Below are positions 1 through 64,000 of a DNA stretch of 64,000 bases, piece by piece. The first letter of the stretch is position 1. Each line of letters begins with the position of its first letter. Origin of the DNA: a virus; the IMG/VR virus record IMGVR_UViG_3300008111_000005, positions 40,872-104,871 of that record; one strand, 5' to 3'. Made by a program: the position numbers and the translations under genes. The notes beneath the pieces were generated by a model. The model saw only the letters and a list, made by a program, of their open reading frames with translations, had not been told where the DNA came from and did not search any database.

Positions 1-79
1 AAATCGTATCCATATCATCCGTCACATTCCAACACTGCATAATTTTCTGTTCCAGTAGAAATCGGTCACGCTTTTCCAT
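1..79 (-). CDS. N-terminal part of a small conserved phage protein (runs off the window)
   Basis: An ATG at 79, preceded by a strong AAAGGAG site, opens a frame that begins MEKRDRFLLEQKIM and continues past the left edge; 26 codons are visible. It overlaps the 3' end of the next upstream gene by 14 bases, the tight packing seen everywhere here. The LEQ-x-IMxCWxV opening resembles small conserved proteins of T4-like phages as I remember them; no function is known to me. The rest of the gene lies outside the window. Confidence 0.6.
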   Translation of the reverse strand, partial: MEKRDRFLLEQKIMQCWNVTDDMDTI

Positions 80-326
80 TGTTTTTCTCCTTTGGTAGAT
101 ACACGGTGCCACCACACTCTTCAATAAAAGTAATAAACTCTTCAAGACTTGCTCCTGCAAACAACGCTTTGTCAGGCCACTTCGTCAACCACATAATCTT
201 ATTCCACTGCCACATCTGCCGAATGAAATTGAAACATCCATCGGTATCCTGCCACGGCCAGGTCTTAATCAGTTCCAATGCATGTTCCGTAGGATATCCT
301 TCTTCGTCATCATATTGTATCCGCAA
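66..326 (-). CDS. Conserved hypothetical phage protein, 86 aa
   Basis: A small acidic, tryptophan-rich protein (seven Trp in 86 residues) with no signal peptide or membrane segment. The frame has no ATG near its 5' end; the best start is a TTG at 326, inside the end of the nucleotidyltransferase gene (17-base overlap), so the start is uncertain. The pattern TEHALELIKTWPWQDTDG followed by a Trp-rich stretch looks like a small conserved family of T4-like phages, but I cannot name it and infer no function. It lies last but one in a run of small genes that continues off the left edge. Confidence 0.6.
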   Translation of the reverse strand: MRIQYDDEEGYPTEHALELIKTWPWQDTDGCFNFIRQMWQWNKIMWLTKWPDKALFAGASLEEFITFIEECGGTVYLPKEKNNGKA

Positions 327-705
327 TTAGTTTTTTAAATTTGGTTGTTGACCAACCGTGGTCACGGTTAATCCAATAGACAGGACAAAATCCCTTACCA
401 GTATAATTCTTGTCTTTATAATCTTCACCAAGAAATCTAATAGAAGGATTGTATAAAATCAATAGCCTCCACAAATCGTGTTCTGTATTATAAGGTACTA
501 TTTCATCAATATATCTAATACCTTGTAATATCTCTGTGCGTTCCTCTACCGATAAAATAGGCTTAATCTTTTCTGGTCGTTCAATAGTAGGGTCTGTATG
601 AAGGAATACCATAAACTTATCACAGTTTGCCTTACACTCCTTGAACATCTTCATATAACCAGGATGTATGATGTCAAAGTTTCCGGCGATTACTCCCAAC
701 CTCAT
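310..705 (-). CDS. Cytidylyltransferase-like nucleotidyltransferase
   Basis: 131 residues, the size of glycerol-3-phosphate cytidylyltransferase (TagD-like) enzymes. Visible family marks: GVIAGNFDIIHPGYMKMF near the N-terminus (the HxGH nucleotide-binding site, here HPGY, with the last His replaced), ERTEIL at mid-protein (the RTEG-like motif) and WSTTKFKKLI at the C-terminus (the ISTT motif). The family transfers a nucleotide to a small phosphorylated substrate; the substrate here cannot be read from sequence, and HPGY instead of HPGH may lower activity. I chose the ATG at 705 over the longer frame because it follows AAGGAGAT by 7 bases and forms an ATGA overlap with the upstream methyltransferase stop. 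Confidence 0.75.
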   Translation of the reverse strand: MRLGVIAGNFDIIHPGYMKMFKECKANCDKFMVFLHTDPTIERPEKIKPILSVEERTEILQGIRYIDEIVPYNTEHDLWRLLILYNPSIRFLGEDYKDKNYTGKGFCPVYWINRDHGWSTTKFKKLIADTI

Positions 706-1313
706 AGATACATCTCCTTGACATAATCCCATACGATAATATTCATTGCGGCACTGACGTTGAACGACCTGAGGACTCCGCGTTGCGGAATACTGACTTT
801 ATAAAAATGTTCGTTGTTCACCACTACTTCTGGAAGTCCGTGACTTTCACTTCCGAACACAAACAACGGACGGTCTACTTCCTCTTTGTAGAGTTGCTTA
901 GTCCGATATGAACCAATCTCTCGACCACCGTGTTCACAGAGTATCACACTATTCCATTTCAGCAAATACTCCAATCGTTCGTTGATTTCGGTATCCGCGT
1001 GTATCGGGTCATCAAACGTATACTGGACGATATTAATATATTTCTCAGCCCCTACTGTGGACCGCTTATCGAATTTCTTTCGTCCAAAGATATAGAAGTT
1101 CTCTGCACCCAATAGACACGCAGACCGAATCATCATTCCGATATTGAGTTCACCCGTAATATTGATACATCCCACGGAGAACCTACGTTGTTCACTAAGC
1201 GTTATAGCAACATTCTGTTCATAGGTATTGGTCTTGTATTCATCTCGAACATTAAAGTGATTACTCGCGGTATCTGCGATAATTTTACTATAATTGACCA
1301 TTGGATTATCCAT
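702..1313 (-). CDS. SpoU/TrmH-family RNA 2'-O-methyltransferase
   Basis: 203 residues with the three SPOUT-fold motifs of the SpoU family in order: NITGELNIGMMIRSACLLGA (motif 1, Asn and Arg), LFVFGSESHGLPE (motif 2) and VSIPQRGVLRSFNVSAAMNI (motif 3, SFNVS, part of the knot that binds S-adenosylmethionine). Known members methylate the ribose 2'-OH of tRNA or rRNA; the phage target is unknown. The start at 1313 overlaps the nuclease stop by 8 bases; a second ATG five codons in is an alternative. The 3' end is translationally coupled (ATGA) to the nucleotidyltransferase. An RNA methyltransferase could protect host or phage RNA during infection, which is inference. Confidence 0.85.
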   Translation of the reverse strand: MDNPMVNYSKIIADTASNHFNVRDEYKTNTYEQNVAITLSEQRRFSVGCINITGELNIGMMIRSACLLGAENFYIFGRKKFDKRSTVGAEKYINIVQYTFDDPIHADTEINERLEYLLKWNSVILCEHGGREIGSYRTKQLYKEEVDRPLFVFGSESHGLPEVVVNNEHFYKVSIPQRGVLRSFNVSAAMNIIVWDYVKEMYL

Positions 1314-2214
1314 TCAACACCTTTGCTTTTTTGATTTTGTAAAATGATTCAGAACAATACGTTTCCTTATCGTTATACACACAATACTTACAACTATCTT
1401 TACTTGGTGTCGCGGTAATCAAATCCGTACGATAGTTTCCTTCACCATCAAAACACTCATTCAAGAACTTTTCAATATGTCCCCATGCACGGTTAACCGA
1501 AGGTTTTCCGTTAGACGGTTCGAAGGTGCTCACACGAGGAATGGGATATGGACTGTTCTCACTAATAATACGCTTGAGAATAATAAACTCCGTCCCAATC
1601 ATTTCGAGTGGAGTATTAAACTTTTCAGAGATGAACTTCTTGTACAACAAAATCTGATTCAGTTTAATATGGTCACTCTTCTGTGCCTGCGTCCATCCAG
1701 ACCGTGAGGTTTTCAAATCAATAATTGTAACCTTGCCCGTCTTTTCATTCTTGGTAATGATATCCACATACCCAATAAAGGTCACACCAGGACGAACTTC
1801 CGTTTCAATAGGATATTCAATACCCGCAAGTACGGTGTCTTTTGACGGGAAAATCTTATTACGATGTTGCTGTACATACGACAGAATCTCACACCCTTGA
1901 TTGTAAAACTCCATTAGGGTTTTCTTATCACACAAGAATACTTTATTCCCGTTTGCATCAACCGTAGTGTTTTCTTGGAACAATGTAATGAACTTTGTTT
2001 TGAGGGGTTCACTGAGGTCCACACTCTTTGCAAGATTGTCCTTACCCGCATATACCGTAGTCTCCAACCATTCTTGGATAACTTCGTGCATGGCAGTACC
2101 GAACACGGTGTTAATTGATGCGTCATCAAATCGGACACCATCAACGTACTTCAACTTCCACGAGAGTGGACAGTTTGCCCACAACGAATACTGCGAGTAG
2201 CTAATCTTATTCAT
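1306..2214 (-). CDS. PD-(D/E)XK exonuclease, Cas4/RecB-like, with C-terminal cysteines
   Basis: 302 residues. The N-terminus ISYSQYSLWANCPLSWKLKY is the entry typical of RecB/Cas4-type PD-(D/E)XK nucleases, and FGTAMHEVIQEWLE supplies the conserved His. The catalytic core is GYVDII about 20 residues before TIIDLKTSR (D...DLK), followed by the QxxLY-type helix NQILLYKKF. The C-terminus contains CKYCVYNDKETYC, which with the early Cys could bind a 4Fe-4S cluster as in AddB/Cas4 proteins. Such nucleases act in end processing and recombination, and several T4-like phages encode one. The start ATG at 2214 overlaps the upstream stop by 4 bases. Confidence 0.85.
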   Translation of the reverse strand: MNKISYSQYSLWANCPLSWKLKYVDGVRFDDASINTVFGTAMHEVIQEWLETTVYAGKDNLAKSVDLSEPLKTKFITLFQENTTVDANGNKVFLCDKKTLMEFYNQGCEILSYVQQHRNKIFPSKDTVLAGIEYPIETEVRPGVTFIGYVDIITKNEKTGKVTIIDLKTSRSGWTQAQKSDHIKLNQILLYKKFISEKFNTPLEMIGTEFIILKRIISENSPYPIPRVSTFEPSNGKPSVNRAWGHIEKFLNECFDGEGNYRTDLITATPSKDSCKYCVYNDKETYCSESFYKIKKAKVLNG

Positions 2215-2447
2215 TCGATACCATCCAAGAGTTTCTGCATAGTTTTCTGTTCACGTTTATCGTAAGAGTTTACGGGCGTTTTATTGTTTGTGTGGTCTAG
2301 TATAACTTGTACAGCATCCTTCACCACTTGTAAATCATTCACTCGAAATTCAAGTGGTCCATGTCCTTCTAACTCAATAAGGATACTCATTTTACCTGTG
2401 AACTTCAAGTTAAGTTCTTTTTCTGATTTAGTTTTCTTCTTCGGCAT
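2211..2447 (-). CDS. Small hypothetical protein, 78 aa
   Basis: The open frame extends further 5', but that part lies over the gene at 2428-2781, so the ATG at 2447 is the likely start (20-base overlap; an ATG two codons earlier is also possible). The protein starts MPKKKTKSEKEL, very basic, then has a predicted beta-rich middle (NLKFTGKMSILIELEG) and a helical end. No family recognised. It sits between a C-terminal zinc-motif protein and the PD-(D/E)XK nuclease and is read with both. Confidence 0.6.
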   Translation of the reverse strand: MPKKKTKSEKELNLKFTGKMSILIELEGHGPLEFRVNDLQVVKDAVQVILDHTNNKTPVNSYDKREQKTMQKLLDGIE

Positions 2448-2781
2448 CGTCATTTCCGTGTGTAAGGTCACCAGGTTTTGCGTGTTCAACACACGATGTA
2501 TAATACCAACCTTTACCTCGTACTTCACCAGGTTTGCCGCAGGTTTCACAAATTTTAACACTTTCATATCCCACTTCACGAATTACTTGATCAAGTTCAT
2601 CATTACCATAATCTGTGTAGATACGAAGTCCTCCAAACTTTTCCTTGACCTGTACAATCTTTACCGTACCTTTAATAGATTCCAGTACATCGTATACACG
2701 ATTAATTAGGCCAGCCCACCCAGCACCAACACTTGCAAGTGCATCTTCTCTGGTATATCCTTTATATTTCACAAATGACAT
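2428..2781 (-). CDS. Conserved phage protein with zinc-finger-like CxxC
   Basis: 117 residues. Contains GAGWAGLINRVYDVL, then QVKEKFGGLRIYTD, then SVKICETCGKPGEVRG and a later single Cys. The combination GW..LI plus VKEKFGGLR plus CExCGxxG is a recurring architecture in phage and plasmid hypothetical proteins; the CxxC with downstream Cys/His may bind zinc. Function unknown. The ATG at 2781, preceded by GAGGAAAC, is preferred to the longer frame, and a promoter-like element lies just upstream (2809-2837), placing this gene first in the unit that runs to the left edge. Confidence 0.75.
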   Translation of the reverse strand: MSFVKYKGYTREDALASVGAGWAGLINRVYDVLESIKGTVKIVQVKEKFGGLRIYTDYGNDELDQVIREVGYESVKICETCGKPGEVRGKGWYYTSCVEHAKPGDLTHGNDDAEEEN

Positions 2782-2808
2782 AGTTTCCTCGTGGGTAGAT
2801 ACATTTAA

Positions 2809-2837
2809 AATATAACAAAAAACCCACTCAAAGTCAA
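2809..2837 (-). promoter_or_regulatory. Sigma70-type promoter overlapping a terminator
   Basis: In the gene sense: TTGACT (2832-2837), a 17-base spacer, TATATT (2809-2814), about 30 bases upstream of the start at 2781. The -35 and spacer lie inside a terminator-like hairpin (2815-2844), so termination of the upstream unit and re-initiation share the same bases. Confidence 0.6.
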
Positions 2838-2844
2838 GTGGGTT
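2815..2844 (-). terminator. Rho-independent terminator
   Basis: In the gene sense, an 8-bp stem AACCCACT/AGTGGGTT with an 8-base loop is followed by an uninterrupted run of T (six bases including the stem end). The hairpin covers the stop codon of the gene ending at 2843. Shape and T-run are those of an intrinsic terminator. Confidence 0.7.
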
Positions 2845-3070
2845 ATGCAATAATATCTATTTTTGAACCTATTGGAAATCTATTATATAACTCCTGTTCC
2901 AGTAATAATATATTATTATCTAAAAATTCTATGCTTGGTGGATTTTCAAAACCTTCGTATATTACGAAATCACCTTTACCAACACTTATGTGAAACATAT
3001 TATTTTCTTGAAGTATAGAATACCAACATCCAGTGTTAGTCGTTCCCTTTTTCTTCCCGTAATGTGTCAT
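2843..3070 (-). CDS. Hypothetical protein, 75 aa
   Basis: A short protein rich in Ile, Leu and Asn with no recognised motif. The C-terminal IGSKIDIIA ends inside a terminator hairpin, so it closes a transcription unit. Its 5' end overlaps the upstream gene by 35 bases, more than usual here; a later start cannot be excluded, but no better in-frame ATG is visible close by. No function is suggested. Confidence 0.5.
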   Translation of the reverse strand: MTHYGKKKGTTNTGCWYSILQENNMFHISVGKGDFVIYEGFENPPSIEFLDNNILLLEQELYNRFPIGSKIDIIA

Positions 3071-3344
3071 ATAATCCCGTTAATTGTGATTCTTTGCTAA
3101 GTATGGCCAGTTTCCATCTTGCTTGGTCTTGGTTCCAATCACCAGTTAACCCAGGAAATAATTCCCAGAATAATCCAGAGGCAAGTAGTTCTGTGTATTC
3201 TTTATCAACATCATCATAACTTGCTGTGTGTGGGAGTCCACTATACTCACAGATGGGTGTACCGAAGGCACGTTCCCAGTTATTTGCGAATGTTTTTTGA
3301 TCTACACTTAATGGTCTTGGGGAGTCACCTTTTCCATTACTCAT
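3036..3344 (-). CDS. Conserved phage protein (GKGDxPRPLS family)
   Basis: 102 residues. The N-terminus MSNGKGDSPRPLSVDQKTF, followed by NNWERAFG, is a signature I recognise from many phage hypothetical proteins (GKGD-x-PRPLS plus a W-x-x-x-FG motif). The remainder is Trp-rich and ends in a charged helix. No biochemical role is known to me. The start has GAGG nine bases upstream and overlaps the dCMP deaminase stop by 8 bases. Confidence 0.75.
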   Translation of the reverse strand: MSNGKGDSPRPLSVDQKTFANNWERAFGTPICEYSGLPHTASYDDVDKEYTELLASGLFWELFPGLTGDWNQDQARWKLAILSKESQLTGLYDTLREEKGND

Positions 3345-3819
3345 AATAAAGTACCTCTACACCTGCTTCACTGAACATAATCATACTTCGTTTAATACTT
3401 TCTTCCCATATTGGGCCCTTTGCTCCATCTTGACTAAAATGCTCAATATAAATTTTCTTAATGCCGGCGTTTATAATTCCACGTGCACAATCTGCACACG
3501 GCATTCCACACGTAAGATACATTGTACAACCTGTTGTAGATACACCAATTCGTGCTGCGTTGTATATCGCATTTCGTTCTGCGTGTTCAAACCAAAAATA
3601 CTTCTCAGGACGTTCTTGCCGTTCAAGAACATCATCGTTAATACCACGAGGAAACGAATTGTATCCAGTAGAAACAATTTCATTATCTTTACCAACAATC
3701 ACCGCACCGATTTGTGTATACTTGTCTTTTGACTTTTGTTTTACATGCCCAGCAATTCCACGAAAATATCTGGCCCAACTCAGGTTAACCATTTTTATAA
3801 TTTCCTCTGTTGTTGTCAT
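3337..3819 (-). CDS. cd: dCMP/deoxycytidylate deaminase
   Basis: 160 residues. Zinc-dependent deaminase motifs are intact: HAERNAIYNAA (HAE, zinc His and proton-shuttle Glu) and CGMPCADCARGII (PCxxC, two zinc Cys). The preceding TQIGAVIVGKDNEIVSTGYN is the usual substrate-pocket region. The enzyme converts dCMP to dUMP, feeding dTMP synthesis; with the dUTPase and ribonucleotide reductase elsewhere in the window it completes a dNTP-supply set. It is translationally coupled to gp62 upstream. Confident from the full motif set and size. Confidence 0.92.
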   Translation of the reverse strand: MTTTEEIIKMVNLSWARYFRGIAGHVKQKSKDKYTQIGAVIVGKDNEIVSTGYNSFPRGINDDVLERQERPEKYFWFEHAERNAIYNAARIGVSTTGCTMYLTCGMPCADCARGIINAGIKKIYIEHFSQDGAKGPIWEESIKRSMIMFSEAGVEVLYYE

Positions 3820-4295
3820 AGTTTAGCCTTCTTGATTACTTTTTCTTCCGTTCCGTACATTTGACACAACTTTCGTAATTCTTCTTTGTTGTGCTTGTAG
3901 TAGATTTCGAGGTAGTCTGTAGCTTCTGCTGCGCTAATGTCATAATGTTTCCTAACCAAGTCAACCATCCACGACTCATATACCGACTCCTTTTTACTCT
4001 TAATGTACTTATTAAACTGTCGCCCTTTCGGAATAACTCGGCTGAAGAAGGCGTAGTGTATATCATTTGGTAATGTGTATTTCTGCATCTCGTTCACGAA
4101 CGGAGATTGATGCGGATTCATACTCAGAAATTTATTGACCATATACACACTGTATGATTTCTTATCAGCATCGGACAATGTATCAAAATAGTCTGGATTC
4201 TGCCCAACATAAATTTGCTCTATGTGGTCAAACAGTCCCTTCGTTTTCGATTGATTCGTTTCCTTCGTCTGTGCTTGTTTCTTCTTCGGTGGCAT
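3816..4295 (-). CDS. 62: Clamp loader small subunit, gp62-like
   Basis: 159 residues. It lines up by eye with T4 gp62 over most of its length: YSVYMVNKFLSMNP (T4 YSKFMVENALSQFP), ASP-rich turn, HYAFFSRVIPKGRQFNKYIK (T4 [20 protein letters not shown]) and a C-terminal helix region RKHYDISAAEATDYL. With gp44 it forms the ATPase that loads the gp45 clamp onto primer ends. The N-terminal Lys/Gln-rich extension is absent from T4. It overlaps the preceding sulfotransferase gene by 68 bases, which is large; no later credible start exists. Co-located with gp44 and gp45, as expected. Confidence 0.82.
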   Translation of the reverse strand: MPPKKKQAQTKETNQSKTKGLFDHIEQIYVGQNPDYFDTLSDADKKSYSVYMVNKFLSMNPHQSPFVNEMQKYTLPNDIHYAFFSRVIPKGRQFNKYIKSKKESVYESWMVDLVRKHYDISAAEATDYLEIYYKHNKEELRKLCQMYGTEEKVIKKAKL

Positions 4296-4974
4296 TGGTT
4301 AGCTCTCGTTTAATTTCTTCTATTACATCACGAAGTTTGTGGGCTTCAATGAAGGGTGTATAATCAATATACGTTGGATTTGAAATTTTGTCAACATCTT
4401 CTTGTGTAAAATCAATCCCCAAACGTTCATTTAACTCTGGTAGATATTCCGTAGATGGTTTCTGCATCATTTCGTGGTCAACCATACTAACGTGTAATCC
4501 AGACTTTAATAAATGTGGTTTAATTACATCGTAATAATATAGAATAGTTTCCAAAATATACTTTAATAAACTTCTGTCAAGTGGAATATTTTCGGGTGTT
4601 TCCAATTGCTCAGTTAAAAACTCTACCAGTGCTGCGTGTTCACCATTACCATTTTCCTGTGCATACGACAATAGTAACCAACTTGCAGCTTGTTGCGTGA
4701 TATCCAATCTTTCGGCCAAAACAATTCTATCAAATGCATGCCACGGAAATGTCTGGTAATCTAATATATTTTTATAACTTGTCAATGTGGTACTGGTAAT
4801 CTTAACAGAAAAATCATCCGTGTTCGTCATCATGTCTAATTTTTCTTCCACGGATTTTACAATCGGACCTTCGGAAAACAATTCCGAATAATCTGTTAAA
4901 TTAAACTTTGTAGAGAAAAGTGTTCCCAACATACTTGAACACGTACGTGGGGTCGAAACAATAGCTACTCTCAT
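4228..4974 (-). CDS. Stf0-like sulfotransferase
   Basis: 248 residues. The N-terminus MRVAIVSTPRTCSSMLG is a PAPS 5'-phosphosulfate loop (TPRxxSSxL), and AERLDITQQAASWLLLSYA matches the 3'-phosphate site of Stf0-type enzymes (R-x-D-x-x-x-Q-A-x-S). Family role: transfer of sulfate from PAPS to a hydroxyl or amine. The substrate is unknown. The ATG at 4974 follows AAGGAG by 7 bases and forms an ATGA overlap with the upstream Mom-like gene; the longer frame is rejected. The C-terminal 25 residues are very acidic (TEEETSTDEGNESIENEG) and are encoded over the start of gp62. One of three such proteins in the window. Confidence 0.75.
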   Translation of the reverse strand: MRVAIVSTPRTCSSMLGTLFSTKFNLTDYSELFSEGPIVKSVEEKLDMMTNTDDFSVKITSTTLTSYKNILDYQTFPWHAFDRIVLAERLDITQQAASWLLLSYAQENGNGEHAALVEFLTEQLETPENIPLDRSLLKYILETILYYYDVIKPHLLKSGLHVSMVDHEMMQKPSTEYLPELNERLGIDFTQEDVDKISNPTYIDYTPFIEAHKLRDVIEEIKRELTNATEEETSTDEGNESIENEGTV

Positions 4975-5798
4975 ACATTCTCCTTCAATTCTACTTTCTG
5001 AGGTTTCCACCCATTATCTACACCTTGAATAACTTCGATGTTTTCCACAACTCCATCGGTAACAGTGACCTTTTGAATCAACTGTACGTATTCTTTAATA
5101 TCGTTATATGGTATGACTGGAATTTTTAAGTTTTTCATCATACGCTTCTTTTCCTTCTTGTCACAGAGAAAATAAATATACCGATGTTTGGCTGTTTCCT
5201 CTTTTCTCCAAAACGTACGACCAATTCGTTTTGCTAGATTCTCCACGGATTTATTACCAAACTTTGCCCCCACTGTTCGTGAGTGCATCCACAATCCTCC
5301 TTCCTCTAAGAGAAGTGAGAAATCAGGCATCAACTTGGAATATCCACATCCCTGATATATCCAATTCGTTGCTCGGTAAATACCACCCGTGTGTGATTGT
5401 TCTGGGTCTGCGTAACTGACCAATACTTTTACTCGTGAATCATTATCTCTCATCCAGTGGAAGGATTGTGCAATAGAATAACTTTCAATATTCTTTCCAT
5501 ACCCATCAAGAATAACCAATCTGGTGAGTTCTAATACTTCGTCTAGTTCTAATCCGTCTACAATACTATCAACCGTTCTATTACTTACAGGATGCCCATA
5601 AGTCATACAACCAATCAACTGTTCGTTTTCACCGGCAAAGAACATATGTTCAGTTTCCTCACGATAAAAAATCCCTAGGGCATATCGTGTGGAACTGAAC
5701 TTATGTGTGTAATGATGCTTTTCGATAAAATCCCGTGCCACAGCTTTACTAATTTCTCTAACTGAGACACGGGACTTATCAACAAACGTTTGTTCCAT
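4971..5798 (-). CDS. Mom-like protein (GNAT-fold DNA-modification family)
   Basis: 275 residues. The core resembles phage Mu Mom relatives: an N-terminal FIEKHHYTHKF, LIGCMTYGHPVS, ELTRLVILDGYGKN, then VLVSYADPEQSHTGGIYRAT followed by NWIYQG. Mu Mom is a GNAT-like enzyme that converts adenine to N6-methylcarbamoyl-adenine, shielding DNA from restriction. Whether this protein modifies DNA is inference; other members of this wide family are uncharacterised. The C-terminal 60 residues (after KEEKKRM-like basic stretch) look like an add-on. A shorter paralogue lies at 12659-13243. Confidence 0.65.
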   Translation of the reverse strand: MEQTFVDKSRVSVREISKAVARDFIEKHHYTHKFSSTRYALGIFYREETEHMFFAGENEQLIGCMTYGHPVSNRTVDSIVDGLELDEVLELTRLVILDGYGKNIESYSIAQSFHWMRDNDSRVKVLVSYADPEQSHTGGIYRATNWIYQGCGYSKLMPDFSLLLEEGGLWMHSRTVGAKFGNKSVENLAKRIGRTFWRKEETAKHRYIYFLCDKKEKKRMMKNLKIPVIPYNDIKEYVQLIQKVTVTDGVVENIEVIQGVDNGWKPQKVELKENV

Positions 5799-5801
5799 AT
5801 A

Positions 5802-6389
5802 TTACTTGATGTCCTGTACCTTATCACAGATTTTATATTTCAACGCTTCCTGCGGAGCTAACCACACATCCTGCGGTGGAAGAAGTCGTTCACGAACAAC
5901 CTTTTCTGCCAATCCAGTACACTTCTTGTAATGATTAATCATACGAATCGTAGTCAACTCAAACTCACGCATCGTTGCGATGAGTTCGTGCTCCTTACCT
6001 ACCTGTCCCCACGACCACTGATGTGAGAGAATACTCGTATTCGGCGTAATGATACGATGTCCCTTCTCACCAGAAATGAATGTTAACAACCCAGCCGATG
6101 CGATACATCCAAGACCAATCGTACGAACAGGGATTGCACTACCTCGCATTACGTCAATAATAGCGAATGCAGCTGACAAGTCACCACCATAACTGGTAAT
6201 CATCAATGTAAGATGGTCATGCTTCTTACTTTTCTGAATGTTTGAATCTAGTATCCACGTAACGACATCTTTTGCTACATTGGTATTAAACTCATCACAC
6301 AAGTAATAAATTCCAGCATCTCGCATAGTTGTTACTGGTGCTGCTGGTGCCGATACAATTGGTGCTACTGCGTTAGTAGTTTTTGACAT
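5802..6389 (-). CDS. clpP: ClpP-family serine protease
   Basis: 195 residues, normal ClpP size. Catalytic triad visible: Ser in GCIASAGLLTF, His in ILSHQWSWG and Asp in LPPQDVWLAPQEAL; TSYGGDLSAAFAIIDVM is the usual oxyanion/helix region. Host ClpP forms a barrel with an AAA+ unfoldase; a phage copy may join host ClpX/ClpA or act in head maturation. No AAA+ Clp partner is visible in the window. The N-terminal 25 residues are Ala/Pro/Val-rich and probably flexible. It sits between a zinc-ribbon protein and the Mom-like gene, overlapping neither. Confidence 0.9.
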   Translation of the reverse strand: MSKTTNAVAPIVSAPAAPVTTMRDAGIYYLCDEFNTNVAKDVVTWILDSNIQKSKKHDHLTLMITSYGGDLSAAFAIIDVMRGSAIPVRTIGLGCIASAGLLTFISGEKGHRIITPNTSILSHQWSWGQVGKEHELIATMREFELTTIRMINHYKKCTGLAEKVVRERLLPPQDVWLAPQEALKYKICDKVQDIK

Positions 6390-6390
6390 A

Positions 6391-6708
6391 TTACTTCTCT
6401 AAAATGAGTGAGGGCTTGCTCGGAGCCTTTTCCACTTCGGTTGCTGCTTCCTCTTCCATTCCCTTGGGAATTACAGGAAGAAATGACTTATTAATATGAC
6501 CACATGCATTACACGAAAAGGTAGGAATGGGTACAATTGCTTCCTTACCAGTTGGTGAAATAAGTGCAGACATCCGCTTCATCAACATCACTTGTTCAAA
6601 GGTGTAATTACCACAACGTTCACAGGAAACATCGTCTGCCTTTGACAAATCCACATTCAACTGCGGCTGTTGCGGTGGTGGTCCACCAAATCGGTTATTC
6701 TTTGACAT
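6391..6708 (-). CDS. Zinc-ribbon protein, conserved in T4-like phages
   Basis: 105 residues. Two CxxC knuckles 40 residues apart (VSCERCGNYTF and FSCNACGHINKSF) form a likely zinc ribbon around a hydrophobic segment containing SALISPTGKEAIVPIP. Pro/Gln-rich N-terminus and Glu/Ala/Lys C-terminal tail are probably disordered. I recognise the pattern from T4-like marine phages but know no function. It lies between gp44 and ClpP, so a role with replication or late transcription factors is possible but unsupported. Confidence 0.7.
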   Translation of the reverse strand: MSKNNRFGGPPPQQPQLNVDLSKADDVSCERCGNYTFEQVMLMKRMSALISPTGKEAIVPIPTFSCNACGHINKSFLPVIPKGMEEEAATEVEKAPSKPSLILEK

Positions 6709-6714
6709 AATTCC

Positions 6715-7629
6715 TCAACCATTTAAAATGTTATACAACGCTGCTACAAAATTAATTTCCTTATCTACTACAAAACTATCACGATACTGTCCCTCTGCGA
6801 TTTCTCGGATAGTATGTGGTACTTTTGCCGGTGCGTAATCAGTTACCTTATCAAAGAGTAATCTATACAGTTCAGCAAAATCCTTTACATTACTATCTGC
6901 CACAATCTGTCTTATTTCATTAACCTTATCTTTCAATGGAAGATTACTCATCAAGACATCTAACACCTTCAACTTGTAATCCCCAGCGATTACTTCCTCA
7001 ACGTTGAGTTCCAGTCTACCGCCACTTGTTTGATTTTGCGAAGTATTAATAATCCGGCGAATGTCTGGGTAATATGCGTTAACCAGGGTTGCGATAACAG
7101 ACTTATCAAATCCAACATGTTCCTTCTCCAAAATTTTCATTAAGTGAACTGCCACCTCTTTTTTAGATGGTGGGGTCAACTTGAATACTTGTGCTCTACT
7201 AATCAGAGGATCAATAATACGTTCCACATAATTACAGGTCAAGATGAAACGAGTATTCTTACTGAACACTTCCATCAAGTTACGAAGTGCTGCCTGTGCC
7301 TGTGGGGTAATGTAATCCGCCTCGTCGAGTACGATAATCTTCAAGGGTTTAAAACTCATTGTTGCTGCGAAGTTCTTAATCTTAGTACGAATCGTATCTA
7401 CGGAGTTTTCATCCGATGCATTGATAAACAAGTAATCACAATCAATATTCTTGACCAGAATCTTTGCTGCGGTAGTCTTACCAGTACCAGCTGTACCGCA
7501 GAAGAGTAGATGCGGTACATCTTGCTCTGCGATAAATTGAGTTAATTTGTTCTTTACGTGTTCGTTACCAATGTAATTCTCCAACGTATCAGGCCGGTAG
7601 CGTTCTGCCCAGATTGTATTATCAATCAT
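6715..7629 (-). CDS. 44: Clamp loader large subunit gp44 (AAA+ ATPase)
   Basis: 304 residues. Walker A GTAGTGKTTAAK, Walker B IIVLDEADYITPQAQ, sensor 1 FILTCNYVERIID and the arginine-finger SRC-like motif PLISRAQVFKL are all present, in the order of clamp loaders. The start MIDNTIWAERYRPDTLENYI is the canonical N-terminus of replication-factor-C-like subunits. With gp62 it loads gp45. Coupled by TAATG to the DUF4338 gene upstream. Confident. Confidence 0.95.
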   Translation of the reverse strand: MIDNTIWAERYRPDTLENYIGNEHVKNKLTQFIAEQDVPHLLFCGTAGTGKTTAAKILVKNIDCDYLFINASDENSVDTIRTKIKNFAATMSFKPLKIIVLDEADYITPQAQAALRNLMEVFSKNTRFILTCNYVERIIDPLISRAQVFKLTPPSKKEVAVHLMKILEKEHVGFDKSVIATLVNAYYPDIRRIINTSQNQTSGGRLELNVEEVIAGDYKLKVLDVLMSNLPLKDKVNEIRQIVADSNVKDFAELYRLLFDKVTDYAPAKVPHTIREIAEGQYRDSFVVDKEINFVAALYNILNG

Positions 7630-9065
7630 TATCTTCCAACCTCATTCAAGTAAGTGTTCTTGGTTTCATCCCAAGTCATCTGAACCATTTTACGATAATA
7701 TAATGTTTCACCATTTAAACGGTTATTATCAAATAGATTCAAATATCTTTTGATTGCTTTATCTCTCCACCATAACATAACACTCTCAACATCATTTGTC
7801 AACTTCTGTGATAATATTAGTTTATCTTCGTTGATTTCTCCACGAAGAAATTCACGAGTATTTTCATAGACAGGTGCGAAGTATACACCACGTTGAAAAC
7901 CATGCTCATAATCACTTGCTTTAATACCTAATATCTTAAACAACAATAACATCGTCTGTTGCTTTGGTCCCGTTGGTGGGAATTTGTGTCGTGATTTTTT
8001 ATCGTATACTTCACCAGATGTATGAACAGAATAATTGTCTGCTTCTAATTTAGCAATCAATTCTTCTTTGGTGGTTGCAGTGATACGGATAAACTCGTCC
8101 GCACATACCCATTCTTCACCTTCTTGTGTAATATCTGCGACATACGGAATTGTTGCTTTATCAAATCCTTCCGAATGATTAACTTTTAGATAGTTTGCCC
8201 ACTCTTGGAAAATATCATCGTCTGGTTTCAATGCAATCTTACCGGCGGTAACTCCTAATTCTTTCCAGAATGGAATTCGTTGGTACATACTGTGTGAACC
8301 ATACAACGATGTGGTGGTTAATCCCACAAGGATGTTTCCAAATTTAGAATTCCAGTAATCACGGACAGACTTCGTTGCCAACAACGATGCAACCAATTTA
8401 CCACCAAGGAAATTATACCCAAACGGTTGTGTTGGTACGATGGTGGTTCCGATTGATGTTGAGTTGAGTAATCCATCTTCAAATTTATTCTCCTTAGTCC
8501 ATCCAATCCATTTATCACGAACACCAACAGAGGCAACATCAGAACCCAATGCACAAACGCCAAGGTACTTACCAGAGTTCTTGTCACGAATAAGAATACG
8601 AACAAGACGACCTGGATTTGCCGTAAACTCAAACGTAGAACACATAACACGAAGATATTTCCAATCACTAAATAACGAAGTATTATCGGGTTCAACAATA
8701 ACAACTTCTGGATCTAATTTATTGATTTCTTCAACAGTTAAATCTTTGTTGAGAATATCTGTTGGCCGCCATATTTTGGCTTCAACAATTTGTGCAAGCT
8801 GAATATCTTTTGTATTATTAAAATCCGTTGTTAGTTCTTTCCACTTCTTATACAACGTATTTTCTTGCACCGATTGATTTTTCAACATACCCATATGTTG
8901 AACAAACTTATTTTTTTCTACATCAAAATCAAACGATGTACCTTCACCACTGAAAAAATCAGTGGCACTGGTGTTCAAGACAACACCACCCTTCGGCGGT
9001 TTCTTCGCAGAAGGGGGTGTATACTGTGCTTGCTTTGGAGTATCGTTGAACTCAAAGAATGACAT
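7629..9065 (-). CDS. DUF4338-like protein between gp44 and gp45
   Basis: 478 residues. The middle third resembles DUF4338, the domain found in DruA of the Druantia defence system: DWKYLRVM, KYLGVCALGSDVASVGVRDK then WIGWT, LLNSTSIGTTIVPTQPFGYN, GGKLVASLL, and a terminal YQRIPFWKELGVTAGK (family pattern RD-x-WIGW, RFLILP, ETF...AANW..G-T-G). The N-terminus has low-complexity Pro/Lys and FDFDVEKNKF; the C-terminus (PPTGPKQQTMLLLFKILG onward) matches nothing I know. Activity of DUF4338 is not established. It is coupled by TAATG to both gp44 and gp45, so it is expressed with the clamp apparatus. The identification is by eye and moderately sure. Confidence 0.6.
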   Translation of the reverse strand: MSFFEFNDTPKQAQYTPPSAKKPPKGGVVLNTSATDFFSGEGTSFDFDVEKNKFVQHMGMLKNQSVQENTLYKKWKELTTDFNNTKDIQLAQIVEAKIWRPTDILNKDLTVEEINKLDPEVVIVEPDNTSLFSDWKYLRVMCSTFEFTANPGRLVRILIRDKNSGKYLGVCALGSDVASVGVRDKWIGWTKENKFEDGLLNSTSIGTTIVPTQPFGYNFLGGKLVASLLATKSVRDYWNSKFGNILVGLTTTSLYGSHSMYQRIPFWKELGVTAGKIALKPDDDIFQEWANYLKVNHSEGFDKATIPYVADITQEGEEWVCADEFIRITATTKEELIAKLEADNYSVHTSGEVYDKKSRHKFPPTGPKQQTMLLLFKILGIKASDYEHGFQRGVYFAPVYENTREFLRGEINEDKLILSQKLTNDVESVMLWWRDKAIKRYLNLFDNNRLNGETLYYRKMVQMTWDETKNTYLNEVGR

Positions 9066-9784
9066 TAGGAAGCTGTCTGAATCTGAACGAGGTAGTAGTC
9101 GGTGTTGTAATCAGTGACACCAAACTTGACATATGCCAATCCCTTACTACTAACCTTCAAGACACCACTAGCTGCTTCCTTATTGGCAGCGATGATTTCC
9201 TTGAAGTATCGTGCAGAGAAATTGATGGGAGTAATCTTTGCATTCTTTGTAGTTTCTACATCAAGAGTGATACGATTGGTATTCATATCAGAATATCCAA
9301 GAACAATCTGTGCAGAATCACCATCACTAAGGACGGTAAAAGTTTCTACATCGGACAATGCACCACGAGCCTTCAAGAAGGTATTCATCACCTTCTGGTC
9401 CAGCTTGATTTCAATATCAAATGCGGGGAGTTGCTTCAAATCAGGCGCAGCGGGGATAACTGCGGAATCCGCCAATACGTAATCAACCTTTGCGTTACTA
9501 TCGGTGAGGTGGATAGCAGAAACTCTATCACCGACCTTCTTAGTGGTAATCGTAACAGCTTCACCAAGAACTGATAGCATTGATGACAACTGCTTAGTAT
9601 CAAAGATACCATAGTCACCTTCGTCCAGCTTGGCGTCCTTAACCGTGACGATACCAAGTACATTCTTGTCGTCGGAAATACACTTTACGGTGATATCATT
9701 ACCGTCCGACTTCCACAACACACTTTCACAAGAACCACCAAGAGAATACTTACTAATGAACTTTTCTAACTTTGTCTTTTCCAT
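9065..9784 (-). CDS. 45: DNA polymerase sliding clamp gp45
   Basis: 239 residues, close to T4 gp45 (228). MEKTKLEKFISKYSLGGSC, then alternating beta strands with DYGIFDTKQLSSMLSVLG and, near the C-terminus, SSKGLAYVKFGVTDYNTDYY, are the marks of gp45 clamps; the trimeric ring tethers gp43 and links replication to late transcription. The ATG at 9784 (GAGGTTAA upstream) is chosen over the longer frame, which would run into the neighbouring gene. Gene order gp45-DUF4338-gp44 with gp62 nearby supports the call. Confidence 0.88.
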   Translation of the reverse strand: MEKTKLEKFISKYSLGGSCESVLWKSDGNDITVKCISDDKNVLGIVTVKDAKLDEGDYGIFDTKQLSSMLSVLGEAVTITTKKVGDRVSAIHLTDSNAKVDYVLADSAVIPAAPDLKQLPAFDIEIKLDQKVMNTFLKARGALSDVETFTVLSDGDSAQIVLGYSDMNTNRITLDVETTKNAKITPINFSARYFKEIIAANKEAASGVLKVSSKGLAYVKFGVTDYNTDYYLVQIQTAS

Positions 9785-9803
9785 AACCGTTAACCTCTGT
9801 TGT

Positions 9804-10472
9804 TTAATTAAAACCAAACCAATCACCGTAATGTGATGGGCGTACCGTACCAAAATCTGCACTTATACTTGCTGACAATCGTTTACTTCTTGGAATACAC
9901 TTATGATACCTTCTGTATGGAATATACAACACATCCCCAGGATGTAAAGTGTACACCAAATCTTTTTTTAATAAATCATCATTTAAACAAATAACTTCAT
10001 TTGGATTTCCGTTCCAAGTTTCTGCGTATACTGTCCAATCGGAAATTCCATCTAATTGTAATATTAACACATATTGGGAATCTGCGTGTGCGTGGAATGA
10101 CTTGGAAGTATTTTTCAATCCACCGTAAATATTTGTACTGACATATCTATTTTGTATCTGTGAAAATATATTTGATGCGTAGAATAGTCCTTTGGTATAC
10201 CGTTCCATTGCATTTAATATAAATGATTTACCATCATAAATTTCAGAAGCTATAGTTTTAGTAGGTGTACTACTTGTTTCTGTACTTCTGTATGTTTCTA
10301 TTTTTGATTTATTATCACCAATAATAACAATATCGGAATTGTGGTAATTATCATTTATATAACTTTCTACATTACTCCACGTAAATATAGATTTGGGTGT
10401 ACAAGAATTGGTAAGAACAAATGTACGTTCTTTATCTTCAATAATTTTTTCAAAAACTACATCGTTTACCAT
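9804..10472 (-). CDS. Cupin/JmjC-like Fe(II) oxygenase
   Basis: 222 residues. The second half is a JmjC/Cupin_4-type barrel: SFHAHADSQYVLILQLDG carries the HxD metal pair, WTVYAETW a central strand, TLHPGDVLYIPYRRYHKC the GDxLYxP turn and distal His, and RLSASISAD the closing strand. Family members are 2-oxoglutarate-dependent protein hydroxylases (ribosomal oxygenase type) or related enzymes; the substrate here is unknown. The N-terminal ~100 residues look like a separate domain. It is the last gene of a small unit (overlapping 10466-10828 by 7 bases) that also contains the HExxH protein. Confidence 0.65.
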   Translation of the reverse strand: MVNDVVFEKIIEDKERTFVLTNSCTPKSIFTWSNVESYINDNYHNSDIVIIGDNKSKIETYRSTETSSTPTKTIASEIYDGKSFILNAMERYTKGLFYASNIFSQIQNRYVSTNIYGGLKNTSKSFHAHADSQYVLILQLDGISDWTVYAETWNGNPNEVICLNDDLLKKDLVYTLHPGDVLYIPYRRYHKCIPRSKRLSASISADFGTVRPSHYGDWFGFN

Positions 10473-10828
10473 CTATCCCACTCCCGCATCCACAATCTGT
10501 CAAGTTTACCATAACTAAATCGTGCGAAGTAATCGTATTTTTTCCCGTCTATCGGAATACCATTGTAAAATCTAATATCACCGTGCAAATCTGTCAAGTA
10601 GTCCCTGCGATAAGTACCTTCTACTTTTTTTAAATATCCTTTTACAATAGGTCGTGTTTCATCGTCTACCCATTCATAATCCCACTTCTCACAATATATC
10701 TGACCCTTTGCAGTAATAACATATTGTTCCATAACATTATCAAATGATTTTGTTTGGAATTCTTCGTTAGTAATAAAGGAATATCCCGGTAATTGTATTT
10801 CACATTTTATATAATCAAACATTCCCAT
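10466..10828 (-). CDS. Conserved phage protein (MGMFDYI family)
   Basis: 120 residues starting MGMFDYIKCEIQLPG, followed by FQTKSFDNVMEQYVIT. This MGMFD-x-I-x-C entry and FQTK motif occur in many phage hypothetical proteins. Aromatic-rich C-terminal half (RLWMREWDRW). No enzymatic motif; function unknown. The gene ends inside the start of the cupin gene and is separated by 3 bases from its upstream neighbour. Confidence 0.75.
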   Translation of the reverse strand: MGMFDYIKCEIQLPGYSFITNEEFQTKSFDNVMEQYVITAKGQIYCEKWDYEWVDDETRPIVKGYLKKVEGTYRRDYLTDLHGDIRFYNGIPIDGKKYDYFARFSYGKLDRLWMREWDRW

Positions 10829-10831
10829 ACT

Positions 10832-11437
10832 TTACTCCTTTACAAAAGCAGTTTCTTCTGGATTAATTCCTATACTTTCTACATAATATATTTTGTGATT
10901 CACTTTTAATTTTATTGGTAATTTCCAATTAGTGAAGCTATCTTCCCACCATCGTACCCGATTGTTTGGCATGGCTGCGAGATACCCCTCTTCCGACACC
11001 AACATATTAAAACTTTTATCTTGTTGTGGTGCGTTGGAATAACCATCATCATAAAATTCGATTGCCCATCCCAATCCACGGCCGGAAAATTTGTTACCGT
11101 GCGAATCCACCCACTCAGCACTTAATCCTTTGGAAAACTTCATATCTATAATACCAAATTCTGCACCGAAGCATCCCCACACTTGATGAGTATGTAAATT
11201 TTTTGCAGGAGGTATTTGTTTGGTGGTATCTTGTCCAATAACAAGTCCGTGAATGGGTACACCACGATATTGTGCACCATTTTCCAATAACACAGAAAAT
11301 GTCAACGCTTGGGTGGGTCTAACTGAGACTGCATGAATAATACAATTATCTAGTCCAGTGTCCGTTCCATTGGTAATAAATTCACGACGAACTTTACCAT
11401 ATAAGTGATACGGAAGAGATGCGGTCAACGAATACAT
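10832..11437 (-). CDS. Hypothetical protein, 201 aa
   Basis: A soluble beta-rich protein, no signal peptide. Segments such as NLHTHQVWGCFGAEFGIIDM and GRGLGWAIEFYDDGYSNAP are distinctive but I recognise no family. Coupled by TAATG to the HExxH protein upstream, and three bases from the MGMFD protein downstream, so it belongs to the same co-translated block as the two putative oxygenases. Confidence 0.55.
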   Translation of the reverse strand: MYSLTASLPYHLYGKVRREFITNGTDTGLDNCIIHAVSVRPTQALTFSVLLENGAQYRGVPIHGLVIGQDTTKQIPPAKNLHTHQVWGCFGAEFGIIDMKFSKGLSAEWVDSHGNKFSGRGLGWAIEFYDDGYSNAPQQDKSFNMLVSEEGYLAAMPNNRVRWWEDSFTNWKLPIKLKVNHKIYYVESIGINPEETAFVKE

Positions 11438-12291
11438 TACATTAATTTGGATAATGTTTTAAGTGTGTCTTTATATTCTTCTTGATAATCACGAGTCCAT
11501 CGGTACAATCCAAGAAGTAATTGTGCTCCCTTTTCCGTGGTATGTGCCTTTAACATCAAAGCCTCCAAGGATTCGTTCAATCTGTCTCCCCACTTCTTCG
11601 CGTAACCCAACCAATGGTAATGTGCTTTAAAATCGTGTTGTACGAAACGTAGAGATACTTCAGCTTCACCTAAGAATGAGGCATATGCATGAAGTGACGC
11701 ACTAATGGGACGGCCTGATGCTTTGTGTCCAACAGCAGCTTGTGCTGTGTCATCATAACTATTCACAATAGAGTGATGTAGTTCTTCAACTGGATTTAAG
11801 ACAAATTCATTATTGTGATGTAACATATCGAATACTTCTGGTGTACATCCCTTTCCAAATCCTAGTGCTGTAAATTTCCAATGAATCATTTCGTGATACA
11901 TGTTTCGAACCGTAACCACTGCATCACCAGGAAGAGGAGCCATAACAATCCAAGAATTTGGATATTCAACTGCCGCCAACTGACATGAGAATTCGTTCCT
12001 ATCGGCTGCAAGTTCGATTGGAGTGAATACATCCACTAAATTTGTTATGGTATTCCATATAGTAGGTACTGCTCGTGGAGCAATTTGTGCCAATGTATTT
12101 AAGTGAGAATCGTTATTGGCAAATGAGGTGGGTAATGTAGATGGATTAAAAGAATGAACATACATACCAGAAACTTTCTTATATGGAAATTCTTTTTTAA
12201 CAAATCCCTTTTGCAACTTAATTTGTTTAAACACCTCTACATCATAACCATCGGGTTGTGCTTGGATAACCCTACTATAATCTATTGTCAT
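11437..12291 (-). CDS. HExxH protein resembling aKG-HExxH peptide beta-hydroxylases
   Basis: 284 residues from the ATG at 12291 (GAGG four bases upstream, ATGA-coupled to 12288-12662). VRNMYHEMIHWKFTALGF gives a canonical HExxH metal site at about residue 135; downstream come PVEELHHSIVNSYDD and GRPISASLHAYASFLGEAEV. HExxH followed by RP-x(5)-LH-x-x-x-x-F is the layout of the HEXXH-motif family associated with RiPP clusters, some of which are 2-oxoglutarate-dependent beta-hydroxylases of Asp, His or other residues. The alternative is a zinc metallopeptidase. Relevance: the phage encodes several virion proteins made of H-T-D/N repeats, plausible substrates; that link is inference. Confidence 0.55.
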   Translation of the reverse strand: MTIDYSRVIQAQPDGYDVEVFKQIKLQKGFVKKEFPYKKVSGMYVHSFNPSTLPTSFANNDSHLNTLAQIAPRAVPTIWNTITNLVDVFTPIELAADRNEFSCQLAAVEYPNSWIVMAPLPGDAVVTVRNMYHEMIHWKFTALGFGKGCTPEVFDMLHHNNEFVLNPVEELHHSIVNSYDDTAQAAVGHKASGRPISASLHAYASFLGEAEVSLRFVQHDFKAHYHWLGYAKKWGDRLNESLEALMLKAHTTEKGAQLLLGLYRWTRDYQEEYKDTLKTLSKLM

Positions 12292-12662
12292 AAAACCTCT
12301 TCCCATGCATACTGGGCGTTTAATTTAAAGGTACCGACATATCCACCCCAGAACGCTTGAGCAGGATTTACCAGTGATATAAAAGCAGATCCATTTTGCT
12401 TCTTATATAGATAGTAAGTATCCCCAATATTCGGCTTAAAACTTATTGAACTTTCATACAACATTTTATTGATAGAATATTCTCGTACCAACTTTTCATA
12501 ATCCCGTACAACAACATCATACCGTTCTTTAAAATAATGTTTAAACGTGGGAGACACTTCTGCTTTCCAAGTATCAACATCAACTGGATGAATTGTTGCT
12601 GGTGCGTTAGGTGTGATTCCATACGTTAATGCGTTTGGATTTTTATTTTCATCATCGTTCAT
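12288..12662 (-). CDS. DUF2452-like conserved protein
   Basis: 124 residues: LTYGITPNAPATIHPVDV, then WK, HYF, repeated Tyr/Leu-rich helix RDYEKLVREYSINKMLYES, and IGDTYYLYKKQNGSAFISLV ending in GTFKLNAQYAWEE. The order (P.DV..WK, Y..L...Y..N, G..Y.LY......LSL..P) matches a phage/bacterial DUF2452-type family as I remember it. No catalytic residues are evident. It is the gene immediately before the HExxH protein and coupled to it by ATGA. Confidence 0.65.
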   Translation of the reverse strand: MNDDENKNPNALTYGITPNAPATIHPVDVDTWKAEVSPTFKHYFKERYDVVVRDYEKLVREYSINKMLYESSISFKPNIGDTYYLYKKQNGSAFISLVNPAQAFWGGYVGTFKLNAQYAWEEVL

Positions 12663-13243
12663 AATGCGTAGGTATAGATGTGTTTTGGTTTGGTTTTTAT
12701 TACCTGTACGCCTGGGTCACCACGTTTGTATCTGTTATTGATTTCCACCCCGTATGGTCTATCCACCATAGTAAGTGTGCGAACGTGGAACGATTTTCCG
12801 TCTACCATCAATGTAGTTCCTGGCGCAGTCATACCTTCGTATTTAAAGTTTGCTGCTTTATAAATAATACCTTTGTGTCCTTGCTGTTCGTCTGCATAGC
12901 TGACTACGAATTTCCACTCACTATTTTTTCGTAACCATTTTAATGTCCTACCTACAAAAAAACTTTCAGCGTTCTTTGGCGTGTCATCAATTAAACATAA
13001 TCTACGAAGTTCTAAACATTTGTCAGGATTGGTGGGATAATATTTCTGTGCCGCAGAAGCACCTGCTGGACGGGTATAAACGCAAACACCCACCAATTCT
13101 GGCAGGAATGTTCCTTCGCGAAATAATCCAAATGTTTCTTTTTCTTGTATATTCACATAATCCGAATAATGCCAACGACGAAGAAAATTTCTAACTGTTT
13201 CCGAAAAACTGATATGCTCTACAAAATAGTTTTCTAATGCCAT
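12659..13243 (-). CDS. Second Mom-like protein (GNAT-fold family)
   Basis: 194 residues from the ATG at 13243 (GAGGTGATT just upstream). Same landmarks as the larger Mom-like gene: FLRRWHYSDYV, ELVGVCVYTRPAG, LELRRLCLIDDTPKN, and FVVSYADEQQGHKGIIYKAA followed by NFKYEG. In Mu Mom relatives this region forms the acyl-donor and base-binding sites. It lacks the C-terminal extension of the first copy and is clearly divergent, so this is not a recent duplication. It follows the tRNA-like gene and is coupled (ATGA) to the DUF2452-like gene. Confidence 0.65.
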   Translation of the reverse strand: MALENYFVEHISFSETVRNFLRRWHYSDYVNIQEKETFGLFREGTFLPELVGVCVYTRPAGASAAQKYYPTNPDKCLELRRLCLIDDTPKNAESFFVGRTLKWLRKNSEWKFVVSYADEQQGHKGIIYKAANFKYEGMTAPGTTLMVDGKSFHVRTLTMVDRPYGVEINNRYKRGDPGVQVIKTKPKHIYTYAL

Positions 13244-13257
13244 AATCACCTCATAGT

Positions 13258-13373
13258 GGCGGTGGGGGATTCGAACCCCACATAGGTTTCCCTAAGTCCT
13301 TGGCTAGCGTAGTAAAAGATATAACGAGTAGCGAGCCCAATTTACTACCGTCGTCCCGACCGACTGCACCGCC
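13258..13373 (-). tRNA. tRNA-like gene with an oversized middle; isotype not assigned
   Basis: In the gene sense, GGCGGTG at the 5' end pairs with CACCGCC at the 3' end (7 bp). A D-arm GTCG-loop-CGAC follows, and near the 3' end GGGG-TTCGAAT-CCCC is a canonical T-arm. The length is 116 bases instead of 73-95. Between the arms lie GTAGTAAA and TTTACTAC (8-bp pairing around 24 bases) and a TAGG-GAAA-CCTA hairpin. No standard 7-base anticodon loop can be drawn without removing bases, and the T-stem/acceptor junction has a mismatch if the T-loop is numbered normally. An intron-bearing tRNA or a tRNA mimic are both possible. Confidence 0.5.
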
Positions 13374-13379
13374 TGTATT

Positions 13380-14480
13380 TTAAAAGTCTCCCAATTCTCT
13401 AATACCGACTCCCACTGGGAAGATGGGTATACCATCTCTGGATAATTCTTGATACCTCACAGTCACATATAAACCAATCAGTTTAGAGCGGTTCTTGTAA
13501 AGTTCTCTACGATTTTCTTGTGATCCTTCCGGACGGCAATTAAAATGCTGTCCATCATCGGTTTCGAGAATAAATATGGCGAGATTCTTATCGCTTCCAT
13601 CACCGTCAATAATATCAACAATACGATATTCAGCATCAATAAAATCCTTTAATTTAAGTAGTGAATATGACCGTTTTCCAATTTCATACTGCATATCTGG
13701 ATTTCGAATCATCGTTCCTTCAAACCCATCACGAGTGAATGACTTATGCCAGACCAACACATCCGCCTCATTGAAAGCTTCCCACGTAGGAACACGAACA
13801 ACGTTGGGGGGAGCATCGTGGAGAATATCATGAATAATCTGCTGACGTTTCGCATAAGGAAGTTCACTATCCACAATATCATATACGTGATATAAAAGAT
13901 TTGGTGACAATTCTGGACGATATTTCTTGATTGCCGTCATACTCTCCTGCAACAGTACGTTGTTCGGCAACATCAGCTCACCATCAAGAATAAACCCGCC
14001 TGCATCAAACTTCAAGTGCTGAATCACTTCGGGAATGACTTCCTTGTTTCCCCGACTCCAACCGTTCTCACCATCGAACAGCATTCGCATCCCGTTCAAC
14101 TTGGGCTGAACGTAAACAGGAAACTCCACCTTTCCCTTGTGGTCGGAGAACTTATGGGCGAGCATCGGCATTGGACGAACATCTTTCCGTTCACCCTTTG
14201 CACGGAATCCCTTGTCACGTTGCTTCTTGATAACGGCATCATACTCAAAGTCTGCCTGCTCTTGGGAATTTCGTTCATTTGCACGACCAACGTTCGTGGG
14301 AGCAGCAAAGTATGGTTCGGAGGTCTGACGTTTCGTTTCACGACCAGTCTTACTAATCTGGTACCATTCAGTCTGCGTGTAATAGTCTGCACCGTCCTTG
14401 ACGATGTGTAAACGCCAGAACTTTTCACCACCATTCTTGTTTTCGGAAATTAACCATTCACTTGACTTGACGATTTTCAT
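13380..14480 (-). CDS. ATP-dependent DNA ligase
   Basis: 366 residues from ATG 14480; the frame also has an ATG at 14555. Catalytic motif I is KLNG in YVQPKLNGMRMLFDG (KxDG-type lysine, Asn instead of Asp), motif III FILDGELML, motif IV DGFEGTMIRN, motif V SLLKLKDF; then an OB-fold domain. The N-terminal 90 residues (WRLHIVKDGADYYTQTEWYQ) resemble a WGR-like DNA-binding domain. It seals nicks in replication and recombination. I prefer 14480 because MKIVKSSEWLISEN starts the first folded segment and has AGGG upstream; the 14555 start is the alternative, adjoining the small membrane protein. Confidence 0.9.
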   Translation of the reverse strand: MKIVKSSEWLISENKNGGEKFWRLHIVKDGADYYTQTEWYQISKTGRETKRQTSEPYFAAPTNVGRANERNSQEQADFEYDAVIKKQRDKGFRAKGERKDVRPMPMLAHKFSDHKGKVEFPVYVQPKLNGMRMLFDGENGWSRGNKEVIPEVIQHLKFDAGGFILDGELMLPNNVLLQESMTAIKKYRPELSPNLLYHVYDIVDSELPYAKRQQIIHDILHDAPPNVVRVPTWEAFNEADVLVWHKSFTRDGFEGTMIRNPDMQYEIGKRSYSLLKLKDFIDAEYRIVDIIDGDGSDKNLAIFILETDDGQHFNCRPEGSQENRRELYKNRSKLIGLYVTVRYQELSRDGIPIFPVGVGIRELGDF

Positions 14481-14556
14481 TTGATAACCCTGTCGAGGAT
14501 GAACATAATGATTAAAGAAATCAGAAACAACTTTGCACCGAATAACCAGTCCCATG

Positions 14557-14679
14557 TCATGAAATATCCCTCTCCGAATCCATCTTCATAATAGCATAAC
14601 TGATATGGGCATATATTGCACTAATCAACACGAAGATTGCGAACAATCCCACAATGATAACACTGGTTTTGAATAGCAT
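14557..14679 (-). CDS. Small membrane protein, 40 aa
   Basis: An ATG at 14679 with GGAG seven bases upstream opens a 40-codon frame: MLFKTSVIIVGLFAIFVL continues into ISAIYAHIS and ends in a charged MKMDSERDIS. It is one hydrophobic helix of about 22 residues followed by a short polar tail, with the Lys before the helix suggesting N-in. It is the first gene after the promoter at 14710-14738 and ends just before the longer ligase start. A role in lysis or membrane association is possible but not shown. Confidence 0.6.
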   Translation of the reverse strand: MLFKTSVIIVGLFAIFVLISAIYAHISYAIMKMDSERDIS

Positions 14680-14709
14680 GTTAATCTCCAAGGAATAGGG
14701 GATGTATGA

Positions 14710-14738
14710 AATATATCACACATCCCACAAAATGTCAA
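14710..14738 (-). promoter_or_regulatory. Sigma70-type promoter
   Basis: Gene sense: TTGACA (14733-14738), 17-base spacer, TATATT (14710-14715), about 30 bases before the start at 14679. A perfect -35 with a near-perfect -10. It would drive the small membrane protein, ligase, Mom-like and downstream genes. The spacer contains TGTGGG, also found in the spacer at 50588-50616. Confidence 0.75.
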
Positions 14739-14753
14739 GTCCTTTATTAAATA

Positions 14754-16016
14754 CTATTTAAGAACTTCTAACTTAGGTTTAGTATTTTCTAATTTATAAG
14801 TACCCAAAATTTCTTCACCCAAACTAATATCTTTTAATGCTTTTCCTGTGTTGGAATCCACGTTACCATTTTCTTCTGCGGTGTTCATATACACATAGGG
14901 ATTAGCTAAGTTAAAACAACCGTCTTTATGTAACTTGAACCAATAGAAATTTTCTTTGGTATTTTCATACGATTTCAGAATAATATTCTGCACGTATGTT
15001 GGCAATGCATTAAATTCTTTTGGGGTTACACCATATGTACCACTTTCACCCGTCCATTTTGGAAATACTTCTTCACCTTTTTTAATATCACAGAGAGCAA
15101 ACGTCCCGATACCATGAATTGGACTTGGCGCTGTATCGGTTTTGATACAGTCTCGTACATACTCGTATGCTGTCTTTTTCACTTCATTTACATTGACAAA
15201 CGTATCGGTGTGATTGTGATTATATTGGGTGTTAGTTACGATAACAGTGTTGGACACCAATTTTTGATCTTTGGGATCAACCAAGTTTAATTTGATAGCG
15301 TGTCTGTCCTCACCGATTTCCGTATTATTTCCTACTTCCATTCCATTAAAATAATGCCGCTGCCAATCCTTGTTATGCTTTCCAGCTTTTTTATCTGCAC
15401 TGAATTGCATACGTGAATTATTATACGTATGAAATTTTTCATACAACTCAGGATTTTCATCCAAATGTTTGATTTCAAAATCAAACGTTTCCGCATAATT
15501 GTGTGGAATTGGTTGAATGAAACAGATGGGGTCACCCTTTTTAAACTTTACAATTTTATTTATTTCTGTAACACGCCAGTTCATTGTAAATGTGTAGTTT
15601 AACCAATCTGTTTCAACTACACCCTCCAAAGGATGTGCCCCATCAATAAAGAAATTCGGTGCACCACGAACCAACATATTAACTTTTTCGTTTGTTTTAA
15701 CTAAGAAATCAAATTCAAACGTGATAACTCCGCCAACAAAATGACACTTCACCCACTGATTTGATACGTTATATTCTGGGTCCAACCAAAAGTGCATAGA
15801 ACGTTTGTCTTGTCCACCAAACCAAACAGCACTGATGTCACACGGACATTCAATAACCCATCCGTTTTGATTTGCGATAGTCATTGGAAGGCATCGGTAC
15901 ATATGCTTATACTCGTCCATCCACGTTCTTTTTGGTGATGCAGAACGAACGTTCCACCCAGGGATTAACTTATTTCTTTGATTTCTATAAAACGTAATCT
16001 TGTTTGGTCGTTCCAT
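14754..16016 (-). CDS. DUF6065-SET domain fusion protein
   Basis: 420 residues. The N-terminal ~220 residues match a DUF6065-like pattern: KITFYRNQRNKLIPGW, MYRCLPMTIANQNGWVIECP, VWFGGQ, LVRGAPNFFIDGAHPLEG and VVETDWLNYTFTMNWRVTE. From about residue 295 a SET domain follows: SPIHGIGTFALCDIKKGEEV (N-SET), a middle helix region, MNTAEENGNVD (Asn motif) and LGEEILGTY (GEE..xxY end). SET domains methylate lysines using S-adenosylmethionine; cysteine zinc sites of the post-SET type are absent. The linker contains HNHTDTFVNVN. A fusion of these two families in a phage is unusual; the target is unknown. Confidence 0.7.
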   Translation of the reverse strand: MERPNKITFYRNQRNKLIPGWNVRSASPKRTWMDEYKHMYRCLPMTIANQNGWVIECPCDISAVWFGGQDKRSMHFWLDPEYNVSNQWVKCHFVGGVITFEFDFLVKTNEKVNMLVRGAPNFFIDGAHPLEGVVETDWLNYTFTMNWRVTEINKIVKFKKGDPICFIQPIPHNYAETFDFEIKHLDENPELYEKFHTYNNSRMQFSADKKAGKHNKDWQRHYFNGMEVGNNTEIGEDRHAIKLNLVDPKDQKLVSNTVIVTNTQYNHNHTDTFVNVNEVKKTAYEYVRDCIKTDTAPSPIHGIGTFALCDIKKGEEVFPKWTGESGTYGVTPKEFNALPTYVQNIILKSYENTKENFYWFKLHKDGCFNLANPYVYMNTAEENGNVDSNTGKALKDISLGEEILGTYKLENTKPKLEVLK

Positions 16017-16025
16017 AATAACCTC

Positions 16026-18548
16026 TTAGAATGAAAAGAATTCATCTGCTTTTTGATTGACATCAGTAGGAAGAAGTCCCCATCCTAATGCACTGTAAAA
16101 ATCTTCTAGTTTTGTTTTTAATTCGTTCACAAACAATGCCTCGTAATCAATATACTGCGAAGCGATATCCGTAATTTCCTTCGGGTCATTGTATCCCTTT
16201 ACGGCAATGGTTTCTAGATTCCACGGATTTGTTTTGAGATACACATACTTAATCTTTTCACCGTCTGAAATTTTTTCATACTTGTTTTGTATGTTAAAAT
16301 GACGCAACATTCGGTTGTATGTAATACACGCCTTTACGTGTGCGGGAGTTCCCTTCTTAAACTCACCCAATTGTTTACCAGCACCCTTTTCATATTCTGA
16401 GATGTTTTTAACCGATGTGTTTCTAGCAACGTTGATATAGTTCTCATTATCCAACGCGACACGAAAATCTAATACTTTTTTATCCATATCACCCTTGGTG
16501 ATGCCACCTAGTACGTCCTTCAATACCCCATTCATAAACGTACGGAATGCCGGCGGAAATGTTGACCGTACTACATCCAATCCCTTAATCTTGATTTTAT
16601 TATCAACATCTAGGTTAGATTCCAAATCATACACCGCGTTCATAGCGTATCGCTTCTTAGCAATCCACACACCCTTACTGGCGACAGACTCACCCTTAAT
16701 ATAGAACCTGTGCTTATCACAGAAAAACAATTCCTTCGACATTACGTTATAGTAGTCGTTCAACTTGTTTTCCACCGCACGAGCCAATTTAATAGTAAAG
16801 TCCTTTGGTTCTGCGTTTTCTGGTAGTAGTGCTTTGGATGAAAAGTATAACGAGTCGGTATCAATATAGATACAATAATCCTTATCGTCTTTCAGTCTGT
16901 CGTTATACAAATTATTTGCAAACTCTGCACTATTCTTAATAACATCTTGTCCCGTTGCTGTAACGGCCAATGCGTTGTCAATGTCAAAGAAACGGAAGAT
17001 AGGAAGTCCAAGAACACCATACAAGGAATTCAAGAAAATCTTCTGAATGTGTTGACGACGATCGTAATAGTCTGCCAACTCTGCGTTACCTTCGTTCTTA
17101 TACTTCTTCATCAAATTCTTATATTCTACTCGTTCTGCGAACCAACGGTCAAGTACTTCTGGAATAATACCCGTCTTGTTAGCATCATACAATACACCAT
17201 TAGAACTGATGTACATATTTGCCGTGTTCATAAACTTAATAAAGTTTTCACGAGGCAAACGAGTAATCGCGTCCGTGTCCTTATCACGTACCAGATAGAT
17301 ATCAATTTCACCCTTACGGTGCTTCTCAACGTCCCAATTCGTCACAAACCCGCGTTTAGTCTCTGGACTAATATTGAGACTCATAATGATACTTGGGTAT
17401 AGTGATTGCAAGTCGAGTGAATAAATCCAATCGTACAAACCTGGTACAGGAGGTTTCACGTATGCACCAGAGAATCCTTCATCATTATTCTCTACACGGT
17501 CATTCATCAACTGCCGACCATCGGCAGGCTTGTTGCTTACCACCAATCCCTTGCGGTGTAGATAGGTAATGATTGTTCCTTCGAGGAACTTGGAGCTGTA
17601 ACAATAATCTTCGTATTGTACATGACCAACGTGACAAATACCACGAACCAACTCAATCAACTTCATTTTCTTGTCAATTTCCACGATGATACGTACGTCT
17701 TGCACGTTATAATCAATAAACTTATCAAGGTCATTTTCAAACAGGTCATCAAGTGACCCTTCGTATTCTACCTTACCCATACCAACTTCAATACGACCAA
17801 TCGTATCCAGACGGTAGTTTTGCTGTTGTCCGTAGGTGAACTTCTTATAAAGGTCAAGATAATCCAGTGATGTCACACCGGCAATCATCCACTTCTTTCG
17901 AAACTTGGAATACTTCAACTTTCCAATAGGGGACAGTCGGTTTGCAATACCGTTTCCACACTGTTGCTTTAACCGATTGTAAAGATAAGGTACGTCAAAA
18001 TAATCACTATTCCATCCCGTAATAATAGTGGGACCGATAGCTTCATATACATCAATGAACTTGTAAAGTAAGTCTAGTTCGTTATCAAAGAAGTACGTGT
18101 CAATATCACCCTTCTTATAGTTTTGTCTAGACCCTGTTTTGTCTAGTACCAATACCGTATATTCCTTCGTGACATTATCATAAAGGGTAACGGCGGTAAC
18201 TTCATTGTTCGGGTTTTCAATATTCGGAATACCATTTTCCATTGACACCTCAATGTCAAAGAAAATAACTTTGTGACCCTTTGATGGTTCGTCACTATCC
18301 AAATATAAATCTGTGATTACACGAGTTTCACGGGGAATATCACTTTCAAATAAGGTTGGGTCATCCCACTTATACATCTTGGTTTTACTAACACGAACAC
18401 CTGTCATACTCAACTTAGACCCATTACGGTCAGCCTTATATGCATAATCAAACTGTGAAAACGGCAACGTGGTATAGCCTTCCTGGTCATCCCAGAGATG
18501 TACTATACCACGACCTTCACCATCTTCAATAAAAATATTCTGATACAT
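16026..18548 (-). CDS. 43: Family B DNA polymerase gp43
   Basis: 840 residues from ATG 18548. 3'-5' exonuclease: VIFFDIEVSME (ExoI), TIITGWNSDYFDVPYL (ExoII), DYNVQDVRII (ExoIII). Polymerase: SLDLQSLYPSIIMS (motif A), IFLNSLYGVLG (motif B), CIYIDTDSLYFS (motif C, DTD). It is the replicative polymerase, acting with gp45. The open frame extends 19 codons further to 18605, but the promoter -10 at 18577 and the AAGGAGAAC site before 18548 fix the shorter start. The C-terminal KADEFFSF may serve as the clamp-binding peptide (inference). Confidence 0.96.
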   Translation of the reverse strand: MYQNIFIEDGEGRGIVHLWDDQEGYTTLPFSQFDYAYKADRNGSKLSMTGVRVSKTKMYKWDDPTLFESDIPRETRVITDLYLDSDEPSKGHKVIFFDIEVSMENGIPNIENPNNEVTAVTLYDNVTKEYTVLVLDKTGSRQNYKKGDIDTYFFDNELDLLYKFIDVYEAIGPTIITGWNSDYFDVPYLYNRLKQQCGNGIANRLSPIGKLKYSKFRKKWMIAGVTSLDYLDLYKKFTYGQQQNYRLDTIGRIEVGMGKVEYEGSLDDLFENDLDKFIDYNVQDVRIIVEIDKKMKLIELVRGICHVGHVQYEDYCYSSKFLEGTIITYLHRKGLVVSNKPADGRQLMNDRVENNDEGFSGAYVKPPVPGLYDWIYSLDLQSLYPSIIMSLNISPETKRGFVTNWDVEKHRKGEIDIYLVRDKDTDAITRLPRENFIKFMNTANMYISSNGVLYDANKTGIIPEVLDRWFAERVEYKNLMKKYKNEGNAELADYYDRRQHIQKIFLNSLYGVLGLPIFRFFDIDNALAVTATGQDVIKNSAEFANNLYNDRLKDDKDYCIYIDTDSLYFSSKALLPENAEPKDFTIKLARAVENKLNDYYNVMSKELFFCDKHRFYIKGESVASKGVWIAKKRYAMNAVYDLESNLDVDNKIKIKGLDVVRSTFPPAFRTFMNGVLKDVLGGITKGDMDKKVLDFRVALDNENYINVARNTSVKNISEYEKGAGKQLGEFKKGTPAHVKACITYNRMLRHFNIQNKYEKISDGEKIKYVYLKTNPWNLETIAVKGYNDPKEITDIASQYIDYEALFVNELKTKLEDFYSALGWGLLPTDVNQKADEFFSF

Positions 18549-18576
18549 TAACGAGTTCTCCTTGATAGTCTCTCTT

Positions 18577-18605
18577 AATATATCCTTAGTCGGCGTCTTT
18601 GTCAA
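18577..18605 (-). promoter_or_regulatory. Sigma70-type promoter of gp43
   Basis: Gene sense: TTGACA (18600-18605), 17-base spacer, TATATT (18577-18582), about 29 bases before the gp43 start. It lies across the 3' end of the DUF2061 gene, so the polymerase can be expressed independently of upstream genes. Confidence 0.75.
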
Positions 18606-18804
18606 CTCCGAATTTTATCCATCTATACCAAACTCTCTCGTGAATATAATATTGTATTGGTTTCCACAATAATTCTGCTATACCAAACGCAGCACCAACT
18701 TTTATAGATCCACTAACAACCCATATAGTAAAAAATCCAATAGTAGTACTAAGAATTCTATAACTTATTGTTTTTGCTATATGTCGTTTTGGGTGAATCA
18801 TCAT
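18586..18804 (-). CDS. DUF2061-like membrane protein
   Basis: 72 residues from the ATG at 18804 (AAGGATGTGAT upstream, ATGA overlap with the sulfotransferase stop). MMIHPKRHIAKTISYRI leads into two hydrophobic segments (LSTTIGFFTIWVVSG and GAAFGIAELLWKPIQYY) and HERVWYRW. The layout K-R-H-x-x-K-T-x-S-Y-R followed by T..G..... and ERxWxRI is DUF2061, a two-helix membrane family also found fused to APS kinase or alongside sulfate-activation genes in bacteria. Its place beside sulfotransferases fits that association. Function unproven. Confidence 0.75.
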   Translation of the reverse strand: MMIHPKRHIAKTISYRILSTTIGFFTIWVVSGSIKVGAAFGIAELLWKPIQYYIHERVWYRWIKFGVDKDAD

Positions 18805-19529
18805 ATCACATCCTTGTATATAGAACAATATTTGTTCCAGTTTTTATTAAATTCATCTATATTTGTTATTTTAGCTACTAAATTATTATCTATCGTTTTT
18901 TGAACTACTTTGGAATAATTATCTAATTCTGGTAAATCTAAATATTTTAACAATTTTTCTGGATCGTTTACATAATCTTCAATATAAAACACATAATCCG
19001 TTAATTGTTTTATTCTGTGTAATCTGCACAACCACTCAAACCACATAGTAAACATATCTTCGGAAACATATATGCCCGACATCATCTGTCTTTTTTGGTG
19101 TATGATATGTGGATCTCCGTGAAATGTTTTTGTGTACATAGACAAAATAAAACTTAAAAATTGTTGTCGCAAATCTCGTCTTAGTAGGGTTATAGTCTTG
19201 TATCTTTGGTTTTTTATAAATTTATTTATTATGTTATACGACTTACCAACTTTTAAATTAATTATTGGGAGTGGTGTAGTGTCAATTATCTGCTCATACA
19301 GTACATACGGACTGATTTGTTCATATACCGAATTTTCTCTATGTAATATATTTTCTACACCAGCTTTATATTCAAATATTTCTATACTTTTTTGAAAAAT
19401 TTCAGGAGTAGTATTTAATAAATTATCAGCATATTGTTTGTATTCCGGATACTTTATACTCAAACTTTCTAATATCCACGAATGTATTGCAACACTGCTT
19501 GCCCTTGGTAAGCTTATAATGCAGAACAT
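18801..19529 (-). CDS. Sulfotransferase-like protein
   Basis: 242 residues. MFCIISLPRASSVAIHSWIL is a degenerate PAPS 5'-phosphosulfate loop (LPRxSS), and TLLRRDLRQQFLSFILSMY fits the 3'-phosphate site R-x-D-x-x-Q-x-x-S seen in Stf0-type enzymes and in the gene at 4228. The central region TTPLPIINLKVGKSYNII and a C-terminal DYVFYIEDYVNDPEKLL (FYxEDxxxDPxxxL) are also typical of sulfotransferases. Acceptor unknown. The gene lies between another sulfotransferase and DUF2061, suggesting a sulfation cluster. Confidence 0.65.
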   Translation of the reverse strand: MFCIISLPRASSVAIHSWILESLSIKYPEYKQYADNLLNTTPEIFQKSIEIFEYKAGVENILHRENSVYEQISPYVLYEQIIDTTPLPIINLKVGKSYNIINKFIKNQRYKTITLLRRDLRQQFLSFILSMYTKTFHGDPHIIHQKRQMMSGIYVSEDMFTMWFEWLCRLHRIKQLTDYVFYIEDYVNDPEKLLKYLDLPELDNYSKVVQKTIDNNLVAKITNIDEFNKNWNKYCSIYKDVI

Positions 19530-19603
19530 TATAATTGCAGTTGTTTAGGAATATTTATTGCGGAAATAATTTCAATTTTATCATCTAATTTAACATGTAC
19601 CAT
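19529..19603 (-). CDS. Possible 24-aa leader peptide
   Basis: ATG at 19603 with AAGGAT nine bases upstream; 24 codons (MVHVKLDDKIEIISAINIPK and four more), stop overlapping the next start as TAATG. It may be a small translated leader coupling to the sulfotransferase at 19529. Too short to be sure it is expressed. Confidence 0.3.
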   Translation of the reverse strand: MVHVKLDDKIEIISAINIPKQLQL

Positions 19604-19638
19604 TATAAAATATCCTTATGTCGCTTTGGATGAACCAT
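19603..19638 (-). pseudogene. Possible fragment of a DUF2061 gene start
   Basis: Eleven codons from an ATG at 19638 read MVHPKRHKDIL before a stop. HPKRH matches the N-terminus of the intact DUF2061 gene at 18804 (MMIHPKRHIAK). It may be a remnant of a duplicated or moved gene copy; five matching residues is weak support. Confidence 0.25.
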
Positions 19639-19640
19639 AA

Positions 19641-20303
19641 TTAATCAGTTAAATAATTTAATGGGTAATTAAATGTAATAAAATCTTCGTGGAACAAATG
19701 CTCCGCCAACTCAATAAATTCAGGGTCAGTAAAGTCTAGGTTATTCAAAGGATCGGTTTCTATCAAGTCCAATGCTTCAAGTTTACTGATGTCATATGTA
19801 AAATTATTTGTTATCCAGTTATTAAATTCAGATATGTTTTCATATTTAAACACAGTGATTTCCGAACTGCTTGCCCAGAACTTTTGTGTTTTAAAGAATG
19901 CACCAATAAACCATTCAGATTGCGTATTAAATATTTCACTTAATGTGTTTCCTTTTGGTTGACAATTTCTATTGAAATTTTCATAGAAAAAAGTAACCAT
20001 ATTGTGAATAGTATCATGTGGAAGCACAAAAGAAATTCGCGGGTCTGTTGCTTTACGTTCAAACATATAACGTAAAGAAGAAATAAATCTATCAACAGGA
20101 TTTCTAACTACTGTGAAGTACTTAACAGAACTATCATTGACTGTTGATAATATACTGTATGATGAATGACCCAGTGGATAAAATTTATTAGCTTTCAATT
20201 CACTTGCAAATGATTCATCAAATAAACTGTTATATGCTTTCGTACCAGTTCGTGGTATTTTTACATAGCACCACTGGTTACCGTTCGTATCATTTATAAT
20301 CAT
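19641..20303 (-). CDS. Sulfotransferase family protein
   Basis: 220 residues. WCYVKIPRTGTKAYNSLF is the Sulfotransfer_2-type 5'-phosphosulfate-binding loop (xxPKTxGTS), and FTVVRNPVDRFISSLRYMF is the 3'-phosphate-binding motif (RxPxxRxxS), both complete. A conserved late stretch ITVFKYENISEF follows. It transfers sulfate from PAPS, usually to a carbohydrate in this subfamily; the phage substrate is unknown. It is the third sulfotransferase-like gene in the window, four bases into the nucleotidyltransferase end, near the APS kinase that could provide its donor. Confidence 0.8.
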   Translation of the reverse strand: MIINDTNGNQWCYVKIPRTGTKAYNSLFDESFASELKANKFYPLGHSSYSILSTVNDSSVKYFTVVRNPVDRFISSLRYMFERKATDPRISFVLPHDTIHNMVTFFYENFNRNCQPKGNTLSEIFNTQSEWFIGAFFKTQKFWASSSEITVFKYENISEFNNWITNNFTYDISKLEALDLIETDPLNNLDFTDPEFIELAEHLFHEDFITFNYPLNYLTD

Positions 20304-20656
20304 ATTCCGAGTTCCTTACGAATTTGGGTTGCACTAATTGATTCAATTTCATCATCCAACTTAATTTGTTCGACTTTATAACCAACATCACGACCATAGT
20401 ATACACCAGAAATATTTGGCAATTGCCAAATGGTATACTTACCTGCGTAATCTTGTTCTAAATCTTCGTGGATTCTAGAAATAACATCTTCGATTGGCAA
20501 TGGGTCTTTTTCGGTTGTTCCGTGAGTATCACGAACGCCGATACATACTTGTCCGGCAATAGACAAAATCTTTTCAAATAGAGCACGATGACCTCTGTGC
20601 CAGGGTTGATATCTTCCCACCATAAGTCCAGTGGGTGCTTTGGGGTTAAACTGCAT
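20300..20656 (-). CDS. HxGH nucleotidyltransferase (NMN adenylyltransferase-like)
   Basis: 118 residues from ATG 20656 (GAGGTGAAC upstream). GLMVGRYQPWHRGHRALFEK carries an intact HxGH site (HRGH) and SISATQIRKELGI is the C-terminal ISATxIR motif. These belong to NadM/cytidylyltransferase-type adenylyl- or nucleotidyltransferases. The size is short. The substrate could be NMN or another phosphate; position between sulfotransferase and APS kinase raises a role near sulfate activation, but it lacks ATP-sulfurylase features other than the shared HxGH fold. Confidence 0.75.
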   Translation of the reverse strand: MQFNPKAPTGLMVGRYQPWHRGHRALFEKILSIAGQVCIGVRDTHGTTEKDPLPIEDVISRIHEDLEQDYAGKYTIWQLPNISGVYYGRDVGYKVEQIKLDDEIESISATQIRKELGI

Positions 20657-21308
20657 GTTCACCTCTGTGTTTTTTCTTTAAGGTTTCACTAATTTTTCTT
20701 TTCGTTTCTTCCGATACATGTTTTGTTTTTCGTTGCCCACTTTTCCATGCATCTTTTTGTTTTTTTCGCATCATTTCTTTATTTTTTGGATTGCTCCAAA
20801 ATTCTTTAATTTTTTCTGATCGTTTTTGTATGGTTTCATCACTCTGTTTTTTTCCAGTTAAACTATCAGATATTTTATTTTTCCAATCTTCGGTTCTTCG
20901 TAAATTTGCTTCTTTTATTTTTTCACGAGTTTCCAGTGAATGTTTGTAATTTTTACTCAATCTACTTTTAGTCACTTTTTCAATATGCTCTTTTGTTTTG
21001 TATTTCATAGCATATGTTAGATTACCAGTTCCAAAACACCCTTCATTCAGCCAATTTGTGTTATGTATTAAATTACATTTCTTTATTAATTTTTGTTCCC
21101 ACGCAAATGCTTCTTCTGGGGTATCAAATAGTTTTCTAACCTCTGCTATAAAACTATCCTTACCATATGATTTTATTAAATCTTTTACTATTTTAGAACT
21201 TGAAAAATAAGTAATCCATAAATTTTCTGGATGTGAGTTTTTACCGTATTTTACACCATAGTATCGTTTTCCAGTGGGTATGTGAGTTAATAAATAAGTA
21301 TAAGCCAT
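20646..21308 (-). CDS. GIY-YIG homing endonuclease
   Basis: 220 residues from ATG 21308 (GGAGATACAC upstream). TYLLTHIPTGKRYYGVKYGK is the GIY-YIG strand pair in a variant form (Y-L...YYGVK), with IKSYGKDSFIAEV and EQKLIKKCNLI continuing the nuclease domain. The second half has two or more NUMOD3-type DNA-binding repeats (HSLETREKIKEANLRR, VSEETKRKISETLKKK). Seg-type free-standing homing enzymes of T4 have this build. It sits between APS kinase and the nucleotidyltransferase, whose start it overlaps by 11 bases, so it may have inserted into that operon. Confidence 0.8.
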   Translation of the reverse strand: MAYTYLLTHIPTGKRYYGVKYGKNSHPENLWITYFSSSKIVKDLIKSYGKDSFIAEVRKLFDTPEEAFAWEQKLIKKCNLIHNTNWLNEGCFGTGNLTYAMKYKTKEHIEKVTKSRLSKNYKHSLETREKIKEANLRRTEDWKNKISDSLTGKKQSDETIQKRSEKIKEFWSNPKNKEMMRKKQKDAWKSGQRKTKHVSEETKRKISETLKKKHRGEHAV

Positions 21309-21383
21309 GTGTATCTCCAAAAATACCATATACTTATACTTATCATTAAGCCTCTCAAAAACACCGATTTTTACAAAAAATCA

Positions 21384-21821
21384 TTAACACTGTTGATGCT
21401 TTAGAATTAAATTGCATATTCTCTGTGCCTCTTCCTCTACGGGATTAAATTGTGTAATACGATCGTTATATTCGTTATCAGTAGGTACTTGCCACACTTT
21501 GTTAGTATCTTCAAACCGACCCTCTGTAATAGTGTCCATCCATACTGCAAAGTGTGGTTCGTAGATAGCACGGAGTTCTGCGGTTGGGGCCACGAAATCA
21601 GATACTACATATTGCACCCGACCCTCTTCCAAAATATTGTCGGACATGGTTCTCATACGAAGTGCTTGTCGTGCTCGTCCGGCAGGACTAAAATCCCAAT
21701 CTTCAAATGCTTTACGGATGGCGTCTGCGTTCAGATGACCTGCGTTTGGAAGTAACTTAACCAACTCTTGTGCTAATGTAGTTTTTCCAGAACCAGGTAA
21801 ACCAAATAGTAAAATTCTCAT
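21384..21821 (-). CDS. cysC: Adenylylsulfate (APS) kinase-like, makes PAPS
   Basis: 145 residues. MRILLFGLPGSGKTTLAQEL is the P-loop; HLNADAIRKAFEDWDFSPAG and a following Arg-rich helix take the place of the substrate loop (LDGDNVR...GFS...R); YVVSDFVAPTAELRAIYEP corresponds to the second substrate segment, and FEDTNKVWQVP is a feature of phage APS kinases. The reaction is APS + ATP to PAPS, the sulfate donor of sulfotransferases. Three such enzymes in the window make that assignment coherent. An alternative is a related P-loop kinase of nucleotides. No ATP sulfurylase is seen, so APS would come from the host. Confidence 0.75.
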   Translation of the reverse strand: MRILLFGLPGSGKTTLAQELVKLLPNAGHLNADAIRKAFEDWDFSPAGRARQALRMRTMSDNILEEGRVQYVVSDFVAPTAELRAIYEPHFAVWMDTITEGRFEDTNKVWQVPTDNEYNDRITQFNPVEEEAQRICNLILKHQQC

Positions 21822-22204
21822 GACCCCTCATCTAATTTAATATGTTTCTTTATTTTTGATTGAACAATTTTCGGATTATTTCTAATGTCATTTTCCCATA
21901 AACATAAAAATTTAAATCCCATCTGCTCAAATTTTTTCTTTCGTTCATTATCACGTTGCCAAATTTCTTCGGCTGTCTTTTTCTTACCTTTATTAAAATA
22001 GGAAGAAGTATATTGCTGCGGGTTACAGTGCCAAAAGTCACCATAACATTCCACGATATATTTTTTATTTACCAAAAAATCAACGGTGTATCTATCCACC
22101 GAAACTTGTTCTTCAAAAGGAAGATTAAGTCTTGTTAATATTGTAGAAACCGTTTGTTCAATTTTATTACTTGTACACTTAGTTTCTTTTTTCTTACGAC
22201 TCAT
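21818..22204 (-). CDS. Vsr-like/DUF559 endonuclease
   Basis: 128 residues. KIEQTVSTILTRLNLPFEEQ, YTVDFLVNKKYIVECYGDFW (catalytic D...E.xG, with HCNP), then AEEIWQRDNERKKKFEQMGF and LCLWENDI are the sequence of very-short-patch-repair (Vsr) fold endonucleases. In phages such stand-alone enzymes often act as homing endonucleases; mismatch nicking is the alternative. It lies two genes from a GIY-YIG enzyme, and overlaps APS kinase and the oxygenase by 4 bases each. Confidence 0.8.
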   Translation of the reverse strand: MSRKKKETKCTSNKIEQTVSTILTRLNLPFEEQVSVDRYTVDFLVNKKYIVECYGDFWHCNPQQYTSSYFNKGKKKTAEEIWQRDNERKKKFEQMGFKFLCLWENDIRNNPKIVQSKIKKHIKLDEGS

Positions 22205-22773
22205 AAGTTATATTGTGTATTGAAACTCAACGTAATTCTCATATTGGTTTTATTTGGTGGAACGTAATGTTGAACCCAACTTGGAAATAATACTAACTGT
22301 CCTGTTTTCGACTCCACGTTTTCTATATTAGATGTATACATACCAGGTGCATCTTTTCTTGTATGCTGTACGTCCAACATTCTAAATCCTTCCGTTGCAC
22401 TTACAAATGTAATTGGTGCGCTTCCTTCGTCCACATAAGGATAATATGCTCCACTAATTACACTATCATAATGTCTATGAACACCAACAGAACCATTCAT
22501 ACTTAGAATATTCATCCAGCTTTCATAAATATAACTGGTGTGAATTCCAATTCTATTTGAGTACTCGTCAATACACTCTTGGAATTTATTGTATAATGGT
22601 TTTAGTGCGGGTATCTTACTTGGGTCTGCGTCACCACGAATTCCATCTACTAAACTATTCGTTGTGTATCCAATATTTTGTAATGCGTGGTTTACATCAT
22701 CGGTGACGAAATCCGATAAATTAAAAATTGCTACTGGTGTGGAAAATAACCATAGAGTATTTATTTCTGTCAT
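22201..22773 (-). CDS. 2OG-Fe(II) oxygenase
   Basis: 190 residues. ESWMNILSMNGSVGVHRHYD supplies the iron His residues, followed by SGAYYPYV, then GQLVLFPSWVQHYVPPN (distal His) and MRITLSFN (2-oxoglutarate-binding Arg). This is the putative 2OG-Fe(II) oxygenase family common in T4-like phages of aquatic bacteria. Known relatives hydroxylate proteins or nucleobases; target unknown. It is coupled by ATGA to the Vsr-like gene and lies 9 bases from the IscA-type gene. Confidence 0.85.
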   Translation of the reverse strand: MTEINTLWLFSTPVAIFNLSDFVTDDVNHALQNIGYTTNSLVDGIRGDADPSKIPALKPLYNKFQECIDEYSNRIGIHTSYIYESWMNILSMNGSVGVHRHYDSVISGAYYPYVDEGSAPITFVSATEGFRMLDVQHTRKDAPGMYTSNIENVESKTGQLVLFPSWVQHYVPPNKTNMRITLSFNTQYNL

Positions 22774-22782
22774 ATAGATTTC

Positions 22783-23133
22783 TTATGCGGAAAAACTACT
22801 TCCACATCCACATTTAGCAGTAGCGTTTGGATTTTTAAAGGTAAACCCAGATCCCATCATGTCTATGACATAATGAACCAATGTACCATTTAAGTAAGAG
22901 CTGGAAAAGGGGTCTATGACAATCTTCAATCCATTTTCCTGCTCTACAACAACATCATCCTCTTCTGGATTATCAATGATATTGAAGTTATACTTAAATC
23001 CCGAACAACCACCAGGTAATACCGAAATACGGAAATATTCACTATTTTCCGCTTCGGAAAACTTTTTCATTTCACCCAATGCCGCGTTGGTGAAGGTAAT
23101 ACTAAAATCAGCCGCCTGTTGAACCGAATCCAT
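22783..23133 (-). CDS. IscA/ErpA-type iron-sulfur cluster carrier
   Basis: 116 residues from ATG 23133 (GGGGGAG upstream). FTNAALGEMKKFSEAE, SVLPGGCSGFKYNFN with the first conserved Cys, VIDPFSSSYLNGTLVHYV and the C-terminal NATAKCGCGSSF (Cys-x-Cys) are the full signature of A-type Fe-S carriers. Such proteins deliver clusters to client enzymes. In this phage possible clients are the radical SAM enzyme and the nuclease with C-terminal cysteines. The start overlaps the dUTPase end by 26 bases. Confidence 0.92.
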   Translation of the reverse strand: MDSVQQAADFSITFTNAALGEMKKFSEAENSEYFRISVLPGGCSGFKYNFNIIDNPEEDDVVVEQENGLKIVIDPFSSSYLNGTLVHYVIDMMGSGFTFKNPNATAKCGCGSSFSA

Positions 23134-23527
23134 TGCTCCCCCTTCCATCTTCCGATGTGAGTTCAGTAACCTCTTCTACTGCAAAATCCACTGTTGGTAT
23201 TAAGATTAGTTGTGCAATCTTGTCACCAATGTAAACTGTCTTAATATCTGGTCCACCGTTGTGTAATGCTACCTGAATTTCACCTGTATATCCGTTATCA
23301 ATTATACCCGCTACTACAAATAATTTTTTCTTCGTAGCGATGGAAGAACGATCACGAATAATACCACCATACCCAGCGGGAAATCCTATAGCGATACCGG
23401 TCTTTACCAATAATGTTTCATCTGGATATATTGAGACTTGTGCATTGGCGTATAAATCATACCCCAAATCTCCAGCGTGTGCTTTTGATGGGAGTATAGC
23501 CGTGTCATATAATCTTTGTACTTTCAA
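23108..23527 (-). CDS. dut: dUTPase
   Basis: 139 residues, trimeric type. All five motifs are present: AGDLGYDLYAN (1), IIRDRSSIATK (2), VVAGIIDNGYTGEIQ (3), IGDKIAQLILIP (4) and GRGSNGFGSTGG (5). It hydrolyses dUTP to dUMP, keeping uracil out of DNA and feeding dTMP synthesis. Preceded by a promoter-like element (23540-23567). Confidence 0.95.
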   Translation of the reverse strand: MKVQRLYDTAILPSKAHAGDLGYDLYANAQVSIYPDETLLVKTGIAIGFPAGYGGIIRDRSSIATKKKLFVVAGIIDNGYTGEIQVALHNGGPDIKTVYIGDKIAQLILIPTVDFAVEEVTELTSEDGRGSNGFGSTGG

Positions 23528-23539
23528 GTTAGTGCTCCT

Positions 23540-23567
23540 GATATAATTAGTTTTAATTATTTGTCAA
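23540..23567 (-). promoter_or_regulatory. Possible sigma70-type promoter of dut
   Basis: Gene sense: TTGACA (23562-23567) with TATATC 16 bases later (23540-23545), or TATCAG at 18. It overlaps the end of the thioredoxin gene and lies about 13 bases from the dUTPase start, leaving little leader; if used, the transcript would be nearly leaderless. Weaker case than the 17-spaced elements. Confidence 0.4.
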
Positions 23568-23835
23568 ATTTACCATTTATAACATCATTAATTAATTCGG
23601 TATATCCAGCTTTTGAATTTGCACCTGTTAACGATACAACATCAATATCATTTTTAAAGATAATAATTGTTGGAACTGATCGAACTTTATACTGCGTTGC
23701 CAAATCAGGACTTGCATCAACATCAACTGTTTCAAATGTAACTGCTGGCATTTCTTCCTGCAATTGCTTAAAAATAGGAGCAATCATTTTACACGGCGCA
23801 CACCACGGTGCGGTAAATCTCATTACTTTAATCAT
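23557..23835 (-). CDS. Thioredoxin
   Basis: 92 residues. RFTAPWCAPCKMIAPIF holds the active-site WCAPC (usual form WCGPC), then VDVDASPDLATQYKVRSVPT (cis-Pro region VPT) and IIIFKNDIDVVSLTGA. It is a small thioredoxin without the N-terminal helix. Likely electron donor for the B12-dependent ribonucleotide reductase two genes upstream, whose C-terminus has a Cys pair. Nine bases separate it from the TonB-dependent receptor stop. Confidence 0.92.
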   Translation of the reverse strand: MIKVMRFTAPWCAPCKMIAPIFKQLQEEMPAVTFETVDVDASPDLATQYKVRSVPTIIIFKNDIDVVSLTGANSKAGYTELINDVINGKFDK

Positions 23836-23844
23836 ATTAACCTC

Positions 23845-26800
23845 TTAAAAATTAATTCGGATACCTGCTTGCATTTGCCAACGTGATAACAAATCATCGT
23901 ACTGATATGTTTTTACGGTTGGGTCGAAACTATACGTAGGTGTTCCACCCACTGCGCGTCCAGAACGGTATTGTAACGGATATACGTTTTGGTTATTGAG
24001 ATTAGGAACGAAATACGACCTGCCCCACGAATCATTCAGTAAATTACCAATATTCGCTATATCAAATGTATACTGCATTCTACCATGCGTTTCTGTTACA
24101 CGAACATCTACTCTATGGTTCCACGGTGTTCTTCCACCATTACGTTCCGTGTACTGTCCTCGACGACTGTTTAAATATACATCATTTGATATAAACTTGT
24201 CAAGGTCTGCCCAGATTTGTGCTTCCGTTCGTGTATCGGTTTGTCCAGTAGGTCGTGCTGAAGGGACCAATTTAATTTCCGAGGCGTTTCGTGGTACATA
24301 TAATAAGTCATTATGACTGGACCCATCTCCATTCAAATCACCCGAATACACATATGAGAACGGTGAACCAGATGCTCCTGTATACACTGCGGAAATTACG
24401 GTATTCTTTTTTACATTCCACGAGGCGTTAGACACGATTCTATGACGAACATCATAGTTGGACCATGTTAATTCATATTCATTAGCTTTCACTAATTGAT
24501 TATATTCTACGTGCGATTGAAATGAGTTACGTTGACCATTGGCCAAATCCTTTGCTTGACCATAGCTATACGCTGTCATCATATCCCACCGATTCCACTT
24601 TTTACTAAGATTTGCTGTTAAATTATACCGATATCCTAGATTGGTATTTTGTAATGCAAACACCGATGTGTAGGGATTTGTTGCCGTTGTGGACAATCGC
24701 GTTGAGGTGTATACAGGACGAGTATCAGCTCCTCCCAAATTACCCGCAGCTCCAGGTAATCCCACATTGGTGAATAAAATATCATTCAATGTTTTTGTAT
24801 AGGTTCCATCTAACACCAACAATGCATCACCAGGAAGTTTAATATCCAATGCCAAATTTCCACGTACCATTTGTGGTTGTACATATTTGTCCGTGATGAT
24901 GTTCATTTCATAGTTGGTTGTACTACTCACGGAACGTTGACGTAGTGGGTCAACAATTAAAGGAACTGTGGTTGTTGGTCGGGCATCCACATTTCCTACC
25001 ACCAAACCATTATGAATGAAGGGGTAAGCAAACCATGCGAATGGCATACGTCCTTGGAACAATCCTGCACCACCACGAACAGTAACTTTATTTGTTTCCC
25101 AAATGAATCCCGCACGAGGCGCAATCATTAATGACGTACCATAATTGTTAGTAAACTTGGTATATGGTTGTGTCCCGTCCGTTAATGTTAGATTGGTAAA
25201 CTCTGTCGCCTGTGTTGGTGTATCAATGATGTTCCAATCCGCACGAATGCCCAGACTTACTTTCAATCTGTCGGTTAGTGTAATTTCATCTTGCAGATAC
25301 ACGCTTGGTACTGCGATATTGAAATTCGCTCCAGGATTATTCAATACATAATCTAAACTGTTATCCGTTAAATCAAAAGTGGAACGAATACGATTAGGTC
25401 TGTTAGCAAAGAATGATGCAATGTTTGAATATTGCCAACGTCCCGCATATCCATTCACGAATGTGTACTGGACATTATAGAATTCATTGTGTGTACCCAA
25501 AGTAACTGTATGATTGTTCTTGGACCAGATTAAATTATCTGTGAGTTCAAACGTGCTAGTTCGGGTACGATACACCACGCCTTCACGATCTGCGCCAGCA
25601 TTAATTTGTCCAAATTGAATATCTTGGATTTCAATCTGTGGTGCGTATTCTGAACCGTAAGGGTCACGATGGTCATTTACCAACGAATATCCTGCTAGTA
25701 AACTATTGGACACACCCACACCTAATTGTGATTTCAACTCTGCTACTGTGCTCAATGTTCTACTGATGTGATTGAAATCTTGTGAGGCAAGTTTATTTAA
25801 TGCTTGACCACGTTCTAAATTACCTGCCGATGCATTAACAAAATTACTTCGAACTGTGAGAATGGAATTACCAACGTTCCAATCTAACCGCCCGAAGTAT
25901 TTTTCACTATTTGCCTGAATGTTGTATGCTCCAATCGTACCAGGATCAAAGTTTGATATACCTGATTTTGCTGCAAATGAAATTAAACTATCTTGAATTT
26001 GTTGTGCAATTTCTTTACTTAACAATGCACCTTGACTTCCTGGTGCGAATAGCACAGGGTCCGTTCTACGAGAAATTTCCGTATTGAAGAAATAGAACAA
26101 TTTATCTTTGATTACAGGACCACCAATACGACCGCCGAATTGATATTCATTGAATGATGATGGAATATCACCCGACAATCCATTTCCCACCAATTGCGGT
26201 GCTCTTCCAAAACTATAAATTGATCCTTCTTGTTTGTTTGTTCCCGAACGAGTCACCGCATTAACACTACCGCCTGTGAAGTTACCAATCTTTACATCAT
26301 ATGGAGCAATAGCAACAGACACTTGTTCGATAGCATCTAATGAAATAGGTTGGGTACGTGATAGTGAACCTGGGGTTCCAGTAGGTACAGATGCAGTAGA
26401 TTGACCAGATGACTGACTAAATCCGAATGCATCATTAGATGCTGCACCATCAATAGTTAAGTTGTTATACCGATAATTGGAACCTGCAAATGACACACCA
26501 TTACCTTGTGGTGTCATTCTGGTCATATCCTGCAAACTACGACCCAACGTTGGTAATACTTCCAACTTATCTCTATTTAACTGTGCAGTCACCCCATCTT
26601 TTCTTGCCTGCGCCGCTACATCGGAAACAACTTGTACACCCTCTAACTGTACAACAATCTTATCTAAAATAATTTCTTTATTAGTTGTTCTACCCAACTC
26701 AACGGAAATATCGCCCAAAGACTTTGGACGATATCCCAATGAAGTTATAGAAATAACATAAGGACTTCCTGGTTTCAGGTTAGTAATACTAAACTTACCG

Positions 26801-26985
26801 TATTCATTTGTACGTGTCATCACCTTTTGTGATGTTGGAACAAATGTGACTGTAACCGTTGCATTACTAATAACATTACCAGTATTATCTTTTGTTATAC
26901 CGCTTAAAGTTCCACTCGTAACCTGTGCGAAGGATGCGTTGGCGCACAATACTGTCAGCGCAAGAATGCTCTTCAAAAATCTCAT
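23845..26985 (-). CDS. TonB-dependent outer-membrane receptor, Oar-like, complete
   Basis: 1046 residues. Signal peptide MRFLKSILALTVLCANASFA; a carboxypeptidase-regulatory-like beta domain (about residues 24-105: GITKDNTGNVISNATVTV, NEYGKFSITNLKPG); a plug with RSLQDMTRMTPQ, NLTIDGAASNDAFGFS and IGNFTGGSVNAVTRSGTN; and an ~800-residue barrel ending in WQMQAGIRINF, whose terminal Phe suits the BAM signal. This is the Oar-like build of TonB-dependent transporters, which import large or scarce substrates through the outer membrane. No stop or frameshift interrupts it. It has its own promoter-like element and lies between a B12-dependent ribonucleotide reductase and thioredoxin. A complete receptor in a phage is exceptional; roles could be nutrient import for the infected cell, or masking/replacing the phage receptor. 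Confidence 0.9.
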   Translation of the reverse strand: MRFLKSILALTVLCANASFAQVTSGTLSGITKDNTGNVISNATVTVTFVPTSQKVMTRTNEYGKFSITNLKPGSPYVISITSLGYRPKSLGDISVELGRTTNKEIILDKIVVQLEGVQVVSDVAAQARKDGVTAQLNRDKLEVLPTLGRSLQDMTRMTPQGNGVSFAGSNYRYNNLTIDGAASNDAFGFSQSSGQSTASVPTGTPGSLSRTQPISLDAIEQVSVAIAPYDVKIGNFTGGSVNAVTRSGTNKQEGSIYSFGRAPQLVGNGLSGDIPSSFNEYQFGGRIGGPVIKDKLFYFFNTEISRRTDPVLFAPGSQGALLSKEIAQQIQDSLISFAAKSGISNFDPGTIGAYNIQANSEKYFGRLDWNVGNSILTVRSNFVNASAGNLERGQALNKLASQDFNHISRTLSTVAELKSQLGVGVSNSLLAGYSLVNDHRDPYGSEYAPQIEIQDIQFGQINAGADREGVVYRTRTSTFELTDNLIWSKNNHTVTLGTHNEFYNVQYTFVNGYAGRWQYSNIASFFANRPNRIRSTFDLTDNSLDYVLNNPGANFNIAVPSVYLQDEITLTDRLKVSLGIRADWNIIDTPTQATEFTNLTLTDGTQPYTKFTNNYGTSLMIAPRAGFIWETNKVTVRGGAGLFQGRMPFAWFAYPFIHNGLVVGNVDARPTTTVPLIVDPLRQRSVSSTTNYEMNIITDKYVQPQMVRGNLALDIKLPGDALLVLDGTYTKTLNDILFTNVGLPGAAGNLGGADTRPVYTSTRLSTTATNPYTSVFALQNTNLGYRYNLTANLSKKWNRWDMMTAYSYGQAKDLANGQRNSFQSHVEYNQLVKANEYELTWSNYDVRHRIVSNASWNVKKNTVISAVYTGASGSPFSYVYSGDLNGDGSSHNDLLYVPRNASEIKLVPSARPTGQTDTRTEAQIWADLDKFISNDVYLNSRRGQYTERNGGRTPWNHRVDVRVTETHGRMQYTFDIANIGNLLNDSWGRSYFVPNLNNQNVYPLQYRSGRAVGGTPTYSFDPTVKTYQYDDLLSRWQMQAGIRINF

Positions 26986-27004
26986 AAATCTCCGATGTAT
27001 GGGT

Positions 27005-27033
27005 AATATAACCCGTTATTGTTTATCAAACAA
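27005..27033 (-). promoter_or_regulatory. Possible promoter of the TonB-dependent receptor
   Basis: Gene sense: TTGTTT (27028-27033), 17-base spacer, TATATT (27005-27010), about 20 bases before the receptor start, whose ribosome site is CGGAG. The -10 is the same TATATT as at 2809, 14710 and 18577; the -35 keeps only TTG. It lies over the end of the reductase gene. Confidence 0.5.
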
Positions 27034-28876
27034 CTTCACAGGCACCACCACCACATGCTACCTCGCCAGACAGATTAGTACCATCTACGAATTCTACTAC
27101 ATCGTCTAGGTTGATATCGTGTAAATGCCCAATAAGTTCATTATAGGTTTCTTCGTTTACATCTTCGAATGGTGCTTGAATATATGAGTGGTCGGAATAC
27201 GGGAGTACTGACAATGCTGTGAAGTTCTCACGGTTTTCCCACATCCACTCACCCACTTCTTGCCATTCACCATCCTTAATAGACACGGTAACGGATACAT
27301 TATTCTTATTTGCACCCTTACGATGACCTGGCTTCACCCATTCCTTCCATACCTTAGATACACGCTTCAACAAATCCAATGCGGATTCCTGACGAGTGAC
27401 CGCGCCTTCGGGTGCCTTTTGTGGCACTTCAATGACAGCTTGAAGATTTGGTTTAAAATACTCGTCTGTAATTAATTCTGGGTGATTAATTTTTAGATAG
27501 CTATAGATACTTTCATTCTTTCCAACACGGATACGACGAATGTAGTGCTTGTTATGCCAAGCGTGGATACCACTACTCGTACCCAAAACGAGGGACGATG
27601 TGCCTTCCGGCTTCACGGTTGTGCAACGGGCCGCTGGCATCGTACCAATTATGGACGATACACGTGCATTCTCTTCCTTTACCATATTTGCAGCTTCCTT
27701 CATGTCGAGTTTCAACACTCCACCCGATGCGATTCCAGTCATACTCACGCCGATTAACGCTTCCTTCTCCGTGGTTCTCTTCCATATATCTCTCAAATAG
27801 TGAAAATCTGTGTACGATGCTTGTAAAGTGCCAATAAATGCTGCTGCCTTTGCACGCGCATTCAAATCATCTTGATCAACAACATCACCAGCATGAATAG
27901 TGGTAAGATTACAGAATTGGAAAGGACGAAGTGAAATTTCTGCACACGGGTTCATGCCCCAATCCTTGTCATTTGTAAAGAAGAATCCAGGTTCACCAGA
28001 ACCAGAGAGTTCAATCTTCTTCCACAATTCAAAGAATGTTTCTTCTTCAACCTTTGAACGAACAATAACTGCGGAATTATTTGCACGACCACGTTGTGGA
28101 TTATTTTCCCACCAGTTGCCGAACTTACAAGTCAACATATCATCATCGTCAATGTCGAACAACGAAATCATAGCGGAACGACGAATTCCACCAGCAAGTA
28201 CAGCGTCAGCAATATAGCATAGAATATCGTGGACTTCAATTGTGGTGAGCTTTTCACCATTTTGCTTACGGTCAAGAACTTTTTGAACATTATGTAAACA
28301 ATCCTTTAATGGTTCTGGTCCTGGTGCCTTGCCACCGGAAGTGATAAGTTGTGCACCCTTTGGACGAATATCGGAAAAATCATATACTGGTAATGCCTTG
28401 CCCTTCATATACGCAGTAATCATTACCTTCACTGCATCTGCCCAACCTTCAATACTATCACCGACGAGATAACGACGGGACTTGGTGGGCTTATTAATTT
28501 CTGGGAGTTGCTCAATGTGATGACGTTGGACAGAATATCCTACACCTGTTCCAGACAACAACAGGAACATTACTTCACTGAATGCGTCTACATTATCAAT
28601 TGGTAAAAAGCAGCAATTGTATAAACGTGCATTGTTAATAGCAATTGGCTTACCAGCGAATTGTAAACTACGCATGGATGGAAGAATCTTTTTATCGTAA
28701 ACAAATTTATAGGCGCTTTCTATTTCATCCTTTAAGTTTGGATACTTCTCCAAATGCATTTCTTTATTTCTATCAACTAATTCTTTCCAGTTTTCTCTAC
28801 GTTGTAGTTCTGGATTATATTTTGCATACTTCATAAACACTGTAATATCACTTAAAATCTTTGCTTCAATCTGCAT
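27026..28876 (-). CDS. nrdJ: Adenosylcobalamin-dependent (class II) ribonucleotide reductase
   Basis: 616 residues, monomeric RTPR type, shorter than the ~740 of the Lactobacillus enzyme. Marks: ARLYNCCFLPIDN (first redox Cys), LLLSGTGVGYSVQ, NPCAEISLRPFQFCNLT (thiyl Cys, Glu and second redox Cys), RCTTVKPEGTSSLVLGTSSG and a C-terminal ACGGGACEVV with the Cys pair that passes electrons from thioredoxin. It makes dNTPs without oxygen or a second subunit but requires coenzyme B12, which the host must make or import. Next to thioredoxin and a TonB-dependent receptor. Confidence 0.93.
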   Translation of the reverse strand: MQIEAKILSDITVFMKYAKYNPELQRRENWKELVDRNKEMHLEKYPNLKDEIESAYKFVYDKKILPSMRSLQFAGKPIAINNARLYNCCFLPIDNVDAFSEVMFLLLSGTGVGYSVQRHHIEQLPEINKPTKSRRYLVGDSIEGWADAVKVMITAYMKGKALPVYDFSDIRPKGAQLITSGGKAPGPEPLKDCLHNVQKVLDRKQNGEKLTTIEVHDILCYIADAVLAGGIRRSAMISLFDIDDDDMLTCKFGNWWENNPQRGRANNSAVIVRSKVEEETFFELWKKIELSGSGEPGFFFTNDKDWGMNPCAEISLRPFQFCNLTTIHAGDVVDQDDLNARAKAAAFIGTLQASYTDFHYLRDIWKRTTEKEALIGVSMTGIASGGVLKLDMKEAANMVKEENARVSSIIGTMPAARCTTVKPEGTSSLVLGTSSGIHAWHNKHYIRRIRVGKNESIYSYLKINHPELITDEYFKPNLQAVIEVPQKAPEGAVTRQESALDLLKRVSKVWKEWVKPGHRKGANKNNVSVTVSIKDGEWQEVGEWMWENRENFTALSVLPYSDHSYIQAPFEDVNEETYNELIGHLHDINLDDVVEFVDGTNLSGEVACGGGACEVV

Positions 28877-28958
28877 TTGCTTACTCCAAACTTACTCTAT
28901 GTTAAATGGTTATGGTAAAATAAATAGGTTGCTTCTGTCTGAAAAAATTATATGTTAC

Positions 28959-30365
28959 TTAATCATCCAAACTTTCTAGTCCACTCATTTCTGCTAGCTT
29001 TTTTCTCAAATTACTTCGTTCATCATTTGCTTGATTATCCATTTGTTTTTTCAAAAGGATACCCTTTGTGGACTTCTCATCATAAATATTGATTTGACCG
29101 ATACTTGTATCCATTACGACAGGGAAAGTTTGTCCGTCTGCGCCAAATCTATTTTTAATGATATGGGCACGTCCTGTCTTATTGACTTTATCCTCTAACT
29201 TTCTGCTCAGAGAAATAACCAAGTCTGCCGTCATAATCTTATTATAACTTTCGGAAATCTTATCTGCTTGAATTACATCGTCTTGAATAGAACTTCTCTG
29301 CGTCTGCGAAGCAGTCCAACACGGAATATTCAATTCTCCAGCGATACCACGAAGTTCTTCGTAAATTGCACCAAGTTCTTGATACCGTGCATCTACTCGT
29401 TCTGCTGACCTCAATAGGTCTGCGTAGTCAACCAACATAATATCTGGTTTATATCCCAATGCAGTTAACTGTTGCACGTGTGCCATTAGTGTATTACACG
29501 TTGCACTTCGAGCAGGATAATACTTAATAATTAATTGTCCGTTAATCTGTGACACCACATCTTTGACTGTATCAACGTTATCTGGAATCTTACCAGGTTC
29601 AATACCAGTGAAAATAGTATCATAACGAATACCGACATAATTTTCATTTAGTTCAAGTGTGTAATGAACAACACGTTTTCCTTTCTTCAATGCGTTTGCA
29701 CCGATGGTAGACAATGCCCAACTCTTACCAATACCCGATGGAGCAGCGATAACACCAAGTTCACCACCACCCAATCCACCACCAGTAATTGCATCAATTA
29801 CGTCCCAACCAGTTGCCACAGTATCACGAGAAATGCGAGCCAAACGACCCTCAATATCTTCTGACCAGTTTAGACCGATTTCCTTTGGTTGACCACTACG
29901 AAGGGCATTATCAACTACGGTTTTAATTGCATTATAGTCGCCACTTTGCAATAAATCTACCGATTTAATAATTGCTGATTTAAGTGATTGGTTACGAGCG
30001 AAATCAAGAAACTTATCACGAACATATTGTGCATCGCTGTCTGTAACCTTGGTGACAACCTTTCTGAGCAGTTCGATAGTTCCCGCACGAAGAGAATCAT
30101 CACTCTCGTGCGATAGTTCGATCTTAAAATATTCTAATGTTGGTAAAGTGCGGTATTCGTTGTAATATGTTAATGTTTTCTTCGCAAGCCATTTACCGGA
30201 ATCACTGTCAAAGAAGTATGGATTGATGACATCAAACGATTGCTCTAAAAAGTCAGGAGCTGAAATAATAGATGCTAATACTTTTGTTTGGAATTCAATT
30301 CCATACTTTGAAAGATTGTCTACATTACTATCATAGTTTTGTGGTGCTGCTACTATTGGAACCAT
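28959..30365 (-). CDS. 41: Replicative DNA helicase gp41 (DnaB-like)
   Basis: 468 residues. N-terminal helical domain, then the RecA fold: GGELGVIAAPSGIGKSWALS (Walker A), VVHYTLELNENYVGIRYD, DIMLVDYADLLRSAERVD (Walker B), WTASQTQRSSIQ (motif H3) and an Arg-finger region KNRFGADGQTFPVVMD. It unwinds DNA ahead of gp43 and recruits primase. Start ATG 30365 follows GAGGTTCTCTA and overlaps the RNase H gene by 35 bases. An internal promoter-like element lies at 30434-30462. Confidence 0.93.
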   Translation of the reverse strand: MVPIVAAPQNYDSNVDNLSKYGIEFQTKVLASIISAPDFLEQSFDVINPYFFDSDSGKWLAKKTLTYYNEYRTLPTLEYFKIELSHESDDSLRAGTIELLRKVVTKVTDSDAQYVRDKFLDFARNQSLKSAIIKSVDLLQSGDYNAIKTVVDNALRSGQPKEIGLNWSEDIEGRLARISRDTVATGWDVIDAITGGGLGGGELGVIAAPSGIGKSWALSTIGANALKKGKRVVHYTLELNENYVGIRYDTIFTGIEPGKIPDNVDTVKDVVSQINGQLIIKYYPARSATCNTLMAHVQQLTALGYKPDIMLVDYADLLRSAERVDARYQELGAIYEELRGIAGELNIPCWTASQTQRSSIQDDVIQADKISESYNKIMTADLVISLSRKLEDKVNKTGRAHIIKNRFGADGQTFPVVMDTSIGQINIYDEKSTKGILLKKQMDNQANDERSNLRKKLAEMSGLESLDD

Positions 30366-31407
30366 TAGAGAACCTCGTTAGTGGAACAAATGTGGATGTT
30401 AACCACATATCGTAATTCGGGAAGTTAGATATAACTTTACTGCGTATGAGCAACTTTGTCAAGTCCATCTTGCGTAAATCTGTCTTAGTTGTATCCAACT
30501 TATGAATAATTTTCATCTTTGCATCAGTAGAAATATTCACATCACGTAATTGCATTAATTGCATATTACGTTCTATAACATCTTTATTATCTAAAATATT
30601 TTCAATTAATTTTGGTTTCTTTTTTACATCAGTATATTTTTGTTCTATAAAATTGTAGTCTACCATGTCGGAATTATCTAACAATTCTGGTAATAGTTTA
30701 AGAACTGTTTTTTCTCCCGCCCCACGGATACCATCAATATTATCACTCTTGTCACCAAGTAACGCTCGATAATGTACGAAATTATCGGGATGAACGCCGT
30801 ATGCTTCTATTACGGTATTTACATCAAACGTCTTTTTCTTAACAGGATTATATACTCTGGTAGTTTCTGTAACCATCTGCAAGAAATCTTTATCTGTTGA
30901 GTAGATAATAGATTGTCCACCTTGTGCGGTAACCATTTCCGATGCATATGCAATCACATCATCCGCTTCGATGTTGTCCATAGTAAATACCGTTACTGGT
31001 AAACACTCCAACATTTCTACCAACGTTACCAGTTGATATTTCATATTTTCCGTTTCTTGCTGTTCGGTTGTCATATCATATTGACGATTCAACCGAGTTG
31101 GTGGTTTACGATTTGCCTTGTAGTCAGGATAAATTTTTCTTCGTCGTTGACTACCACCCTTACCATCAAACACAATAACAACACGAGTGGGTTTAAAATC
31201 ACGTATAACCGAACCAATACTTTTTAGAAATCCAGACATTCCACCAATATGATTTCCATTGTCATCCAATGTTGGAATTGCTGCATAACTTCTAAGGAAG
31301 GTGTTCAAAGCGTCAATCAGGAGGACACGACTGTTGTAGGTCATTCCCTCCTGATTGTTATTTTCGAAATTCATTGATGCAAAAACCTTTTGTAGATCAC
31401 TCATCAT
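30331..31407 (-). CDS. rnh: 5'-3' exonuclease / RNase H (FEN-1-like)
   Basis: 358 residues. RVLLIDALNTFLRSYAAIP (first Asp), VVIVFDGKGGSQRRRKIYPD (FDG motif with Arg bridge), NIEADDVIAYASE, YSTDKDFLQMV and LGDKSDNIDGIRGAGEKTVL (H3TH with metal Asp) are the complete set of FEN-1/T4 RNase H motifs. It removes RNA primers and adjacent DNA on the lagging strand. The first 20 residues precede the usual start; an ATG at residue 22 is an alternative, but the upstream ATG overlaps the preceding stop in the usual way. Confidence 0.93.
   Translation of the reverse strand: MMSDLQKVFASMNFENNNQEGMTYNSRVLLIDALNTFLRSYAAIPTLDDNGNHIGGMSGFLKSIGSVIRDFKPTRVVIVFDGKGGSQRRRKIYPDYKANRKPPTRLNRQYDMTTEQQETENMKYQLVTLVEMLECLPVTVFTMDNIEADDVIAYASEMVTAQGGQSIIYSTDKDFLQMVTETTRVYNPVKKKTFDVNTVIEAYGVHPDNFVHYRALLGDKSDNIDGIRGAGEKTVLKLLPELLDNSDMVDYNFIEQKYTDVKKKPKLIENILDNKDVIERNMQLMQLRDVNISTDAKMKIIHKLDTTKTDLRKMDLTKLLIRSKVISNFPNYDMWLTSTFVPLTRFSNGSNSSSTTKL
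30434..30462 (-). promoter_or_regulatory. Possible internal promoter before gp41
   Basis: Gene sense: TTGACA (30457-30462), 17-base spacer, TAAAGT (30434-30439), about 70 bases before the gp41 start and inside the RNase H gene. The -35 is perfect, the -10 matches 4 of 6. Could be chance. Confidence 0.3.
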
Positions 31408-31702
31408 TACTCTCTGCCGTCGAGTTCATAAACCCCAATTTTTGTGCAAGTGCAATAATTTCAGTATCATTCATTGCGTTAATATCCAATCCTTCAAGTT
31501 CTTGAAGAATGGGGTCATTTGCAGTAACCGATAAGTTTGCTTCAAACGGAACTGGTACCACAGGTTGCGAAATTGCAACCTGTGGCGTCATTACATTATT
31601 GTATGACATTAGTTTCCGTCGAAGTTGTAATTCAAACTTATCTACATCACCCGATGCGTTGGTAAATGCTTCAAGTGCAATAGATATGAATTCTTCTAAC
31701 AT
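31397..31702 (-). CDS. Hypothetical protein between UvsX and RNase H
   Basis: 101 residues. N-terminal helix (MLEEFISIALEAFTN, FELQLRRKLMSYNNVM), a Pro/Val-rich linker (ISQPVVPVPFEA) and an acidic C-terminus with MNDTEIIALAQKLGFMN. No family recognised. Three bases from UvsX and coupled to RNase H by overlap, so it belongs to the replication/recombination operon driven from 33755; a role as a small recombination accessory is possible but not shown. Confidence 0.6.
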   Translation of the reverse strand: MLEEFISIALEAFTNASGDVDKFELQLRRKLMSYNNVMTPQVAISQPVVPVPFEANLSVTANDPILQELEGLDINAMNDTEIIALAQKLGFMNSTAESNDE

Positions 31703-31705
31703 ATA

Positions 31706-32869
31706 TTAATCCAGTAAGAGTTCTTTCTTATCTTCTTCACCAGTATCTAACGACATCGCATCTGGATCGTATTCCGTCTTGTATTTCATAATCAGTGCGT
31801 CACAAATCTTCTGGTAGATAGATTCCTTTCTATCCATATCTTCATCCAAAATCTTTGGGAAATCCTTAGACTGGAATTTCAATTCTTCACCAGTAGTGTC
31901 ATCAACCAGAGTATACCATGCACCCGATTGCTTGACCAAACCATTGTCCTTCAAGACATCCAACCAGCTACCATAGTCATCAATACCACGGTCGAAGTAG
32001 ATATCAAATTCCGCGACACGATGCGGTGGACCAAGACGATTCTTTACCACTACCGCCTTTACCTTAACACCAACCACATTTTTACTTGAATCGTTGATTT
32101 TACCAATCAATGACAAACGAATACGAGTAGATGCGTGGAATGCGATAGCCTTACCACCCGAAGTAGTCCACGGGTCACTGAACGCAGGAGCGTTCATCTT
32201 CTGACGAAGTTGATTGGTAAAGACTAGTGCGATTCGCTCTCGTCCAAGAAGTCCTGTAATCTTACGCATCGCTTTGGAGATAATGATTGCTTTATCTGTT
32301 GCATATCCGTCTTTTCCAAAATCGGCTTCCATTTCTTTCTTGGTAGACGCAGCGGCAACGGAGTCAACGATAATCGTGACAAGCTTATCCTTTTCCTTAC
32401 CAGTTCTAACTTTTTCAATAATGTTTGTAATCGCATCGAAGATATCTTCTACGGTAGAAAGATGAACATATACTAGTTTATTCATATTGATACCCACCGC
32501 CTTGAAGAAGTCAGGATTGACTGCGGTTTCGGTATCAATAAGTACTGCCACACCACCACGTTTCTGCGTGTTAGCGATAAGCTGTGCACCAACCAATGAC
32601 TTACCAGAACCTTCAAGACCAGTAAGTTCAGTAATACGACCGACTGCGATACCTCCATACGGACGATTGCTCACCGCAATGTCCAACATAGTTGCACCAG
32701 TAGAAATAAAATCGGTAAAGTCGGTTGGTGTTTCTTCTTGCCCATCAAGGAAATAAGCAACCTGATCGGAATCCTTATTTAACTTGTTGAGTGAGTCTGC
32801 GATGACTTGTGCCAATTCGTCACGATTTGCTGACGGCATTGGTTTCTTAGTTTTCTTTTCGGTACTCAT
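31706..32869 (-). CDS. uvsX: UvsX RecA-like recombinase
   Basis: 387 residues. ITELTGLEGSGKSLVGAQLI (Walker A), GGVAVLIDTETAVNPDFFK, LVTIIVDSVAAASTKKEMEA (Walker B) and ALVFTNQLRQKM (loop 2 region, NQLR) are RecA/UvsX features; the DPWTTSGGKAIAFHASTRI stretch is typical of UvsX. It forms filaments on ssDNA for recombination-dependent replication. The C-terminal end is acidic. Lies 13 bases from gp32, its functional partner. Confidence 0.95.
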   Translation of the reverse strand: MSTEKKTKKPMPSANRDELAQVIADSLNKLNKDSDQVAYFLDGQEETPTDFTDFISTGATMLDIAVSNRPYGGIAVGRITELTGLEGSGKSLVGAQLIANTQKRGGVAVLIDTETAVNPDFFKAVGINMNKLVYVHLSTVEDIFDAITNIIEKVRTGKEKDKLVTIIVDSVAAASTKKEMEADFGKDGYATDKAIIISKAMRKITGLLGRERIALVFTNQLRQKMNAPAFSDPWTTSGGKAIAFHASTRIRLSLIGKINDSSKNVVGVKVKAVVVKNRLGPPHRVAEFDIYFDRGIDDYGSWLDVLKDNGLVKQSGAWYTLVDDTTGEELKFQSKDFPKILDEDMDRKESIYQKICDALIMKYKTEYDPDAMSLDTGEEDKKELLLD

Positions 32870-32881
32870 AATGATTACCGA

Positions 32882-33700
32882 TTAATTGTCGAATAGCTTA
32901 TCAAATTCATCAAGCGCGTTCTTGACCTGTGCCGATTCAGAAATCTCTGTCTTAACGTCGAGAATTTCCGCCGTCACACTCTTAACCTCAGGACTACCCT
33001 TTGCAGGTGCGGGGGTTGGTGTTGTGCTATCAGGATCGAGATACTTTTCCAGAACCACACGAAGTTCCTCGTACGAAGGTTCCTTGTACAGGGAGAAAAT
33101 ATCGGGCTGCTCAGAAAGAAGCTTCTTTGCAAGGTCCACATCAGCAACAACAGGAGTCTGATTCGGCTTCACCTTAACTGAGGTCTTAGCGAAGTTCGTG
33201 TCCGACTTTTCCTGCGGAATGTACTCTACTACAATGTCACGACCAGCCTTCGGGTCGGTGATATCACCGTAGTCAGGGTCAGCGATGTACGAAAGAAGGT
33301 CCTGATAGACTGTCTTACCGAATGAGAAGAAACGAACACCCTTGCTCTCTTCACCACGAACGATGATAGGAACATACGTACGGAGCTTCGGACGGAAAGC
33401 ACGTGACTGCGAATACGCAGCCTTCTCGGCGTCACGACCCTCACGGCGTGCATCTTCAACTAGCTTGTCTGCGAATTCCGCGATAGGGTCACGGCGCCCA
33501 AACGAAAGAGGTGAGATGTAGGTCTTATTACCAAGATAATGGAAATAGAGCTCAATAAAGGGATTCTCACGATTCTGCACCCACGGGACGATACGGATAG
33601 TCGTCTTACCTTCGGTGGGCTTCCAAATGGATTCACTGCGGTCAGTCTGCTTAGTGAATGTGTTCAGCTTTGCCTTTAGGGCATTAAAATCCAGTGCCAT
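32882..33700 (-). CDS. 32: Single-stranded DNA-binding protein gp32
   Basis: 272 residues from ATG 33700, which has AAAGGAG nine bases upstream (the longer frame is rejected). MALDFNALKAKLNTFTKQ is the basic cooperativity domain; an OB-fold follows (TIRIVPW, FIELYFHYLG, RTYVPIIVRG, GVRFFSFGKTVYQDLLSYI, DIVVEYIPQE), and the C-terminus is acidic (NALDEFDKLFDN). The zinc Cys/His cluster of T4 gp32 is not visible. It coats ssDNA and interacts with UvsX and the replisome. It is the first gene after the best promoter of the window. Confidence 0.9.
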   Translation of the reverse strand: MALDFNALKAKLNTFTKQTDRSESIWKPTEGKTTIRIVPWVQNRENPFIELYFHYLGNKTYISPLSFGRRDPIAEFADKLVEDARREGRDAEKAAYSQSRAFRPKLRTYVPIIVRGEESKGVRFFSFGKTVYQDLLSYIADPDYGDITDPKAGRDIVVEYIPQEKSDTNFAKTSVKVKPNQTPVVADVDLAKKLLSEQPDIFSLYKEPSYEELRVVLEKYLDPDSTTPTPAPAKGSPEVKSVTAEILDVKTEISESAQVKNALDEFDKLFDN

Positions 33701-33730
33701 ACTTTTACTCCTTTTAGTGTTTAGTGTTGA

Positions 33731-33766
33731 GAGTTTAAAACTCCTCGTCATAGTATTATAACGAGG
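33731..33766 (-). promoter_or_regulatory. Inverted repeats at the gp32 promoter and leader
   Basis: Two symmetric elements. CCTCGT (33761-33766 in gene sense) and ACGAGG (33743-33748) flank the -10 hexamer, a layout expected of an operator. Next, GAGTTT/AAACTC (33731-33743) is a palindrome in the leader about 30 bases before the gp32 start. T4 gp32 represses its own translation through leader structure; a comparable device here is inference. Confidence 0.4.
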
Positions 33767-33783
33767 TACTGCTTATTTGTCAA
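33755..33783 (-). promoter_or_regulatory. Consensus sigma70 promoter of the gp32-uvsX operon
   Basis: Gene sense: TTGACA (33778-33783), exactly 17 bases, TATAAT (33755-33760). All 12 positions match the Escherichia coli consensus. It lies 55 bases before the gp32 start and probably drives gp32, uvsX, rnh, gp41 and perhaps nrdJ. Confidence 0.85.
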
Positions 33784-33793
33784 GTAGTGATTT

Positions 33794-34195
33794 TTATAAA
33801 TTAATTATATTAGAAATTTTAGTATTTACTTTTTTCAAACGACCATATGCAGTCACCAATACAGTGTTCTGCAATTCAGACCAATCAATCTTATATGATT
33901 TATCTAATACACCACCATTCTTTTCTTCAATTAACTTGTTAATTGCATTAATTGTGTAAATGGTATTTGTTTGTTTCTTTCTATGAACTGAAATTGTAGA
34001 TTCCGGTGCTGCACCACGAACAGGTTTCGACATATCAATGTTGTAGGTTAATATGACTTGATTTTCATCATTCACATTGTCCAACACATATACTGAATTA
34101 AATGCAAGAGTATAAACTTTCTTAATCTGTTCGATTGTTACTTCTATGTCTTTCTTTGCACAAAAAGTACAGAGTAATTGCGTTTCTGCTTTCAT
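33794..34195 (-). CDS. Conserved T4-like phage protein, 133 aa
   Basis: Contains KAETQLLCTFCAKKDIEVTI, then SVYVLDNVNDENQVILTYNI, then ISVHRKKQTNTIYTINAIN and a C-terminal SELQNTVLVTAYGRLKKVNT. I recognise the SVHRKKQTNTxYTINALN block from a conserved hypothetical family in T4-like phages of aquatic bacteria, but its biochemical function is not known to me. Located immediately upstream of the gp32 promoter. Confidence 0.75.
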   Translation of the reverse strand: MKAETQLLCTFCAKKDIEVTIEQIKKVYTLAFNSVYVLDNVNDENQVILTYNIDMSKPVRGAAPESTISVHRKKQTNTIYTINAINKLIEEKNGGVLDKSYKIDWSELQNTVLVTAYGRLKKVNTKISNIINL

Positions 34196-34266
34196 AATAT
34201 AAACTCATTAGGGTAAAGCTTTCCAGCGTTAATCTCCTAATAAATATTATTATGTACGGTGAAACC

Positions 34267-35577
34267 TTATATTTTTATCATCTCCAACTCATCATAATTT
34301 CTACCTTTATACATTCTTGTTGGATATCCACCTTCTTCCAACAAACTCTTGATACGGGGAAGCATAGCGGTTTCTGACCTATGTAAATCCAATAGTAATG
34401 CATCGTATGTATATAGAATTGGTTTGGTCAATTTACCTTCCAATAATTGACACACCATAGATACTTTGGACAATGCTTCTTCTGTTTCCAACCATTGTAC
34501 GGAATAATTAAATACTTTGTTGGGTGAGGGTTCATCTACTATTATACGTTTTCCACTGTTTGTTTTAATAAACCCCATAACCTTATAAAAATCCCATAAC
34601 TGTTCAGAGTATTTTCGTACATTATGGAAAAACTCTACTCCACCAAAATCCTCGTTCATACCATACATTAGTGCGAATGTACGCGCCTTTGACTGCTCGT
34701 ACTCGTCTGGCGTCACTTCCTGCTTGCCGTAGTATTGTTGGGCGAGATAGGTGTGTACAGAACTCGTGGGCAGGTTATAATTGATTTGTGCCCCAACCAA
34801 TCGAAGATGAAACGCCTCATAGTCAAATTGGATAAGTAAACCATCATCACCATATCTACTGGTAAATGCTCGTCGAGTACCATCGTTTTTATTGATTGCC
34901 GCGAAGTTAATTCCACCATACTTGTTACTTGGACGACCTGTTGATGTATAGGGATTGTACTCAGAATATATAGTATTATTGTTTATATACTTTTTCACAT
35001 CACCATAATGTTCCATCAACACAGCAGAATCAACATAAATACCAGATTTCTCAATAGTAGTTAATGTTGGTATAACTTTATTATTAACAAAATCATACCC
35101 ATCTGGAATTTTATTATAAAAAGATTCTTTTAGAAACTGAGTTAGTTTGTATCCATATTCGACCCACATCATAAGTGGAACACTCAGATGTAAATTCTTA
35201 AACTGGAATTGTTGCAACATTCTGGTGATAATCGGGGTATAGTATTCTCGTATTTCGGGAATGACTTTACTGGATAGATGTAGTATTGTTGCAACATCAT
35301 GCACACGTTCCTGCGGGATGTTGAACGTGTGAAGAATTTCTCTTTTATAAAGTGTGATTACTTTAAATGCACGTTCCAATGAAATGGACATTGGTATTGC
35401 GTCGGGATGATTAAATGGAACGCAGTAGTAATCTTTATCAATAAGAATGTGAAGTGACGAGATGGTATTTATTGCGGGATGTGAGTGTTGATCGACAAAA
35501 ATAGGCACCACGACTGATGCCTCAGTTTCAATTCTGTTTTGTAGTTTTTGTAACTCCGTAACCGATTGAACGACCAT
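34267..35577 (-). CDS. Truncated family-A DNA polymerase-like protein
   Basis: 436 residues, lacking room for a full exonuclease domain. VIPTLTTIEKSGIYVDSAVL is the PolA finger/thumb entry (MExxGIxVD). YNPYTSTGRPSNKYGGINFA corresponds to TGRLSS..PNLQNIP. Motif A is LIQFDYEAFHLRLVGAQ (catalytic Asp kept; the usual Glu is His). Motif B is YEQSKARTFALMYGM (Lys and Tyr kept, the preceding Arg replaced). Motif C is YTYDALLLDLH (HDE changed to YDA; Asp kept). Both catalytic Asp and the motif B Lys remain, so some activity is possible. The phage also has gp43. It ends the structural block, one base from the 137-aa gene. Confidence 0.78.
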   Translation of the reverse strand: MVVQSVTELQKLQNRIETEASVVVPIFVDQHSHPAINTISSLHILIDKDYYCVPFNHPDAIPMSISLERAFKVITLYKREILHTFNIPQERVHDVATILHLSSKVIPEIREYYTPIITRMLQQFQFKNLHLSVPLMMWVEYGYKLTQFLKESFYNKIPDGYDFVNNKVIPTLTTIEKSGIYVDSAVLMEHYGDVKKYINNNTIYSEYNPYTSTGRPSNKYGGINFAAINKNDGTRRAFTSRYGDDGLLIQFDYEAFHLRLVGAQINYNLPTSSVHTYLAQQYYGKQEVTPDEYEQSKARTFALMYGMNEDFGGVEFFHNVRKYSEQLWDFYKVMGFIKTNSGKRIIVDEPSPNKVFNYSVQWLETEEALSKVSMVCQLLEGKLTKPILYTYDALLLDLHRSETAMLPRIKSLLEEGGYPTRMYKGRNYDELEMIKI

Positions 35578-35991
35578 TTACTCCCCCGACCAAAACTCCA
35601 TATAGTTTCGTAAGTGATTCGTGATACCAGGTAACTTTTCCTCTGCAAGCGATAAAAGTTCTTTGTTTTGGCTAATCACTCCCTTGATTAATATATTGTC
35701 CCCACTTGGCAAAGTCAAGATGGTATCTTCCAATTTACCACGTATTATCCAATCAATGGTAGTTTTTCTAAATAAGTTATTATCTTCAATAGCTGCGTAC
35801 TGCCCACCATCCAATTCATATATCAAACCATTACGTTGCGCAGTATACTTGGCAAAATATCGTGGTTTGACACGTTTATCAATATCTTCTTGTGTAAGTG
35901 TAGGAATAACATTTTGTATACTGGCAAGCAAGGTTTTCTTTACATCCGTGTTTCCTAGTATGTCAAATAATCCAGTAGGTATACTATCCAT
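35578..35991 (-). CDS. Hypothetical protein, 137 aa
   Basis: N-terminal helices (GLFDILGNTDVKKTLLASIQ, TLTQEDIDKRV) then a beta region (YFAKYTAQRNGLIYELDGGQ). No domain recognised. It lies between the DUF2272-baseplate fusion and the PolA-like gene, abutting the latter, and could belong functionally to either side. Start ATG 35991 is 13 bases after the preceding gene. Confidence 0.55.
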   Translation of the reverse strand: MDSIPTGLFDILGNTDVKKTLLASIQNVIPTLTQEDIDKRVKPRYFAKYTAQRNGLIYELDGGQYAAIEDNNLFRKTTIDWIIRGKLEDTILTLPSGDNILIKGVISQNKELLSLAEEKLPGITNHLRNYMEFWSGE

Positions 35992-36004
35992 AAATTATTT
36001 ACGG

Positions 36005-37300
36005 TTAAGTTTGATTTCTAAAATACGGTGCCATAATATTAAATGGTATGATATTCAATCTAGCATAAATATTAGTTGTCCATCCTCTATCCATTGTAAT
36101 AGTTTCTGTAAGACCGAATACTTGGAAAGCGCCTATCTTTTTGTATTGCTCAGAAATTCTATCCACCCAAAATATCTGTCCAATACTAAATCCTGCTACA
36201 CCAGGTATGGTTAATTCTACCGTTGTTGCTAGTTTACCAGGTGCTCTCCATGCATGAGGATTTGCGGGAGTTATAGTATTAATACCCAGCTTACCACTCG
36301 GCATTTCCGTTTCCGATGCCATTTCTTCTCGCATTCTATCTGGAAAGAATTCAAATAAATTTTGTGCCACGAGGAAATATTGTTCCGATGGAATGAAATT
36401 ACCAATGTTGGTTATAATATTTTGCGTCTGTTGTCTATATTCCGTAAGTGCCTGATCTGTGTTATCCAGTAATGCCAGTTCACCAGCCAGTTGTTGTTCA
36501 TTAATAATGACTTGATTTAACGCAATACGATTTTTTAAGTCTTGTAAAAATGTAATGGTACTAGGTGTAGTTGCACCACCTGCATTTGTATATGCTGACC
36601 GTGGAGCGGATGGAACTGTTAATAGTTTTAATATTTCATCATCATTTATTGGTGTGACGTATGTTGTTCGTTCATAATCACTAACACTTAAAAAAGTTCC
36701 CGATGTAACAGTGTATGATGGTATACTTAATCCAACAGTCGTATAATAATTTTGAAGTAACGGTAATGCAGCGTCATTGTTATCTTTCAACCTGCCATCG
36801 TTCCATTTCGAACGTTCTGTATTTACTGTATCTACGATAGTTGTAACTTTATCTTGTGGTGGACGTAAAATAACAAATGGTATTGCTCGTTTATCTTGTA
36901 ATGACGTTGAGGTAATTCCACCATTTACCAATGTTAAATTATTATTGAATCCAACCGTGTCCGATAAATTTCCACCAATAATTCTTGCACTCGTAGGACT
37001 TACAGATACAACGATATCACCGTGCGAAACACCAGTCCAAGAAGTTGTCTGTGTATATGTTTGGGTGTTCCATACGTTATTTTCACTTCTGTTTGCTACT
37101 ACTATATCGCCAACTTGTAGTTTGGAGTTGAGAGGATTTAATACTTGAAATCCTCTACTATTTCGTCGTAAGTCTTGTGCGTACGCCGTATGAGAAGTTC
37201 TCGCAGGAAAATCAACACCGGCAGTTTTCATAACATAACTTATGAACGCTGCACTCCACGCTGTATTATTGATAAATGTTTGTTGTGATGTTGTTGGCAT
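36005..37300 (-). CDS. DUF2272-like cell-wall hydrolase fused to a baseplate-type domain
   Basis: 431 residues. N-terminal ~150: NNTAWSAAFISYVMKTAGVD, then SHTAYAQDLRRN, LQVGDIVVANRSENN, SHGDIVVSVSPTSARIIGGN, the sequence pattern of DUF2272 (W-S-A-x-F-I-S, H, GD, D-I-V..IGGN), related to NlpC/P60 or CHAP folds with the Cys position taken by Ser. C-terminal ~130: PHAWRAPGKLATTVELTIPG, FSIGQIFWVDRI and a beta-rich end, like a hub/spike subunit. A lytic domain carried by the baseplate would open peptidoglycan during injection, the role of T4 gp5. A central coiled region links them. Confidence 0.6.
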   Translation of the reverse strand: MPTTSQQTFINNTAWSAAFISYVMKTAGVDFPARTSHTAYAQDLRRNSRGFQVLNPLNSKLQVGDIVVANRSENNVWNTQTYTQTTSWTGVSHGDIVVSVSPTSARIIGGNLSDTVGFNNNLTLVNGGITSTSLQDKRAIPFVILRPPQDKVTTIVDTVNTERSKWNDGRLKDNNDAALPLLQNYYTTVGLSIPSYTVTSGTFLSVSDYERTTYVTPINDDEILKLLTVPSAPRSAYTNAGGATTPSTITFLQDLKNRIALNQVIINEQQLAGELALLDNTDQALTEYRQQTQNIITNIGNFIPSEQYFLVAQNLFEFFPDRMREEMASETEMPSGKLGINTITPANPHAWRAPGKLATTVELTIPGVAGFSIGQIFWVDRISEQYKKIGAFQVFGLTETITMDRGWTTNIYARLNIIPFNIMAPYFRNQT

Positions 37301-39786
37301 TATCGTATCTTACTATTTACAATGTTTACTAAATTAGCTTGCGACTGCGTTATTTTGTCTACCACTTTTTTCTTTCTCTCATCGGTAAATAATGCCTTGT
37401 TAATTCCCGTCGTACTGGTGGCATCTGCAGCAAATCCAGGTCTTGCTCTACTTTGCGTACTTCCTCCCGATGCTTGTGTATCATACGCGGATACGAATTT
37501 ATCAAGTTCATCTTTCTTGAAGTTATTAATCAATGATACCGTGCGTGCAGCAAATATTTTTTTCAATGCGGTTAATTGTTGCGGTGTTAGTTTTGGATTG
37601 AGAGTATTTAATTCTTGATTAATTGCAGCAGCTTCGGCGGTAGTTAACAAATTTTTGTTTGCAAACAATCGTTTTAAAATACTTTCAATTGGTGCTGGTA
37701 TGTTAGTTGCTCCAAATCCAGCTTCGTTCAAACTATTTTGTACAACACTACTTAATCCAGAAAATTGTGTTTGTTTTAAATTTGCGTCAATAAATGCACT
37801 GACCGTGGCTCCCGTTGCTGCGGCTGATGCCTGTGCCTGTGGTTGTGTCTGTCTGGTTTGTTGTACATCCACTGTTGGTGAAAATATGTCATCAACTACT
37901 CGTGCCCGAACAAAGTCTGTTTCTCGTCGTTCTGGTGAACTTACGTTATTATTTAATGCCGATATAGCTAATTGTGAAAACACCGCTTTCGGATAATCGG
38001 TTTTAACTTCAACATTAAGAACATCTGGTCCGATTGTATCCTCATCCAAACTACTTAATTTTTTATTGAATGTATATATTGGTTGCGTTCTATTTCCAGC
38101 TTGTGGTCTACGTACATTATCATCCAATATACGGAACCCTGCAACATCGTCGTCAAAGAAAAGTTTTAAATCCCAGTAGTTTTCAGTTGCGGAATTCATA
38201 TTTCGTAATAGTGTTTCGAATCCATCCATCCACGTTCTTGCATTTAAAAACGCATTCTGTACTGCTTTACTGTTTACGAATACACCACTGGATAATGGGA
38301 TAGCATCACTAACTCTTCCAACTGATTGAAATTGCGAAACATTTAATTTACTAAATACTTGATTTACCCCACCCACTTGGGTACCTGCGGCAGCATTAAC
38401 ATCATTAAATCTATTGGATGCTGATCCAGATTCAATCTTACCCAATACAGAGGTTTTAAGTGTATAATCACGACTATTGGAATTACTTTTATTAATCTTG
38501 TCTAGATTATAGATAATCATTGTAGCCGGTTGTGTAGATCGTAAATCTTTATGGAATCCAATATATGTATCTGCCGCTTTATTGATTAAAAACGGTAGTT
38601 TATCTGTTGGTTTAATTCCGCTATTTACAATTTTGAGTAAACCGTCATTTACATCGTTTATGAAATAATCAATGAAAAAATCAAATCGAATGAAAAATGT
38701 ATCTTCGAATCCAAGGTCATTAGTTACGTTGAGTGTCTGTGATGTAGGCAATGCATCCTTGATAGCTTTGACATCATCTGGATCGTTAAATTGTAACACC
38801 GCCAATGCCTTTACATCACTTGGAGGTAATGCTGCGATTTCGTGTAGTAATTTAGAAAACTTTCCATTCAATTTAAAATATTGATTTATGGAAGTATTAT
38901 CTTGATTACCTGTTTGTCCAGAAGTTAGTGGATTATTTGTTGCGTATGCCGACACATACATAATATTATCCGCTTGACCGAACGCAGTAATTGTTACTTT
39001 GTATACATTATTTTCTAATGTTGTTTTTACATTGGCGATTCGTGCTACGGAAAAATCATAGTTGAAATTATTTGGCTTACACCATTCTTCTATTATCTTT
39101 GTTCTTGATGTTTTATTAAAATCACGAATGACTTGTAAATCTCTATTGTTCTTAAAATCTAAAATCTTCGTTAGTGATTTTGTACCAGTTGGTGTTGTAG
39201 ATACTGATCCCCATTCAAGTATAGCTGTCATTCCAGGTACAAATGATAATATCTCCAACAATTCCAATTGTTGTTGGGTATAACAACTTACTTCAAGTGT
39301 AAATTTTAATACATTACCATTTCGTGTACGTTCTATTCTTGCACTTGTAATACCAGGTGGTGGAAAATTCTTATTGGATTCTCTTCCCCCCTCTGTTACT
39401 AATGTAGGTAAGGTTCCTCTACCCCCTGTGTTTGCTAACGTATACGAGCTATCTTGTTGTACATGTGTGTACACTAATTTCTGTTCACCGGTATTATATG
39501 TTGTTCCGATAACCAATCCATTATTTGCAGCTGTACCGTACAGGTCGGACGTAGAATAATTTAAATTATCCCACCCATGCAATCCCAACGTAAATAAACG
39601 ATATCCTTTGTAAATTGAGTATCTTGTGCCCAATCTAGCTTCCAGATCAGACATATCGGCACCAGTAGTAAATCGTAAAAACGGAGCACGTGTACGTACT
39701 AGTTCTTTTGAACGAGAACGTTTATTTAATTCCGTTTGTAAATCTTCTCGAAAAACATTTAGTGTTTCTACTGGGTTTATTGACAT
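37300..39786 (-). CDS. Baseplate hub-like structural protein
   Basis: 828 residues. N-terminal region includes PPPGITSARIERTRNGNVLK and SCYTQQQLELLEILSFVPGM followed by TAILEWGS, a pattern I associate with hub/virion proteins of large myoviruses (PKPGIxxxxI..... LEx..xxPG....LEWG). The middle has domains with many Asn/Ser; the C-terminal 200 residues are Gln/Ala/Thr-rich (QTRQTQPQAQASAAATGATV) and end in helices. Position between the LysM protein and the DUF2272 fusion supports a baseplate role. Precise T4 equivalent uncertain (gp27 is the functional candidate). Confidence 0.6.
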   Translation of the reverse strand: MSINPVETLNVFREDLQTELNKRSRSKELVRTRAPFLRFTTGADMSDLEARLGTRYSIYKGYRLFTLGLHGWDNLNYSTSDLYGTAANNGLVIGTTYNTGEQKLVYTHVQQDSSYTLANTGGRGTLPTLVTEGGRESNKNFPPPGITSARIERTRNGNVLKFTLEVSCYTQQQLELLEILSFVPGMTAILEWGSVSTTPTGTKSLTKILDFKNNRDLQVIRDFNKTSRTKIIEEWCKPNNFNYDFSVARIANVKTTLENNVYKVTITAFGQADNIMYVSAYATNNPLTSGQTGNQDNTSINQYFKLNGKFSKLLHEIAALPPSDVKALAVLQFNDPDDVKAIKDALPTSQTLNVTNDLGFEDTFFIRFDFFIDYFINDVNDGLLKIVNSGIKPTDKLPFLINKAADTYIGFHKDLRSTQPATMIIYNLDKINKSNSNSRDYTLKTSVLGKIESGSASNRFNDVNAAAGTQVGGVNQVFSKLNVSQFQSVGRVSDAIPLSSGVFVNSKAVQNAFLNARTWMDGFETLLRNMNSATENYWDLKLFFDDDVAGFRILDDNVRRPQAGNRTQPIYTFNKKLSSLDEDTIGPDVLNVEVKTDYPKAVFSQLAISALNNNVSSPERRETDFVRARVVDDIFSPTVDVQQTRQTQPQAQASAAATGATVSAFIDANLKQTQFSGLSSVVQNSLNEAGFGATNIPAPIESILKRLFANKNLLTTAEAAAINQELNTLNPKLTPQQLTALKKIFAARTVSLINNFKKDELDKFVSAYDTQASGGSTQSRARPGFAADATSTTGINKALFTDERKKKVVDKITQSQANLVNIVNSKIR

Positions 39787-39789
39787 AAA

Positions 39790-40062
39790 TTATAGTAACC
39801 CTGCTGATGGAATAATAAGTTCAATACCGCCAGGAATGAAAACAGTTCCATTGACATATCCGTTGGCTTTGGCAATAATCCACCACTTAGATGCGTCTTT
39901 ATAATATCGTGTTGCCAACGAATCAAAACGATCACCATCTTGCGTTACAACTTTAAATTGAAACGCATCGGGAGTAATTGGGGACGGTAGTATAGTGGTA
40001 TAATACTGTACCCCCTTATCAGTTTTTTCAATTTCTAAGTTAGTAGTATATCGTGATAACAT
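39790..40062 (-). CDS. LysM-type baseplate wedge protein, gp53-like
   Basis: 90 residues. FKVVTQDGDRFDSLATRYYK leading to WWIIAKANGYVNGTVFIPGG and IELIIP is a LysM fold (VxxGDxxxxIAxxxYxxxxxWxxIAxxN...xxIxPGxxxxIP). Myoviruses use such small LysM proteins at the baseplate/tube junction (gp53 of T4, gpX of P2-like phages). Six bases from the gp48-like gene. Confidence 0.75.
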   Translation of the reverse strand: MLSRYTTNLEIEKTDKGVQYYTTILPSPITPDAFQFKVVTQDGDRFDSLATRYYKDASKWWIIAKANGYVNGTVFIPGGIELIIPSAGLL

Positions 40063-40068
40063 ATTATA

Positions 40069-42222
40069 TTATGGGTTAATTATTGGATTTCCACTTTCAT
40101 CAAGAGGAACAGTGCCTTCATTATTTAAAACTGCTGTTGTTCTACCAATCAAATCAGCATATGATGCTGGTGTGGGATTGTCTGCACGTTCTAAACGAGG
40201 TAGTGATATAGTATTCTTTGATACGGTGTTTACACCCGATGGTCGTGGTGCAAGTTGTCGTGCTAATGCGTTTAGTCCTGGAATTTGTGATTGTACGTAT
40301 GCTTTTTGTTTGTTCAAGAATTCTTGTGCAGCAATTCTACTGTCTGATATTCCTGTGTTTGCGATTACATCATCACCGAACAATTGTGTAGTGAGTATTG
40401 GACTTGTATCCAATTGTTTTATGTATTCCTTTTCAATAATATTGTATGTCATATTCAACTTAATTGCTTGTGGGAGTTCTTTATCTATATCCCATGGAAT
40501 TTCTTGAAAACGCATGTCAATATTTTCTACATACCCAGGTTGATTAACTATTACATTTCCTATTGTAATCCTTGCAAGTGGTGGAACCATAAAACCACCC
40601 GCATTATCTATTGGGTAAACTAATTTGTTTAACATATTTGCACGAGTCCAAATAGTTTCCAATTCTGCTTCACTAAATGCAATAAGGTACATACTGAACG
40701 TTAAGGTTCTGTTCATACCTTTGTATGTGATGAATCGTTCTGGTCGTCCAACGTATCGAACTTCGTCGTATTGACCCTTTGCATTGTGATTGATATCTTC
40801 AATAAATGCACGAAAATTAATACCATTATCAAATACGCCAGGAACAGCTATTTTGAATTTAATATAGTCTGCGTTTTCGTTTTGTCCATCCAAAAATGTT
40901 GCATCTACTACCGCTCTATTATTTTGTAAATTAAAGTTATCTTTAATATAGGTTGCGGTAGTTATACCATTAAATGTTTTTGGTGTTGTTGCACTACGAA
41001 CAGAATCGGTATAATCTGCTGAACTACGATAATCATTTCGTGGATCTACACCATATGCAACTGTTGCTTTATTTGTATTGTTTAAATCCTTTACCTTAGC
41101 AATTGCCAACGTTGCACGTTCTAAATAGGCAGATTTCTCACCTTGATGGCTACGTATAACACCATCATTTTCTTTCATTATTGGCCACAAATCAGCTGCG
41201 TATAATGAATCGTATGCAGTTTGGTCTTTGGTCAATGTTGAATTTGACGCATTCAATCCTCGTAGTATTGCATTACCCGTTGCAGCAACGGTTTGTATAC
41301 CTCTACCTATTTGACCCAAGTTGACTGTATTACCGATTGAAAAATTCGTTCCCAATCTACTATTCAACCAACTGGTTCCTCTGCGAATAATTCCAGGTAC
41401 AGGAATATTTGTTCTATTTGCAATACCACGTAACGCGTTATTAACTACACCACCTGCTGCGTTAATCAATCGTGATTGTAATGTACGTTGTGCACCACCA
41501 ACGAACTTTAAACGTAATCTGTCTTGGGTACTGATTACCGTTTCCTTTTGTATTCTTCCCCACAAATCTGAGTTAATTGTGGCGTCATTTGGTACAATAC
41601 GTGATACACGTGCCAATGGATTATTTAAATTTGCATTTGCATAGTTACTAACTGCAAGGGGAACAGATAATGGATTGTATGCACGAGTTTGACCAAACGT
41701 ATTACCCGCCTGTAATCGTTGTTGTAGTGCGAGAAAGCTAATTCCTTCACCACTCAACAAGTATTTTCTCATACGTGTAATATCACGAGGGCCTGATACT
41801 ATTGGTAATGCTTGTGAATTTTGGCGAATAAAACTACTTTCCGCAACATCACTACTGTATGGTTTTATTTCAATTAACGTATTGTTTGTTGGAGTATTTT
41901 TATTTGTGATTAATCCATTACTTAACGGAAAATCATCATACAACAAAGTTGGTCGTTTTCTTGTATAGGTGGAAGGGGTACGTAAAGGATTTCCAGAAAA
42001 CGTAATACTTTGTCTTGGTGGTACAGTATTGTACGTATCATATATTGGACTAATACGACGAATATCTATTAAATTTTGTGGTGCATCTGGTACGCCAATC
42101 GTTTCCGAAACGCGGTCACGTATAGCAACAAATGCAGTGTTATCATTATTTACAGTAGAATCGGCATATATGTTTCCTATACCTTTATTGTTATTTGCAA
42201 TATTTTGGAAAAGTTTAGCCAT
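40069..42222 (-). CDS. Tail-tube/baseplate junction protein, gp48-like
   Basis: 717 residues. The N-terminal 400 residues are Asn/Thr/Arg-rich with little order visible; the C-terminal third holds RYVGRPERFITYKGMNRTLT, SMYLIAFSEAELETIWTRAN, VPPLARITIGNVIVNQPGYV and WDIDKELPQAIKLNMTYNII, a pattern found in phage baseplate tube-cap and LysM-partner proteins. The order TMP, this gene, LysM protein repeats the usual arrangement in myoviruses, supporting a gp48/gp54-like role. The exact T4 counterpart is inferred from position. Confidence 0.6.
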   Translation of the reverse strand: MAKLFQNIANNNKGIGNIYADSTVNNDNTAFVAIRDRVSETIGVPDAPQNLIDIRRISPIYDTYNTVPPRQSITFSGNPLRTPSTYTRKRPTLLYDDFPLSNGLITNKNTPTNNTLIEIKPYSSDVAESSFIRQNSQALPIVSGPRDITRMRKYLLSGEGISFLALQQRLQAGNTFGQTRAYNPLSVPLAVSNYANANLNNPLARVSRIVPNDATINSDLWGRIQKETVISTQDRLRLKFVGGAQRTLQSRLINAAGGVVNNALRGIANRTNIPVPGIIRRGTSWLNSRLGTNFSIGNTVNLGQIGRGIQTVAATGNAILRGLNASNSTLTKDQTAYDSLYAADLWPIMKENDGVIRSHQGEKSAYLERATLAIAKVKDLNNTNKATVAYGVDPRNDYRSSADYTDSVRSATTPKTFNGITTATYIKDNFNLQNNRAVVDATFLDGQNENADYIKFKIAVPGVFDNGINFRAFIEDINHNAKGQYDEVRYVGRPERFITYKGMNRTLTFSMYLIAFSEAELETIWTRANMLNKLVYPIDNAGGFMVPPLARITIGNVIVNQPGYVENIDMRFQEIPWDIDKELPQAIKLNMTYNIIEKEYIKQLDTSPILTTQLFGDDVIANTGISDSRIAAQEFLNKQKAYVQSQIPGLNALARQLAPRPSGVNTVSKNTISLPRLERADNPTPASYADLIGRTTAVLNNEGTVPLDESGNPIINP

Positions 42223-42225
42223 AGA

Positions 42226-44289
42226 TTATCCCACCACAGATAGACGGTCCATTGGTGACCGTGCGTTTAATGAAACCCGTCCTACTGTGTTACCGTCCAT
42301 TTCAATCTTAATACCTGCAAATGCTGATGCCAATCTATCTAATTTAGCTTCTAATTTAGACATATCTACATTGACAGTATTTGTTACTGCCGGTGCTTGT
42401 TGTTGTGCTGTCATTGGTGACGTAAGTGTACCAGCGGATAATAACTTTGTACCGGCCATTACAGTATCTTTGTTATTTAATGAGATAGTTTCATTTGGTG
42501 TTACCAGTACACGACTACCATACCCAGGAGAAGAAATGACATCATCTCCTTCTTCTGACTTCATACCCATCGCAGCGTATCCACCACCCGCTAACGCACC
42601 TGCCCCCAATAGTGCTAAGGATGCTCCACCACTGGGTATTGCTCCTAGTATAGCAGCAGCTGTGAGTAATGTACCTATTCCTCCACCTATTGCACCAAGT
42701 CCAATACCTGTTTTTGTATTACCTTGTTCAACAAGTTCTCTACCAGCCATAGCACTACCAACCCCAACAGTAAGACCTGCTGCACCAAGACCGACTCTAC
42801 CAGCTGTGCCTCCTAATAATTTTCCAAACATTCCAGAACTTCCCATCATAGCAGTATTTGCTACTAACGCAGCAGTATTTGCTATTAATGCCAAAGTTTG
42901 TGGATTTACAACAGATACCAATCCACCAATTCCAGTTAAGAGTGGTCCTAGTCCTTTAATAATACCTTGATTAATACCATCTTGTATTTTTTCTTCTTGG
43001 GTCTTTTCTGCTGGTAGTGCTTCTTCACCTTTTGCCAATCGTGTTATTTCCCCAATGTCCAATCCTAAATCTCGTTCTAACGAGACTTTGAGGAAACGAT
43101 TACGTTGTAATTCATTTAGTAATTGTTGATTACCACCGAATTGTGCCGAAAGTTCTTTTTGAACTTCTTCGGGAGTACCAGTCCCAGCAACCTGTGCAAG
43201 TTTATTAAAGTCAATATTGAAGCCCATTGCATTAAGTTCTGCAAAGTTCTCCAAAGCCCCTTCAAAGTTACCAACCAAATTGTCAGCAAACTGTTCTGTT
43301 TTATTTAAGCTTACTCCAATTCGTTGAGCATTGGCTGCTGCTCTTGCTAAGGAATCTGCGTATTTAACACCGGCTATTGCAACAAGATTTGCATTATTTG
43401 CTGCAAATGTTAAAGCTTGGTTTGCTGTTAATCCTGCATTTCTAAATTGTGTGATGAACTGTGATTGTAATTTTGCTTGATTAGCTAATCCACCAGCACC
43501 CAAAAATGCACGTTGTGCGCGTACAAATATTTCTACACTAGTACCAAAACTTTTTGAACTTTGTGCAATATCTTGTGCTGCTCCACGCGTCAATATTGTA
43601 CCAAATTCTTTTTGGTACGCATTTATGGCGGATATTGTATCTTCGACTTTAAGTTGTGGTCCTTTACTAAAATATGATGTAATTACGTTGGTATAGGCAC
43701 CTGCCAATGCACTAATAGACGTATCAAATGTTACTCCCAGCTTTTCTTGGGTACGGTAGATAGTATCACGTAATTTCATCAACGCTTCACCAGCTCGCAT
43801 TAAAATTTCACCAAATATTAACATTTTAACGCCAGGAATATTTGCAGCAAATAATTTGGATTTTTCTTCTACTGTTTTTAGAACAGAAGTTAATCTATTA
43901 AATCCCATAGCCGAATTTATTTGTTGTTTTGCTAATTCGAATTGGGCGTCCATGAGATAAGCTTCTTCTTCAAGATTTACTCTATCTTGTATAACTTTTA
44001 TTAAATCTGTTAGTTCATTAATATAAAGTTGTTCTAAGTCTGCTACACGACTTTGCAACCCATTTAACGTACCTGCAACAATCTTTTTTCGTTTACCTTC
44101 GTTGTTAATATAACTTGCTAATCCAGCAGCTTCTGCTTTCATCACACGTAATAAGTTTTCCTGTGCGGAACGTAAATCAGACGCAGATGATTGTAATATA
44201 TTTTGTTGCTGTATAATATCTTGATATTTCCCAGATAACTGTGATAATATCGAACTATATTCTTTTTCTGCTTCGTCAACTGTTGCCAT
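42226..44289 (-). CDS. Tape measure protein (gp29 position)
   Basis: 687 residues. Residues 1-160 are helical coiled coil (EKEYSSILSQLSGKYQDIIQ, LQSRVADLEQLYINELTDLI). The middle is Ala/Asn-rich helical (GLTANQALTFAANNANLVAI). Residues ~470-590 contain several Gly/Ala-rich hydrophobic helices (GGLVSVVNPQTLALIANTAA, GLGAIGGGIGTLLTAAAILG). The C-terminus has VNVDMSKLEAKLDRLASAFA. This is the make-up of tape measure proteins, which set tail length and enter the envelope on injection. It is shorter than many TMPs. Three bases from the gp48-like gene. Confidence 0.8.
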   Translation of the reverse strand: MATVDEAEKEYSSILSQLSGKYQDIIQQQNILQSSASDLRSAQENLLRVMKAEAAGLASYINNEGKRKKIVAGTLNGLQSRVADLEQLYINELTDLIKVIQDRVNLEEEAYLMDAQFELAKQQINSAMGFNRLTSVLKTVEEKSKLFAANIPGVKMLIFGEILMRAGEALMKLRDTIYRTQEKLGVTFDTSISALAGAYTNVITSYFSKGPQLKVEDTISAINAYQKEFGTILTRGAAQDIAQSSKSFGTSVEIFVRAQRAFLGAGGLANQAKLQSQFITQFRNAGLTANQALTFAANNANLVAIAGVKYADSLARAAANAQRIGVSLNKTEQFADNLVGNFEGALENFAELNAMGFNIDFNKLAQVAGTGTPEEVQKELSAQFGGNQQLLNELQRNRFLKVSLERDLGLDIGEITRLAKGEEALPAEKTQEEKIQDGINQGIIKGLGPLLTGIGGLVSVVNPQTLALIANTAALVANTAMMGSSGMFGKLLGGTAGRVGLGAAGLTVGVGSAMAGRELVEQGNTKTGIGLGAIGGGIGTLLTAAAILGAIPSGGASLALLGAGALAGGGYAAMGMKSEEGDDVISSPGYGSRVLVTPNETISLNNKDTVMAGTKLLSAGTLTSPMTAQQQAPAVTNTVNVDMSKLEAKLDRLASAFAGIKIEMDGNTVGRVSLNARSPMDRLSVVG

Positions 44290-44297
44290 CTAGTATC

Positions 44298-44468
44298 TCA
44301 TTTACGAGGTTTTTTTGTAACCTTTTCTATTTCTGCGTTTGCTTTTTCTACTGTGTCGTTCATTTCCTTCAAATAGAAGCCGCGCAAGAACACGGGCATA
44401 TTATATAAATCTTGAAATGTAAAACCACCTTTTCCGTGATACACCATAGAAAAGATGACTTTATGCAT
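44298..44468 (-). CDS. Small baseplate-region protein, 56 aa
   Basis: A 56-codon frame from ATG 44468: MHKVIFSMVYHGKGGFTF, then DLYNMPVFLRGFYLKEMND and a Lys-rich tail. The YHGxGGFTxxDxYNMPxxLRxFY pattern is one I associate with a small protein that follows gp26 in T4-like phages, where gp51 (hub assembly catalyst) is encoded in T4. No ribosome site better than AGG is visible. Located between gp26 and the tape measure; frame is fully open and the spacing (7 and 8 bases) is normal here. Confidence 0.65.
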   Translation of the reverse strand: MHKVIFSMVYHGKGGFTFQDLYNMPVFLRGFYLKEMNDTVEKANAEIEKVTKKPRK

Positions 44469-44475
44469 TTGTAAC

Positions 44476-45219
44476 CTATATTCTTGCGTCAGGCCAAAAA
44501 AAGTTCAAGCCTATGGAAATAGGTAGTGTTGTTGCATTATCACACTTTTCACACGTATACGGTGCTTCGAACTTCACATCTGGTGTAACTGTTTTATAAA
44601 ATTCACGAAGTGCTCGTGTGTCTGCAACCAACATATTATCTACTGTTTCACGGATAAGTTTTGGTTCAGACGACCCATCCACTTCTGCGATAAGATAACG
44701 TAATCTCGTAGATGCTTCTGGTTCTACCTGCATCCCCACCTTCTTCAATGCATCTAGTTCCTTTTGAATATCCTTTTCAATTTTACGAGTTAACACCCGT
44801 ACTTTAATAGTTTTCTTACTAATTGGTAGTGTAACCGTTACATTTTCTTCCGTAACATCTTTGGATTCTAATTGTGACAAATCCACAACGTGTTCTGCCG
44901 AAGTACCACATTTTGGACAGGTAACATTCACAGGATAATCTTTACCATACCCAAGAATACGTGATGCGACCATTACTGCGTTTAAGTCACCCAACAATAA
45001 ATCTTCGTGGGTCACTCCCTTTGTAACAATTAAACTATCAATTAATTTATCAAGAACGATACCCTTTTGAATAAGGTTCTGTGAGGTCAGAATATCTTCT
45101 TCCTTGGCGGTCATATACTTCAACTCAATTTGACCTGATGCCAATGGATGTCCTACTGGGTAAAACTTGCCCTTACTTGGTAAATCAATTACTTCCGTAG
45201 GGAATGTAACATTTGACAT
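44476..45219 (-). CDS. 26: Baseplate hub protein gp26-like with zinc ribbon
   Basis: 247 residues. VIDLPSKGKFYPVGHPLASG, IELKYMTAKEEDILTSQNLI, VASRILGYGKDYPVNVTCPK and paired CxxC motifs (VTCPKCGTS; YTCEKCDNA) are the T4 baseplate-protein family (gp26-like) found in many T4-like phages. The two CxxC units about 100 residues apart probably form one zinc site. Role: hub assembly. It is preceded by two copies of the TATTTATA octamer and AAGGAG, so it may start a late transcript. Confidence 0.82.
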   Translation of the reverse strand: MSNVTFPTEVIDLPSKGKFYPVGHPLASGQIELKYMTAKEEDILTSQNLIQKGIVLDKLIDSLIVTKGVTHEDLLLGDLNAVMVASRILGYGKDYPVNVTCPKCGTSAEHVVDLSQLESKDVTEENVTVTLPISKKTIKVRVLTRKIEKDIQKELDALKKVGMQVEPEASTRLRYLIAEVDGSSEPKLIRETVDNMLVADTRALREFYKTVTPDVKFEAPYTCEKCDNATTLPISIGLNFFWPDARI

Positions 45220-45235
45220 AAGTAACTCCTTGTGT

Positions 45236-45256
45236 TATAAATACTTGATATAAATA
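45236..45256 (-). promoter_or_regulatory. TATTTATA octamer, two copies, before gp26
   Basis: In the gene sense TATTTATA occurs at 45249-45256 and 45236-45243, 13 bases apart, 17-37 bases before the gp26 start. The same octamer lies before four other late genes. It is the reverse complement of the T4 late-promoter box TATAAATA. Confidence 0.4.
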
Positions 45257-45259
45257 TCG

Positions 45260-47149
45260 TTAATCTACATTTTCATCGGTAAAATGTGTATTATAGTGGG
45301 TATTAATTCGTCGAACAAATTCTCTAAAAAATGATTTATTACTATCCGGCGTGACCAATGCTCCGTCTACAATGAGGTCCGCAATTTGCTGTTTATCCTT
45401 CAAGATATCCCGCATGTACTCGTCTATACTTTCTTCACAAATCATATAGTATGCTTGGACTTGGTTCGTTTGACCGATACGATGGGTTCTGTCCTCTGCC
45501 TGTTCGTGATTCGCAGGTACCCAATCCATATCCAAAAAGACAACTGTATCTATGATTTTCTGTAATCCGTCAATACCCATACCTGCGGCACGAATACTAA
45601 ATAATCCTACTTTTGCTTCTCCGTTGGTTAATTTATCAATCGTTTCTTGACGTTGATTACGATTCATTTCTCCCGTCAATATTGCTGCTTTATTACCATA
45701 ATGTTCCAACAAAAATTTTAATGGTTGAATATAGCAACTGAATATTAATATTGATCTATCATTATCCAAGAACTCATCAATCATTTCTATAAGACGAGGC
45801 ATTTTCTTTTGTATAAGAAATGCTTGGAGTTTTGGCATGTGGGTAACTGATGGTTTTCCATCCATTTTCCACTTCCCAAAAACTTCTTTTAATAGTGCTT
45901 GGTATTCTTTCTTTTCATCTTTGGTGAGTTCTACATACAAATCATTACGTTGCTTCTTTGGTAACTCTTTCAATACTTCATCTTTTTTACGACGAATGAC
46001 CAAATCTTTTGTGCGGTCATGTAGGTCTTGCAGGTTACGAGGTGCGTCCCCCTTCCATCCACCATAACGTTCTACAAAGTGATAGAAGTTATTAAATCTA
46101 TCCTTATCCAAAAAGTTTAATAGTGAGAACGCCTCAATAGGACGAGACATAACAGGAGTACCCGTTAAAAATATCGAATATTTTGTTTTAATTCCAGGAT
46201 ATTTTCTTCGTTCTTTCCACGACCCCAATACTGATTTTGCTCGAATAGTTTGACGATTTTTAAGAAACGTTGCTTCGTCACATACCAAGAGATCAAATTT
46301 TTGGTCACGAAGTGCTTTATTAATCTTTGGTACTGCATCATAATGTACGATATGAAACTGATTATCCAGTTCCCCATCGTAATGTTTACTATCCCAGATA
46401 GTAGATTTCTTACCAGTAAACTTTTTAATCTCACGTTGCCAGTTAATTGTTACGGACAACGGACACACAATTAATGTTTTAAGATTGTGAAGTTGTGCAT
46501 ATCCAATTGCCTGTACGGTTTTACCCAACCCAGGCGCATCTGCGATAAGACATCGACCCCCAGCTCTATCTACGAATTTCACACCAACTTTTTGATACGG
46601 ATATAAAGTAAGCTTCATTCCTTTGATATCAAACTCTGTATCTTCCAAAGAACGAATTTCGTCAAGGTCGTGTCTACGAGATTTAAGTTCTTCAACTTTA
46701 TCCAATACTTTCTTATCGCATTTGATATTACTGAAAATAGTAAATACTTTTGGAAGATGTACTAATGGGAACTCCCAATGTTTATCATCGTTGTTCCACT
46801 TTCGACCATCTATCTCGTACTTGAACTTTGCCAACATCGCTTTGTCATATGGCATGACAATGGCAGCGGTCTTATTATCTACTAATAATACCTCTACTTT
46901 ATCACTTGATGTTTTTGGTAAATCTTTATATGAGATAGTTGGATTGTTTGTTCGTGGTAAATCTAATTCACTAACATCCTCTCCCATTAGAGTTTTTGCC
47001 GCGGCAATTCTCCATACTTCTGGCAATCCCTCTTGCCCAGACATCCATTCTAAATACGAAGGAACACTCCTCGCAACGTGTGCTAAGGAGTGTCCTTTGA
47101 ATCTACCCCACGTAAAGATTACGTGTTCAACCGACTTGTGGAGTTCCAT
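45260..47149 (-). CDS. SNF2-family helicase with HARP-like domain
   Basis: 629 residues. The first 45 (FTWGRFKGHSLAHVARSVPS, YLEWM) resemble the DUF3820 module that accompanies nucleases; residues ~85-130 (VMPYDKAMLAKFKYEIDGRK, WEFPL) look like a HARP domain, as in SMARCAL1. Then SNF2 motifs: DAPGLGKTVQAIGYAQ (I), LLVCDEATFLKN (II), FLTGTPVMSRPIEAFSLLN (III), ILIFSCYIQPLKFLL (IV), FSIRAAGMGIDGLQ (V) and QAEDRTHRIGQTNQVQAYY (VI). HARP-SNF2 enzymes rewind or remodel forks; T4 uses UvsW for this, and this may replace it. Ends 41 bases from gp26. Confidence 0.88.
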   Translation of the reverse strand: MELHKSVEHVIFTWGRFKGHSLAHVARSVPSYLEWMSGQEGLPEVWRIAAAKTLMGEDVSELDLPRTNNPTISYKDLPKTSSDKVEVLLVDNKTAAIVMPYDKAMLAKFKYEIDGRKWNNDDKHWEFPLVHLPKVFTIFSNIKCDKKVLDKVEELKSRRHDLDEIRSLEDTEFDIKGMKLTLYPYQKVGVKFVDRAGGRCLIADAPGLGKTVQAIGYAQLHNLKTLIVCPLSVTINWQREIKKFTGKKSTIWDSKHYDGELDNQFHIVHYDAVPKINKALRDQKFDLLVCDEATFLKNRQTIRAKSVLGSWKERRKYPGIKTKYSIFLTGTPVMSRPIEAFSLLNFLDKDRFNNFYHFVERYGGWKGDAPRNLQDLHDRTKDLVIRRKKDEVLKELPKKQRNDLYVELTKDEKKEYQALLKEVFGKWKMDGKPSVTHMPKLQAFLIQKKMPRLIEMIDEFLDNDRSILIFSCYIQPLKFLLEHYGNKAAILTGEMNRNQRQETIDKLTNGEAKVGLFSIRAAGMGIDGLQKIIDTVVFLDMDWVPANHEQAEDRTHRIGQTNQVQAYYMICEESIDEYMRDILKDKQQIADLIVDGALVTPDSNKSFFREFVRRINTHYNTHFTDENVD

Positions 47150-47375
47150 CTGTTGTTTGGGTTGGAATCTTTACATACTTCATAGATTCCATATCTAAAC
47201 GCCATCCTTCTTGTGGAAGTAATCCCATCATTACCATCAATTCCACATTAGCATCTTGAAGTTCTCGTAATGAGGTTTGTTGGTATTCACGAATACGACT
47301 ATTGTGGAGTTCAACCAGTTGTCGGATTGCTAGTGGTACAGGAACTTCTGTTACTTCACGTTTCTCTTCCGTCAT
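47127..47375 (-). CDS. Conserved small phage protein, 82 aa
   Basis: Helical protein: LAIRQLVELHNSRIREYQQT, SLRELQDANVELMVMMGLLP, then GWRLDMESMKYVKI. The LHxxRIxEYQQxxLxELxxANxELMxxMGLxPxxGWRLDxExMxYV block is a conserved hypothetical of T4-like aquatic phages in my memory. It overlaps the helicase start by 23 bases and is one base from the DUF483-methyltransferase stop, so all three are co-translated. Function unknown. Confidence 0.72.
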   Translation of the reverse strand: MTEEKREVTEVPVPLAIRQLVELHNSRIREYQQTSLRELQDANVELMVMMGLLPQEGWRLDMESMKYVKIPTQTTDGTPQVG

Positions 47376-47376
47376 A

Positions 47377-48849
47377 TTATACCTTACGTTTAAAGAGTTG
47401 CGCCATATCGTCTTGACGATGGATTAATTTACCTTCCGGTTCCCATTCTTGGTCAAGACCAGTGACCTTCATAATATTATCAATCGAACCATACTGCTGT
47501 GTCCAATCACAGGTCAGATTAATTAACAATAGGTCTGTCTTTTCATAAAGTTGCTTACGAACTTGTTCTGCTACTATCTTTGTTGTTTCCAACAATCGAC
47601 CTGGCATTAGGAGAACCAGACTGTATGCTTTTTCATTCCACGTATGTAAGTCAAATATACTACCCATTGTAAAGATTCCCCAATGGATTGTTGTTGCTGC
47701 CGACATACAACGTTGCTTATCCATTTCCACACCATGCGGAATTAAATCTTGTCTATCTCCCACCACACGACCTAACAAGACACCATTACCACACCCAAGG
47801 TCAAGCACATTTCCACTTGGAATATACTTCATATCTCCAACTGCATCAAGAATAACTTGATGGAAATGATCCATTGCACCCTTGTTACTAAATCCGTTCT
47901 CTTCCCAAACAGAAGTATCTTCCAACGACTTAGCAAAGGATAGAGTCTTAGTAATAGGTTTAATTTTAGTTTTCTTTTGGTTATACGGATATGTAATACC
48001 CGACATACCATCTTCTGGATATGAATGACTGAGCTTTTGTACCGTGTATTTCCACGGTGTCATATCTGTACGTGATGATATCTTATTGATTGGGGTACGA
48101 ATTTCCGCGATGCCGTGCAACGCTGACCATTCCACGGGCCACGAAAGAATTTCATAAATCCAATCAATTTCCTTATTATATCCAAGTGTACGACCAAGTT
48201 CTGCCATTTTCATACCAAGTTCTTCTGTTGCTTTACAATCAAATGAACATGGAAGATGTGAGACTAGTCGAATACCCTGCCACCGCCAAAGAATATTGGA
48301 TTCTGGTGGAGTGTCTGCATTAATATGAATAGTGTGATCGTTGTCGGTTAACGTCAGCTTATCAGCTGCCATTGTCCACGTAGAATCTACATATCCTTGG
48401 TTTACCCAATATTTGTTGAAATGTTCAATACAACATGTAGGGTATCCAAGTAATCTTCCCGCTTCACGGTCACGAATAGATGATGGGGAATTCCATATAC
48501 TGAACCATTCTTCAGCCAATCGTTCTGACTTTGTAAAAACAACTCGTATATTATAATCTCCACCAGCATATGGAATTGTAGTAGAGGAATATTGCCCAGT
48601 AATTCCTTCCTTTGCCAAGGCAACAATTTTTACACCATACTTACCATACTCTTCTTGCAACGACATCAATTCCGATGGACGGATGATATCTAGTGCAGAT
48701 GGTCGAATGTCATGAACCACAGACATACGTTCTATATGTCTCCATGCACTGGAAATTGCCGAAATAATCGGTTCGTATTTATTTTTGTTTTCCATACTCG
48801 TCCACTGCACACGAGTCCAATCTGGTAAAACGTGTTTAATTCTTTGCAT
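47377..48849 (-). CDS. DUF483-like domain fused to class I methyltransferase
   Basis: 490 residues. The N-terminal part contains DYNIRVVFTKSERLAEEWF and REAGRLLGYPTCCIEHFNKY, the G-YPxCC-xxF motif of DUF483-like proteins, then HLPCSFDCKATEELGMKMAE. The C-terminal ~150 residues are an S-adenosylmethionine methyltransferase: GNVLDLGCGNGVLLGRVV (motif I), PHGVEMDKQRCMSAA (motif II), LVLLMPGRLLET and TDLLLINLTCDW. Substrate unknown. It directly follows the radical SAM gene and its small partner, with a good ribosome site (AAGGGG), and is the third member of that gene set. Confidence 0.72.
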   Translation of the reverse strand: MQRIKHVLPDWTRVQWTSMENKNKYEPIISAISSAWRHIERMSVVHDIRPSALDIIRPSELMSLQEEYGKYGVKIVALAKEGITGQYSSTTIPYAGGDYNIRVVFTKSERLAEEWFSIWNSPSSIRDREAGRLLGYPTCCIEHFNKYWVNQGYVDSTWTMAADKLTLTDNDHTIHINADTPPESNILWRWQGIRLVSHLPCSFDCKATEELGMKMAELGRTLGYNKEIDWIYEILSWPVEWSALHGIAEIRTPINKISSRTDMTPWKYTVQKLSHSYPEDGMSGITYPYNQKKTKIKPITKTLSFAKSLEDTSVWEENGFSNKGAMDHFHQVILDAVGDMKYIPSGNVLDLGCGNGVLLGRVVGDRQDLIPHGVEMDKQRCMSAATTIHWGIFTMGSIFDLHTWNEKAYSLVLLMPGRLLETTKIVAEQVRKQLYEKTDLLLINLTCDWTQQYGSIDNIMKVTGLDQEWEPEGKLIHRQDDMAQLFKRKV

Positions 48850-48867
48850 AACCCCTTCGTGTTTAAA

Positions 48868-49224
48868 TTAAATCTTCAGCTTACTTTTTTCTTCTGCAAT
48901 AATCTGTTGCAAAAATGCCTTCCACGAATTTCCAGCAGTAGCCTGTGCTGTGTCGGTATCCGTACTTACTACTCCAAACTTGGCTTCATACGCTTCACGA
49001 TACCGACCAGTTTCATCAACGTGGTCTGCATGTCCGTTTGTCATATCAAACTCTTCACCAACAATTGTTTGTGATGTAGTTACTACTGGTACGGATTCGG
49101 TATCTCGAAATTCTTCTGGAATTTCCTTTAATATTCCCTTTTCCAAAAGTTCTTTTACTACTTCGAACTTTTGAGCGTAAGCTCCCGATGAGTCTACATG
49201 GTCAGCATGTAATCCTTGAATCAT
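48868..49224 (-). CDS. Small protein with two HADHxD motifs, radical SAM partner
   Basis: 118 residues. Two copies of one motif: LHADHVDSSGAYAQKFE at the N-terminus and GHADHVDETGRYREAYEAKF at residues ~63-82. A third copy ends the radical SAM protein encoded just upstream (HADHTDETGRYSKEFNE). Between them is a helix-rich linker; the end is a Lys/Glu helix (WKAFLQQIIAEEKSKLKI). H-A-D-H-V-D contains two H-x-D units, as do the virion repeats nearby. It may be a substrate, a recognition adaptor or a scaffold. I know no family for it. Starts 20 bases after the radical SAM stop with AGAGG. Confidence 0.7.
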   Translation of the reverse strand: MIQGLHADHVDSSGAYAQKFEVVKELLEKGILKEIPEEFRDTESVPVVTTSQTIVGEEFDMTNGHADHVDETGRYREAYEAKFGVVSTDTDTAQATAGNSWKAFLQQIIAEEKSKLKI

Positions 49225-49244
49225 TTGTTTATCCTCTACTATTA

Positions 49245-50558
49245 TTAAGGTAAAAATCCATATTGTTCGTTAAACTCTTTTGAATATCGTCCTGTTTCGT
49301 CTGTATGATCGGCGTGTGGTATTTTACCACCGTTTTTCATTACGATTTTTTGTTGTTTGATAAACTTATCAATATCAAACTGTCCTTCCAAATATCGTTT
49401 AATCTGCGCCAATCGTAACTCAACACCTTGACTGTATCCGTACATCAATGCATCTTCGTATTTTTGTCTATCTGGATGTAGTGACAATGGTGTTTCTCCT
49501 TTATGCACCATTAACTTTTCAAATATACCGAATGCCACTTTCCAATTCAAGCAGGTGTCTGTACGATTTCTCCAATCCATATCAATACCTGTACCAGGAC
49601 AATGTGCCTTACAAGTTAAGAAGAAACGACATCCTTGACATCCACCGTGTTCCTGCGGTGTGTGGTATAACGCCATTTGACGTTCAAATCCATCATATTG
49701 GGCTTTAATCCAATTAATACCTTCTTTATTTCCACGACCACAATTTGCTTGGTTTCCTTGTGAATCAATACCTTGCACTGCGTGGGTAGTATATGGGTCA
49801 CACGATAAGAAGGTACATGTTGCATTATTATCTTGTGCCTTTAACATATCTTCTACGTCACGGAAAATATCGAATCGAAATGACCGTTTACCAGGACCAT
49901 TTAATTCATTAATTTCAAACTCCCACATATCCAGTAAGAATTCAATATTTTGTTCTGGTGTTAACGCAAGTGATTCCCCAATTGAACTGTGGTCAATTTC
50001 TAACGGATGGAGGCGAGCGCCATCAACACCCCACGATTGAAGTTCTTTTACCCATGCCTTAAATCGGTCACGGTATTTTGGAAGTCCATTCTTTTTGTGA
50101 ACAGTGATAATTAAACCAAGAGAAATTTTATTAGCTAATAGTTTCTTAATTGCTTCAAATGATTTACGAGTAGCTTCTCTGGTTTTTTCCAATGACCCCG
50201 CCCAACGAGTATCATTCATTTCATCGGGTCCGTCGAGGGACACACCAACGTGAACGTTATACTTCTTGAACATTTCAATGTGGCGGTCGGTGATTAAAAC
50301 ACCATTTGTTTGGATACCATTTGCTTTATAGCGTTCGTATCCCCACTTAAAAATAGTTTCTAAATCGTCAATATCAGTTAATAATGGTTCACCACCAAAT
50401 AGAGTAAAGTTACCACCCTCTTTGGCCAAACCTTCTAACATTTTTTCAACAGAATATGTTTTTTGACGGAAGTTACCCGCGTCACGCATAGGATGTTCGT
50501 AACAATACGGACAACTTAAATTACATACTACTCCAACTGGTTCCAATTCAATCGTCAT
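49245..50558 (-). CDS. Radical SAM/SPASM peptide-modifying enzyme
   Basis: 437 residues. VVCNLSCPYCYEH is the radical SAM CxxxCxxC cluster site; FTLFGGEPLL is the GGEP SAM-binding motif; VGVSLDGPDEMND and LGLIITVHKKNG follow in the barrel. A SPASM domain holds two auxiliary clusters: LSCDPYTTHAVQGIDSQGNQ with ANCGRG, then GCQGCRFFLTCKAHCPG and TDTCLNW. This is the anaerobic-sulfatase-maturase/RiPP-maturase class, which modifies side chains of peptides. The C-terminal 28 residues carry HADHTDETGRYSKEFNE, a motif repeated in the next gene. It has its own promoter, start after GAGGTTAT. Next upstream gene is a His-Thr-Asp repeat protein, a likely substrate by context. Confidence 0.88.
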   Translation of the reverse strand: MTIELEPVGVVCNLSCPYCYEHPMRDAGNFRQKTYSVEKMLEGLAKEGGNFTLFGGEPLLTDIDDLETIFKWGYERYKANGIQTNGVLITDRHIEMFKKYNVHVGVSLDGPDEMNDTRWAGSLEKTREATRKSFEAIKKLLANKISLGLIITVHKKNGLPKYRDRFKAWVKELQSWGVDGARLHPLEIDHSSIGESLALTPEQNIEFLLDMWEFEINELNGPGKRSFRFDIFRDVEDMLKAQDNNATCTFLSCDPYTTHAVQGIDSQGNQANCGRGNKEGINWIKAQYDGFERQMALYHTPQEHGGCQGCRFFLTCKAHCPGTGIDMDWRNRTDTCLNWKVAFGIFEKLMVHKGETPLSLHPDRQKYEDALMYGYSQGVELRLAQIKRYLEGQFDIDKFIKQQKIVMKNGGKIPHADHTDETGRYSKEFNEQYGFLP

Positions 50559-50587
50559 ATAACCTCGTGATTAATAAATCATTTTAT

Positions 50588-50616
50588 AAGTTACTACATT
50601 CCACCCACATTGTCAA
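50588..50616 (-). promoter_or_regulatory. Sigma70-type promoter of the radical SAM unit
   Basis: Gene sense: TTGACA (50611-50616), 17-base spacer, TAACTT (50588-50593), 30 bases before the radical SAM start. Perfect -35, 3 of 6 at -10. The spacer contains TGTGGG as at 14710-14738. It suggests the enzyme is expressed separately from the late repeat proteins upstream. Confidence 0.5.
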
Positions 50617-50622
50617 GCCCCA

Positions 50623-51393
50623 TTATGGACCAACAAATACTGGTTGGTCACTATGTGGTGTGGTATTATCTGTATGAGCAGCGGGAGTAGTGTTATCGGT
50701 GTGTGCAGCCGGTGTGGTATTATCCGTATGAGCAGCGGGAGTAGTGTTATCGGTGTGCGCAGCCGGTGTGGTATTATCCGTATGTGCTGCTGGAGTCGTA
50801 TTGTCCGTATGTGCTGCATTGATAGTAGTATTTGTGTGTGCCGCGGCAATGTCTGTGTGGCTGGTAGCAATGTCTGTGTGACTCGCTGGTGTGGTATTGT
50901 CCGTATGTGCTGCGTTGGTAGTATTATCCGTGTGTGATGCGTTAATAGTGGTATCAGTATGTGCTGCTGGCGTGGTGTTGTCGGTGTGTGCAATGTTAGT
51001 GTGGGATGTAGCAATATCAGTATGAGATGTTGCTATATTCGTGTGGGATGTTGCGATGTCGGTATGCGCAGCATTCGTAGTGTTGTCTGTATGTGATGCG
51101 TTAATAGTGGTGTTAGCAAACGCAATATTCGTGTGTGAATTTCCAGTGTAATTGTCTGTGTGCGCAGCTGCGATATTAGTATGCGATGCAGCAACATTGG
51201 AATGTGGTGTAGTGCTGTTACTAAACGCAATATTACTGTGTGCAATATCGGAATGTGAAGATATTGTCGCAATATTACTATGCGCAATATCTGTATGTGC
51301 TGACGACGCAGCGGCATTACCGTGTGCGATATTTGTATGTGATCCAGCCACATTGCTATGACCGCCGGGAGAATAACTATCGGAATGTGCCAT
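50623..51393 (-). CDS. His-[Thr/Ser]-[Asp/Asn] repeat protein, 256 aa
   Basis: About 31 His residues, each followed by Thr/Ser/Gly and then Asp/Asn; I see no His outside this motif. Units are 5, 7 or 9 residues apart (HSNIA; SHTDIAT; HTDNTTPAA), ending in six consecutive 9-residue units at residues 195-246. Phe-Ser-Asn or Phe-Ala-Asn occasionally takes the place of His. Lys, Arg, Glu, Leu, Cys and Trp are absent. Odd spacing and short polar side chains favour an extended beta or beta-helical fibre; HxD sites could bind metal. No signal peptide. It is virtually certain to be a virion appendage by context (between fibre genes). Adjacent to the radical SAM gene. Confidence 0.8.
   Translation of the reverse strand: MAHSDSYSPGGHSNVAGSHTNIAHGNAAASSAHTDIAHSNIATISSHSDIAHSNIAFSNSTTPHSNVAASHTNIAAAHTDNYTGNSHTNIAFANTTINASHTDNTTNAAHTDIATSHTNIATSHTDIATSHTNIAHTDNTTPAAHTDTTINASHTDNTTNAAHTDNTTPASHTDIATSHTDIAAAHTNTTINAAHTDNTTPAAHTDNTTPAAHTDNTTPAAHTDNTTPAAHTDNTTPAAHTDNTTPHSDQPVFVGP
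50656..50811 (-). repeat. Six 27-bp tandem repeats coding HTDNTTPAA
   Basis: The most regular stretch of the repeat gene: six units of 27 bp, in frame, differing at synonymous sites (for example ATGAGCAGCGGGAGT against GTGCAGCCGGTGT on the plus strand). Synonymous divergence with conserved protein sequence suggests selection on the peptide rather than fresh slippage. Confidence 0.75.
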
Positions 51394-51410
51394 AAAATAT
51401 TATTCCTGAA

Positions 51411-52571
51411 TTATGAGCAGAGTTCGTTGGTACCACCACATACTTGATAATTAGAACACGCTAGGTAATAAAAACAACCCGAACATGTAACCAAATTGAT
51501 ACCATCACATACACTAGTACCATCGGTGCAACAATAATTATTTGTATGAGAGGCATTTGCCGTACTGTCTTGGTGGGATATTGAAGTATTAGTGAATGCA
51601 ATATTATTATGCGCAATATCAGAATGTGAAGATATCGCCGCAATATTACTATGTGCTATATCCGTATGTGCGGAAGAAGCTGCAATGTTACTATGCGCAA
51701 TATTAGTATGTGCCGCAGCGATATTTGAAAAGTTTGTAGTACTATCCGTATGACCTATTGATGTATTCGTATGTGCTGCGTTGGTAGTACTATCCGTGTG
51801 TGCGATATTTGTATGTGAATTTGGTATATAACTGTTTGTATGTGCAGCAGGTATTGTACTATCGGTATGCGGAATTGTGGTATTCGTGTGTGGTATTGTG
51901 GTGTTGGTATGTGGAACTGTGGTATTGACGAACGCAATATTTGTGTGAGCTGCTGGTGTGGTATTGTCCGTATGTGCTGCATTGATAGTAGTATTTGTAT
52001 GTGCTGCGTTGATAGTAGTATCTGTATGTGCTGCTGGTATCGTAGTATTTGTGTGAGGAATAGTGGTATTTGTGTGTGGAGTTGTATTATCTGTATGTGA
52101 TGATGGTGTGGTGTTATCTGTATGTGCAGCAATCGTGGTATTGTCTGTGTGTGCAGCAATTGTTGTATTATCGGTGTGTGCAGCAATCGTGGTATTATCG
52201 GTGTGTGCTGCGTTGATAGTAATATCAGTATGTGCTGCTGGAGTGGTGTTATCGGTGTGTGCCGCAGTTACGTCGGTGTGACCACGAATTTCACTACCTG
52301 TACCAGAAATCCAATGCCAAAAAGTACTTTCAACCCACACAGAACCAGCCTTTGCACCTGCCGCAGCACCTAAGTTTGTATATGCAATTGTACGGTCAAC
52401 CCCTGTAGCGGAGATATAATGGAAATCATTTCCATCTACCCACACCGATCCAGGTTTAGCTCCCGCTGGTGATGTACCGGCGGTACCAGTATAATAATAT
52501 TCATTTCCCGAGCCGTCTATGAAACGAAACGTTTCACCATCAACCCAGATACTACCAGGTGCCTTTGGCAT
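51411..52571 (-). CDS. His-repeat appendage protein with N-terminal triplicate domain and Cys-rich end
   Basis: 386 residues. Residues 1-95 hold three copies of a ~30-residue unit: PGSIWVDGETFRFIDGSGNE, PGSVWVDGNDFHYISATGVD and AGSVWVESTFWHWISGTGSE. From about residue 100 to 340 the protein is His-[TS]-[DN] repeats ([21 protein letters not shown] forms). It ends in a Cys-rich segment NNYCCTDGTSVCDGINLVTC, then GCFYYLACSNYQVCGGTNELC, with nine Cys in ~43 residues. Cys-dense tails on extracellular fibres usually form disulfides; here a radical SAM enzyme nearby makes thioether cross-links another thought (inference). A TATTTATA octamer precedes it by 33 bases. Confidence 0.78.
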   Translation of the reverse strand: MPKAPGSIWVDGETFRFIDGSGNEYYYTGTAGTSPAGAKPGSVWVDGNDFHYISATGVDRTIAYTNLGAAAGAKAGSVWVESTFWHWISGTGSEIRGHTDVTAAHTDNTTPAAHTDITINAAHTDNTTIAAHTDNTTIAAHTDNTTIAAHTDNTTPSSHTDNTTPHTNTTIPHTNTTIPAAHTDTTINAAHTNTTINAAHTDNTTPAAHTNIAFVNTTVPHTNTTIPHTNTTIPHTDSTIPAAHTNSYIPNSHTNIAHTDSTTNAAHTNTSIGHTDSTTNFSNIAAAHTNIAHSNIAASSAHTDIAHSNIAAISSHSDIAHNNIAFTNTSISHQDSTANASHTNNYCCTDGTSVCDGINLVTCSGCFYYLACSNYQVCGGTNELCS

Positions 52572-52603
52572 ATATTAAAATCTCCACATAACGATAACTT
52601 TCA

Positions 52604-52611
52604 TATAAATA
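52604..52611 (-). promoter_or_regulatory. TATTTATA octamer before the His-repeat gene
   Basis: Gene sense TATTTATA, 33 bases before the start at 52571, in a 43-base gap between genes. Same element as before gp26 and the two large fibre genes. Confidence 0.4.
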
Positions 52612-52614
52612 GAG

Positions 52615-53478
52615 TTATACACAAGTAAATGTTCCTAAACAACCAACTGGCCGTGCTGCACATACTACTGCGTAGACACTACTATTGGGATTTGTATAAA
52701 AATTTGACCCAGATGATGGACTACCATCGGCACAAGTTACATATCCTGCGGGACACGATGCATCCACACCACGAGTTCCTTGTGGACCTGTTGGTCCTTG
52801 TACACCAGTAATTCCCTGTACTCCAGCCGACCCCGTGGATGCCGCTGGTGCAGAAATACCTGTAACTCCTACAACACCCGTTGCTCCTTGTGGTCCCGAT
52901 GGTCCTGTTGCACCCGCTGTGGGTAATCCTACAACACCACCTACACCCGTAGCACCCACCACGTTTGTTAATCCCGATGGTCCTGTTTGTCCAATAATTC
53001 CTGTTATACCAAGAATTCCTTGAATACCTGTTGCACCTGTTGGTCCTGTTGCACCCGTTGCGCCTGTTGACCCAGACACTAGTGAACCGATACCTGTAGC
53101 ACCCGTTGGTCCTGTAATACCAATAGACCCCGATGCTCCTGTTGGCCCTGTTGGTCCCGTAGACCCAGTAACACCAGTTGGTCCAATAACTCCTGTTGGC
53201 CCTGTTGGTCCTAGTGGTCCTGTTGGTCCAGTTGGACCTGAGGTAGTTAATCCCGTTACCCCAGATACTCCTGTTGGTCCAGTAGACCCAGACCCAGCTA
53301 TACCTACCAAACCAATTGGACCTGTTGGACCTCTATCACCTATAACTCCTGTTGCACCAGGTCCATATGATGCGGTTAATACATTTACTCCCGCAGCGTA
53401 TGTTGCAGTAAATGCTAAATTACTATATAATGCAACGCTTGCAGTAGTTGGTGTACCAAGTGGAAAAAATGTGGTCAT
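52615..53478 (-). CDS. Collagen-like appendage protein with Cys-rich end, 287 aa
   Basis: The N-terminus [19 protein letters not shown] is shared in form with the next two genes upstream (G-T-P-T-T-x-S-x-A-L). Residues ~40-235 are Gly-x-y triplets, mostly GPTGPTG and GATG, as in phage and bacterial collagen-like fibres, which form trimers. The end is [20 protein letters not shown] and [16 protein letters not shown], five Cys in ~45 residues. It is a fibre or fibre tip by composition. Overlaps the upstream gene by 4 bases. Confidence 0.8.
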
Positions 53479-55037
53479 AGGAATGCGTTACTGTGAGCGG
53501 CAGCGACATTTGAATGTGCTGCGGTGATATTGGAGAAATTGGTGGTATTGTCTGTATGTGCGGCGGTAATATCCGTGTGTGCTGCGGTTATATCCGTGTG
53601 TGCTGCTGCAATGTTACTATGTGCAATATTTGTGTGTGCTGCTGCAACATTTGAAAATGCGATGTTACTGTGTGCGATATCAGTATGTGATGCGTTGGTA
53701 GTATTATCAGAATGTGATCCTGGTGTAGTACTATCAGTAAATGGAATATCGGTATGTGACGACGGTGTAGTACTATTTACGAATGCCGCATCGGTATGCA
53801 CACCTATTATATCACTGTGATCATTAAATGGACTACATGGTGTACCAGATGGACAAGAAGAATATCCGAAATAAAATAAACATCCAGGCCCCGCATCACC
53901 ATCTAAACAATAAACACCAGTCGCTGCATCATCACCATGCCCGATTGTACTGTCCGAATGTGGTTGATCAGTATGTGAGGCCGGCGTGGTACTAGATATT
54001 GCCGCAATATTAGTATGTTCTGTGTTAATAGTAGTATTTGTGTGTGCTGCGTTAATAGTACTGGAACTTCCCGCAATATTTCCGTGTGAAATATTTGAAT
54101 GTGGTGTGGTACTAGTAATTCCAGCAATATTGGTATGTGCTGTATAATTGTTTGTGTGTGGTATTGTGATATTTGTAAAGTTTGTAGTACTGTCGGTGTG
54201 TGCTGCAGTAATATTAGAATGTGGTGTAGTACTATCACTATGTGGGACCGTAATATCGGAATGTGTTTGATTACATGATCCCGTGACGAAAAATGCAGCT
54301 CTTCCCGCAGCACCTTGTGGTCCTGTTGGACCGACTGGCCCAGAAGGACCGGTAATACCTGTAACACCAGCGGAACCGAAGGTATTAGGACCACTAATAC
54401 CCTGTGAACCTGCTGCACCCGTTGCTCCTGTTGGTCCTACTGGTCCTGTTGCTCCAGCACTACCAGATGGACCGATTGGCCCCGTAGAACCAACTGGCCC
54501 CACACCTGTTGGTCCTGTACTACCTTGTGGTCCTGTTGGACCTGTTGAACCTGTTGGTCCAGTTGCTCCAGCAACACCCGCTACACCACCAAATATACCA
54601 ACACTACCTGTTGGACCTGTTGCACCAATTGCCCCTGTTGGACCTGTTATACCTCGACTACCTGTTGGTCCCGTAACACCGATTACACCAGTGCTACCAG
54701 TTGGACCTGTTGGACCCGTGGGGCCTGTAGATCCTGTGATGCCACTTGGTCCAGTTGGACCTGTTGACCCAGATGTTTGTGGTCCAGTTGATCCTGTGGG
54801 TCCAGTTATACCGATAGAGCCGGACACGCCAGTTGGACCTGTTGGACCTGTTGGCCCCGTTGCTCCTGTTGGTCCTAGTGGTCCTGATGGTCCTGTAAAT
54901 CCACCTATAGCGAACGATGCAGTAGCATATCCAGACCCACTATTTACCGCAACTGACGCTGTAAACGTCAGTACACTTGCAGATAATGCGAATGAACTAG
55001 TAGTTGGTGTTCCGTATGGGAAAAACTTAAACGTCAT
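53475..55037 (-). CDS. Collagen-like plus His-repeat hybrid appendage protein, 520 aa
   Basis: Three parts. Residues 1-50: [20 protein letters not shown] head module. Residues ~50-255: Gly-x-y triplets (GPTGPTG, GSTGPTG). Residues ~265-520: His-[TS]-[DN] repeats ([40 protein letters not shown]) broken near the middle by a Cys-rich island [20 protein letters not shown] with CPSGTPC. It links the two repeat architectures in one chain, implying that collagen-like and His-repeat genes serve the same appendage. Probably trimeric, extracellular on the virion. Confidence 0.8.
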
Positions 55038-55052
55038 AACACTTACTCTCTA

Positions 55053-55784
55053 TTACGGTGTATTTGCACCTGTTGGTCCTGTTGCTCCTACTGCACCTGT
55101 TGGTCCTGTTGCTCCCGTAGCACCCGTAGCACCGGTTGGCCCCGTAAATGCGGTTCCTTGTGCTCCTGTTGCTCCCGTTGGTCCCGTGATACCGATAGTA
55201 CCTTGTGGACCACTTGCACCTCGTGGGCCAGACGGACCCGTTGCTCCTGTTGCGCCTGTTGGTCCTGCACCTGCCACACCTGTTGCTCCCGTTGGTCCTG
55301 TCGCACCTGTGACACCTACTGGACCTTGTATACCTTGTACACCAGATGCTCCTGATGGTCCTGCAGGCCCCGTTGGTCCTGTTGCACCAGTTGGTCCTAT
55401 AATACCCGTAGACCCTTGTGGACCCGTAGGACCAGACGAACCACTTACTCCAATCGGTCCAGTTGGACCAGTTGATGCTGGTCCTGTGACTCCTGTTGGT
55501 CCCGTTAATCCTTGAATACCTGTTGGACCTGTTGGACCTGTTACTGATGATGGTCCTGTTGGTCCTGTTGCTCCTATTGGTCCCGTTGGACCGATTCCCG
55601 TTGGGCCAGAAGAACCAGACACACCAGTTATAACACTTGTTGGTCCCGTTGCTCCCGTTGCACCACCTCCTGTTAATGAGTATGATGCCGATGGTCCCGA
55701 TAGCACGAATGATGCAGACACCGCAGTTGATGCGGTATATGCTAACGATGCGCTAAATGTTCTAAACGGGAAAAATTTTAACAT
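55053..55784 (-). CDS. Collagen-like appendage protein, 243 aa
   Basis: [20 protein letters not shown] opens a ~45-residue head module similar to the two preceding collagen-like proteins, followed by almost unbroken Gly-x-y triplets ([29 protein letters not shown]) to the last residue. Unlike its neighbours it has neither His repeats nor Cys. Pro is mostly at the x position and Thr at y, the pattern of phage collagen-like fibres. A TATTTATA octamer lies just upstream. Confidence 0.8.
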
Positions 55785-55794
55785 AATATTCTAG

Positions 55795-55802
55795 TATAAA
55801 TA
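55795..55802 (-). promoter_or_regulatory. TATTTATA octamer before the collagen-like gene
   Basis: Gene sense TATTTATA, 11 bases before the start at 55784, in the 31-base gap. Closer to the start than its other copies, so transcription from it would leave a very short leader. Confidence 0.3.
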
Positions 55803-55815
55803 TTTGACCAACTCA

Positions 55816-56502
55816 TTAAGCTGGTTGTTTTTGCGGTGTTACGGCGTGCCACTTTCCAATTGGACATGATGCGGATGCCAATTGTGTTTTTGTTTTCATA
55901 AAACATCCACACTTTTCACAACGGAAACTATCCGTTTTCAAAAATTCACAACCCTGACACATTGAAAATCGTTGAAATGCTGCATCCGCGTCAACCAACA
56001 CAGGTAATCCCGCTGCTGCGTTCTTTCCCGTATGCCACATTTCCTTTGCAAAATTACGTGCTTGTTGGAACAATGAAGGAAATTGTGTGGTATCTTCGGT
56101 TTTTATCATTTGTTCCGTTTCTTGATATTGCGTATGCATTGTTTCGTTATGTTCATATGCAGCATCTACATATGACCGACCTTCCATCATTTTCAATGCG
56201 GTGACGATATCCGTTGCCACACTCATTGCATTCATACCATGACGGAAAAATAACGGGGTATAATTTTTAGGGGCAAAGTAATATACCGCTTGTGTTAGTG
56301 GTCGAGGAAATACCGGCGGTTCTTCTCTATAACAAATAATATGTAAATGTACAGGATTGAATTGATTCTGTACTTGTGCTTCAAAATCAGTTAGAAACTT
56401 TCCTTTGAAATTTTCACATCCTTCTGCAAGAACAACTGCTAATACTGGATGTTGTGCGTTGTCAATTAAATCTTTTAAATCGTGAAATAATTCTACACTC
56501 AT
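55816..56502 (-). CDS. Phage protein with C-terminal zinc ribbon
   Basis: 228 residues from ATG 56502 (GAGG upstream; the frame's extra four codons start with TTG). N-terminal ~100 residues form an alpha/beta domain (HPVLAVVLAEGCENFKGKFL, HLHIICYREEPPVFP). The C-terminus RFSMCQGCEFLKTDSFRCEK, CGCFMKTK and SCPIGKW is a zinc ribbon seen at the end of many T4-like phage proteins (CxxC..CxxCGCxxxxK...CPxGKW). The N-terminal part resembles nothing I can name. Lies among fibre genes, so a fibre assembly or attachment role is possible. Confidence 0.7.
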   Translation of the reverse strand: MSVELFHDLKDLIDNAQHPVLAVVLAEGCENFKGKFLTDFEAQVQNQFNPVHLHIICYREEPPVFPRPLTQAVYYFAPKNYTPLFFRHGMNAMSVATDIVTALKMMEGRSYVDAAYEHNETMHTQYQETEQMIKTEDTTQFPSLFQQARNFAKEMWHTGKNAAAGLPVLVDADAAFQRFSMCQGCEFLKTDSFRCEKCGCFMKTKTQLASASCPIGKWHAVTPQKQPA

Positions 56503-56510
56503 AAATAACC

Positions 56511-57362
56511 TCAATCTTCTAGTGAAAAGACGAATAGTGATGCGGATACCGTAGTAGTTGCCGCGCCGTTTGTTAAACGATAATATGTTTCTGATGATGG
56601 ACTGACGATATTGTTAACCAAATCATTATCGTTTCGACCAACTATAATAGGTGATAGTGGCATTGCAGAACTATCTTCCATATAAATATCTGCAATTAAT
56701 CCACTACTTGATACTGGGTCCGTATTAAACGATCGTGATACTTCCGATGGGTTATCTCTATAACTTGCACTTGTGTACAAACGTAATCGTAATGGACTGG
56801 CGTTTGGTTCAACCTTATACAAGAGATATGTCTTAGGAGATACTATACTTCCAGTTACGGATGACCCCGATGATATTGTCGCAGAAGGTAACGTTAACGT
56901 TTGTCTTGCGTTTACTCCTGCTAAGTTTGTTACAGTTGTATCTTCAATTAAAAATCGTGTTAATGAAATTCTATCTTCCCCCGTTAATGGGAAGGAAGAT
57001 CCTGTATCAATGGTATAATATATATCAGGTGATACCGCATTGTCAAGGTTCAACCCAAATATAGGTGGGGCTAAACGAAATAATGTTTCGGTATCTAAAT
57101 TAATATCTGTTATTAACGATATGTTGGATGGTATACTTTGTGAATTAAATGGACGAATTAATTCACCAGGATCATTACGACTTCCAGAATCACCGTATAA
57201 TCTTACACGACACCGAGTACTTGCCTGTATTGCCGTGAGTACAAATGATCGTCCTATTGATACCGATCCCGTAATTCTTGGTGATGCGGTACCAACAACA
57301 ATACCCACAGTTTCTCGTTTTAAGTTTGTAGCTCCAGCGAGAATTTGTTCTCTAAGTCCCAT
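56511..57362 (-). CDS. Virion protein with two tandem ~130-residue domains
   Basis: 283 residues. An internal duplication is visible: RCRVRLYGDSGSRNDPGELI and RPFNSQS in the first half match LRLRLYTSASYRDNPSEVSR and SFNTDPV in the second, and the following ITDINLDTETLFRLAPPIFG matches IADIYMEDSSAMPLSPIIVG; each half ends in a YYT/YYR-x-xNG strand. All-beta composition fits a structural or fibre-decorating protein. Starts MGLREQILAGATN; placed between the large fibre and the zinc-ribbon protein. Confidence 0.7.
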   Translation of the reverse strand: MGLREQILAGATNLKRETVGIVVGTASPRITGSVSIGRSFVLTAIQASTRCRVRLYGDSGSRNDPGELIRPFNSQSIPSNISLITDINLDTETLFRLAPPIFGLNLDNAVSPDIYYTIDTGSSFPLTGEDRISLTRFLIEDTTVTNLAGVNARQTLTLPSATISSGSSVTGSIVSPKTYLLYKVEPNASPLRLRLYTSASYRDNPSEVSRSFNTDPVSSSGLIADIYMEDSSAMPLSPIIVGRNDNDLVNNIVSPSSETYYRLTNGAATTTVSASLFVFSLED

Positions 57363-57376
57363 ATTATAACCTCTTA

Positions 57377-60300
57377 TTAAGTTGCGTATAAATTGGTTCC
57401 TACAGGAACTACCAATCTATATTGTGTACCACTACCGGATACTATACCAGAGAATTGTGATCCCGATGGTGTTATAAACTGTGCCGATATTGCTGCTACT
57501 GCTTGAGCGGAACTACTATACACACCACTCAATTTATTGGTAATTGAATTATAATCAATTTGACTTGACGCAGTTACCCAACCAGGATATTGTGCTGAGC
57601 TAGATACCGTTCCACCAGGTAAGAATGTCTTGACTTGGGTAGAACTAGATACGGTATCTGCTGGAAGTAATGATGTAACTTGTGTAGAACTGGAAACAAT
57701 ACTTGCTGGTATATTTGATAATGTGTTGTAATTGACAAAGAACAATCCAATACCACTTCCACTAAACGAAGCAGTTACCGATGTTGCGTTTACCGTAGTT
57801 GGTGCAATAGTTTGATTATCTATCGCTGCTACGGTTTGTGCGGAACTACTATATACACCACTTAACTTATTTTGAATATTGTTATAATCAATTTGACCAG
57901 AACTTGTTACCCATCCTGGGTATTGAGCCGAACTACTAACAGTACCACCAGGTAAGAATGTTTTGACTTGTGCGGATGAAGATACGACATCATTTGTTGC
58001 TTCAATTGCACCCACAAATGTTTGAGCGTGTACTTTTTGAGTTACACCATTATAGAAGAATGAACCAGATGCGTGAGTTCTTAAAGATATATATGTATTT
58101 GGTGCTTGCGTTTCTGAAAATAATGGATATAATGTAGTATCCGTTGTTGTGTTTGTTGTTACAGTTGCAACCGTTGCTGCAAAATCTGCTACACCATTCA
58201 ACGGTCCTCTGAATGAACCACTAAATGAACCCGTAAATGAACCAGTATTAATTTGTGCAGAACTGGTGACCCAACCAGGATATTGTGCTGACGATGATAT
58301 TGCACCTGGTAGTGCATCTTTTACACGTTGGTTAGTGAAATAAAGATTTACACCTTCTGTTAAGTTTGTCGTGGTTGCTGTACCCAAGAAACTTGCCGAG
58401 TGTACATTATCTGTATTTAACTTAGTCTTAACACGTGCGTCTGTGTAATACAGATTTACAATACCTTCACTTAATCCATCAGTGTTGACTGCAAGTGAAC
58501 CAGACACACCCAATGCCAAACTTGCTGTTGCTGCGTAACTTGCACTGGTTACTAATACTGGTGCAATCTGTGCAGAACTACTAACTGTTCCTGCTGGAAG
58601 ATTGTTTTTAACTTGTGCAGAACTACTATATACACCCAATGAGTCTACATATGTTAATACTCGTGCGTTTGTAAAATATAAATTTGTACCTTCTGCTAAG
58701 TTAGTTGTTGTTGCAGTACCCAAGAAACTTCCTGAGTGTACTACATCACTATCTAATTTGGTTTTAACTCGTGCGTCGGTATAATATAGATTTGTAAATC
58801 CTTCTGCTAAGTTATTCGTGGTTGCCGTTCCTAAGAAACTTCCAGAATGTACTGTACCAAGTTGTGCTGCGACAGCGGTTGCAAAGTTTGCTGTTGCACC
58901 TGCATTAATTTGACCAGAACTTGATACCGTTCCTGCTGGAAGATTTGCAGCAACTTGTATTGAACTACTGTATACACCCGACAACTTGTTGGTGATACTA
59001 TTATAATCAATTTGACTTGATGCCGTGACCCATCCTGGGTATTGTGCTGATGAAGAAACAGTACCCGCTGGTAATTGCGTTGATGAAGAAACCACACCGC
59101 CAGGTAATGCTGCGTTCGATATATTTGTTAATTGACTACCGTTACCACGGAATGAACCTGTAAATGCACCAGAGACAGGTGAGTTAGTTCCTATTGCTGA
59201 CCCAGACGGTCCAACAGATAATGAACCACCATTATCTCTGATTGCTAATGAACCAAGATATAATGTTGAACCAGAAAGATATAAGTCTCTAAACTTTAAT
59301 GTTGGTGAACCAAGGTCAAACGTATCTGTTACTGATGGGACAATGTGTGAGGATGTTATTGATCCTGTGACCTTCAATCCTCCCACGATACCAACTTGTG
59401 TACCATTATCACTAATTTGTGAATTTACAATGTGGTCACCACTTAGTCCAGCCTTTGGTAATAAGTTTGGTGTTAAGAATTGTTCACTACCTAATGCACC
59501 AGTATTTTCTGGACCTGTGATGACAATACTACTTGTGTTACTTGTTCCTGCGTGAACGAACAACCACACATTATTTACACTATCCCACAACAATGACCCT
59601 GATTGGTTGGTCAACGATGCAGAGTCATATACCGCCAATCCACCGTATCGTAATATTGTGTCGGTGTTAAGTGTTATTAAGTTTGAACCAACATTTAATT
59701 GTGATGAGGTAACATATAGAACAGATGATGTTCCTTGTACGGTTAAATTACCTGTAAGTGTGACCGAACCCGATACCGTTTGATTACCATTAAATATATT
59801 AGAACCAGTGGTTGCAATTGCACCGATACCAGTAGTATTTTGTACTACGATTTGACTTGATGCGGTCACCCAACCTGGGAATTGTGATGATGCACTTACG
59901 GTACCAACTGGTAATGATTGTACTACTTGGGTAGATGAAGTAATCCAACCAGGATATTGCGCCGATGCACTAACGGTACCATCTGGTAATAATGCCTTTA
60001 CTTGTGCAGATGCTGATACCGTATTTGCTGGTAATAATGGTTGTACCTGTGTGGATGATGATACGACCCCACTTAATTTATTTTGAATTGAGTTATAATC
60101 AATTTGTGATGATGCGGTGACCCATCCTGGGAATTGTGCGGAACTACTAACGGTTCCACCAGGAAGTAATGGTTGTACTTGGGTCGAACTGGATACCAAG
60201 TTTGCAGGTAATGCTGCTTGAACTTGTGCCGACGATGATACGGTACCACCTACTGTCTGTAATACGATTTTTGCGTTTGCACTATCCGTGGTAACATCAA

Positions 60301-60934
60301 TACCAGTTGATCCGGTAAGGAATACACCTGCTGTAATAGTAAATGATTTATTACCATCTGATCCTAATGTGTTGACCGATGGTTGTCCTGTAATAGATTG
60401 ATAGTTAATTTGTCCCGATGAACTAACAACAGCTTCTACACTTAATTTTGCTTTAACTCGTGCGTCGGTATAATAGAGATTACCACTTTCACTTACTTCA
60501 CTGGTAACAATATTTCGTGTACCACCCAATGACACCGATGTACCGTTAATTGTAATACTATTGTTTACTAGTCCAGCGTTGGGAATTCCAAATAATGCCG
60601 CACCACTACCACTAAATTGTCCTGTGGTTCTGATAACTCCCGATGATGTGATGTCCGCTAGTGCAAGGGATGACCCAGAAATTGAGGTAGCAAACTGAGC
60701 AGAACTACTAATAAGTCCCGCTGGTTTATTGAAGATATTGACCCAATCTCGCGCGTCATTTGTTAATTTTTCTTTCGGGATATCACCATCTCGTAATAAT
60801 GACGAGGTAAGTGTACCGATGGTGACTACACTCGCTGAAATTGAACCGGTGGTGATGATTACGGGGTCGGTGAATACTACCGCATTACTACCCGATGTCG
60901 CTCGTTGGATATCATTTACTTTTAATAAACTCAT
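57377..60934 (-). CDS. Large repetitive tail fibre protein, 1185 aa
   Basis: Built from many copies of a module: VSSSAQYPGWVTASSQIDYN, SITNKLSGV, VSSSTQVQPLLPGG, with LYYTDARVKTKL units (a repeat of T4-like phage fibres). A conserved stretch SQISDNGTQVGIVGGLKVTG with TDTFDLGSPTLKFRDLYLSG and LYLGSLAIRDNG is typical of the tip-proximal region of aquatic phage fibres. N-terminus MSLLKVNDIQRATSGSNAVV probably attaches to the baseplate. Related in sequence to the next gene upstream (61026-63221), indicating duplication. Preceded by a terminator and a TATTTATA octamer. Confidence 0.82.
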   Translation of the reverse strand: MSLLKVNDIQRATSGSNAVVFTDPVIITTGSISASVVTIGTLTSSLLRDGDIPKEKLTNDARDWVNIFNKPAGLISSSAQFATSISGSSLALADITSSGVIRTTGQFSGSGAALFGIPNAGLVNNSITINGTSVSLGGTRNIVTSEVSESGNLYYTDARVKAKLSVEAVVSSSGQINYQSITGQPSVNTLGSDGNKSFTITAGVFLTGSTGIDVTTDSANAKIVLQTVGGTVSSSAQVQAALPANLVSSSTQVQPLLPGGTVSSSAQFPGWVTASSQIDYNSIQNKLSGVVSSSTQVQPLLPANTVSASAQVKALLPDGTVSASAQYPGWITSSTQVVQSLPVGTVSASSQFPGWVTASSQIVVQNTTGIGAIATTGSNIFNGNQTVSGSVTLTGNLTVQGTSSVLYVTSSQLNVGSNLITLNTDTILRYGGLAVYDSASLTNQSGSLLWDSVNNVWLFVHAGTSNTSSIVITGPENTGALGSEQFLTPNLLPKAGLSGDHIVNSQISDNGTQVGIVGGLKVTGSITSSHIVPSVTDTFDLGSPTLKFRDLYLSGSTLYLGSLAIRDNGGSLSVGPSGSAIGTNSPVSGAFTGSFRGNGSQLTNISNAALPGGVVSSSTQLPAGTVSSSAQYPGWVTASSQIDYNSITNKLSGVYSSSIQVAANLPAGTVSSSGQINAGATANFATAVAAQLGTVHSGSFLGTATTNNLAEGFTNLYYTDARVKTKLDSDVVHSGSFLGTATTTNLAEGTNLYFTNARVLTYVDSLGVYSSSAQVKNNLPAGTVSSSAQIAPVLVTSASYAATASLALGVSGSLAVNTDGLSEGIVNLYYTDARVKTKLNTDNVHSASFLGTATTTNLTEGVNLYFTNQRVKDALPGAISSSAQYPGWVTSSAQINTGSFTGSFSGSFRGPLNGVADFAATVATVTTNTTTDTTLYPLFSETQAPNTYISLRTHASGSFFYNGVTQKVHAQTFVGAIEATNDVVSSSAQVKTFLPGGTVSSSAQYPGWVTSSGQIDYNNIQNKLSGVYSSSAQTVAAIDNQTIAPTTVNATSVTASFSGSGIGLFFVNYNTLSNIPASIVSSSTQVTSLLPADTVSSSTQVKTFLPGGTVSSSAQYPGWVTASSQIDYNSITNKLSGVYSSSAQAVAAISAQFITPSGSQFSGIVSGSGTQYRLVVPVGTNLYAT

Positions 60935-60966
60935 ATTCTGCTCAAATAAAGTGTGTACACCCTCCG

Positions 60967-60974
60967 TATAAATA
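60967..60974 (-). promoter_or_regulatory. TATTTATA octamer before the large fibre gene
   Basis: Gene sense TATTTATA, 33 bases before the start at 60934 and just downstream of the terminator at 60996-61026, the expected place for a new late promoter. Confidence 0.45.
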
Positions 60975-60995
60975 TCAATTTATATAGGAAGAAAC

Positions 60996-61026
60996 AAAAA
61001 AGACACGTGCTTTACCGTGTCTTTTT
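60996..61026 (-). terminator. Rho-independent terminator
   Basis: Perfect 11-bp stem AAAAAGACACG/CGTGTCTTTTT around an 8-base loop. In the gene sense it begins at the stop codon of the fibre gene ending at 61026 and is followed by a T-run. The A/T arms make it usable on both strands. Confidence 0.85.
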
Positions 61027-63221
61027 CAGATAGAGAATTGTGATCCTGACATTACTATATTATTTGCTGTAATTGTACCTGTTAACGTTGGACTTGCACT
61101 CATTACTACGTTTCCAGTACCAGTGATTGCGTTGGATACCAGTCCGTCCGATGCATTGGTAAATACCGCTTGATTTGCAGTTAGTATTGATGCGGTAACG
61201 GTACCAGTAAATTCTGCACTACCTGTAACTGCTAATTTTCCGCCAATTAATGCATTTGTACTCGTTTGTAATACGGAACTACTTAATATATTTGTCGCAT
61301 TAATTCTTGCAGGCGCAATAGTTTGTCCTGCTACAGCAGTTACTACTTGTCCCGATGATGAGTAAATTGCCGCTAATGACGATGTTGTAGTTGCCGTAAA
61401 TGACGACGCGGTGATAGTGCTTCCAGCGGACAATCCATTGGTAATAGATACGGTGATACCGTTATCACTAATTTGCGAATCCGTGATATGTTCTAAGCCA
61501 CCACCCTTTAATACTCGATTTTGCGTCAGTAAGGTTTCATTGCCAACATTATTGAATGTTTGTGGACCCATTAAGACCACAGACGATGTTACACCGCCGG
61601 CGGTATTTTGGTGAACAAATATCCATTGGTCATTAATAGAATCAAAATAGAGTGACCCACTACGTTGTGGTGAGGAACCAGAATCAATTACCGATAGTCC
61701 ACCAAATCGTGTACCAGGAGTGAGTGTGTTGACCGTAATAACATTGGTACCAATATTCAAGGTACTTTGTGAAATAAAACTAATAGAGGATGACCCTTGT
61801 ACCACCAAGTTTTGACTAATAAATAATGAACCCGTGATGGTTTGATTTGCTGTAAATGTGTTCGACCCCGTAGTTGCCAATGCACCAATACCCGTAGTGT
61901 TTTGTACAACAATTTGTGCAGAACTAGTTACCCACCCAGGATATTGTAGTGACGATGAAACGGTACCACCAGGAAGTAATGGTTGGACTTGTGCGGAGGA
62001 AGAAACAACACCCGATAATTTATTGGTGATACTATTATAATCAATTTGACTTGATGCGGTGACCCATCCTGGGTATTGTGATGATGCAGAAACAACACCC
62101 GGGGATAAAATTGATCCTGTGTGTGGTCCGATAAATGATGATGCGGAAGCAGCACCTTGTACATGTAACAATGCACCAGGTGTAATAGTTCCAATACCGA
62201 CACCAGTTGCGTTAGAATAGATAACTTGACCATTACTTCCCAACTTAATAGCACCAACCGTACTATCTTGCACACCATACACGCCTAATGTATTTGCTAC
62301 GTTTACATCGTGTAATGCCGAATCATCACCACCTTGTAAAAATTTTGCATTATTTGTACTAATTGCTAATACTGTTCCATCGTAGGTGAGGGTAGATTCT
62401 GCGTTTATTCCCCCCGCACCCGTTGATGTTATTACACGATTATCGGTTGCATTTGTATATGAGGAAACAGCAGAAGCTGCTGCTTGTAAGTTTGTTCCCG
62501 CTGCTCCGGAGCCGGAAGTCACATCTACGAAGAATCCACGAGCACTACCACCTTGTTCAAAAAATCGTAATTTATTTTGAAAAATGTCAATGGTTACACC
62601 AGTACCCGCTATTGTACTATTAGTTTGTGGTTTTGCTAGTAAAATTTCTCCACCTTCATCACCAATTGAATTATTTGATATGAGGTTGGCACCCGCAGCT
62701 ATATTACCCGATGCACTAACGGTTTGTAATAATGTATTAACAAATGATGCGGTTGCTGCAAATGATGCCGAAGTGCTTGTTAACGCATTGAACTGCGTCG
62801 AACTACTAATAACCCCACTTAATTTATTAGTGATGTTATTATAATCTATTTGTGATGATGCGGTGACCCATCCTGAATATTGAGCAGAACTAGATACCGT
62901 ACCACCAGGAAGTAATGGTTGAACTTGCGTAGATGCAGATACTACGCCTGAAAGTTTATTTGTAATTAAGTTATAATCTACTTGACCAGAACTAGATACT
63001 GTTCCACCAGGAAGTAATGGTTGAACTTGTGTAGAGGAAGATACCACTCCACTCAACTTATTGGTAATATTATTATAATCTACCTGACCAGATGATGATA
63101 CCGTACCCGCTGGTAAACTTGTAATAATTTGCACCGACGACGATACCACCCCACCACCCAATGCGGTAGTGGGTATACTTCCACTGCGAATAAATGTACC
63201 TGTTAATCTCGTAGCTGGCAT
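61026..63221 (-). CDS. Repetitive tail fibre protein, 731 aa
   Basis: Same modules as the 1185-residue fibre: VSSSGQVDYNNITNKLSGVV, STQVQPLLPGGTVSSS, SAQYSGWVTASSQIDYN, and a shared DSQISDNGITVSITNGL segment. Middle part contains KPQTNSTIAGTGVTIDIFQN and KLRFFEQGGSARGFFVDVTS, found in aquatic phage fibres. The C-terminus ends TGNVVMSASPTLTGTITANN. Likely the partner segment of the larger fibre. Preceded by the octamer at 63249 and a GGAG-containing leader. Confidence 0.8.
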   Translation of the reverse strand: MPATRLTGTFIRSGSIPTTALGGGVVSSSVQIITSLPAGTVSSSGQVDYNNITNKLSGVVSSSTQVQPLLPGGTVSSSGQVDYNLITNKLSGVVSASTQVQPLLPGGTVSSSAQYSGWVTASSQIDYNNITNKLSGVISSSTQFNALTSTSASFAATASFVNTLLQTVSASGNIAAGANLISNNSIGDEGGEILLAKPQTNSTIAGTGVTIDIFQNKLRFFEQGGSARGFFVDVTSGSGAAGTNLQAAASAVSSYTNATDNRVITSTGAGGINAESTLTYDGTVLAISTNNAKFLQGGDDSALHDVNVANTLGVYGVQDSTVGAIKLGSNGQVIYSNATGVGIGTITPGALLHVQGAASASSFIGPHTGSILSPGVVSASSQYPGWVTASSQIDYNSITNKLSGVVSSSAQVQPLLPGGTVSSSLQYPGWVTSSAQIVVQNTTGIGALATTGSNTFTANQTITGSLFISQNLVVQGSSSISFISQSTLNIGTNVITVNTLTPGTRFGGLSVIDSGSSPQRSGSLYFDSINDQWIFVHQNTAGGVTSSVVLMGPQTFNNVGNETLLTQNRVLKGGGLEHITDSQISDNGITVSITNGLSAGSTITASSFTATTTSSLAAIYSSSGQVVTAVAGQTIAPARINATNILSSSVLQTSTNALIGGKLAVTGSAEFTGTVTASILTANQAVFTNASDGLVSNAITGTGNVVMSASPTLTGTITANNIVMSGSQFSI

Positions 63222-63248
63222 CAGTTCATCTCGTTACAAAGGAGTTAC

Positions 63249-63256
63249 TATAAATA
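63249..63256 (-). promoter_or_regulatory. TATTTATA octamer before the 731-aa fibre gene
   Basis: Gene sense TATTTATA, 28 bases before the start at 63221, in the 42-base gap. It is the centre of the palindrome ACTATTTATAGT. Confidence 0.45.
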
Positions 63257-63263
63257 GTTTATG

Positions 63264-63710
63264 TTATATCTTTTCTGGGAATACTACGGTCCATATAGAA
63301 TCGAAGGTTTGTGGTATGTCTCGTAATGCTTGACGATAAGTTGCCCATGCCGTTTTTTCTTCGTCAGTTAGAGTTGACCACCGATCAGCCATTGTGATAT
63401 AATCGGTTTCTGCTAATAATTTATTTCGTTCTTCTCGAATCGGTTTCCATTCTGCTGTTATCGTTGCATTCATTTCTTCTTCGGTCTTATCCCGTTTGGT
63501 ATAAGTTGCGGTTACAAACCCGTCACCAATTTCTAAGATAGGTTCATTTAATACTTCGGTACGTTCTTTAAACGTTTGGGGCATATTTTGTATTACCGGA
63601 TACCACCCAAGTTTCACCAGTTCGTCTGGTGGTGTCAATTGGAATTGTGCCGGTAATAAGGTTGGTCCATCAATGATGGTGTTATCTGTTACAATTAATA
63701 TGTACCACAA
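63264..63710 (-). CDS. Tail assembly chaperone-like protein
   Basis: 148 residues. The C-terminal 65 residues, EWKPIREERNKLLAETDYIT, MADRWSTLTDEEKTAWATYR and QALRDIPQ, are the Phage_tail_APC (tail assembly chaperone) signature: R-x-R-N-x-L-L-x-x-TD ... W..YRQALRDIP. N-terminal part has ADGPTLLPAQ-like and LGWYPV elements. These proteins assist fibre folding or assembly, matching its place next to the fibres. No ATG near the 5' end; the frame opens with TTG at 63710, inside the preceding gene, so the start is uncertain. Confidence 0.75.
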   Translation of the reverse strand: MWYILIVTDNTIIDGPTLLPAQFQLTPPDELVKLGWYPVIQNMPQTFKERTEVLNEPILEIGDGFVTATYTKRDKTEEEMNATITAEWKPIREERNKLLAETDYITMADRWSTLTDEEKTAWATYRQALRDIPQTFDSIWTVVFPEKI

Positions 63711-64000
63711 CAGTAACCAGTATATGGTATGTCGGAGCAGGGTCCGCTAAATGTTTCTCCTACTGAGTAGTCAGCGGAGCAACTTGTGTATGCACATCCA
63801 AGATTGTTTATTGAAAATCCGCAAGCACCATTCCCGGTGGTTGCTACAAACTGACCACTACCGTTACACGAACCAGCCAACACAGCGCCATTACCTGGAC
63901 AATAATTTGCGGTAATTGATGCAGTAGTTGGTGACGGGATTCCATTTTTAATATATCGTAAATCATGTCTGATATTAATTGAATATGATGGTGGTGAAAT
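63695..64000 (-). CDS. C-terminal part of a Cys-rich appendage protein (runs off the window)
   Basis: The frame is open to the right edge; about 101 residues are visible. The visible upstream part contains NGIPSPTTASITANYCPGNG, recalling the GTPTTAS heads of the collagen-like proteins, then a Cys-rich end: SGQFVATTGNGACGFSIN, GCAYTSCSADYS and GPCSDIPYTGYCCGTY, about nine Cys in 65 residues. It is probably another virion appendage protein of the same class as those at 51411-55037. The start lies outside the window. Confidence 0.6.
   Translation of the reverse strand: MSPPSYSINIRHDLRYIKNGIPSPTTASITANYCPGNGAVLAGSCNGSGQFVATTGNGACGFSINNLGCAYTSCSADYSVGETFSGPCSDIPYTGYCCGTY

Follow-up and report, generated by a model that had tools for sequence, protein, structure and literature searches.

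The radical SAM/SPASM enzyme encoded in the viral DNA stretch of 64,000 nucleotides analyzed here (hereinafter the window) belongs to a family that is, with near certainty, tied to proteins with aromatic-x-[Asp/Asn] repeats. An array of H-x-[DN] triplets is present within 5 kb of the enzyme gene in 57 of the 68 viral and 45 of the 69 bacterial loci of the family but in none of the 11 outgroup radical SAM loci. All array-enzyme pairs (102/102) fit within 5 kb, 99 of them are encoded on the same strand, and 74 lie within 200 bp. Ten of the 11 viral family loci without such an array are either contig ends or carry Phe arrays; at locus L061, the enzyme is present, but the 10 kb upstream of it contain no array. 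The association holds in the reverse direction as well. With the array pattern lengthened from (HxDx)3H, at least 120 stretches were obtained and, among the matches listed, 13 have real repeat ORFs, the remaining listed stretches being short DNA repeats or chance occurrences; the enzyme is encoded in 12 of the 13 viral records picked by the array alone, among the matches listed. A HYDPGS repeat is found in L257, and the enzyme is not encoded in this 48-kb record. The family includes members from the cultured Thermus phages phiLo, phiMa and Cumys. In bacteria, the partners are repeat proteins that are exported by the TAT route or contain a lectin domain, or short peptides that terminate in HxD; peptides of the latter kind, of about 80 aa, occur only in some of the bacterial relatives. 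The initial annotation had proposed that a SPASM enzyme and tail-region proteins with H-x-[DN] repeats constitute a phage system; the contrary pattern, that is, the enzyme in many phages devoid of repeats, was looked for and not seen, so the proposal stands, except that the bacterial loci show that the system is not confined to phages.

In the window, five genes on the minus strand (47377-52571) are all intact ORFs, and the predicted composition of this cluster, a SPASM enzyme, a HADHxD protein, a DUF483-methyltransferase and two His-repeat proteins, is borne out by the ORFs and domains. The first gene (47377..48849) encodes a 490 aa fusion protein that combines a DUF483 domain (Pfam, 25.7 bits, marginally over the curated cut-off of 25) with a class I methyltransferase domain, for which the MetW/MTS matches are weak. 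It is followed by a small, 118 aa protein with two HADHxD(E/S)(T/S)GxY modules identified by sequence (48868..49224), and the 437 aa enzyme, the proposed maturase (49245..50558; Pfam Radical_SAM, E=4e-16). The next two genes encode H-[TS]-[DN] repeat proteins, the proposed substrates, of 256 aa (50623..51393; Asp or Asn at +2 of 31/31 His) and 386 aa (51411..52571; 30/32); the latter additionally contains an N-terminal PGS(I/V)WV domain, which resembles the one in Cumys_13 of the Thermus phage, and a Cys-rich C-terminus. Outside the five-gene cluster, on the same strand, a 520 aa collagen-like protein with a C-terminal H-x-[DN] repeat domain (53475..55037; Pfam Collagen, 1e-22; PHROG tail fibre, 1.3e-43; 26/26 His) is a likely tail fibre and a further candidate substrate. 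A fourth H-x-[DN] repeat protein of the same phage is encoded beyond the window. Both this protein and the one at 53475-55037, as well as Phe-x-Asn units within the repeats and the module in the enzyme tail, had gone unnoticed earlier. The core of the module consists of the enzyme, the DUF483 protein and a repeat protein; the HADHxD protein, previously included in the system, does contain the two motifs but is confined to the close relatives of the window.

In the repeat regions of the three window proteins, every His is followed by Asp or Asn at +2 (87/87), both exceptions in the 51411..52571 protein being outside the repeat domain. Among the other proteins of this phage, this is the case for 75 of 549 His (14%), and shuffled repeat regions yield 4-6 such His on average, with a maximum of 15 in 10,000 shuffles. 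Because the DNA repeat units are merely 75-89% alike and the codons are mixed (CAT/CAC; GAT/GAC/AAT/AAC), selection on the protein, rather than recent DNA expansion, maintains the motif. The spacing between triplets varies, from 3 to 12 or more, and thus the constraint lies inside the triplet. The repeats described initially as H-[TS]-[DN] are real but not specific for His. Phe-x-Asn units are present inside the window repeats, and, across the clade that includes the window, Asp or Asn is found at +2 of 874/874 His and 138/156 Phe, compared with 0-9% for most other residues; for Tyr, the count is 13/20 in L015-L022. The array of L028 consists of Phe-x-[DN] (39/43) and that of L032 of Phe-x-[NQS], and these two Phe-array lineages fall into separate branches among the His-type lineages. 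As read from the sequences, the motif is aromatic-x-[Asp/Asn], with Phe, Tyr and Trp replacing His, and two lineages that are nearly pure Phe. The phage repeat proteins, 200-1400 aa in length, have no recognised leader; in L036, an array forms part of a central tail fibre J type protein, and another array is joined to a collagen-like tail fibre.

The enzyme contains the CxxxCxxC motif (C12/C16/C19) and the full seven-Cys SPASM signature (C253-x14-G-x4-C273, C307-x2-C-x5-C-x3-C320, C336), and the radical SAM and all seven SPASM cysteines are invariant among 61 relatives. The AlphaFold model (pLDDT 87.7; two rows from a phage collection were left out of the structure-prediction alignments) has its best PDB matches to the anaerobic sulfatase maturase anSME, the top solved structure both by sequence and by fold, and to the cyclophane synthase ChlB, the second-best kind of match by both measures. 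The best NCBIfam matches include the cyclophane maturases AmcB, YhhB, XyeB and GrrM, along with DynA of dynobactin. The cyclophane maturase models all score far below their curated cut-offs (AmcB, 83 bits at best vs 425; YhhB, 68 vs 445; XyeB, 55 vs 450; GrrM, 55 vs 310), as does the anaerobic sulfatase maturase model TIGR03942 (76 vs 349 bits). The low cyclophane scores and the sulfatase maturase, an equally close relative, weigh against a cyclophane assignment. The enzyme shares the SPASM domain with anSME but differs in that the respective model falls far below the cut-off and no sulfatase was recognised in the Pfam/NCBIfam scan of neighbouring proteins. PHROG 1802 was dropped as an enzyme-specific marker given that it matches 14/14 control genomes.

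The C-terminal tail of the enzyme (49245..49322) contains a substrate-like module, HADHTDETGRYSKEFNEQYGF, and shares with the small HADHxD protein the HADHTDETGRY module. The tail is predicted to be largely disordered, with pLDDT <50 at residues 413-424; the tail module is kept in 13/13 close relatives, and at least two HxD/N motifs are found in the tails of 43 of 65 phage enzymes. The module of the small protein is restricted to 13 viral contigs, where it lies next to this enzyme; the small protein itself is absent from most of the enzyme family, and a search of it against phage records yielded no match. A PHROG 'DNA primase' match of this protein (E=0.005) was judged to be due to chance. The tail and the small protein may keep the enzyme near the substrate or might themselves be modified. 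In the DUF483 domain, the GYPxCC and CxxxC motifs are invariant, including C139, C140, C201 and C205. This constant partner with four invariant cysteines could perhaps be involved in substrate handling. The model of the DUF483-methyltransferase retrieves methyltransferases only in Foldseek; the fusion is present in many family members and missing in the Thermus phages, and the methyltransferase may provide an optional extra step.

Among the characterized systems, the closest correspondence is with the triceptides, formed by the three-residue cyclophane-forming enzymes XncB, OscB, MscB, YxdB, HaaB, YhhB, AmcB and ChlB, in which Trp, Phe, Tyr or His at position i is joined to the C-beta of Asn, Asp, Ser, Arg or Ala at i+2; examples have been described of Phe-Asn and Tyr-Asp rings as well as of His-type rings (PMC11002830). 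The window enzyme shares with these the radical SAM CxxxCxxC motif and SPASM domain and resembles ChlB, AmcB and YhhB in sequence and fold; the substrates share, at the level of sequence, the aromatic residue at i and Asp/Asn/Ser at i+2. Unlike the short, leader-bearing precursor peptides of triceptides, the putative substrates here are long, repetitive surface or tail proteins with dozens of triplets, and the enzyme is set apart by the constant DUF483 partner, the motif in its own tail and scores below the cut-offs of the curated models. The match between the aromatic-x-[D/N] rule of the arrays and the triceptide substrate rule, together with the presence of cyclophane synthases among the closest homologues, leads us to consider it fairly probable that the enzyme installs cross-links between His or Phe and Asp or Asn, i.e., three-residue cyclophanes, along tail-appendage rods. 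The enzyme would recognise aromatic-x-[Asp/Asn] triplets, mostly with His, often Phe and sometimes Tyr or Trp, in the repeat regions of tail appendages, remove a hydrogen at C-beta of the Asp/Asn and couple this C-beta to the ring of the aromatic residue that opens the triplet. Each triplet would lose 2 H, tens of times per chain, and a Thr/Ser/Asn-rich, probably floppy chain would become a stiff, protease-resistant rod bearing the receptor-binding tip. We infer a module dedicated to post-translational modification of filamentous surface proteins, the modification being of the cyclophane type, located on the virion and mechanical in its role. The chances seem slightly better than even that this is a triceptide-type synthase producing poly-cyclophane tail-appendage rods, which would be the first case of virion proteins modified by a radical SAM enzyme, and that bacteria of many phyla use the same chemistry, with the DUF483 partner, on exported or surface proteins. 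In the freely available literature searched, no description was found of a His-x-Asp/Asn cyclophane, of HxD repeats or of virion proteins modified by radical SAM enzymes.

Bacterial His-Xaa-Ser systems, in which a His-x-Ser repeat protein is encoded with radical SAM proteins, had been invoked as an analogy. The resemblance extends to a radical SAM gene next to a protein with repeated His-x-residue motifs. However, the third residue is Asp/Asn rather than Ser, there is one enzyme instead of a pair, and homology is limited to the general radical SAM domain; membership is rejected given the HxsB score (TIGR03978, 33.8 bits vs the cut-off of 370), and HxsC (TIGR03977) has no match, nor does HxsA (TIGR03979) in the phage record. 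The poly-cyclopropylglycine RiPP system TvgB/TvgA, in which Val is converted to cyclopropylglycine in TVGG repeats (PMC9062424), similarly combines a radical SAM enzyme with many copies of a short repeat per chain but differs in motif and chemistry; cyclopropane formation requires Val and thioether formation requires Cys, neither of which is in the motif.

The association and motif evidence would equally accommodate a different radical SAM reaction on the triplets, for example, C-methylation, the conversion of Asp/Asn to D-residues by epimerisation or a dynobactin-like His C-N cross-link. DynA ranks with the best NCBIfam matches, and a methyltransferase is fused to DUF483 in many members. Nevertheless, the strict presence of an aromatic ring at i-2 is left unexplained by epimerisation or methylation of Asp/Asn, and a C-N bond to His is no option for the Phe arrays, so we regard this reading as rather unlikely. 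The same Phe arrays bear on the improbable option that the repeats are unmodified metal-binding rods, for which the HxH fibre tips of T4-type phages provide a comparison, and that the enzyme acts elsewhere, for example, on the small HADHxD protein. His and Asp frequently coordinate metals, and the small protein and the enzyme tail have a module of their own in common. Phe, which is no metal ligand, nevertheless takes the place of His in individual units within arrays and almost throughout the arrays of two lineages; most of the family lacks the small protein, and array and enzyme are linked more tightly than would be expected if their functions were unrelated. That the enzyme is a moron hitch-hiking near the tail genes, with the association reflecting only phage module structure, would agree with the location of both in the tail region; this seems scarcely credible given the recovery of the enzyme by array-only selection in all but one of the records, among the matches listed, and the pairing in bacteria with TAT-exported or lectin-domain proteins or short HxD-ending peptides.

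A modification of DNA was guessed for the enzyme and DUF483 pair of Cumys and phiMa, published in 2024 (Viruses) as an 'rSAM module', and, according to that article, some cyanobacteria encode enzyme homologues in the vicinity of deazapurine genes (PMC11437467). Thus, the view that the phage system had no described counterpart does not hold for this pair, but the available portion of the article contains no mention of the HxD repeats or of their link to the enzyme. The Thermus enzymes are 46-48% identical to that of the window and the DUF483 proteins 31-32%, and the neighbouring repeat protein is of the same kind (Asp or Asn at +2 of 54/54 His in Cumys_13 and 53/53 in phiMa_29), with the gene ending 8 bp before the rSAM gene; unlike the window, this module lacks the methyltransferase domain and the HADHxD protein. 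The constant neighbour being an aromatic-x-[D/N] repeat protein, the same motif in the enzyme tails, and closest relatives that act on peptides and proteins make DNA modification very improbable.

Cyclophane chemistry, as known so far, has been described on small peptides and not on virus particles. If the cyclophane reading is true, virus particles bear dense radical-made cross-links, a new route to fibres that are rigid yet lack a globular fold; this would help account for the ability of low-complexity repeats to extend tail tips and endure hot springs. The published Thermus rSAM module would then represent protein rather than DNA chemistry, DUF483 would gain a testable role, and the triceptide field would gain natural many-motif arrays along with a harmless model available in culture, the phages of Thermus thermophilus HB8.

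The module lies on the minus strand of a virus record of 104,871 bases, of which the window covers bases 40872-104871. In transcription order it begins with genes for three collagen-like proteins (55053-55784, 53475-55037 and 52615-53478), followed by those for two proteins with H-x-[DN] repeats (51411-52571 and 50623-51393). Next come the genes of the radical SAM/SPASM enzyme at 49245-50558, the small HADHxD protein at 48868-49224 and a DUF483-methyltransferase at 47377-48849, past which a small gene, a DNA helicase gene and a baseplate-hub protein gene are found. All reading frames of the module are intact, and the co-directional gene block that the initial annotation had proposed at 47377-52571 is thus borne out. 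The collagen-like protein of 53475-55037 likewise has an H-x-[DN] domain at its C-terminus. Another collagen-like protein (365 aa, 14/14 H-x-[DN]) is encoded outside the window, approximately 50 kb from the enzyme gene, at 38173-39270 of the full record (G000; minus strand, 18173-19270 in L288, a stretch of the same record); this protein is likely a further, unlinked substrate. A protein with a C-terminal Cys-cluster (DUF6171-like, PHROG 13558) is encoded among the tail genes at 55816-56514.

In the three repeat proteins of the window, Asp or Asn is found at position +2 of 31/31, 30/32 and 26/26 His residues; upon shuffling of the same regions, the mean is 4-6 such His and the maximum 15, and in the rest of the record's proteins the count is 75/549. 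Given that the repeat units are only 75-89% alike as DNA and mix synonymous codons, the triplet itself is under selection. Some repeat proteins carry variable Cys-rich modules at the C-terminus (51411-52571 in the window; L004 5102-5842, L006 7428-8639 and L007 4547-6190 in related loci); these are not the same in close relatives, as if they were exchanged receptor-binding tips.

Among the 34 distinct arrays of the window clade (the window locus and close relatives with the small HADHxD protein), D/N is found at +2 for 874/874 His, a figure partly due to how the proteins were selected, whereas the corresponding 138/156 for Phe is free of that selection. For nearly all other residues the fraction is 0-9%; the 22% for Thr reflects the x position of HTDN units. 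The partner of Phe is Asn in 135 cases and Asp in 3, whereas His takes both. Tyr has D/N at +2 in 13/20 cases in L015-L022, and two viral loci have Phe arrays: Phe-x-[DN] in 39/43 cases in L028, and Phe-x-[DNQ] in 71/105 in L032, where much of the remainder is Phe-x-Ser. These two belong to separate parts of the enzyme tree, amid His-type lineages. Triplet spacing differs by clade (mainly 5, 7 or 9 in the window, 3-9 in Thermus phages), so the constraint is a local one within the triplet rather than imposed by a periodic fold. The H/F triplet spacing in 50623-55037 is nearly always odd (5, 7, 9) in the window clade but not in other clades.

The loci were collected by IMG/VR and GTDB scans with the enzyme and its alignment as queries, and supplemented with Thermus phages and the window's record. 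An array gene is present at 57 of the 68 viral and 45 of the 69 bacterial family-enzyme loci and at none of the 11 control loci with outgroup radical SAM enzymes, although related loci are non-independent and several are near-identical. The distance to the enzyme never exceeds 5 kb, with the same strand in 99/102 and at most 200 bp in 74/102 cases; the co-occurrence check suggested by the initial annotation accordingly came out positive. The pairing extends to Thermus phages (46-48% identity) and many bacterial phyla. Two of the 11 viral exceptions are the loci with Phe arrays, L028 and L032; in eight others the enzyme is close to a contig end, and the part lost there holds arrays in sister loci (L016, L018, L028, phiLo). 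The one true exception is L061, although its enzyme tail contains several HGD triplets. In the reverse direction, a DNA scan for (HxDx)3H yielded at least 13 real array ORFs; among the 13 in the sample of matches listed, the enzyme is in the same fetched piece for 10 and elsewhere in the record for 2, and one, with HYDPGS repeats, has no enzyme in its record.

Bacterial loci without an array come mostly from Bradyrhizobium, Sphingomonas and relatives. These clusters encode a peptide of about 80 residues ending in -HIDIL, -HIDF, -HVDF or similar beside the family enzyme and DUF483 (L117-L127, L130-L133 and L093, in Bradyrhizobium, Sphingomonas, Paraburkholderia, Marinicella and others), and some hold additional radical-SAM-like genes. 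Two such peptides had no match in NCBIfam, and they apparently represent an unnamed RiPP-like family. HxD-repeat proteins of Armatimonadota, Actinomycetota and Chloroflexota (L108-L110, L136, L092) have TAT-like signal sequences (SRRTLIAAGWTVPVV...), which suggests exported cellular versions. In L079, L039 and L065, lectin domains (tectonin/tachylectin, laminin-G-like) are fused to HxD arrays.

DUF483 has invariant GYPxCC and CxxxC motifs (C139, C140, C201, C205). In several bacteria (L069, L083, L091, L105), the enzyme is encoded by a far longer ORF whose C-terminal part contains DUF483 or resembles it, which points to the enzyme and DUF483 probably sharing one process. The methyltransferase domain is optional, being absent, judged by length, from Thermus phages and L023. 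All 14 loci of the window clade (window included) have exactly three copies each of the HADHxDxxGxY module, two in the small protein and one at the enzyme C-terminus; at a stricter DNA pattern, no other viral contig matched. At least two HxD/N triplets are found in the tails of 43/65 phage versus 6/53 bacterial enzymes, and the tail of the window enzyme is predicted to be mostly disordered. Speculatively, module and tail could serve in tethering or self-modification. L044 (10001-13129), L051 (7973-11362) and L047 encode a tandem pair of family enzymes, of which the first is extended to 574-673 aa in all by a very long tail rich in HxD.

In the Thermus phages Cumys (PQ109079), phiMa (MH673674) and phiLo (MH673673), the enzyme gene is followed by a DUF483 gene. 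The repeat protein gene of Cumys and phiMa (54/54 and 53/53 triplets) ends 8 bp before the enzyme gene, and the PGSxWI N-terminal domain of its product resembles that of 51411-52571; phiLo has three longer repeat proteins (75/78, 104/109, 55/59) on the opposite strand, 4-10 kb from the enzyme. The Cumys paper (PMC11437467) describes the rSAM module with a guess at DNA modification and names DUF483 fusions with methyltransferase and with rSAM domains; the passages retrieved from it make no mention of the HxD repeats.

The arrays follow the substrate rule of three-residue cyclophane-forming (triceptide) enzymes, an aromatic residue at i and Asn/Asp/Ser at i+2, with the pairs Trp-Asn/Asp (OscB), Phe-Asn (XncB/OscB), Phe-Ser (MscB), Tyr-Asp (YxdB), His-Ala (HaaB) and His-Arg (YhhB) (PMC11002830). 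The enzyme has full radical SAM and SPASM signatures; its best curated matches, all far under the cut-off, include anSME, DynA, AmcB, YhhB, XyeB and GrrM, and the solved structures closest to it in both sequence and fold belong to anSME and ChlB, the latter a 'multiple cyclophane synthase' in a reference title (PMC12636437). By score it belongs to none of the curated cyclophane families, and the system does not belong to the His-Xaa-Ser systems. Taken with the motif rule, these signatures, relatives and matches suggest that the enzyme would link the C-beta of Asp/Asn to the aromatic ring at every triplet. Metal binding by the repeats is contradicted by the Phe arrays.

Arrays are fused to a collagen-like tail-fibre protein and to central tail fibre J/Phage-tail_3 proteins (L036), and the Cumys enzyme is surrounded by baseplate and tail genes; judging from these fusions and this gene context, the repeat proteins are probably located in the virion. 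A literature search found no paper describing these repeats or radical SAM modification of virion proteins. The proposed cross-linking would amount to triceptide-like chemistry acting on long surface and tail proteins instead of short peptides.
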